A DNA stretch of 22,200 bases from the IMG/VR virus record IMGVR_UViG_3300048130_000007, positions 1 through 22,200 of that record; one strand, 5' to 3'. This document shows positions 1-22,200 of the stretch, piece by piece. Below the pieces are notes generated by a model. That model saw nothing but the letters and a program-made list of their open reading frames with translations, had not been told where the DNA came from and ran no database searches. This stretch comes from a virus. Both the position numbers and the translations under genes were made by a program. Position 1 is the stretch's first letter, and the number at the start of each line of letters is the position of its first letter.

Positions 1-8
1 TATTTTAG
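1..8 (+). promoter_or_regulatory. Possible promoter -7 box (weak)
   Basis: TATTTTAG matches the Bacteroidota -7 consensus TAnnTTTG at all but one fixed base. Its last base lies 5 nt before the ATG at 13, the same spacing as better boxes at 17566 and 11960. The -33 region lies outside the window, so support is thin. Confidence 0.22.
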
Positions 9-12
9 CCAT

Positions 13-585
13 ATGTACTATACCCTAGAAATTACAGGCACGGCATCTGAGTCTAGCATTGTAAGCACGGCAGACCTCAAGACCTTTTTACGTGTTGATC
101 ACAGCGACGAAGACACATTAATTGAAGCGCTACGAAGCGCCGCCATTGAATATGTGCAGAATTACTGCAACCTGCAACTCGGTGACTTGCCTGCTGTCAT
201 GTACTTAGATGATTTCTATGGCACCTGGGAGATACCAATTGGCCCTGTTGCTTCTATTGTCAGCATCACATACAACCCCACAGCAAGCACTACCAGCACC
301 TTGCCGACCAATCAATACTATGCTGACTTAAAGCGCAAGCCTGCACGCATTACAACTGTGTCACCGCCTAGCGTTTACGAATACATTAGCAACGGCGTCC
401 AGGTAAATATGACGCTGGGATATGCAGAGGGCGAAATCCCAGACGGATTGCTGCACGCCGTTAAATTATTGGTGGCGCACTATTATGAAAACCGCAATAT
501 TGTAGTAGTGGGCACGATTAGCAGCGAAGTGCCTAACATGATTCACAGTTTACTGAATCCGTATCGCATAATTTCTGACCGATGA
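13..585 (+). CDS. Head-tail connector protein (HK97 gp6-like)
   Basis: This 190-residue protein looks like the connector that docks under the portal as a ring and starts the neck. Residues about 20-60 (ADLKTFLRVDHSDEDTLIEA, then AAIEYVQNYCN) are the signature of the gp6-like / 'phage QLRG' DNA-packaging connector family. The C-terminal part has the aromatic helix (LLVAHYYENRN) usual in that family, followed by a short tail. Position agrees: it is followed by head-closure and gp10-like genes, and it would normally directly follow the major capsid gene, which here lies at the opposite edge of the window. The start is the first ATG; the ATG of the next gene overlaps its stop in an ATGA. Family call is from sequence pattern; exact copy number and fold are inferred. 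Confidence 0.85.
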   Translation: MYYTLEITGTASESSIVSTADLKTFLRVDHSDEDTLIEALRSAAIEYVQNYCNLQLGDLPAVMYLDDFYGTWEIPIGPVASIVSITYNPTASTTSTLPTNQYYADLKRKPARITTVSPPSVYEYISNGVQVNMTLGYAEGEIPDGLLHAVKLLVAHYYENRNIVVVGTISSEVPNMIHSLLNPYRIISDR

Positions 586-914
586 GAATAGGACAAAGCG
601 ATAGAAGGATAACGATACAACGTTACACCACTAGCACTAACACATACGGCGAGCGCGTGCAAACTTATAGCACGCTAATAACCGTTTGGGCAGAACTGAT
701 GAAGAACGGCATCGGCATGACTGAGCGCATTGTAACAGATCAGGATATGCCTGTGCAACGTGTAAAGTTTAAGATACGAAGCAGCGCCGCTAGCCGTGGC
801 GTAAAAGCCGATGACCGCGTACTTTATGATTCTAAGTATTACAACATTCAAGGCATTGAAGAAATAGGCCGCGACGACCAGCTTGTTTTGCTTTGTCAAA
901 TCTCAGGGACGTAA
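582..914 (+). CDS. Head closure / head-tail adaptor protein
   Basis: A 110-residue beta-rich protein of the phage head-tail joining family (SPP1 gp16 / HK97 gp7-type). It opens with the typical MRIGQSDRRITIQRY strand, where the N-terminus sets out 'GxLxxRITIQ'. The middle has the conserved VWAEL motif, and the end has the VLYDSKYYNIQGIEEIGRDD strand pair that precedes the last strand in this family. It would seal the connector and gate DNA exit after packaging. The start codon overlaps the upstream stop (ATGA), and its own TAA overlaps the next ATG, so translation is probably coupled. Length is normal for the family. Confidence 0.85.
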   Translation: MRIGQSDRRITIQRYTTSTNTYGERVQTYSTLITVWAELMKNGIGMTERIVTDQDMPVQRVKFKIRSSAASRGVKADDRVLYDSKYYNIQGIEEIGRDDQLVLLCQISGT

Positions 915-1396
915 TGGCTAAGGATCACATACACGCCAATACTACGCCGCTGGTTAAACAGTTTGAAGCTCTACGCAAAGAGGTATCTGACTTGAAAGTA
1001 CAGAAGCGAATACATCGCGCGGCAGGCCGTGAGATAAAAAAGGAGATGTTGTCTAACATACAAGACGCACGCGAAACCATACGCATACGCCGAGGCAAAC
1101 AAGCCAAGTTGGATATAAAGCCTGGCACTATGCGCAGATCAATAAAGGTGTGGCTTATAGACAACCAGCACAGCACATATTGGGTTGGGCCACGTGTAGG
1201 ACGTAGAGCGCCGAAAGATGCTGACGCATGGTTTGCAAATATCGTAGAGGGCGATGACCAATTTATAAAGGGCAACAACAGAAACAAAGGCGTGTTTTTT
1301 AAGTCAATCAGTGAAGCAGCACCAAAGGCATATCAGTTAATGAAAAAGAAATATGACTTTCAGATTAGAAAGGTTGCACGTAAAAAGAATAAGTGA
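914..1396 (+). CDS. Neck / tail-completion protein (HK97 gp10-like)
   Basis: A 160-residue basic protein (C-terminus KKKYDFQIRKVARKKNK) in the slot normally held by HK97 gp10-type minor tail proteins, between head closure and tail terminator. Visible family features are the N-terminal helix with 'FEALRKEVSDLK', the central 'TMRRSIKVWLIDNQHSTYWVGPRVG' strand segment and 'WFANIVEGDD', where HK97 gp10 relatives carry a similar Y/W-A-x-x-x-E-x-G motif. The chosen ATG at 914 overlaps the upstream TAA; a TTG seven codons earlier is open but less likely. Probably helps complete the tail-to-head interface. Confidence 0.75.
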   Translation: MAKDHIHANTTPLVKQFEALRKEVSDLKVQKRIHRAAGREIKKEMLSNIQDARETIRIRRGKQAKLDIKPGTMRRSIKVWLIDNQHSTYWVGPRVGRRAPKDADAWFANIVEGDDQFIKGNNRNKGVFFKSISEAAPKAYQLMKKKYDFQIRKVARKKNK

Positions 1397-3762
1397 TGAA
1401 CGTAGGTAAAGCAGTATATGGTATTCTGAGCAGCACAACCGCTGTGACTGATATAGTCAGCACCAACATATTTCCTGAGATTGCAGAGCAAGAAACCGCC
1501 ACGCCGTTTATTGTTTACCAATTGCAGGGCGTTGCACCTGAAGACACGCACGACGGCCCGTCGAAGTTAGATGAAGTGCGCATGGAAATCATTTGCTTTT
1601 CTGACAGCTACAACGGTGCAGCCGACTTAGCCGACAAAGTGCGCGGTGCATTGGATCGCGTTAGCGGCACATACAACGGAGTCAATGTTGAATCGGTACA
1701 GTTCAACAACGTTGACATTGAAATAGAATACGATCCGCGCCGTTACTCACAGGTAACGACTTACACGTTTAGAATTAAGCGCGATGACATTACTATTGCA
1801 GCAGGCACGCCAGTAACAGGCGCAAAGCTTGGCGATTTAAGCGACGTTGATGTTGCAGGCGTAAGTGACGGCCAGTTCATTAAGTACGTAGCAGCACAAC
1901 AGGAATGGCAAGCGGCTGATAGTACGGGCGGCGTGACATCGTTAGCAGCTTTGACTGATGTAAACCTTACAGGCTTAGGCAGCAAAGACGTAATAAATTA
2001 CAACAGCACAACAGGCAAGTGGGAGCCTGTCGACTTTTTGAATGTGCTGTACACCAATTTAAAAACAGGGGTAAGCACTACCATTAACGATGGCGCAAAT
2101 ACCAACAGCGCATTAGAGTTAGGCGCAACAACGGCAAAACTGAAGACGGGCATAAGCGAAATACTTATAACAGAGACTAGTCCAGGAGACATTGATTTCA
2201 TAGTAGCGACAGACGGCAGCGGAACGACAGCATACACCGCGCTAAACATTGACGGATCAACATCAGCTAACGAAGCTATTTTTAACATACCTGTTGGCAC
2301 GCAACTGCATATTAAGAGCGCCACGCATTACGCTTATCTGCGATACTCAGGCGGTGCGAACGCCTCGTTAAGTTTACCAACAAGCTCAGGCACGATAGCA
2401 AGACTAGCAGACATTGCACTAGACTCAGCAGTAGCGGCCAACACTGCGAAGACAGGCATTACGTCAGGGCAAGCCTCGGCCATTACAGCAAACACTGCCA
2501 AGGTTAGTTACACCGATGCCAGTGCAGTAGCTGCAAACACAGCAAAAAATACTTATCCGTCAGCCGATGCAACAAAGTTGGCAGGCATTGAAACAAGCGC
2601 AGACGTAACAGACGCGACAAACGTAGCGGCGGCAGGCGCATTGATGGCGGCAAGCGCACAACTTACAGGTGACCTAGACACGCAAGCCAACGAGATAAAG
2701 ACCACGACAGCCAACGGCAATATAATTGTAGCGCCTAAAGGCACGGGCGTGCTAGAAGTCAAAGGCGACACCAACAGCGCGGCCATTATTTTAAACTGCG
2801 AAGCAAACTCGCACGGCGTTACTATACAGTCGCCAGCTCATTCGGCTGGTGCAACCTATACTTTAACCTTGCCAACAAGCGCAGGATCAAACGGCCAAGC
2901 TTTAACAACTAACGGATCGGGAGTTTTGTCGTTTGCTGATGTAAGCAACAACGCGGGCACAGTTACAAGCGTAGCAACTGGCACAGGCTTAACAGGGGGC
3001 ACAATTACGGGAAGCGGTACGATTGCGCTTGCAGACACAGCGGTAACAGCAGCGGCATACACGAACGCTGATATAACCGTAGACGCGCAGGGAAGGATTA
3101 CAGCGGCAGCAAACGGAAGCGCGGGAGGTGTTACTTCTGTGAATAGCTTAACGGGCGGCTTGACAATTGCGGCAGGTGCAAACGTGACTATATCCGACAA
3201 CGGCAGCGATACAATTACAATTGCGAGCAGCGGCGGCGGCGGCGGTGGATTGACTGCGGTAACGGGCACAGCACCGATCACAAGCAGCGGAGGGAATACT
3301 CCTGACATTGCAATAACGGCAGCGACAACAAGCGCAGCGGGTTCAATGAGTAGTGCAGACAAAACGAAGCTTGATGACATTACTACGAACTACGCAACAA
3401 ACGCGCTTAACACGGGGCAAAATATATTGATGACTGCGACAATATCCGTTGCAGATGACAAGATTGTTGATGTGATGGGTGATGCATTAGCCGCAAGAGA
3501 TAACGCGAATTCCAAAAAACTCATTGGATTTCACACAGGAAGTAATGAGGTTGTTTTGCAAGGGATGGTTGACGCAGGTGCTGCAATTAGCGGATCGGCA
3601 GCGGGCGCACCTCTTTGGCTTGGCGCATCGGGTACATTCAGCGCGACAGCACCAACAACAGCAGACGAATATTCACGAGTTGTCGGTTACTATATTGGCG
3701 CGATTGGTTCAGCATACGCAGTTTACTTCGACCCTTCGAAAGATTGGGTTCAAATTAGTTAA
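1396..3762 (+). CDS. Tail terminator (DUF3168-like) fused to a long repetitive fibre domain
   Basis: This 788-residue protein joins two parts that are usually separate. Residues about 1-130 look like a DUF3168-type tail completion/terminator protein: short helix, FIVYQLQG strand, the VRMEIICFSD strand and a closing YTFRIKR strand; such proteins are normally about 130 residues. From about 140 it becomes low-complexity fibre: two 'LsDVdv-G...W' modules (about 144 and 181), Ala/Thr/Asn coiled segments near 344-390, the GTVTSVATGTGLTGG module at about 520-575 widely seen in phage fibres, a six-glycine linker at about 613-618, and a C-terminal beta domain. The start is the ATG overlapping the upstream TGA (TGATG). 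The frame is continuous, with no sign of a frameshift. A tail terminator sits at the head-tail joint, so the fibre may project from the neck. Confidence 0.75.
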   Translation: MNVGKAVYGILSSTTAVTDIVSTNIFPEIAEQETATPFIVYQLQGVAPEDTHDGPSKLDEVRMEIICFSDSYNGAADLADKVRGALDRVSGTYNGVNVESVQFNNVDIEIEYDPRRYSQVTTYTFRIKRDDITIAAGTPVTGAKLGDLSDVDVAGVSDGQFIKYVAAQQEWQAADSTGGVTSLAALTDVNLTGLGSKDVINYNSTTGKWEPVDFLNVLYTNLKTGVSTTINDGANTNSALELGATTAKLKTGISEILITETSPGDIDFIVATDGSGTTAYTALNIDGSTSANEAIFNIPVGTQLHIKSATHYAYLRYSGGANASLSLPTSSGTIARLADIALDSAVAANTAKTGITSGQASAITANTAKVSYTDASAVAANTAKNTYPSADATKLAGIETSADVTDATNVAAAGALMAASAQLTGDLDTQANEIKTTTANGNIIVAPKGTGVLEVKGDTNSAAIILNCEANSHGVTIQSPAHSAGATYTLTLPTSAGSNGQALTTNGSGVLSFADVSNNAGTVTSVATGTGLTGGTITGSGTIALADTAVTAAAYTNADITVDAQGRITAAANGSAGGVTSVNSLTGGLTIAAGANVTISDNGSDTITIASSGGGGGGLTAVTGTAPITSSGGNTPDIAITAATTSAAGSMSSADKTKLDDITTNYATNALNTGQNILMTATISVADDKIVDVMGDALAARDNANSKKLIGFHTGSNEVVLQGMVDAGAAISGSAAGAPLWLGASGTFSATAPTTADEYSRVVGYYIGAIGSAYAVYFDPSKDWVQIS
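3229..3249 (+). repeat. Short GGC-type tract encoding a six-glycine linker
   Basis: Four GGC codons followed by GGT and GGA form a small microsatellite inside the fibre part of the terminator-fibre gene. It separates the common GTVTSV-type fibre module from the C-terminal beta domain and looks like a flexible hinge. Triplet slippage would change linker length without breaking the frame. Confidence 0.6.
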
Positions 3763-3764
3763 TC

Positions 3765-4559
3765 ATGGCAGAAATCTCAGGAGTCCCAACAGCGGACATT
3801 AACAACATCGACGGGTTTTTTACCACACAAGGCGGAGGCGGCACAGCCACAACCAGTCCGACTATTAGCACGATGTCCGATATTTATGGAAGTGGTCAAA
3901 CCGTAACCATTACTAATTACGCTTCATATACGCAACCAACCGTCAACGCTTCTGTGTTTATTGGAGCGACGGAAATTGTAAGCAACGCGAATATAACTGA
4001 CAGCAATGGCGTTTTAACGTGGACGGATACAAACGCCAGCACATCTACAAGAACCTTAAAAGTTCGGGTGCAGGAGTTTGGCGATTTCGTACAATCCGCA
4101 GAGGTCACAGGCACTTATGATAAACTTACGGCAACTTTCCGATATTTCAAATGCGTTGGAGTTGATTCATCAGGCAACGCCAGCAGCTTACACATGGGGA
4201 TAAGGGACTGGAGATATACAAGCAGCGGCACAGATTACCCAAGCGACATGACAGCCGACAACGCACCAAGTCCTTTTGTGGCAAGTGCGGGTCATACGTT
4301 CAGTAGTTATTCACCTTACAAGGCTTTTGACTCGTCAACCTCAACGTGGTGGTGGTCACTTACAACCTCAACCGCAAACAATTATTTGATTATCGACATG
4401 GGCGCAAGCTATACAATGACGAGCGGCACCATTCGGTTTTATAGCGGTTCAAGTATTCGATACGTCACCATCAGCGGAAGCACGGACGGCACAAATTACA
4501 CAGTAATCAATGACACTTTACAGATTGACCTGACAAACTCAGACATGAACATAATCTAA
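3765..4559 (+). CDS. Putative carbohydrate-binding tail protein with a discoidin (F5/8 type C)-like domain
   Basis: A 264-residue secreted-looking but signal-less phage protein. Residues about 1-40 contain a flexible Gly-rich stretch (TTQGGGGTATTSPTIS). Residues about 40-120 look like a beta-sandwich of the Ig/Big type (GQTVTITNYASYTQPTVNA...VRVQEFGDFVQSAEVTG). From about 124 the sequence resembles a discoidin domain: HMGIRDWRYTSSG near its start, then YKAFDSSTSTWWWSL, NYLIIDMGASYTMTSGTIRFY and YVTISGSTDGTNY, matching the 'A-D-x-xxxTxW...IDLG...I...VxISxSxDGxxW' order of that fold. It probably binds surface glycans. It follows the fibre gene after 2 nt, so it may ride on or assist that fibre. 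Confidence 0.65.
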   Translation: MAEISGVPTADINNIDGFFTTQGGGGTATTSPTISTMSDIYGSGQTVTITNYASYTQPTVNASVFIGATEIVSNANITDSNGVLTWTDTNASTSTRTLKVRVQEFGDFVQSAEVTGTYDKLTATFRYFKCVGVDSSGNASSLHMGIRDWRYTSSGTDYPSDMTADNAPSPFVASAGHTFSSYSPYKAFDSSTSTWWWSLTTSTANNYLIIDMGASYTMTSGTIRFYSGSSIRYVTISGSTDGTNYTVINDTLQIDLTNSDMNII

Positions 4560-4735
4560 TGCAATACACTCAAGAACAAATTACAGCGGTTGTTGCGGTC
4601 ACAGGCGCAGAGCTTTTTATTAATCACGTGCTAGGCATATACTGCGAAGCGGTATTTGTTGGGATGCAATTAAGCCACGACGCGGACGGATTAACAGAAG
4701 AGGATATTGCAGCAATTCAAAGTTTGATGCCTTAA
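4559..4735 (+). CDS. Small hypothetical protein (58 aa)
   Basis: An uncharacterised 58-residue protein with no motif I recognise. The start ATG shares its A with the stop of the discoidin-like gene (TAATG). The sequence is mostly helical and mildly acidic: it begins MQYTQEQITAVVAVTG, has a central stretch with one Cys (GIYCEAVFVG), and ends in LTEEDIAAIQSLMP, which looks like a capped amphipathic helix. The tight coupling to the adhesin gene suggests a partner or chaperone of that protein, but this is inference from position only. A 24-nt gap with a promoter-like box follows. Confidence 0.6.
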   Translation: MQYTQEQITAVVAVTGAELFINHVLGIYCEAVFVGMQLSHDADGLTEEDIAAIQSLMP

Positions 4736-4747
4736 ACGATTATTGAT

Positions 4748-4755
4748 TAACTTGC
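4748..4755 (+). promoter_or_regulatory. Promoter-like box TAACTTGC before the tail genes
   Basis: TAACTTGC lies in the 24-nt gap before the ATG at 4760, with the G of its TTG 6 nt ahead of that ATG. A TTG at 4724-4726 is 21 nt upstream, within the range seen for Bacteroidota -33/-7 spacing. Four other gaps in the window hold similar boxes. Transcription would begin at or next to the start codon. Confidence 0.38.
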
Positions 4756-4759
4756 ACCT

Positions 4760-4927
4760 ATGAAAGTAACATTGTTAAAGGCGTGCAAGCTAGAAGGCAA
4801 CACCTGGAAAAAAGGGGATCAACCTAGCGTGCATCCATTATTTGCAAAGGAGCTTGCTGCAAAAGGTTATATTGCAGCGGAAAACGATATTGAATTAAAA
4901 GAACAAGACCAAGATGGCGATATTTAA
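4760..4927 (+). CDS. Small hypothetical protein (55 aa) before the tail tube gene
   Basis: A 55-residue protein starting at the first ATG after the intergenic gap. The pattern MKVTLLKACKLEGNTWKKGD...HPLFAKELAAKGYI resembles a class of tiny phage proteins built as 'MKVxLLk-xxxxGxxYxxGd...v...A..Li..G.A', a small beta-hairpin/helix fold often found in structural gene clusters. The C-terminus is acidic (ENDIELKEQDQDGDI). It overlaps the major tail gene by 14 nt in another frame. Function is unknown. It is the first gene after a promoter-like box and may be co-expressed with the tail tube. Confidence 0.65.
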   Translation: MKVTLLKACKLEGNTWKKGDQPSVHPLFAKELAAKGYIAAENDIELKEQDQDGDI

Positions 4928-5324
4928 CGGCACAGATTTAGGCGTGTACATTGGCACAACACTCATTGCAGCAGCAACAGACGTGTCATTGACCTTGAAC
5001 GCTGAGACTATTGACATAACAACTAAAGACAGCTCGGCTTTCCGTGAGCTTTTGCCAGGCGTGCGAAGCGGCAGCATCAGCGTCAGCGGTTTGATTGATT
5101 ACGTTGACGCTGCTAACAAAGACTTTATTGACCTATACGCAGCTTGGGAAGGTCGAACAGAATTGACTTTAAAGTTTAGCAAGGCAACACTGGGAACTGG
5201 AGAAGCTAGCTTTGGTGCTAATGCATACATTACTAGCCTTGAGCAGTCAGGCGGCACAGAAGATACAGCAAGCTATTCAGCTACATTTGAGTTGACTGGT
5301 ACAATTGATGAAACTGTTGCATGA
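4914..5324 (+). CDS. Major tail (tube) protein
   Basis: A 136-residue protein of the TP901-1-type tail tube family. The opening MAIFNGTDLGVYIGTTLIAAATDVSLTLNAETIDITTKDS is diagnostic: a beta strand, a loop, then 'd-isl-n-etiDvTtkDS'. It continues with the family's 'lpGvRSGSISVSGLIDY' and ends with a strand set 'ASYSATFELTGTI'. It would polymerise in rings around the tape measure to form the tail tube. The ATG lies inside the end of the previous small gene, and its TGA overlaps the next ATG (ATGA). Placement directly upstream of the G/GT chaperones and tape measure confirms the assignment. Confidence 0.9.
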   Translation: MAIFNGTDLGVYIGTTLIAAATDVSLTLNAETIDITTKDSSAFRELLPGVRSGSISVSGLIDYVDAANKDFIDLYAAWEGRTELTLKFSKATLGTGEASFGANAYITSLEQSGGTEDTASYSATFELTGTIDETVA

Positions 5325-5605
5325 TAGAACTTAACGGCACGGAGTACCCAGTGCGCTATTCTATGAAGGCGCTAAAAAAGTTTGAACGCAGATCAAAAGT
5401 AAATGTGTTCAGCTTATCCGATCCGTCAAAGCTCTCAGCGGATGCCTGTGCATTCCTTTGCTTCGTCGGCGTTGAATGCGGTTGTGACTTTGAAGGCATC
5501 GACTTTGATATAGAGTTGGCAGATTTTGAGGACTTGATCACCTTGGCACACGTCACACAATGCTTTGACGTACTCGGTGAATACAACAGCGAAAAAAAAG
5601 CATAG
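5321..5605 (+). CDS. Tail assembly chaperone G
   Basis: A 94-residue acidic protein between the major tail protein and the tape measure, the position of lambda gpG. It starts MIELNGTEYPVRYSMKALKKFERRS, the usual beta hairpin and helix of this chaperone class ('yplrys-nal-efE'), and is rich in Asp/Glu around FEGIDFDIELADFEDLI. It would coat the tape measure protein before tube assembly. The gene ends with GAA AAA AAA GCA TAG. The A8 run in the last codons is a slippery sequence, and a -1 shift would add a C-terminal T domain. The zero-frame product is expected to be the abundant form. Confidence 0.85.
   Translation: MIELNGTEYPVRYSMKALKKFERRSKVNVFSLSDPSKLSADACAFLCFVGVECGCDFEGIDFDIELADFEDLITLAHVTQCFDVLGEYNSEKKA
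5592..5599 (+). other. Probable -1 ribosomal frameshift site (A8 slippery run)
   Basis: Eight adenines end the G gene and include the heptamer A AAA AAA at 5593-5599 in the correct phase for tandem slippage. The -1 frame has a TGA at 5578-5580 and is then open from 5581 to 5943; the zero-frame stop is at 5603-5605. The shift is therefore confined to 25 nt, and this run is the only obvious slippery site there. The location between major tail and tape measure genes is the usual one. Confidence 0.85.
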
Positions 5606-5943
5606 ACGGCACTGACCAGGATATAGGCTGGGCCGATGTTATTAAGATGGGGATGGGCATTTTGCGCCTGTCCCCTTCTGCGTTTTGGTCTATGACCTTT
5701 GGCGAGATAAGCCTTGCACTAGACGCGAACAGAGAACAGGAAGAAATGCGGGAGCGTATGCAGTGGGAGCGCACGCGGTGGCTTGGTTCTATGATCATGC
5801 AACCGCACTTAAAGAAAGGCCGTAAATTGCGGCCAAAGGATTTAATGCAATTCCCATGGGAGAAGCCAAAGCAAAATGCGCTTAACTTGACACATGAAGA
5901 ATTGATTGCAAGAATTAAAGCACGCGACGAATGGCAAAGCTGA
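5599..5943 (+). CDS. T domain of tail chaperone GT, made as a G-T fusion by -1 frameshift
   Basis: Read from the slippery run, this frame adds 114 residues to G, giving a GT protein of about 207 residues with the junction ...NSEKK|SIDGTDQDIGWADV. The segment WADVIKMGMGILRLSPSAFWSMTFGEISLAL matches tail assembly chaperones of the type 'lGLsPaeFW-lTp-El--al'. It is followed by a very basic helical region (ERMQWERTRWLG) and a short C-terminal helix. The first in-frame ATG at 5647 would remove part of the conserved segment and leaves a 41-nt untranslated gap, so an independent gene is less likely than a frameshift product. GT would bridge tape measure and tube subunits. The end overlaps the tape measure start by 13 nt. 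Confidence 0.85.
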   Translation, partial: SIDGTDQDIGWADVIKMGMGILRLSPSAFWSMTFGEISLALDANREQEEMRERMQWERTRWLGSMIMQPHLKKGRKLRPKDLMQFPWEKPKQNALNLTHEELIARIKARDEWQS

Positions 5944-7955
5944 ATGATTTAATTGTAACGATTGGGGCGCAGACCCGTCAATTTGATAAAGCGCTAGGCT
6001 CTTCTATGCGCAAAATGCAGAACTTCGGTAAAAGCACGAAGCGTTTAGGCAAGTCAATGACTATGGGCTTGACCGCACCGATTGCGGCGCTTGGCTTTAC
6101 AGCGGTAAAAGCATTCGACCAGCAGGCTAAAGCAATTGCCCAGGTCGAGGCTGGTTTGAAATCAACAGGCAACACAGTTGGCTTTACTTCTAAGCAGTTG
6201 CAGCAGATGGCAAGTGACTTGCAAACCAAAACCATATTCGGTGATGAGGAAATACTAAAGGATGCAACTTCGCAGCTGCTGACGTTTACCAACATTGCAG
6301 GCGATCAGTTTACACGCACGCAGTCGGTTGCTTTGGACCTTGCCACGCGATTAGATGGCGACCTAAAAAGTGCATCCATCCAATTGGGCAAGGCATTAAA
6401 TGATCCGATTGCAAACCTGAGCGCGTTAAGCCGTTCGGGTATACAGTTTAGCGAAGACCAAAAGCAGGTTATTAAAAGCCTGACCGAGAGCGGCAGACTA
6501 GCCGAGGCGCAGACCGTAATACTGGACGAGCTAGAAAAGCAATACGGAGGTAGTGCAGAGGCAGCAGCAAAGGCAGGCACGGGTGGACTCAAGCAGTTGG
6601 CTAATTCCTTTGGTGACTTGCAGGAAGAGTTTGGTAAAATTATAATGGAGTTTTTACCGCCTGTTATTGACGGTCTTAAGAATATGCTGGCCGCATTTCA
6701 AAACCTCAGCCCGCAGGTTAAGAGGTTCATGGTTATCGGTGCAGGAATTGCGGCGGCACTTGGCCCGTTGCTGGTTATACTGCCGACCTTAATACAGGGC
6801 TTCATGGCTTTACTCTCGCCTATTGGTTTAATCATTGCCGCCGTGGTCGGTTTGGGCATTGCGATTGTAACCTTTGCCGATGAGATAGCGCCATACATTA
6901 CCGACGTTATCAATTACTTTATAACGCTATACAATGAGTCTAGCCTTTTGCGTGGCATCATTGGCGGCATAAAGGGCACGGTGCAGGTGGTGTTTGATTT
7001 CTTCCTTTTCGCGGTTGATAGTGTTATAAGCGCATTCAAGGATTTGGGTACGATCATAGGCGCAGTAATGCGCGGCGACTTTAGTGCAATACCCGAATTA
7101 ATTAGCAACGCATTCACCAACGCGGCGGATCGGATGGCCGAGTTTGGTACAAAGGCAGCTGAGGACTGGTCAACCGCAGTCAACACGGAGCTAGAGCGTG
7201 AGCCGCTGGAGTTAGTTACAAAAGAAAGCGTAGCCAACGCGTTAAGCACATTGGGCGGCTTGACTAATTTAATACCGTCAGCAATTAGCGGAGGCGGTGC
7301 AGGTGCAGCAGATACAGGCTTGCAGCCACTAGCCGCGAAAGGTGGCGCAGTAGGGCCAAGTCCGCAGCTAGTAACCCAAAGCAGCACAGCCGTCAGCGAC
7401 TTAGCGGAAAACCTAAAGGCAGGCCGCAAGGAGTTGAGTATGATGGTGGATATGGGGCCAGCAGTCGAGGGCGCTTTTGCAGGTATAGGCATGGCGATTG
7501 GTGGACTGATTGCGGGCACGGTTCAGATGAGCGATATATTTTCACAGGCGGTTCTTGGATTGGCTAGCTTGCTCATTGATTTAGGACAGCAGTTTATAGC
7601 CGCAGGTATAGCGGCCAGCACTTTCTTTGTATCGCTTACAACAAACCCACTGGCAGCTGTGGCGGCTGGTGTTGCATTGGTTGCAGCGGGTGCAGTCATT
7701 AAAGGATTAAGTCAACGTATGGGTTCGACGCCGCCAGCACTTGCACAGGGTGGCTTGGCTTTTGGCCCTACGATGGCAATGGTAGGAGATAACCAAAACG
7801 CAAGCGTTGACCCTGAGGTAATTGCACCATTGAGTAAATTGCAGGGCATGATGGGAGGCGCAAGCGTACAAGTCACAGGCAAAATTTCAGGCCGTGACAT
7901 ACTGCTAACAAGTGAGCGCAATGCAATAGACCGTAACCGAGTAAGAGGATTCTAA
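5931..7955 (+). CDS. Tail tape measure protein
   Basis: This 674-residue protein sets tail length. It has the classic N-terminus (MAKLNDLIVTIGAQTRQFDKALGSSMRKMQNFGKSTKRLGKSM, then MTMGLTAPIAALG), long helical segments, and hydrophobic blocks near residues 263-315 (GIAAALGPLLVIL..IGLIIAAVVGLGIAIV) and 505-595 (GMAIGGLIAGTV..AAVAAGVALVAAG) that may insert into the host membrane during DNA entry. The C-terminal end (LAQGGLAFGPTMAMVGDNQNASVDPEVIAPLSKL) is a motif common to tape measures. At about 0.15 nm per residue the tail would be near 100 nm. The ATG lies within the end of the T frame. It is compact for the family, and I see no peptidase or lysozyme insertion. Confidence 0.92.
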   Translation: MAKLNDLIVTIGAQTRQFDKALGSSMRKMQNFGKSTKRLGKSMTMGLTAPIAALGFTAVKAFDQQAKAIAQVEAGLKSTGNTVGFTSKQLQQMASDLQTKTIFGDEEILKDATSQLLTFTNIAGDQFTRTQSVALDLATRLDGDLKSASIQLGKALNDPIANLSALSRSGIQFSEDQKQVIKSLTESGRLAEAQTVILDELEKQYGGSAEAAAKAGTGGLKQLANSFGDLQEEFGKIIMEFLPPVIDGLKNMLAAFQNLSPQVKRFMVIGAGIAAALGPLLVILPTLIQGFMALLSPIGLIIAAVVGLGIAIVTFADEIAPYITDVINYFITLYNESSLLRGIIGGIKGTVQVVFDFFLFAVDSVISAFKDLGTIIGAVMRGDFSAIPELISNAFTNAADRMAEFGTKAAEDWSTAVNTELEREPLELVTKESVANALSTLGGLTNLIPSAISGGGAGAADTGLQPLAAKGGAVGPSPQLVTQSSTAVSDLAENLKAGRKELSMMVDMGPAVEGAFAGIGMAIGGLIAGTVQMSDIFSQAVLGLASLLIDLGQQFIAAGIAASTFFVSLTTNPLAAVAAGVALVAAGAVIKGLSQRMGSTPPALAQGGLAFGPTMAMVGDNQNASVDPEVIAPLSKLQGMMGGASVQVTGKISGRDILLTSERNAIDRNRVRGF

Positions 7956-7956
7956 C

Positions 7957-10356
7957 ATGGCAGACCCAATCAGATTATTTGCTGAGTTTACAGACCAGCT
8001 TGGCACGGACTATAAACTAAACATCCACGAAAGCGGATACGGCGGCAGCGCTACCGAGTTTAACCTTGGATCAGATGGCTTTGTATTGCGTTACAGCGGT
8101 GACAATGAAACCCGAATGCAGCCAATCATAGGCAGCGAGGTTACATTTACTTTGACGGAAACGGTTTCCGAACATACGGCTATGCTTACGGCCTTAGCCA
8201 CTAGTGAAGATGCTGACTTTAAGGTGAGCATTTACAAAGACCCTGACGGCGCTAACACTTTGTTTTGGACAGGCGTGCTGTTGCATGAACAGGTAGAGCT
8301 GCAAGATGAGGCTTACCCTATTCAGAACACAATGAATGCGGTTGATGAGTTAGGCGATCTTAAGAACGTGCTGTATAATAATGCTGGCAGCGCATACACT
8401 GGACGTGAAACTATTGCAGCGCATTTAGTGAAAGCGTTAAATAAGACACGCGCATTACACGTCTATGGCAATACAGATGTATTCCTAAAGTATGCAAATG
8501 ACTTCAAGCCTACGACATTTAGCAGCGCAAACGCATTGACAGAGTTAGAAGTAAATCATGCGGCTTTTTACAACGTTGACGAGGCTGGTTTTGTTAAGTA
8601 CATGACAGCCTATGATGTCTTGACAGATATAGCCACAACGTTTAACGCACGCGTCTTTTTTGCTGAGGGTTATTTTTGGTTTGTTCCAGTTGGTGCAGTC
8701 AAAAACAATGTGACTATTAACGTTCATACGGTAACAAAGGCGGGCACGGTTAGCGGATCAACGAGCGCGGTAAATACTCGGCTTACAACAGGCAGCGACA
8801 TTGTCAAGCTACGCGGCGGCACTACTAGCTTTTTGCCACCTTTAAACATTGTGCAACGTACTTGGCGAACAGATGCCAACGTTCCTTTGATTGGCCCTGA
8901 AACGCAATTTCTAAATGCCTCAGGCCAGCAGACAGCATTAGGTGCAAATATCACTGACAACAATTTAGCCTATGATAATGGCACGCTCTTTAGGTTTCAG
9001 TTCAGATACACTCACAGTTTTGACGGCGATGGGTCAAGTACAGGCGCAGATCAGCACGCAAGGCTAGTCCTAAAGTTGCAGATTAAGGTCGGTAGTTTGT
9101 ACTATAATAACGCTGTAACCTTTGGCCCAACAACAATGACGTTTGGCAATGCTGGAGCGACTTACAGCGTTGACCAAATGAATTTTAGCGCACCAGCGTG
9201 GTCATCAAGTGCTGGATATTTTTACTTCGCTGTCACTCCATTGCCTTCGTACTTAAATAAGAACAATGGATTATTTTACAATCTAACGTTTACACCGCAA
9301 AGCTATGCGAGCCTTGCACTATACAATCAACCTGTTATAATTGACTTGCTGCCAATAACAAGCGCACAGACTGGCGCACTGATGACGGTAAACGTTGAGG
9401 GTTACGACGTAGATGGTAACGTTATTACGGACGTAACGGGCACAAATGCAGATGGCAAGCTCGACAATTTTACAGTGCAAGTTTTAAACGGTGGTTTGAC
9501 TAATGGCGACAGGGTTGTATATGAAGCTAACACATCAGATGCCAATCAGGAATCACTAATTCAGGACGAGGTTGTAATAGGGTCAAGTCAATTTAATGAC
9601 GTCAGGAACATTTACGAGAACAACAGTTCACCAAGCCAACCTATTGATAGTTTTGCAAGCTTTGCGAATAGTAGTGCAACCTTTGCGATCCATAAGCTTG
9701 GCGTCAAAGAGGTATTGGCAGGGCAAAACTTTAGCACAAGAGTGCGGCGCGGTACAGTTTACAAAAGCTTTGTTAGTCCCTTAAATACAATGCTCTTTGG
9801 GTCGCGTGATTTTCTACCGTTTGAAACATCGTATAGTGCAGACGCTGTACAAAGCGAATACGAAGCGTTTTTCTTGACTAGCAGCGACACAAATGTAACT
9901 GTACTGGACGGCCAGGTATTTGATGATCACACACCAGTTGACGAAACAGAACCAATATACGACATACGCAATGCGTTTGTTCCTACTGACGGCGATTTGC
10001 CACCTAATATGTTACAAAGGTTTTTGCAACAGCCGATTCGCAGCATAACGCATCGTGACACTGTTACTAATGACGTAACGGCTACTGATCAAATGATATT
10101 CAACACGTGGACAGGGCCGAATGGTACAGGTAGAATTCAATTGCCCGTTGTGTCAGGTAACGAAGGCCGCATCTTGCGATTTCAAACAGACAGCAGTATA
10201 GCCGCAAACAAAATTATAATCATTGCACCTAACGTTTCAGACTCAGGTGTAACTATCGACGGCGCAAGCAGTTACACATTAGATAGGGATTATGACGGCG
10301 TTAGTATCTTGTGCCATGCAAGCAACTGGTACATAATACAGAAAAAAGAGAAGTGA
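7957..10356 (+). CDS. Distal tail / baseplate protein, putative host-recognition
   Basis: A 799-residue protein directly after the tape measure, where distal tail and tail-associated proteins are encoded. The N-terminus (MADPIRLFAEFTDQLGTDYKLNIHESGYGG...FNLGSDGFVLRYSGD) is a beta-rich pattern I associate with baseplate proteins of Bacteroidota siphophages, including the 'R-pIigS-v-f' segment and 'FWTGVLLHEQVELQDEAYP'. The middle is beta-rich with no recognised enzyme motif. The last 95 or so residues (TGPNGTGRIQLPVVSGNEG, then IIIIAPN, TIDGASSYTL and NWYIIQ) look like a small beta-helical or trimeric tip domain often found at fibre ends. No peptidase or glycosidase motif is visible. The role is from position; the hub and receptor-binding functions may be combined in this one protein. 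Confidence 0.65.
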   Translation: MADPIRLFAEFTDQLGTDYKLNIHESGYGGSATEFNLGSDGFVLRYSGDNETRMQPIIGSEVTFTLTETVSEHTAMLTALATSEDADFKVSIYKDPDGANTLFWTGVLLHEQVELQDEAYPIQNTMNAVDELGDLKNVLYNNAGSAYTGRETIAAHLVKALNKTRALHVYGNTDVFLKYANDFKPTTFSSANALTELEVNHAAFYNVDEAGFVKYMTAYDVLTDIATTFNARVFFAEGYFWFVPVGAVKNNVTINVHTVTKAGTVSGSTSAVNTRLTTGSDIVKLRGGTTSFLPPLNIVQRTWRTDANVPLIGPETQFLNASGQQTALGANITDNNLAYDNGTLFRFQFRYTHSFDGDGSSTGADQHARLVLKLQIKVGSLYYNNAVTFGPTTMTFGNAGATYSVDQMNFSAPAWSSSAGYFYFAVTPLPSYLNKNNGLFYNLTFTPQSYASLALYNQPVIIDLLPITSAQTGALMTVNVEGYDVDGNVITDVTGTNADGKLDNFTVQVLNGGLTNGDRVVYEANTSDANQESLIQDEVVIGSSQFNDVRNIYENNSSPSQPIDSFASFANSSATFAIHKLGVKEVLAGQNFSTRVRRGTVYKSFVSPLNTMLFGSRDFLPFETSYSADAVQSEYEAFFLTSSDTNVTVLDGQVFDDHTPVDETEPIYDIRNAFVPTDGDLPPNMLQRFLQQPIRSITHRDTVTNDVTATDQMIFNTWTGPNGTGRIQLPVVSGNEGRILRFQTDSSIAANKIIIIAPNVSDSGVTIDGASSYTLDRDYDGVSILCHASNWYIIQKKEK

Positions 10357-10559
10357 TGGAATGGGAAATTTTAGCGGCGGTATTACCAGTAGTGGCTGGC
10401 TTAGTTGGTGTATGGGTTAACCTAAACAGCACAGTGGCAAGGCTAAAGAGTCGCGTCATACAGCTAGAGATTGACAGCAACGAGATAAAGAGCGACATGA
10501 AAGAATTGTTAGCCGCCGTGCATAAGATTGAATTAATGATTGCTAAATTGCAGAAATGA
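10356..10559 (+). CDS. Small membrane-anchored coiled-coil protein, possible lysis accessory
   Basis: A 67-residue protein with one N-terminal hydrophobic segment (ILAAVLPVVAGLVGVWVNL, about residues 5-23), followed by a heptad-rich region (NSTVARLKSRVIQLEIDSNEIKSDMKELLAAVHKIELMIAKL). This layout is common for small phage lysis-region proteins, including haemolysin XhlA-like membrane proteins, which pair with a holin and amidase. The start is the ATG sharing its A with the upstream TGA; an ATG 15 codons earlier exists but lies inside the tail gene. The end overlaps the endolysin start as ATGA, so the two are probably translated together. It could be a holin or an endolysin partner; the sequence cannot decide. 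Confidence 0.65.
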   Translation: MEWEILAAVLPVVAGLVGVWVNLNSTVARLKSRVIQLEIDSNEIKSDMKELLAAVHKIELMIAKLQK

Positions 10560-10921
10560 GGTATTTCAACTATCATGAGTTTGACAGCCCTGATGCTATT
10601 GGCAGCGGCGAACACATGATGGATCAAGACTTTTTGCAGATGTTAGACCGCGCAAGGCATTTAAGCGGTGTGTCGTTTAGGATCAACAGCGGTTACAGAA
10701 CGAAAGAATTCAATAAAAAGGTAGGCGGAAAGCATAACAGTGCACACCTTGCTGGTTGTGCTGCTGATATACACTGCACGGATTCACGGGCGCGGTGCTA
10801 TATAGTTGGCGCATTGCTTGAGGTTGGTTTTAACCGCATAGGCATAGCCAAGACGTTCATACACGTAGATAACAGTTATGATGCAAGTCATGACGAGGAT
10901 GTAATTTGGCTATATGATTAA
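10556..10921 (+). CDS. Endolysin, M15-family peptidase
   Basis: A 121-residue metallopeptidase of the M15 (D-Ala-D-Ala carboxypeptidase / L-Ala-D-Glu endopeptidase) fold that would cut peptidoglycan stems at lysis. The zinc-ligand pattern is intact: S62-x-H64 within SAHLAGCAADIH, D71, and H103 in TFIHVD. The preceding 'FRINSGYRTKEFNKKVGG' is the family's 'i-SGyR-p-lN--vgG' motif. It has no signal peptide and no cell-wall-binding domain, so it depends on a holin-like partner for export. It is short but normal for a phage peptidase M15_3. It sits between two small membrane proteins (10356-10559 and 11650-11832), giving a lysis cassette. Confidence 0.9.
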   Translation: MRYFNYHEFDSPDAIGSGEHMMDQDFLQMLDRARHLSGVSFRINSGYRTKEFNKKVGGKHNSAHLAGCAADIHCTDSRARCYIVGALLEVGFNRIGIAKTFIHVDNSYDASHDEDVIWLYD

Positions 10922-11627
10922 CACGATCCGTCCACGAATTAATGCCCAGCAGAAAAGAGCGCTGGACTACTTAAGAACAAAGGAGCGGCGTATTTTAGTT
11001 ATTGGTGATTTGCATTGTCCTTTTGAGCTTGACGGCTATTTTGAGTTTTGCCTTGACACCTACGATAGATTCGCGTGCAATCAGGTTATTTATATTGGCG
11101 ACATTCTGGACAATCATTATGCCTCATACCATGAAACAGATAGCAACGGAATGAGTGGGGGCTATGAACTGCAAGAAGCCATTAAGCACGTTGATAAATG
11201 GGCGCAGGCCTTCCCAATTGCAGATGTAACCATTGGTAACCATGACAGGCTGATAATGCGAAAGGCGTTTAGCTCATCCGTACCAAGGGAATGGATCAAA
11301 GACTATAACGAAGTGCTCAGCACGTCATGGAATTGGGTGGAGCGCATCGAATATGACGGCGTGCAATTCTGTCACGGCGAAGGCGGCACTGCACGGACGA
11401 AGGCAAAGAACGATATGCAAAGCACGGTACAGGGCCATATACATACTCAGGCCTATGTTGAGTGGCTAGTTGGAAACCGTAGCAAAATATTCGGAATGCA
11501 GGTAGGTTGTGGAATTGACCGCGATAGTTATGCGGCTGCATATGCCAAGCACTACAAAAAGCAGGCGATTGGATGCGGCGTGGTAATTGGTGGGCACACG
11601 GCTATTAATTGTTTGATGCCTCTTTAA
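10914..11627 (+). CDS. Calcineurin-like metallophosphoesterase
   Basis: A 237-residue protein of the calcineurin-like phosphoesterase superfamily. Its metal ligands are in order: D32-x-H34 (VIGDLHCP), D63 (YIGDILDNH), N109-H110-D111 (TIGNHDR), a late CHGEG and QGHIH. These motifs form a two-metal site able to hydrolyse phosphodiesters or phosphomonoesters. The substrate is unknown. In phages such enzymes may act on nucleic acid ends, cyclic nucleotides or host nucleotides. The gene lies within the lysis block and its ATG overlaps the endolysin stop by 8 nt. Its C-terminus is followed at once by a promoter-like box. The enzyme class is firm; the biological role is not. Confidence 0.9.
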   Translation: MINTIRPRINAQQKRALDYLRTKERRILVIGDLHCPFELDGYFEFCLDTYDRFACNQVIYIGDILDNHYASYHETDSNGMSGGYELQEAIKHVDKWAQAFPIADVTIGNHDRLIMRKAFSSSVPREWIKDYNEVLSTSWNWVERIEYDGVQFCHGEGGTARTKAKNDMQSTVQGHIHTQAYVEWLVGNRSKIFGMQVGCGIDRDSYAAAYAKHYKKQAIGCGVVIGGHTAINCLMPL

Positions 11628-11635
11628 TACCTTGC
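11628..11635 (+). promoter_or_regulatory. Promoter-like box TACCTTGC before the holin-like gene
   Basis: TACCTTGC directly follows the phosphoesterase stop codon and resembles the boxes at 4748 and 19626 (TAnCTTGC). The next ATG is 15 nt after the box's G, a little further than in the other cases. The nearest TTG upstream (11609-11611) is 16 nt away, short for a -33 element. Weak evidence alone; its value is the recurrence. Confidence 0.3.
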
Positions 11636-11649
11636 ACTAAATTTTTATC

Positions 11650-11832
11650 ATGGGAGAACTAATACAGACTTATTGGGCCGAGATTGTTTTGGCGCTTATG
11701 GCATTCGTAAAGGTCATTGTAAACCTCACACCAACCGAGGCAGACAACAAAGTATTTGGATGGCTTGACGTGCTGATTAACGCTATTGTATCTGATCGCA
11801 AGAAAAAGCGCGTGGCAAGTAAAAAGAAATAA
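11650..11832 (+). CDS. Holin-like small membrane protein
   Basis: A 60-residue protein with one clear membrane segment (AEIVLALMAFVKVIVNL, residues about 10-26), a short amphipathic middle with a second hydrophobic stretch (FGWLDVLINAIV), and a strongly basic tail (SDRKKKRVASKKK). Two hydrophobic segments plus a positively charged C-terminus is a usual holin layout, with the tail facing the cytoplasm. It lies about 0.7 kb after the M15 endolysin and is the last gene before the terminator, which fits a late lysis role. No family-specific motif is visible, so it could also be a small host-membrane effector. Confidence 0.65.
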   Translation: MGELIQTYWAEIVLALMAFVKVIVNLTPTEADNKVFGWLDVLINAIVSDRKKKRVASKKK

Positions 11833-11833
11833 G

Positions 11834-11841
11834 TATCTTTG
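11834..11841 (+). promoter_or_regulatory. Exact TAnnTTTG box upstream of a terminator
   Basis: TATCTTTG matches the Bacteroidota -7 consensus at every fixed base and starts just after the holin-like stop codon. No TTG is found at the expected -33 distance. If active, it would start a transcript near 11848 that meets the hairpin at 11885 after about 60 nt, making a short RNA or an attenuated leader. Confidence 0.3.
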
Positions 11842-11884
11842 ACCTGGGTTTGGTTATCCAGTTAGATTATAGGTTAATGATTGG

Positions 11885-11909
11885 GGCTGCACAACGGTGC
11901 GGCCTTTTT
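11885..11909 (+). terminator. Rho-independent terminator ending the structural and lysis genes
   Basis: GGCTGCAC at 11885-11892 pairs with GTGCGGCC at 11897-11904: eight base pairs including one G-T pair, around the four-base loop AACG. Five thymines follow directly. It lies 52 nt after the holin-like gene and before the next gene block, so it separates late from early transcription on the same strand. Confidence 0.85.
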
Positions 11910-11926
11910 CATGCCCAATAAAAAAG

Positions 11927-11959
11927 ATGCAGAAAGTTGCACATATGCAGAAAGTTGCA
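11927..11959 (+). repeat. Tandem 15-bp direct repeats, operator-like
   Basis: ATGCAGAAAGTTGCA occurs at 11927-11941 and again at 11945-11959, exactly 18 bp apart. Each copy has partial dyad symmetry (TGCA-N6-TGCA region; in the second copy ATGCA and TGCAT are inverted). The first contains the TTG at 11937-11939 that is the best -33 candidate for the box at 11960, and the second fills the spacer. A protein bound here would block or assist that promoter. Confidence 0.6.
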
Positions 11960-11967
11960 TATACTTG
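11960..11967 (+). promoter_or_regulatory. Probable early promoter (-7 box TATACTTG)
   Basis: TATACTTG matches TAnnTTTG at all but one fixed base. A TTG at 11937-11939 gives a 20-nt spacer, close to the usual Bacteroidota distance. It stands after the terminator, overlaps the tandem repeats and heads the whole early block. The ATG at 11972 is 5 nt after the box. Confidence 0.5.
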
Positions 11968-11971
11968 CCCC

Positions 11972-12085
11972 ATGTGGAGAGAAGGATACGACTACCCAGC
12001 AGACGACGAAGACGAAGGCCGCGACTACTACGAAGAGGCCGACGAACAACACGACAAACAACAGGATCAAACGTTAGACCAATGA
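11972..12085 (+). CDS. Tiny, extremely acidic first early protein (37 aa)
   Basis: This 37-residue protein has 15 Asp/Glu and only three Lys/Arg, with a net charge near -12, and is rich in aromatic residues around the acids (GYDYPADDEDEGRDYYEEADE). It has no recognised family. The ATG is chosen because it lies 5 nt downstream of the early -7 box and upstream codons run through the operator repeats and terminator. Its TGA overlaps the next ATG (ATGA), supporting translation. Being the first product of the early block and so acidic, it could be a DNA-mimic or host-takeover peptide. That is inference from composition and position only. Confidence 0.55.
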   Translation: MWREGYDYPADDEDEGRDYYEEADEQHDKQQDQTLDQ

Positions 12086-12231
12086 ACAAACCTATTTGCG
12101 TGCGCAGCAGCGTACAAGTAACCGCCCCGCAGTCATTCAATCAATGGCAGCAAGACCTAGCCGAGGAACGCGAGTTTCTGCGCCTGATTGACAAAATGAA
12201 AATGCACCTAAAGCAAAACCGTGAACGATGA
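12082..12231 (+). CDS. Small hypothetical early protein (49 aa)
   Basis: A 49-residue early protein of unknown function, starting at the ATG that overlaps the stop of the acidic peptide. An open frame continues upstream through the terminator, but that stretch is unlikely to be translated. The first 15 residues (MNKPICVRSSVQVTA) may form a strand. The rest (SFNQWQQDLAEEREFLRLIDKMKMHLKQNRER) is a single charged amphipathic helix able to form a coiled coil. It ends with an ATGA junction to the next gene. No homologue recognised. Confidence 0.6.
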   Translation: MNKPICVRSSVQVTAPQSFNQWQQDLAEEREFLRLIDKMKMHLKQNRER

Positions 12232-12602
12232 ACAATAACGATGAACTAAGGGCGCTGGCTGAGAAGTACGAAATGCACCCTGACCATTTCCACAAAGACC
12301 CACGTGGCTTTGTCATTATGACGCGGCGAGGCGTTGAACATTTACAGGCTAAAATAAAGGCCGAGGTTCGATTTTCTACCGTGCCCGAATGGTCAGATAC
12401 CAAAGAAGGAAAATACTGCGTTAAAGCCTACGCAAAATGCGAAATAGGCAAGGTAGAAACGTATGGCGAGGTGAGCAAAGCAAACAACCGCAACCAATAC
12501 CCTATTGCCATGGCTGAAAAACGCGCTCTATCGCGTGCCATTTTAAAGCTTGCAGGCTTTTACACTGCTGGCGTTTACGGCGAAGACGAAATTGACGAAT
12601 GA
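12228..12602 (+). CDS. Candidate single-strand annealing/recombination protein
   Basis: A 124-residue protein of a type I recall from Bacteroidota phages, without a firm name. It has FVIMTRRGVEHLQAKIKAEVRFSTVPEW, then a beta-rich middle (YCVKAYAKCEIGKVETYGEV), and a helix with repeated Arg (YPIAMAEKRALSRAILKLAGFYTAGVYGEDE). The layout of curved sheet followed by an 'A-x-K-R-A-x-x-R-x-x-L' helix is reminiscent of Rad52-like annealing proteins, which carry a similar helix that binds ssDNA. The next recognisable protein downstream is SSB-like, which fits a recombination set. The assignment is tentative. ATGA junctions join it to both neighbours. Confidence 0.6.
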   Translation: MNNNDELRALAEKYEMHPDHFHKDPRGFVIMTRRGVEHLQAKIKAEVRFSTVPEWSDTKEGKYCVKAYAKCEIGKVETYGEVSKANNRNQYPIAMAEKRALSRAILKLAGFYTAGVYGEDEIDE

Positions 12603-12919
12603 ACTGGGCACATTTGGACGCATTTAAGCCTGAGATAAACGCACTGTATGCGGTAAGCGATGGCGAGCGCGTTGGCGTAGGTATATGGATGTGTGATTGC
12701 TTTGAAGCCATACACTTAGACGACGAAGACATGTTTGAGTTTGCGCCACTAAACGAAAACAGCTTTGTGTGGTGGGCGCATATAGTAATCAAGCGCTTCG
12801 GAGTTGATCCGCTTGACCCAGTAGAGTTTAAAATGCTAAACGCTGAGGAGGATTTGCGCAACAAAATGAACATTATGGAGCAGCTCGGGCCTGACGTATT
12901 AAAAGACTTAGATGAATGA
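12599..12919 (+). CDS. Hypothetical early protein (106 aa)
   Basis: An unrecognised acidic protein of 106 residues in the early block, joined on both sides by ATGA overlaps. The N-terminal half looks beta-rich with aromatic residues and two cysteines (VGVGIWMCDCFEAIHLDDEDMFEFAPL). The C-terminal half looks helical (PVEFKMLNAEEDLRNKMNIMEQLGPDVLKDLDE). It has no catalytic motif or membrane segment. Its place between an annealing-protein candidate and a replication gene cluster suggests a DNA-metabolism or host-modulation role, unproven. Confidence 0.7.
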   Translation: MNWAHLDAFKPEINALYAVSDGERVGVGIWMCDCFEAIHLDDEDMFEFAPLNENSFVWWAHIVIKRFGVDPLDPVEFKMLNAEEDLRNKMNIMEQLGPDVLKDLDE

Positions 12920-13191
12920 ACCTCGACGAATTCTTTGACAGCGTGGAGGCTGACCAAGCCGCACACGTGGAAGACGTAAAAGATTACGCTTTACTGCTGC
13001 TCAGCACGTCCACAATGAAAGACGACGATGACGGCCTAGAGGACGAAATAATAGACACTAACCCAACGCCGAATCGCTGGCGTGAAATATTCGAGCGGTT
13101 AAAATTAAACCAGTTGCGTGCAATCGATTTGCCCAACTGCTCACAAACAGAATTCACTAAATCATATAAAAAACATGGAATTGATAATTGA
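12916..13191 (+). CDS. Hypothetical acidic early protein (91 aa)
   Basis: A 91-residue protein with no recognised family. It begins MNLDEFFDSVEADQAAHVEDVKDYALLLLS, has an acidic stretch (MKDDDDGLEDEIIDTNP), and ends in a helical basic part (RWREIFERLKLNQLRAI...SYKKHGIDN). The strong charge asymmetry is notable. It begins in an ATGA with the previous gene and overlaps the start of the SSB-like gene by 17 nt. Possibly a small adaptor for the replication proteins; nothing in the sequence proves this. Confidence 0.65.
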   Translation: MNLDEFFDSVEADQAAHVEDVKDYALLLLSTSTMKDDDDGLEDEIIDTNPTPNRWREIFERLKLNQLRAIDLPNCSQTEFTKSYKKHGIDN

Positions 13192-13522
13192 AGGAGTAAT
13201 AACGCGGGTATGTAAACCGATGGAATTCGAAAGCGGCTTTCGTAAATGCACGATCCACGTAACAGTTCAAGATGGCAAATATCCGCAAATCGTGCCGCTG
13301 GAGTTTCTGAAAGACGACGTGGACGAAGTCATGGCGTTAGAAGTAGGCAAGACAATTAAAGCACGCTGCAACGTGCGCGGCAAGGAATGGCAAAAGGATG
13401 AAACGCAAGAACCGCGCGTATTTCTAAGCTTAGTGCCTTGGAAGTACGAAATTATTGAAGGCGCAGCGCAGCCAGCACCAACCCAACAACCTGCAAAAAA
13501 TGGGCAAGATTTCGGATTTTGA
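13175..13522 (+). CDS. SSB-like protein (DUF3127-type OB-fold)
   Basis: A 115-residue protein that looks like the DUF3127 family, common in Bacteroidota and thought to be OB-fold-like. It has MELIIEGVITRVCKPM, a 'sgfrkctihVtv' strand, YPQIVPLEFLKDD, and a VGKTIKARCNVRGKEW segment with a trailing strand. The C-terminus is a flexible Pro/Gln linker (AQPAPTQQPAKNG) ending QDFGF, which resembles the acidic-aromatic tip used by SSBs to recruit partners. It probably binds the ssDNA exposed at the phage origin or during recombination. The start at 13175 has an A-rich upstream run rather than a Shine-Dalgarno; an ATG 19 codons earlier lies in the preceding gene. Confidence 0.75.
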   Translation: MELIIEGVITRVCKPMEFESGFRKCTIHVTVQDGKYPQIVPLEFLKDDVDEVMALEVGKTIKARCNVRGKEWQKDETQEPRVFLSLVPWKYEIIEGAAQPAPTQQPAKNGQDFGF

Positions 13523-13694
13523 GCGCTTGCAATACTGCATCATTGTGCTAGGCTATAACAGCAGCGTCAAGTTTGACAATTTCAGCAGCGCACAGAAGTA
13601 CATGGAGGACTTGAACAGTAAAGGCATTAAATATGAAACAAGAACAGAATACAATCAACCTGCGCCAGTTTATTCGGCAACTGTGGGAAAGTGA
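13500..13694 (+). CDS. Small hypothetical protein (64 aa)
   Basis: A 64-residue protein of unknown function starting at an ATG inside the end of the SSB-like gene (23-nt overlap, different frame). It has a hydrophobic strand (LQYCIIVLGY), then a short helix (SSAQKYMEDLNSKGI) and a second strand (YETRTEYNQ), resembling a small alpha-beta fold. The last 62 nt overlap the next gene. The frame is well supported by the dense gene packing, but I recognise no relative. Confidence 0.55.
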   Translation: MGKISDFERLQYCIIVLGYNSSVKFDNFSSAQKYMEDLNSKGIKYETRTEYNQPAPVYSATVGK

Positions 13695-13878
13695 TCAGCA
13701 CGCAGCTGACGACCTAGGTGTGAGCTTGCGAACGATTAAGAACTGGATGGCTGTAAACCCTACTGGCATACTGAAGCACAGCACATGGATAGTGCAGAAG
13801 CAGAATGTAGAGCCTTTGGAGCTGTTCGATGCGGTTGCCAAAACAATGGAACAGATACATGAAGGGCGGCCAAGGTAA
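13633..13878 (+). CDS. Small HTH-like DNA-binding protein candidate
   Basis: An 81-residue protein with a plausible helix-turn-helix: LRQFIRQLWESDQHAADDLGVSLRTIKNWMAVNPTG, where 'aa-dLGVs-rTIknWm' is the usual HTH pattern with a conserved Gly and a recognition helix. The rest is helical with no catalytic motif. It is the best candidate regulator in the window and may bind the operator-like repeats before the early genes or assist the replication initiator downstream. It starts within the previous gene (62-nt overlap) and its end overlaps the initiator start by 20 nt. The start codon is the first ATG in frame and is not independently confirmed. Confidence 0.6.
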   Translation: MKQEQNTINLRQFIRQLWESDQHAADDLGVSLRTIKNWMAVNPTGILKHSTWIVQKQNVEPLELFDAVAKTMEQIHEGRPR

Positions 13879-14590
13879 GCGCACGGGCATTTGGATACCG
13901 CTAGAGATATGGCAGCTAGACATTGCTGTCATGGATCGCGTGTTGCTATCTGAGGTAGCCAGTTTTGAGGCAAATAATTTGCAATGCTTTGCCACGAATG
14001 AACACCTGGGCGATTTAATCGGCATTAGTGAGGACCGCGCACGAAAGATTATTTACAGGCTGATCAGTCAAGGACACCTAAAGAGGGGGGTGGTTGCCAA
14101 CGGACAGGGTGGGCACAAACGGACTTTAGGGTGGGTGTCAACGGCCAGGGGGGTGGGCGTCAACGGACTTTTGGGTGGGCGCCAACGGACACATAAAAGA
14201 GAATATACTAAAACAATTACTAAACCAGTACTAAACCAAGGGGAAAAATTCAAAATTGTGTTGCCTTGGCAATCAGAACCCTTTACCGCTGCATGGTCTG
14301 AGTGGCTAGAGTACAAGAAAACAGATCACCGATTCACCTACAAATCGCCTAAAACTGAACAAAGGGCACTAATCAAACTGCAAAATGAGTACACTGACGA
14401 AACAGACGCAATCGACGCAATACATAGAGCAATTGCGAACGGATGGAAAGGCTTGGTATTTGACGCACCCAAAGGTGGGCGAGCTAACAAGCGCCGAGCG
14501 GATAACCTTGAAAGAGATCGCAACAGAGAAAAGCTTGCAGAATTTGCAAGGACTGGACGCATCGCGCCTGACTCTGGAAATGTGCTTTAA
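13859..14590 (+). CDS. Replication initiator with winged helix and DnaD-like C-terminal part
   Basis: A 243-residue protein that looks like a phage replication initiator of the lambda O type. Residues about 40-78 form a winged helix-turn-helix (CFATNEHLGDLIGISEDRARKIIYRLISQGHLKRG). A Gly/Arg-rich linker (about 78-115) follows, encoded by the iteron DNA and so probably unstructured. Residues about 135-200 (LPWQSEPFTAAWSEWLEYKK, then YKSPKTEQRALIKL and AIANGWKGLVF) match the conserved C-terminal part of such initiators in Bacteroidota phages. The protein would bind the iterons in its own gene and load the host helicase; no helicase is seen in the window. The ATG at 13859 lies just inside the previous gene's end; an ATG 10 codons upstream is possible. 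The last 206 nt overlap another reading frame. Confidence 0.75.
   Translation: MKGGQGKRTGIWIPLEIWQLDIAVMDRVLLSEVASFEANNLQCFATNEHLGDLIGISEDRARKIIYRLISQGHLKRGVVANGQGGHKRTLGWVSTARGVGVNGLLGGRQRTHKREYTKTITKPVLNQGEKFKIVLPWQSEPFTAAWSEWLEYKKTDHRFTYKSPKTEQRALIKLQNEYTDETDAIDAIHRAIANGWKGLVFDAPKGGRANKRRADNLERDRNREKLAEFARTGRIAPDSGNVL
14088..14191 (+). repeat. Replication-origin iterons: five 19-bp direct repeats inside the initiator gene
   Basis: Five copies of a 19-mer with consensus GGGTGGGCGTCAACGGACW start at 14088, 14107, 14129, 14151 and 14173. The first two abut and the others are spaced by 3 bp, giving a 22-bp period. Because 19 and 22 are not multiples of three, each copy lies in a different codon phase and the encoded peptide is not repeated, so the DNA itself seems conserved. 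Iterons within an initiator gene and followed by AT-rich DNA are the layout of lambda ori. Confidence 0.8.
14192..14262 (+). other. AT-rich probable DNA unwinding element of the origin
   Basis: Directly after the last iteron the DNA changes from G-rich to about 73% A+T over the next 60 bases. It holds three short direct repeats with the core TACTAAA starting at 14206, 14218 and 14229 (12- and 11-bp steps). AT-rich repeats flanking iterons are where initiator binding opens the duplex in lambda-type and plasmid origins. Confidence 0.6.
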
Positions 14591-15092
14591 AGGCACGAAC
14601 GTCCGCACGGCATTGGTATGCGATGAAGCACCAACACGGGCCGCGCTGATCGGTATGCTTACACGCTGCGTGAAGTTTGTCGACGCTAATAAGACACTTA
14701 CAGAGCCTGAACACATAGCAATGACGGTGAATGAGCTTGTACAGCAGTTCCCCACGTTTACCCTTGAAGATTGGCGGCTGTGCCTGTACATGATGGCAAA
14801 GGAAAGCTTTGGCGCGTACTACGAACGCTTAAAACTGGCGCAATTCGTGGATTGCTTTACCAAGTACGACCAACTAAAGCAGCCAGTCATTCAAACGATC
14901 CGCGACAACGAACGCAAAGACGCTGAACGGATGCAGGCAGAAGCCATGCGGCATTTAAAGCCCGAATACGCTACTGAGGTTAATACAGTGGCCTCTAGGG
15001 TACATCCGTCTGATTGGATAGCGGGAGAGAACCGCTTAACGTACACAGAGCGGCAGGAGATGGACGAACGACAGAAAGAAGCAGAGAAATGA
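14385..15092 (+). CDS. Hypothetical replication-region protein (235 aa), start uncertain
   Basis: A mostly helical 235-residue protein, conserved-looking but of unknown function, of a type I recall after initiator genes in Bacteroidota phages. It has TNVRTALVCDEAPTRAALIGMLTRCVKFVDANKTLTEPE, then LEDWRLCLYMMAKESFGAYYERLKLAQFVDCFTKYD and a charged C-terminal helix (RDNERKDAERMQAEAMRHL). The longest start, ATG 14385, gives a 206-nt overlap with the initiator in another frame. The alternative ATG at 14580 (residue 66) leaves only 11 nt of overlap. The first 65 residues (ELTSAERITLKEIATEKSLQNLQGLDASRL) look genuinely protein-like, so I prefer the long form. It may be a helicase-loading partner of the initiator. 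Confidence 0.7.
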   Translation: MSTLTKQTQSTQYIEQLRTDGKAWYLTHPKVGELTSAERITLKEIATEKSLQNLQGLDASRLTLEMCFKGTNVRTALVCDEAPTRAALIGMLTRCVKFVDANKTLTEPEHIAMTVNELVQQFPTFTLEDWRLCLYMMAKESFGAYYERLKLAQFVDCFTKYDQLKQPVIQTIRDNERKDAERMQAEAMRHLKPEYATEVNTVASRVHPSDWIAGENRLTYTERQEMDERQKEAEK

Positions 15093-15424
15093 ACATAAAC
15101 AACACCAAAGACCGTGTAGAGTCATTGCTGAATCAGCACAGCAAATTACAGGACAGCGATAATATGCTAATTGGATACGTATGGCATTTAGACCTGGCTG
15201 ACATTGGCATCAGCACTAAACGCATAACGGCAACAGATTTACTGATCCACTTGCGCGATGGTGACCTAACTAGTGCCGAGGCAATCACACGGGCAAGGCG
15301 CAAACTTCAGGAAGAAAACCCACATTTAAGAGGTGAAAAGTACGCAATGCGGCACAATGAGCAGACACACGTACAGGAGCAGCTAGGTTATAACACGCAA
15401 CAAATTCACATGTTCAATGACTGA
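15089..15424 (+). CDS. Hypothetical early phage protein (111 aa)
   Basis: A 111-residue protein starting in an ATGA with the previous gene. The pattern KDRVESLLNQHSKLQDSDNMLIGYVWHLDL...LLIHLRDGDLTSAEAITRARRKLQEENPHLRG resembles small conserved phage proteins in which 'lT-se-I-RaRrklQe--P-LRG' acts as a helix-turn-helix-like signature. DNA contact through the Arg-rich helix is likely but unproven. The C-terminus is polar (RHNEQTHVQEQLGYNTQQIHMFND) and possibly flexible. It overlaps the PAPS-reductase-like gene by 8 nt. Function unknown. Confidence 0.7.
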   Translation: MNINNTKDRVESLLNQHSKLQDSDNMLIGYVWHLDLADIGISTKRITATDLLIHLRDGDLTSAEAITRARRKLQEENPHLRGEKYAMRHNEQTHVQEQLGYNTQQIHMFND

Positions 15425-16271
15425 AATTAAGACAGTAACAAGCGTGAGCGGCGGGCAGTCGTCGGCGTATGTCGCGGCAAATTATCCGAGTGACTACCTT
15501 GTTTTTGCTTTGGTCACTACCGAAGACCAGAAGTGCAAACATCCCGATCCATACCTTCGCAAGCTTGCAAGCGATAAAATCGGACGAGAGTTCGTCGGTA
15601 CTTTAGAAGACGATGTCATTATTGAAACCATGCTCGAGCTTGAACAATGGCTTGAACAGGATATCGATTGGGTAGTCGGAGATACATTTGATGAGGTCGC
15701 AACGAATAAAGGAGGGTGGCTACCCAACAAGCTTCATAGATACTGCACGGTTGAAATGAAACTTCGACCAATGTACCGCTGGTGGAAAGAAACGATAGGA
15801 GAACCCGTAAATATGCAAATCGGATTCAGAGCAGGAGAAGAAAGACGCGCGGTGCGAATGATGGAGCGTTGCAATGAAGACGGTCTCCTTGAATTTAAAG
15901 ATGTTATCGGAAAGCACTCAAACGGAAATAACAAGTGGGCAACAATGGCATGGCAGAAGCCAAGCTTTCCAATGATCGAAGATGCAATTCACAGAGATAA
16001 AGTTGTCGAGTTTTGGGACGATATTCCAGTTCCTTTTGCACAACGCAATAATTGCGTCGGATGCTTTCACCGTAACCCACTTTTATTACGCAAGATGTGG
16101 GATAAATACCCGAATAAGATGGAATGGTTCGCAGCACAAGAAAGAGTCAAAGGCAAAGGACAATGGAGGCATGGAGAATCGAGTTATGACGACATAAAAA
16201 AACACAGATTGCAGCACGAATTAAGCTTTGAGGATTTTAGTGATTGCGACTCAGGACACTGCGGATTATGA
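15417..16271 (+). CDS. PAPS-reductase-like ATP-pyrophosphatase
   Basis: A 284-residue member of the adenine-nucleotide alpha-hydrolase / PAPS reductase-like superfamily. The PP-loop is at residues 11-16 (SVSGGQSSAYV), followed by an HRYCTVEMKLRPMY motif where a Cys and basic residues help activate the substrate. Two more Cys clusters occur (RNNCVGCFHRNP and the extreme end DCDSGHCGL), which could bind metal or carry sulfur. Such phage proteins are often annotated as phosphoadenosine phosphosulfate reductases, but the true substrate is usually unknown; DNA or tRNA thiolation is possible. Codon use differs sharply: by hand count 13 GGA and 2 GGC for glycine, against about 5 GGA and 33 GGC in the terminase. 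That points to recent acquisition. Confidence 0.85.
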   Translation: MTEIKTVTSVSGGQSSAYVAANYPSDYLVFALVTTEDQKCKHPDPYLRKLASDKIGREFVGTLEDDVIIETMLELEQWLEQDIDWVVGDTFDEVATNKGGWLPNKLHRYCTVEMKLRPMYRWWKETIGEPVNMQIGFRAGEERRAVRMMERCNEDGLLEFKDVIGKHSNGNNKWATMAWQKPSFPMIEDAIHRDKVVEFWDDIPVPFAQRNNCVGCFHRNPLLLRKMWDKYPNKMEWFAAQERVKGKGQWRHGESSYDDIKKHRLQHELSFEDFSDCDSGHCGL

Positions 16272-16654
16272 CAGAAATAGAACGATTTTGGCTTGACCTG
16301 ATGGACGCACGCAGATACGCAATTGCAGAAATGTATGGCGATGAATGCGCGAGCAGGTACAATCCGCACCCGATAGAACGCGAATACTTCATTAACAACA
16401 AAGGCACGTTTTCAGAGCATCCAAGCGTTACCGATCACACGAAAGCGTTTTGGGTTATGTGCGAAACGCATTACAGCAACCAGCGCGAGGCATACCGCAC
16501 GAAACTAAGGGCGAACTGGCATAAGGTGCAGCAGTCAACCGAATACAAGAACCGCAAACGTGAACGTGAATTGCTAAAGGATTACATTAGCGAAGCAATT
16601 AACGGGAATGCCAAAGAAACGCACACACGCACAGGAAAAGAAAAAGGTCGATGA
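16268..16654 (+). CDS. Hypothetical protein (128 aa)
   Basis: A 128-residue hydrophilic, mostly helical protein with many aromatic and basic residues. It begins MTEIERFWLDLMDARRYAIAEMYGDECASRY, has HPSVTDHTKAFWVMCETHYSNQREAYRTKLRANWHKVQ, and ends in a Lys/Arg-rich helix and tail. I recognise no family. The start is the ATG overlapping the PAPS-reductase-like stop (ATGA). An open frame exists eight codons upstream but would enter that gene. The end overlaps the NinG gene by 47 nt. A nucleic-acid-binding helper is plausible from charge and neighbours. Confidence 0.65.
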   Translation: MTEIERFWLDLMDARRYAIAEMYGDECASRYNPHPIEREYFINNKGTFSEHPSVTDHTKAFWVMCETHYSNQREAYRTKLRANWHKVQQSTEYKNRKRERELLKDYISEAINGNAKETHTRTGKEKGR

Positions 16655-17111
16655 GTGGTTCAGCAAATTCGTCAGATGGGAAGCGGCAGATATACGCGGA
16701 AATTGTACGTGTTACACCTGCCAGCGAGTCTATCACGCAACTAAAATACAGGCGGGGCATTTCCTCAGTAGACGATTCGCAGCCACTCGTTGGAGCACAG
16801 ATAACGTTAAGCCGCAATGCGTTACCTGCAATCTTTACAGACAGGGAGAACAATGGATTTTCGGCTGCCGTATTGAAAGCGAAAAGCCAGGAAGAACTAA
16901 AGAGCTTATGCGAGAAGCGGACGAAGGTAGAAAGTTCACGATACGCGAGCTACGAAACCTACACGACCATTATAGGACAAAAGCCCTCGACATTGCAGAA
17001 ACCAAAGACGTACTGCCTAAGCCCAAAGGAACGGGAACAGTTCGACGCGCTAAGAAAGGCAAGACTCGACCTGTTAAGCGTGAACATGGTAAGCAACATC
17101 AAGGAACTTAA
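16608..17111 (+). CDS. ninG: NinG / Rap-like recombination endonuclease
   Basis: A 167-residue protein matching the lambda NinG (Rap) family, which acts on branched DNA during phage recombination. The metal-binding arrangement is intact: C35-x2-C38 (CYTCQRVYH), H51 in QAGHFLSRR, then RWSTDNVKPQCVTCN with C71-x2-C74 and N75, and the YRQG motif. The C-terminal third is basic (KPKGTGTVRRAKKGKTRPVKREHGK), suited to binding DNA. Length is similar to lambda NinG with a different tail. The start ATG lies in the preceding gene's end. It works well beside an annealing-protein candidate, an SSB-like protein and the HNH nuclease downstream. Confidence 0.88.
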   Translation: MPKKRTHAQEKKKVDEWFSKFVRWEAADIRGNCTCYTCQRVYHATKIQAGHFLSRRFAATRWSTDNVKPQCVTCNLYRQGEQWIFGCRIESEKPGRTKELMREADEGRKFTIRELRNLHDHYRTKALDIAETKDVLPKPKGTGTVRRAKKGKTRPVKREHGKQHQGT

Positions 17112-17196
17112 CTACGGCAACAGATGGGAGGTCTTTAAGCGGATCAGTCGCGAACTTTACGACTTGACTGGGCATCATGGCTACTGTTACAAGTGA
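17086..17196 (+). CDS. Possible small protein (36 aa) between NinG and HNH genes
   Basis: A short reading frame starting at the ATG at 17086 (26 nt inside the NinG end) and stopping in a TGATG junction with the HNH gene. The peptide MVSNIKELNYGNRWEVFKRISRELYDLTGHHGYCYK looks natural: one amphipathic helix with aromatic residues and a C-terminal HHGYCYK that could bind metal. It fills the only gap between the two nuclease genes, and its end shares a base with the next start, both supporting a real gene. The frame is open much further upstream through NinG, which I treat as chance. Confidence 0.45.
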   Translation: MVSNIKELNYGNRWEVFKRISRELYDLTGHHGYCYK

Positions 17197-17477
17197 TGCC
17201 TACAATACCACGTAAGCAGACGCCAGACCCCAGGCGCAAAGGAAGAAAGCGAGATAGGCCACAGGATAAGAGGTACTGGACCAGTGCATGGCGCAAGGCG
17301 CGGCTGACGTTCATTAAGAATAATCCTGTATGCAATGACTGTGGGCGCGTGGCACAGGTAGTAGATCACATAGAGCCTGTACGTTTAGGCGGTGACTTTT
17401 GGGACAGCAACAACTGGCAGCCGCTCTGTACGTCTTGCCACAACAGCAAATCAGGGCGCGAAGCTCACGAGGGGTAG
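17196..17477 (+). CDS. HNH endonuclease, packaging-associated
   Basis: A 93-residue HNH nuclease. The basic N-terminus (PRKQTPDPRRKGRKRDRPQDK) is followed by a YWTSAWRKARLTFIKNNPVCNDCG helix-and-zinc segment. The HNH core then reads C46-x2-C49, D57-H58 (VVDHIEPVRLGG), N73 (NNWQPL) and C78-x2-C81-H82. Small HNH proteins just upstream of the terminase, like HK97 gp74, assist specific terminase cleavage of cos DNA; the same place here suggests a cos-type packaging helper. The ATG shares its A with the upstream TGA; a GTG codon directly before it is also possible. Confidence 0.9.
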   Translation: MPTIPRKQTPDPRRKGRKRDRPQDKRYWTSAWRKARLTFIKNNPVCNDCGRVAQVVDHIEPVRLGGDFWDSNNWQPLCTSCHNSKSGREAHEG

Positions 17478-17510
17478 CCCCTTTGACAATCTGAGGCAAA
17501 AAGCGTTTGC

Positions 17511-17549
17511 ATCGCCGTAGTAGCAGGGGCGATTTATTTCGTTTTTTTT
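17511..17549 (+). terminator. Possible weak terminator after the HNH gene
   Basis: ATCGCC at 17511-17516 pairs with GGCGAT at 17528-17533 around an 11-base loop. A T-rich stretch follows, including a run of eight T from 17542. The stem is only six pairs and the first T-tract is broken, so efficiency is doubtful. It lies between the HNH gene and the terminase promoter box. Confidence 0.4.
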
Positions 17550-17565
17550 ATCGCGTTTTGGCGTC

Positions 17566-17573
17566 TAACTTTG
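17566..17573 (+). promoter_or_regulatory. Probable promoter (-7 box TAACTTTG) for terminase and head genes
   Basis: TAACTTTG matches the Bacteroidota -7 consensus TAnnTTTG exactly. It sits in the 101-nt gap before the terminase genes, and its last base is 6 nt before the ATG at 17579. No clear TTG is present at the -33 distance. The fit to consensus and the position support it as the start of the packaging operon. Confidence 0.55.
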
Positions 17574-17578
17574 GACAC

Positions 17579-17941
17579 ATGGACAAACTAACCGCAAAAC
17601 AAAGCGAAGCGTACCAACGTATTAAGACGGCACTGCGTAGCGCTCGGCATATTGGTGAGCTTGATGAAGACCTGTTAAAAATGGCGGCGTGCCTATCGGT
17701 AGAGGTTGTTGACCTGCAAGCTTTGATAGACGAAAAAGGTTACACTTACGAATTTAAAAACAGGGACGGCGGCACGATGACGAAGCACAGGCCTGAACAT
17801 CAAATGCTCGTAGAGTCAAGATCCAAATACTTGGTAGTTCTAAAGGAGTTAGGCATGACACCAGCAGCGCGCAAGCGCATTGATGTTGAGGTAGAGCTTG
17901 ACGACGAACTAGAGAAGCTGCTAACATTTAAAGATGCATGA
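17579..17941 (+). CDS. Terminase small subunit (P27 family)
   Basis: A 120-residue protein of the P27 terminase small-subunit family, which recognises viral DNA for packaging. Its end is diagnostic: RPEHQMLVESRSKYLVVLKELGMTPAARKRID, matching the family's 'hP-----e----l--l---lGLTPaaR-rv'. An earlier helical segment (LDEDLLKMAACLSVEVVDLQALIDEKGYTYE) is also typical. The start at 17579 is chosen because it follows the -7 box; an open frame from 17507 would run through the hairpin and promoter. The stop overlaps the large subunit start by 8 nt. Confidence 0.88.
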   Translation: MDKLTAKQSEAYQRIKTALRSARHIGELDEDLLKMAACLSVEVVDLQALIDEKGYTYEFKNRDGGTMTKHRPEHQMLVESRSKYLVVLKELGMTPAARKRIDVEVELDDELEKLLTFKDA

Positions 17942-19628
17942 AGGCGAAGCGCATCAGTACGCGCTGGATATAATCCAAGGCAACACAACTGCAAGCAAGT
18001 ACACGCGCAAAGCGTGCGAACGTTACTTAAAAGATTTAGACACAGCCGAGGAACGCGGCTTAGAGTTTAGGCCACAAACCGCGCAGGCTTACATTACATT
18101 TTTTCAAAAGGCAATTCGTCACACAGTAGGCGAATGGGACGGCCAAGCGTTCGATCCGCTTCCTTGGCAAAAGTTTATATTGTGGAATCTTTACGGGTGG
18201 TTTCGTGAGGACGGCACTAGACGTTTCAACTATGCTTATATTACGGTTGCTCGCAAGAATGGCAAGACGACACTTATGGCAGGCTGTGCGCTCGCTGCTC
18301 TTTTCTTTGATCAGGAAAAAGCTGCCGAGGTTTATTTTGCAGCAACTAAAAAAGACCAAGCAAAGATCGGATTCGACGAAGCGCAAAGGATGGTTCAAGT
18401 TTCGCCGCCGCTCAGGAAACACCTAAAGGCTGGCAAGCACGATATTAAAGCGCCGACGCTCTCGGCGCGATGCACGTACCTAAGCGCAGACCGCGATACG
18501 CTTGACGGCTTGAACATACACTTTGCAGGCATTGACGAATACCACGCACACCAAACCGATGGCGTGGCAAACGTGCTGCGTTCAGGAATGCAGGCACGCC
18601 GTAACCCGATGCACCTCACAATTACAACAGCAGGCTTTAATCGTGAATCGCCATGCTACGAATTACAAAAGACTTGCAAGGAAATACTCGACGAGGTTAA
18701 ACATGACGACTCGCAATTTGCCATAATATACGAGTTGGATGACGATGACGACTGGACCGACAACAGCACATGGATAAAAGCAAACCCGTCATTGGGCACA
18801 GCGTTGCGGCCTCAGTTACTAGACAGTCAATTACAACAGGCTATCAATGTCGGAGGATCGCGTGAGGTAGAATTTAAAACCAAGCACCTTAATAAATGGG
18901 TGACCGCTTCCAAGACGTGGATACAGGACGAAGTATGGATGCAGAACAAACGCGACGCAGAATTAAAAGGCTTGCGCTGCTATGGTGGCCTTGACCTTGC
19001 AAGCGTTTCGGATATGACGGCGCTGGTTATGGTGTACCCTGACGAAGGCGGCTACCATGTGCGCGGCCACTACTGGCTACCTGAAGACACGGTGCACGCT
19101 GTGCTTGATCGTGACCCTGGCCATATCTACCGAACCTTTGTTGATTTGCCAAACGTGCATTTGACTGATGGCAATGTTACAGACTACGCAAGCATAAGGC
19201 GAAAGGTCAGCGGCGTAATGAATCGACCAGAGGGCCAGGTCATTGATGAAACCAACCTAATGCAAAATTACAACGTTGAGAAAATTGCTTTTGACAGATA
19301 CAACAGCACACAGATTGCAATCGACTTAGTGGATGACGGCGTACCACTTACTCCATTTGGTCAGGGCTTTGTTTCTATGAGCAGCCCCACAAAGCAAGTT
19401 GAGGTATTGACGCGCACGGGCAAACTGTGGCATGATGGTGACCCCGTCCTACGCTGGGCGCTAGGTAACGTAGAACTAAAGACAGACCCAGCAGGAAACA
19501 TTAAAGCCGACAAACAAAAGAGCAGCGGTAAGATTGATCCGATTGTGGCAATGATTATGGGCATAGGCGAACACATGAAAACGCCTAACGATTCCGACGG
19601 CTTTTTTGAAATTATCAACCTTTCGTAA
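17934..19628 (+). CDS. Terminase large subunit
   Basis: The 564-residue packaging motor with ATPase and nuclease domains. ATPase: LPWQKFILWNLYGW (the adenine-binding region), Walker A-like VARKNGKTTL at about 105-114, and Walker B FAGIDEYHAH at about 197-206, with the catalytic Glu directly after Asp. A coupling-like segment (HLTITTAGF) follows. Nuclease: RCYGGLDLASVSDMTALVMVY at about 346-365, with later acidic residues (EKIAFDRYN, KIDPIVAMIMG). Full length for the HK97-like class. It overlaps the small subunit by 8 nt and is followed by a 10-nt gap before portal. Confidence 0.95.
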   Translation: MHEGEAHQYALDIIQGNTTASKYTRKACERYLKDLDTAEERGLEFRPQTAQAYITFFQKAIRHTVGEWDGQAFDPLPWQKFILWNLYGWFREDGTRRFNYAYITVARKNGKTTLMAGCALAALFFDQEKAAEVYFAATKKDQAKIGFDEAQRMVQVSPPLRKHLKAGKHDIKAPTLSARCTYLSADRDTLDGLNIHFAGIDEYHAHQTDGVANVLRSGMQARRNPMHLTITTAGFNRESPCYELQKTCKEILDEVKHDDSQFAIIYELDDDDDWTDNSTWIKANPSLGTALRPQLLDSQLQQAINVGGSREVEFKTKHLNKWVTASKTWIQDEVWMQNKRDAELKGLRCYGGLDLASVSDMTALVMVYPDEGGYHVRGHYWLPEDTVHAVLDRDPGHIYRTFVDLPNVHLTDGNVTDYASIRRKVSGVMNRPEGQVIDETNLMQNYNVEKIAFDRYNSTQIAIDLVDDGVPLTPFGQGFVSMSSPTKQVEVLTRTGKLWHDGDPVLRWALGNVELKTDPAGNIKADKQKSSGKIDPIVAMIMGIGEHMKTPNDSDGFFEIINLS

Positions 19629-19633
19629 CTTGC
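19626..19633 (+). promoter_or_regulatory. Promoter-like box TAACTTGC before portal
   Basis: TAACTTGC begins with the terminase stop codon and fills most of the 10-nt gap. The G of its TTG lies 7 nt before the portal ATG at 19639. A TTG at 19606-19608 is 17 nt upstream, a possible -33 element. It matches the box at 4748 in all eight bases. Confidence 0.38.
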
Positions 19634-19638
19634 GCACA

Positions 19639-20829
19639 ATGGCAAATTTGTTCCAACGGATTTTTAAGCGTGGTGGTTATCAGGTAGCCTATACGGGTTA
19701 CCCTTCCTTTGCATCACACTTGCGCGGCATCTCAACAAAGAGCGGTGCATTTATTGACACGGAAACGGCACTAGGGCTAACCACTGTTTATGCCTGTGTT
19801 AGTCGTATCGCGTCAACCATTGCACAGCTGCACTTGGATATAATGACGCGCAACGAAGACGGAGTTGTAAAAGCCACGGGCCACGTAGCGCAGGACCTCA
19901 TCAGCCAAGAGCCAGAGCCAGGATATACAGCCTTTGACTTTTGGGAAACGTACATTAGCAATGTTCTAATTTACGGCAAGGCATACGCCATAATTAAGCG
20001 TTTGCCGAATGGCGACCCATATGAACTTTGTTTAGTCAACCCAAAGAGCGTAAAGCAAAAGATGGTTGACACTGATTTAGTGTATGACATAAAGGACCAT
20101 GGCATTTACTTCCATGCAGATATGCTGATTACTTGCAACCTGTATGGTCAGAGTCCGATTGAATTGCACCGCGAAATGTTGGGACTAGCCAAGGCAGCCC
20201 AGGACTTTGCTAGTGAGTTCTTTGGTAGCAGCGGAAACATGACGGGCATACTGTCAAGCAACGAGCCGCTGAAGAAAGAGCAGATTGATATTATCAAAGA
20301 CAGTTGGAACAATAGCGGCGATCAGCTAGGCACGAAGCTTTTACCTTTTGGCTTTAGCTATAACCGCATAGCTGTTGACCCTGAGAATGCGAGTTTAACC
20401 GAGCAGCGCGATTTTCTGAATCAAGAAATTTGCAGAATCTTTGGCGTGCCGCCGTCTATGGTTGGCGTCCAGTCCAATGTAACTTACAGCAACACGGAGC
20501 AGCAAGCCATTCAGTTTGCAAAATATACGATTGTGCCCTGGACGCGCAGGCTAGAGCAGGAAATGAATTGCAAGCTGTTAGCACCTGACGAACGGCCTAC
20601 ACACTTTACACGGTTTGACTTAAGCGACCTATTGCGAGGCGATAGCGTTAGCCGCGCACAATACTATGACACTCTGATTAAATCAGGGGTCATGTCAATC
20701 AATGAGGCGCGAGCCGCTGAAGACCTCAACGCGGTTGACGGAGGTTCAATTCACACCGTGCAAGTGAATCAAATCGCGTTAAACAGCCTTGAAGATTACA
20801 GCAAAAAAATTAGTAGCGATGGAGAATAA
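19639..20829 (+). CDS. Portal protein (HK97 family)
   Basis: A 396-residue portal of the HK97 type; twelve copies form the DNA channel at the capsid vertex. The features fit: FQRIFKRGG near the start, TALGLTTVYACVSRIASTIAQLHLDIM (typical 'a-l-vtaVyaCv-lia-tia-lpl'), DFWETYISNVLIYGKAYAIIKR, LGLAKAAQDFASEFFGSSGNMTGIL, PFGFSYNRIAVDPENASLTEQRDFLNQEICRIFGVPPSMVG ('l-err-f-n-eIaraFgVPp-llG'), and TIVPWTRRLEQEMNCKLL. The ATG at 19639 is preferred because it lies just after the promoter-like box; an ATG 11 codons earlier is inside the terminase. The gene overlaps the protease-capsid gene by 11 nt. Confidence 0.95.
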   Translation: MANLFQRIFKRGGYQVAYTGYPSFASHLRGISTKSGAFIDTETALGLTTVYACVSRIASTIAQLHLDIMTRNEDGVVKATGHVAQDLISQEPEPGYTAFDFWETYISNVLIYGKAYAIIKRLPNGDPYELCLVNPKSVKQKMVDTDLVYDIKDHGIYFHADMLITCNLYGQSPIELHREMLGLAKAAQDFASEFFGSSGNMTGILSSNEPLKKEQIDIIKDSWNNSGDQLGTKLLPFGFSYNRIAVDPENASLTEQRDFLNQEICRIFGVPPSMVGVQSNVTYSNTEQQAIQFAKYTIVPWTRRLEQEMNCKLLAPDERPTHFTRFDLSDLLRGDSVSRAQYYDTLIKSGVMSINEARAAEDLNAVDGGSIHTVQVNQIALNSLEDYSKKISSDGE

Positions 20830-22200
20830 AAAAGATGAGCGATTAAATGAACTGCGTAAACAGTACGGCGATAACGTAGAACTGCGAACAAGCGAAGTGC
20901 GAGCCGCTGGCGATGACGCTCTAGTTATCGAAGGCTATGCCGCAAACTTTGAGCAGGTTACAGACCTGGGATATTTCAAAGAACAGATTGCACGCGGTGC
21001 GTTCGATGAGGTCATGGAAGATGACGTTCGGCTGTTGCTCAATCATGACGGCGCACCGATGGCACGAACGAAAAACGGCACGCTAGAATTAAGCGTTGAC
21101 GAAAGCGGCCTAAAGTATCGGGCTGCTTTAGCAGACACGCAAGACGGGCGCGACCTTTACAAACTAATAAAGCGCGGCGATATATCACAAAGCTCGTTTG
21201 CGTTTACAATACAGGATCAGGAATGGAACGAATCGCGCACCATGCGCACCGTGACTAAGATGGCGCGACTGTTAGACGTGTCACCTGTAACGTATCCAGC
21301 ATATCCAACTACTACGGTGGCAGCACGAAACATGGCAGATGTAAAGCCTGAGCCAGTGCAAGAAACCGAAACGAAAACAGAGGCAACAACTGAAAGTCAG
21401 GAAACACGTACCTTTGCTACAACAGCGGAACGACCCGCGAAATCTTTTAAGAATATGAATTTTAGAAACAGCACAGATGCGGCCCGCTACATCAGCCAAC
21501 TAGAGGCTAAGCTCGGCAACATCAACGACCTCGCAGAAACCGAGGAACGCGCGTTGACCTCTGAGGAATTGGAAGAAACGCAAGACATTCACACAAAGCT
21601 CGAAGCGGCTGAACAGCAGCGCGATGCATTGTCAAAAAACGAAGCACGCCTAAAGCGTCTTGCCGTTGCAGCCGATGCGGTTGTTCGAAGCGACAAGGAA
21701 GTAATTAAGGCAACAGCACAGTTTGACTTAGGCAAGGCTTTGCGCGAAGCAGCACAGGGCGGTGTAACTGGATTGGAAAAGGAAATTGCACAGGAAGCAC
21801 GCAGCGAAGCATCTGCTTTGGGCTTGGGCTTGCGCGGTGATTTTGCTATTCCACAATCTATGTTGAACGAAGCACGTAACGTTTACGGTGTAGACGCTGG
21901 CGCAGCTGGTGTAAATGACGCAGTGACAACAGTAGCCACTGAGGTGACTGCATTGGTTGGCGCTTTGCGTTCTAACTCTTTGCTTGCTGCAACAGGAGCA
22001 ACACAGCTGAACGGGTTTGTTGGCGATATTAAGATGCCTTCACTTCCAACTGACGCGGCAGAAGAGCCAGCAGAAGCAGCGGCCATTACAGGCAACACGG
22101 GTGCGATGGGTCAACAGACTCTAAGCCCACAGCGTATTGCTCAGCAGATGATCGTTACTAAGGAAGCTATCAACCAAACCAACGGCAACATGGCCGAGGT
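20819..22200 (+). CDS. Fused prohead protease and major capsid protein (partial at right edge)
   Basis: This frame starts at ATG 20819 and stays open to the window edge (460 codons). Residues about 20-160 are an HK97-type prohead protease: EGYAANFEQVTDLGYFKEQIARGAFDE, catalytic H76 in LLLNHDG, and S126 in SQSSFAF, followed by the strand VSPVTYPAYPTTTV. Residues about 175-300 are a linker and a coiled coil (ISQLEAKLGNINDLAETEERALTSEELEETQDIHTKLEA), like the capsid delta/scaffold domain. From about 335 the HK97-fold capsid begins (GLRGDFAIPQSMLNEARNVYGV, then TALVGALRSNSLLAATGA, GDIKMPS and ETKE-like ITKEAIN). Protease, scaffold and capsid form one polyprotein, where HK97 uses separate genes. 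It should be cleaved during maturation. Confidence 0.88.
   Translation, partial: MENKKDERLNELRKQYGDNVELRTSEVRAAGDDALVIEGYAANFEQVTDLGYFKEQIARGAFDEVMEDDVRLLLNHDGAPMARTKNGTLELSVDESGLKYRAALADTQDGRDLYKLIKRGDISQSSFAFTIQDQEWNESRTMRTVTKMARLLDVSPVTYPAYPTTTVAARNMADVKPEPVQETETKTEATTESQETRTFATTAERPAKSFKNMNFRNSTDAARYISQLEAKLGNINDLAETEERALTSEELEETQDIHTKLEAAEQQRDALSKNEARLKRLAVAADAVVRSDKEVIKATAQFDLGKALREAAQGGVTGLEKEIAQEARSEASALGLGLRGDFAIPQSMLNEARNVYGVDAGAAGVNDAVTTVATEVTALVGALRSNSLLAATGATQLNGFVGDIKMPSLPTDAAEEPAEAAAITGNTGAMGQQTLSPQRIAQQMIVTKEAINQTNGNMAE

Follow-up and report, generated by a model that had tools for sequence, protein, structure and literature searches.

The stretch of viral DNA analysed here (the window, 22.2 kb) reads, from its genes, as a complete or largely complete genome of a small siphophage. 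One of its genes (1396-3762, + strand) encodes a protein of 788 residues in which a tail terminator is followed by a long fibre. The best reading of this gene and its surroundings is that the phage probably carries neck fibres that are anchored by the terminator itself and bear exchangeable adhesins. The predicted location at the neck of the virion is drawn from the modelled fold and the order of the genes.

Genome organization

The gene order begins with Ad1 (13-585), followed by the head closure protein Hc1 (582-914, + strand; PF05521 at E 2.5e-14, PHROG 25 at E 9e-15) and a putative gp10-like neck or tail-completion gene (893-1396, + strand). The latter is assigned mostly by position, its matches to PF04883 (E 0.01) and PHROG 5 (E 0.0015) being weak. 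Downstream of the terminator-fibre gene lie a gene for a discoidin-type protein (3765-4559, + strand), an ORF of 58 aa (4559-4735, + strand) which among the loci compared occurs only with the same cassette, and the gene for the major tail (tube) protein (4914-5324, + strand; PF06199 at E 5.5e-14, PHROG 1407 at E 6.9e-25). Two small genes occupy the chaperone position after the major tail protein; between them and the tail-tip gene stands the tape measure gene (5931-7955). The tail-tip gene, which is single and large (7957-10356, + strand), has a weak match to PF13550 (E 0.003), and 3' of it are further genes, terminase, portal and protease/capsid. Inspection of the ORFs of the window and profile searches revealed no fibre gene besides the fusion and no more than this one large tail-tip gene.

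Several other features of the window were recorded. A gene for an M15 peptidase, a probable endolysin, overlaps a metallophosphoesterase gene (PHROG 221, E 1.5e-49) at 10556-11627. A tandem repeat of about 22 bases (GGGTGGGTGCCAACGGACA...) at 14088-14191, perhaps a replication origin or a protein-binding repeat, is located inside an ORF (13829-14590) with a weak helix-turn-helix match. At 20789-22198 a prohead protease domain (PF04586, residues 36-185) is encoded in a frame that runs on, and the downstream part of this frame resembles a major capsid protein that the end of the window truncates.

Terminator domain

The ORF at 1396-3762 is present as the sequence-only reading had described it, with an ATG at 1396 that overlaps the upstream TGA and no internal stops. 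Its first 130 residues (1396-1785, + strand) are a tail terminator by sequence, predicted fold and gene position, in agreement with the DUF3168-type terminator of about 130 residues which that reading had named. PF11367 covers residues 5-127 of 788 with profile positions 1-123 of 124 (E 1.1e-13), scoring 51.8 bits where 24.5 is the cut-off, about twice the value needed, and a hit to PHROG 347, 'tail terminator', spans residues 1-130 (E 2e-16). An AlphaFold2 model of residues 1-215, built from 29 sequences, has pLDDT values of 72-97 in blocks of 10 residues over residues 1-130; the linker at residues 131-150 is poor in the model and predicted to be disordered. A Foldseek search with this model gave 47 PDB matches at E ≤ 0.001, nearly all of them, judged by title, terminators or neck/cap complexes. 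In structural alignments, a comparison with known terminators for which the sequence-only reading had called, the modelled domain has the terminator fold. The top match is a virion chain of RcGTA (6tba_4A; Z 16.2, rmsd 2.4 over 126 of 134 residues), and T5 p142 (Z 13.2), lambda gpU (Z 11.9), SPP1 gp17 (Z 8.6) and chains of Bxb1 and Mu are also among the matches.

The fusion gene occupies the terminator slot, after the Hc1 and gp10-like genes and before the major tail protein. The same order is found in RcapNL and phiSASD1, with a stand-alone terminator and then directly the tube gene, and the order in TP901-1 is HTC1-HTC2-Tap-Ttp(129 aa)-MTP-gpG-gpT-TMP (PMC4493119). Only in the window, of the orders compared, is this series interrupted before the tube gene by a fibre and an adhesin.

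Fibre part and reality of the fusion

The terminator domain is followed by a linker and the first repeated modules (residues 131-215; 1786-2040, + strand), which are conserved to about residue 200 in relatives, by a fibre shaft (residues 216-659; 2041-3372, + strand) and by a fibre end with the tip FDPSKDWVQI (residues 660-788 and stop; 3373-3762, + strand), a tip common to other marine phage fibre genes. Hits to PHROGs for fibre-type modules lie at residues 140-175 and 320-566. Over residues 422-515 the protein shares 40-69% identity with tail fibres from phages of Pelagibacter, Synechococcus and Prochlorococcus, and residues 439-529 (2710-2982) match fibre gp28 of cyanophage P-SCSP1u (PDB 8i4m, E 1.5e-13), of which there are six trimers per virion (PMC10575957). 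Shaft and tip are thus homologous to known phage fibres, the frame is open throughout, and a continuation of some 650 fibre residues without a stop, as claimed earlier, is confirmed.

When viral contigs were scanned with only the terminator domain as query, 80 related, marine loci at 76-100% identity were obtained, and in all 80 the frame reads through past the terminator domain. The genes that are complete (51/80) encode 384-1201 aa, with a median of 812; the remaining 29 run off the contig end, each after at least 170 residues. Selection acts in frame, with a pN/pS of 0.26 over codons 121-178 against more than 2.4 in either shifted frame, of 0.29 over codons 131-178, and of 0.24 for the linker, whose residues are conserved. 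A missed stop or frameshift was rejected on the evidence of the read-through in 80/80 loci and of the selection in frame, and a check for an overlooked stop near codon 135, which the sequence-only reading had proposed, found none. Two short genes differ in kind: in L004 (397 aa), the one odd case, a run of A differs by a single base and the frame is otherwise undisturbed, whereas L071 (384 aa) has a genuinely different, shorter end. A separate internal start for the fibre was also rejected, an in-frame Met being absent between residues 63 and 417; this argument does not exclude GTG or TTG starts. The fusion is present as well in a divergent relative, L179, with identities to the window of 43% for the terminator, 45% for Hc1 and 37% for the major tail protein. 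On these comparisons of sequences the fusion is real and old, and no artefact.

Outgroup terminators, about 23-31% identical and found in Bacteroides/Alistipes-type and related contigs, are stand-alone, complete genes of 122-134 aa. Terminators of isolates likewise stand alone (118-145 aa in Bacteroides phage F4, Methanoculleus virus L4768, phiSASD1, Mae-JY04, Mcat10 and RcapNL). Since outgroup and isolate terminators stand alone, the fusion originated within a clade, or spread across one, in which no cultured member was found: among 50,697 phage records there was no cultured relative, the nearest isolate terminators being 23-31% identical, and no isolate matches to the tail-tip protein or to the fibre tip were found. 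The earlier description of the fusion as unusual therefore holds among isolates but not in this clade, where it is the rule (80/80 loci). A host scan of genome contigs returned a single distant Alistipes MAG, in which the terminator is stand-alone, and a PF11367 survey of 395 genomes of the phylum of that MAG gave five matches, all open frames of 132-195 aa. The literature, covered in open-licence papers only, yielded no fusion of a terminator with a fibre, an absence that is weak evidence; as far as this literature shows, the architecture is unreported. A stand-alone relative of the terminator (L124:4001-4378) has an in-frame stop at codon 9 within a similarity that spans 126 residues, to be attributed to stop-codon reassignment, a frameshift or an error.

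Exchange of the fibre end

Residues 1 to about 200 are common to nearly all members, and the remainder is often replaced wholesale. Comparison of the loci shows that the fibre end and the next gene are swapped from phage to phage as one cassette, on a constant anchor. In L012 and L015 the terminator (98%), Hc1 (99%) and the major tail protein (92%) are nearly those of the window, and the tail-tip gene is 92-95% identical in its first half and, in L015, 84% identical in its second half; the fibre is mostly not alignable to that of the window and the discoidin gene is absent. The tape measure gene of the same two loci is divergent (34%), so the fibre end is not the sole gene exchanged, and the tail-tip gene diverges in more distant relatives. 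In these alignments no other part of the compared region is exchanged as much as the fibre end and the gene after it.

At least four classes of fibre end were distinguished, namely FDPSKDWVQI (that of the window), FNPSNDFIEL, TLTGERQAS and LamG/arabinofuranosidase-like ends, which close with '...IEDNINTFYSIY' and resemble virion proteins of Synechococcus phage S-CBS4 and of Gordonia phages. PHROG 10356 matches both Hc1 of the window (582-914; profile 4-107) and the lectin-like end of L017:2560-5310 (profile 334-624), hinting that some phages may fuse a lectin-like end to the head-closure ring protein; no such precedent was found in the isolates checked.

Pairing of the fibre end with the following gene

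The gene after the fibre was compared in all loci with a complete fibre gene and enough downstream sequence. LamG-type (lectin-like) ends are followed by a gene of 131-134 aa in 55/55 loci, and other ends in 0/22 (Fisher 1e-19, a value that overstates independence because many loci are near-identical). This gene (M..YIIVLP..TQTSE.RA...; for example L017:5313-5711 and L257:7435-7839) has no family match, and that it encodes a fibre chaperone is a guess. Ends other than LamG are mostly followed by a protein that consists of a short N-terminal motif and a binding-type domain, which by Pfam is discoidin, an RCC1-like propeller, LamG or an unassigned domain. In the window the claimed discoidin-like protein was recovered, with an F5/8-type domain at residues 178-250 (4296-4514; PF00754 at E 8.7e-7) and a putative docking motif at residues 1-25 (3765-3839, + strand), proposed on account of the pairing of N-terminus and fibre tip.

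The sample was widened by a search with the tip alone, which added further phages. Tips of the form KDW[VI][QK]I are followed by a protein that starts with M(A/G)EISG... in 19/19 loci, and KDW[VI]E[LM] tips by one that starts with an (S/A/D)I(S/D/N)K(L/V/I) motif in 24/24. For FDPSKDW tips overall (window 3373-3839 and L166-L212), the N-terminus of the next gene product matches the tip variant in 43/43 cases, across otherwise unrelated anchors. The strongest argument for docking of the discoidin protein on the fibre tip is this matching on anchors that are unrelated, which suggests such docking but falls short of proof because co-inheritance of neighbours could also contribute. The decoration of the fibres by the discoidin protein, as envisaged in the sequence-only reading, is accordingly borne out only indirectly, by the strict pairing of tip type with next-gene type. 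The pattern further points to a single binding module in each cassette, whether in cis or in trans, and it is possible that the FDPSKDW tip and the N-terminal motif constitute a general docking code for trans adhesins.

Fibre ends on another anchor

A second group of marine phages (L167-L169, L173-L176, L213-L290) has the same fibre ends and following genes on a different N-terminal domain of about 150 residues, 'MITFNNIVERFEDF...' (MITFNNIVERF...). One tip of this group is 100% identical over residues 660-787 and is followed by a 95% identical discoidin gene; the terminase and the gene order of the group differ from those of the window's group. The MITFNN domain has no matches in Pfam, PHROG, PDB or profile searches. 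Its predicted order of helices and strands resembles that of a terminator, in an AlphaFold2 model that is too poor (pLDDT 42) for judging the fold. The FDPSKDW-type tip also occurs on other, unassigned N-termini in further loci. Because the same tips are found on anchors that lack a recognizable terminator match, the tip indicates a fibre and not the neck, and the neck assignment depends entirely on the terminator domain. L257:4004-8431 combines a MITFNN-type fibre and a gene of about 132 aa with the type of major tail protein found in the window's group (71%), which makes this locus either a recombinant or an assembly chimera.

Proposed neck fibre and alternatives

At the head-tail joint the N-terminal domain would sit as a ring that closes the tail tube; known terminators assemble as six-membered rings on the head-side end of the tail (PMC11784142, PMC11948020). 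Past the flexible linker the chains would exit the ring and bundle into fibres projecting from the neck, the linker after residue 130 carrying the fibre outward by analogy with phiCD508 gp53. In other members the fibre end itself would be a lectin-like head. In the window the product of the next gene would dock on the FDPSKDWVQI tip by way of its first 25 or so residues and present its discoidin domain, a sugar-binding type, and the result would be multivalent, probably glycan-directed adhesion. Copy number, bundling into trimers, docking, the glycan target and a role in adsorption are parts of the mechanism that we infer. Six chains with trimeric modules predict two three-chain fibres, or an arrangement not foreseen; the lack of a one-to-one match between them is a point against neck fibres. 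The C-terminal tag of T5 p142, which is suggested to fold into the lumen (PMC11784142), likewise counts against an outward fibre. As the anchor is the terminator itself, deletion of the gene would remove the tail cap along with the fibre.

The term 'second adsorption device' used in the sequence-only reading may understate the role of the fibre, which may be the main device of host recognition; such a role is possible because exchange is strongest in the fibre end and next gene while the tail-tip gene is conserved where these are swapped. The fibre could equally be accessory, by analogy with TP901-1. The full form of the first view, in which primary receptor binding and the setting of the host range fall to the neck fibre and the tail tip merely opens the envelope, appears rather unlikely. 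The swap of fibre end and next gene beside a tail-tip gene that is still 84-95% identical (L012, L015) argues for it, as does a window with one large tail-tip gene and no other fibre genes; but the tail-tip gene is divergent in more distant relatives and known neck fibres are accessory, the collar of TP901-1 being non-essential (PMC6669499). The neck fibres of Anabaena phage A-1(L), which did not bind the host (PMC10966104), also count against it and indicate that adhesion is not automatic.

The remaining alternatives concern the fate or the function of the chain. Cleavage of a precursor after assembly or translation, which would leave a small terminator and a free fibre elsewhere on the virion, is improbable. 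Such cuts are known in other phage proteins and the linker at residues 131-150 is predicted to be disordered, but a separate gene, as in all isolates checked, would be simpler, the linker is conserved (pN/pS 0.24) and the fusion is retained at 43% terminator identity. It is quite improbable that the fibres are whiskers for assembly or environment sensing like T4 fibritin, and not adhesins: T4 whiskers are thought to aid folding or retraction of tail fibres (discussed in PMC10966104), but the window shows no side tail fibres to retract. The constant exchange of lectin-like and discoidin ends is moreover a pattern of receptor binding, unlike one of assembly. There is, finally, very little to commend the view that the domain no longer serves as a terminator and has another place on the tail while a different protein ends the tube. 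Related folds are reused in several tail proteins and some small ORFs of the window lack an identification; against this, the domain is in the terminator slot, the interval from the gp10-like gene to the major tail protein contains no other candidate, and the nearest folds belong to neck terminators.

If terminator-anchored neck fibres, the preferred reading, are taken further, a more speculative and doubtful extension is that the exchangeable, host-determining receptor-binding apparatus of this clade has moved from the tail tip to the terminator ring, with tip and separate lectin obeying a short docking code that otherwise unrelated phages share and the MITFNN anchor perhaps being a second terminator-like one. 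If the reading as neck fibres is right, the neck ring would be, besides the tail tip, a platform for adhesin swapping in ocean phages, and host-range genes of uncultured siphophages would also have to be sought under the label 'tail terminator', where annotators overlook them. Predictions on virion shape and copy number would be testable, and the fibre tip and a peptide of about 25 residues would be a natural docking pair through which unrelated phages appear to swap sugar-binding domains. The question thereby raised is whether these phages recognize their hosts from the neck.

Comparison with known systems

The gene of a conventional siphophage tail-tip receptor-binding protein lies downstream of the tape measure gene, whereas the fusion is encoded upstream of the major tail protein. 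With the PF11367 terminators (SPP1 gp17, TP901-1 ORF41, RcGTA), which share their fold with lambda gpU and T5 p142, the window protein has the profile, predicted fold and gene slot in common; they are stand-alone proteins of about 118-160 aa, whereas the window protein has about 650 more residues of fibre. In T2/S16-type phages gp38 is a small separate adhesin whose gene adjoins the fibre gene and which docks on the fibre end. The window resembles this arrangement in having a separate, putatively docking adhesin beside the fibre gene, but gp38 is unrelated in sequence and sits on the tail fibres of myophages, without a neck anchor.

Among extended terminators, phiCD508 gp53 has the terminator fold in residues 1-123 of 272, and its C-terminal linker and strand bind the sheath outside the tube (PMC11948020); by analogy this solved structure is the nearest structural precedent for an outward C-terminal extension. 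It shares an extension outside the tube with PVC16 and other extended terminators (PMC11948020, PMC11784142), but these extensions bind a contractile sheath and none is a fibre or an adhesin. The fibres of A-1(L) (gp82-gp81-gp80; PMC10966104) are anchored in a neck ring and have a carbohydrate-binding module at the end, but they are separate proteins on the 15-mer neck ring of a myophage, with no terminator fusion.

The closest working analogue is the neck passage structure (NPS) of lactococcal phages (TP901-1 ORF51; 936-group), with an anchor of about 130-180 residues, seven end classes and a proposed location at the collar (PMC6669499). As in the window's group, where the N-terminus is conserved and the domains of the ends were assigned by Pfam, a constant N-terminal anchor is followed by a fibre and exchangeable ends of carbohydrate-binding type. 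The NPS has a protein of its own, with a BppU-like anchor, which is encoded away from the terminator and is non-essential in TP901-1, whereas in the window the anchor is the terminator itself, is not BppU-like, and is accompanied by a second, putatively docked adhesin encoded by the next gene. Neck fibres are thus already known, and it is the terminator-anchored form, as predicted from the sequence, that would be new.

Follow-up and report, generated by a model that had tools for sequence, protein, structure and literature searches.

When protease and capsid are fused in one phage gene, it is awkward to see how one protease per subunit fits into the shell and how it leaves again. The stretch of DNA analysed here (the window; 22,200 nucleotides, which is the entire viral record IMGVR_UViG_3300048130_000007) raises this question at its 3' end, where a stop-free frame of 460 residues begins within the last 11 bases of the portal gene and is cut by the end of the record (Table 1). 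A preliminary description, made from the letters alone, had read this frame as a polyprotein of protease, scaffold-like coil and capsid, and had taken the fusion to force a 1:1 ratio of protease to capsid subunits. Our analysis bears out the first reading and argues against the second.

The protease assignment is firm. The window protein matches the Pfam profile Peptidase_S78 (PF04586; E 3.3e-45, 154.6 bits against a cut-off of 21), and both H76 and S126, which we take to be the catalytic His and Ser of an S78 protease, are present as the preliminary description had stated. By profile and by residues, the protein thus carries a putative S78 prohead protease at its N-terminus. The partial capsid region scores only 15 bits with PF05065, below the cut-off of 24.2, because the record ends within it. 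The capsid end, whose search downstream the preliminary description had proposed as a check, lies beyond the record but is complete in relatives. In L003, whose protein is 96% identical to the window protein over 460 aa, the fused gene codes for 672 aa, with S78 at residues 24-176 (154 bits) and PF05065 at 376-657 (36 bits), both above cut-off; the HK97 prohead protease model TIGR01543 also matches (106 bits, cut-off 59). Another relative, L060, reaches 69.2 bits with PF05065 (cut-off 24.2). The last base of the window aligns to L003 position 3955 and the first to 4648. Since the two record ends flank a gap of about 690 bases (L003 3956-4647), mostly the 3' part of the fused gene, what is missing of the gene very likely falls within it. 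The record resembles a nearly whole, circularly permuted genome, both of its ends (1-60 and 22140-22200) aligning to L003; the record ends share no exact repeat 10-60 bases long.

Table 1. Features of the fused gene and its neighbours, in window positions; residues are those of the window protein.
Feature	Position	Strand	Remark
Terminase large subunit gene	17934-19628		Precedes the portal gene
Portal protein gene	19606..20829	+	PF04860, E 7.7e-86
Fused prohead protease-linker-scaffold-capsid gene	20819..22200	+	3' end past the record
Start codon of the fusion, ATG	20819..20821	+	Within the portal frame, which stops at 20829
Peptidase_S78 domain, residues 26-175	20894..21343	+	Pfam profile; TIGR01543 in L003
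His76	21044..21046	+	Invariant in 36 aligned relatives
Ser126	21194..21196	+	Invariant in 36 aligned relatives
Disordered variable linker, residues 171-212	21329..21454	+	pLDDT below 50 at 171-212 in the L003 model
In-frame ATG (M213) at the linker/scaffold junction	21455..21457	+	Proposed second start, for the scaffold-capsid chain
Helical scaffold (delta-like) segment, residues 218-333	21470..21817	+	L003 model, which matches HK97 prohead I from residue 301 on
Predicted maturation-cut stretch, residues 334-377	21818..21949	+	Inferred
Start of the HK97-fold capsid domain, residue 376 on	21944..22200	+	Match below cut-off in the window; profile match in L003

The order of the parts is also that seen in an AlphaFold model of L003 (36 sequences, mean pLDDT 72), which we used in place of an earlier model built from 19 close relatives (pLDDT 40). 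The model shows a folded protease, a disordered segment that stops at residue 212, just before M213, helices at 218-333, a stretch of low confidence at 352-377 and an HK97-fold core. It superimposes on HK97 prohead I (VIA Z 15.6, 241 residues, rmsd 4.0), and Foldseek matched it to the capsid protein of roseophage R4C (8gta_A, E 6e-12). On the strength of the model, the capsid part of L003 has an HK97 fold, in a region that PF05065 matches too. The same R4C structure, PDB 8gta, is the best sequence match among solved structures; in the main text of its paper (PMC10276861), the words 'protease' and 'cleaved' do not occur. Judging from the comparison with HK97, the border between scaffold and capsid probably lies after the helix at 319-333, somewhere in 334-377. 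The self-cleavage region proposed earlier, at about 305 to 340, was therefore near the mark but probably a little early.

The fusion is shared by many relatives. Among 62 loci listed, 41 relatives were checked, and in 40 of these the gene is a single closed frame, 630-674 aa long from the start of the match; in the remaining one, L002, the fused frame runs off the contig. Four viral scans yielded at least 145 fused and at least 4 split loci, counted once per distinct capsid end, numbers that are no census since at most the best 80 loci of each scan were kept. The count was made over 242 loci, with 23 left out and 29 more (L001 and the named phages) not entered; a smaller comparison, of 172 loci, left out 23 with a single domain. 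Three capsid pieces that are cut at the contig start and lack a protease (L212, L217 and L256) stand outside the 145. One of the four split loci, L247, has a frameshift inside the protease (around position 2767) and is otherwise like the fused L123, so that it may represent a sequencing error or a broken gene. Because the record ends inside the gene, one might suspect that two genes were wrongly joined during assembly or sequencing, a possibility that the preliminary description had named in the form of a frameshift error. We rejected this possibility, which hardly deserves any weight: the whole gene stands in one frame in the 40 relatives, and the 145 different fused loci and cultured phages show the same arrangement.

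A scan of genomes with query A1 gave no match, and one with query A3 gave nine loci. Only one of these is fused (L272, from a Pirellulaceae MAG). The other eight, in Hymenobacter, Flavobacteriales, Bacteroidetes, Balneola, Chelativorans, Sulfitobacter, Rhodobacteraceae and Limisphaerales, have a capsid frame without protease, and in four of them a separate protease frame lies in the same stretch. In three alphaproteobacterial loci the order is reversed, the protease frame following the capsid frame (L275:4235-5017, L277:4397-5014 and L278:4490-5032). A tree of 55 capsids, with long branches, requires at least two changes between the fused and split states, the split L121 being sister to a fused group.

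The feature that bears on the 1:1 ratio is a methionine at the junction of linker and scaffold, M213 in the window protein. By pattern search, a methionine was found at this place in all 145 different fused relatives, and in 42 representatives (90% clustering) it was also checked by eye. It stands 149-161 residues ahead of the start of the capsid model in every one of the 145 sequences; on its other side, 16-64 residues, variable in length and sequence, separate it from the end of the protease model. Few parts of the protein are less conserved than the linker, and conservation climbs at M213. In the most divergent clade (4 of 30 aligned rows) the methionine is found two residues further on, still at the border.

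We compared this position with the starts of stand-alone capsid proteins. In a joint alignment, from which the stand-alone L279, L280 and EPP-1 (L065) were left out, the junction methionines of the 42 fused representatives occupy columns 46, 48 and 49; the stand-alone capsid proteins, 11 of 11, have their first residue in columns 46-49. Ten of these starts are the first ATG of the frame or annotated; that of L277 is the second Met, chosen by homology. The NCBIfam capsid model TIGR01554 agrees, its profile position 2 matching residue 202 of L123, six after junction Met 196. The two genes lie close together in several split loci: protease and capsid overlap by ATGA in L268 and by TAATG in L066 and Cellulophaga phage phi39:1, and are one base apart in L204. 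In L121 (4330-4420) they share a frame, with a lone TAA immediately ahead of the capsid ATG; this locus is one stop codon short of a fusion. An in-frame start codon is thus conserved at the domain border, as a nested start would require. The methionine may in part have been inherited from before the fusion.

Start signals in the window's own group give a mixed picture. No Shine-Dalgarno sequence was seen at the junction ATG within the group (median rank 0.87), nor at the upstream start (20819) in the window. Most other gene starts of the group are without one as well: for 137 mechanically chosen downstream ATG starts in related loci, the median dG was 0.1, and 11 were at -5 or below. Little use of Shine-Dalgarno sequences is typical of Bacteroidota. 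Some of the split relatives sit in Hymenobacter and Flavobacteriales genomes. RNA structure in the region is weakest at the junction ATG (mean MFE -2.2 vs -5.4 to -11.6 at 10 or more codons away), which is also the G-poorest point, with a G fraction of 0.08 upstream. In all 42 representatives it surpasses 80% of codon positions in openness, and it is the most open of all in-frame methionines in 21 of 42, where 2.5 would be expected. Under synonymous resampling, however, the native RNA was only 0.18 s.d. more open than its synonymous versions, so that the openness follows from the amino acids. We take it as permissiveness and not as separate evidence of selection on the RNA; as proof of an internal start, it is weakened by this control.

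In two other groups of fused phages the junction often does carry a Shine-Dalgarno sequence, as in phages CRP-406, CRP-811, GMA5 and Coeur. The first of these, our second group, comprises roseophages, Hapuna- and Jilinvirus and others (15 rows, one of them, CRP-823, a near-copy of CRP-821). The third consists of ten genes of RRH1-like actinobacteriophages, nine of them with a junction Met. Each of the two groups includes phages closely related to one another. For the comparison among in-frame methionines, CRP-823 and SallySpecial, which has no Met at the junction, were left out, leaving 14 and 9 genes. The junction Met had the strongest Shine-Dalgarno sequence of all in-frame methionines in 8 of the 14 (0.9 expected) and in 7 of the 9 (1.3 expected). 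In the second group the junction methionines had been selected visually, ahead of any energy calculation; in the third they were picked from listings that also displayed the energies, which makes the count of 7 of 9 the weaker one. Across the 15 rows, 7 had a junction whose pairing ranked in the top 5% of codon positions for strength (median rank 0.06), and the stronger Shine-Dalgarno sequence stood at the junction in 9 and at the annotated start in 5, with one tie. Against synonymous versions, 7 of 14 genes of the second group and 1 of 9 (Coeur) of the third had a junction signal at 0.1 or below. The junction was not the strongest in S-CBS3, RcCronus, ECO1230-10, PT1, Mica and MQ-4, nor, in the third group, in RRH1 and EricDab; the junction Met of S-CBS3 and EricDab has little or no Shine-Dalgarno signal. 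In CRP-823 (L186:1186-4114, PV211013.1), two overlapping 'major capsid protein' genes are annotated where CRP-821 has one long fused gene, suggesting a frameshift.

We think it likely, from these comparisons, that the gene is an in-frame overlapping pair that would yield little protease-scaffold-capsid and much scaffold-capsid. Initiation at 20819 would give the chain of protease, linker, scaffold and capsid; initiation at the ATG at 21455 would give scaffold and capsid alone, probably the chief source of shell subunits. The full-length minority could co-assemble with the short form through the scaffold and capsid domains common to both, and so bring the protease, on its flexible linker, into the prohead. 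There the protease would cut itself free and then remove the scaffold segments, presumably near residues 334-377, and the fragments would leave. An internal start of the capsid, which the preliminary description had named as a finding that would speak against it, is thus favoured by the comparison, although the standing of the short form as main product is something we infer. The 1:1 ratio forced by fusion is probably wrong, given the junction Met in 145 of 145 relatives, its agreement with the start site of stand-alone capsids and the Shine-Dalgarno sequences in other phages.

It could instead be that only the full-length chain is made, each subunit entering with its own protease, all of them cleaving themselves after assembly and the fragments leaving. 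Of 149 different loci in which both domains occur (from the best 80 loci per scan), 145 retain the fusion, which argues that it is useful; M213 lacks a Shine-Dalgarno sequence and its openness is explained by amino-acid content; and three fused phages have no visible internal signal (S-CBS3, EricDab) or no Met (SallySpecial). In HK97, moreover, the scaffold domain is joined to every capsid subunit, at 1:1 (PMC10275583). Yet such a scheme leaves unexplained why a methionine persists where linker and scaffold meet, at the very start site of stand-alone capsid genes, and why Shine-Dalgarno sequences are frequent at the junction in other fused genes. It would also place about 15.9 MDa of residues 1-345 in the shell, vs 6.0 MDa for residues 213-345 alone, assuming T=7, 415 subunits and a cut site at residue 345. 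We therefore regard it as unlikely. Still less probable, in our judgement, is that both starts are used with the full-length chain as the main product and a minor or regulatory short form. The upstream start lies inside the overlap with the portal gene and could be translated by coupling, and 5 of the 15 second-group rows have the stronger Shine-Dalgarno sequence at the annotated start; against this, the upstream start of the window has none, and the junction is the stronger site in 9 of the 15.

More broadly, and with somewhat less assurance than for the window gene, we favour the view that in tailed phages such fusion genes generally consist of two genes overlapping in one frame. In at least three unrelated-looking groups, protease-free capsid would be made from a second start where linker and scaffold meet, with a start signal that fits the host (Shine-Dalgarno in phages of proteobacteria and actinobacteria, an open A-rich site in the window's group, which lacks Shine-Dalgarno sequences). 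Through the fusion, the shell would then receive a fixed amount of protease, and the 1:1 polyprotein would be a misreading. If the gene does carry a second start, the problem of one protease per subunit vanishes: the protease dose would be fixed by two initiation rates, fusion would be a simple means of packaging the enzyme inside the shell, and database entries for the 'major capsid protein' would misplace the N-terminus of the main product.

Fusions of this kind were known before, as the preliminary description had noted. Some GenBank entries are already named 'major capsid and protease fusion protein'. Fusions have been described in Arthrobacter clusters AM, AU and AN (phages Circum and Maggie) and in RRH1, where they are likened to lambda and HK97 fusions (PMC5513430), in Powelldog (PMC12760985) and in thaumarchaeal proviruses (PMC6563490). 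The passages of PMC5513430 consulted contain nothing on start sites of the fusion gene, and a search of openly licensed papers found none on an internal start in protease-capsid fusions. An ATG before the protease in EpicDab gp9 is at another place and in another connection (PMC9671378). The literature yielded no proteomics on protein starts for any member with a fused gene, N-terminal data for phiHAP-1 included. The fusion itself is thus not new; the new part would be the presence of the capsid inside the nested product.

Among known systems, the actinobacteriophage fusions (Rhodococcus RRH1, Gordonia GMA5, Coeur and others) resemble the window gene in having protease, linker/scaffold and capsid in one frame, and a junction Met in 9 of 10 genes. 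Unlike the window gene, they have a Shine-Dalgarno start and gave no Pfam match at E 0.001 (RRH1, GMA5 and BlueFeather scanned). The roseophages CRP-406, CRP-811 and CRP-821, the Hapunavirus phages VP882 and phiHAP-1, the Jilinvirus ECO1230-10 and Acinetobacter phage Alexa likewise have a fused 'major capsid protein'. As in L003, S78 and PF05065 occur in one gene in all four of those scanned (CRP-406, VP882, ECO1230-10 and Alexa), and as in the window the junction has a Met, chosen by eye, in all 15 rows. Identity to the capsid part is about 28% where BLAST matched. The roseophages have longer N-terminal parts than the window gene, and most of their set has a Shine-Dalgarno sequence at the junction, where the window has none. 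The fused family is already held in the PHROG library: PHROG 617 'major head protein' (626 positions) matches L003 at 24-659, across both domains, under a name silent on the protease. HK97, with its gp4 protease and its gp5 capsid with delta domain, shares with the window gene the TIGR01543 protease model and a scaffold N-terminal to an HK97-fold capsid; unlike in the window, protease and capsid are separate genes. In lambda C/Nu3, an in-frame nested start makes the scaffold from within the protease-scaffold gene, and the capsid protein has a gene of its own. The nested product of lambda thus lacks the capsid, whereas the nested product proposed here would include it.
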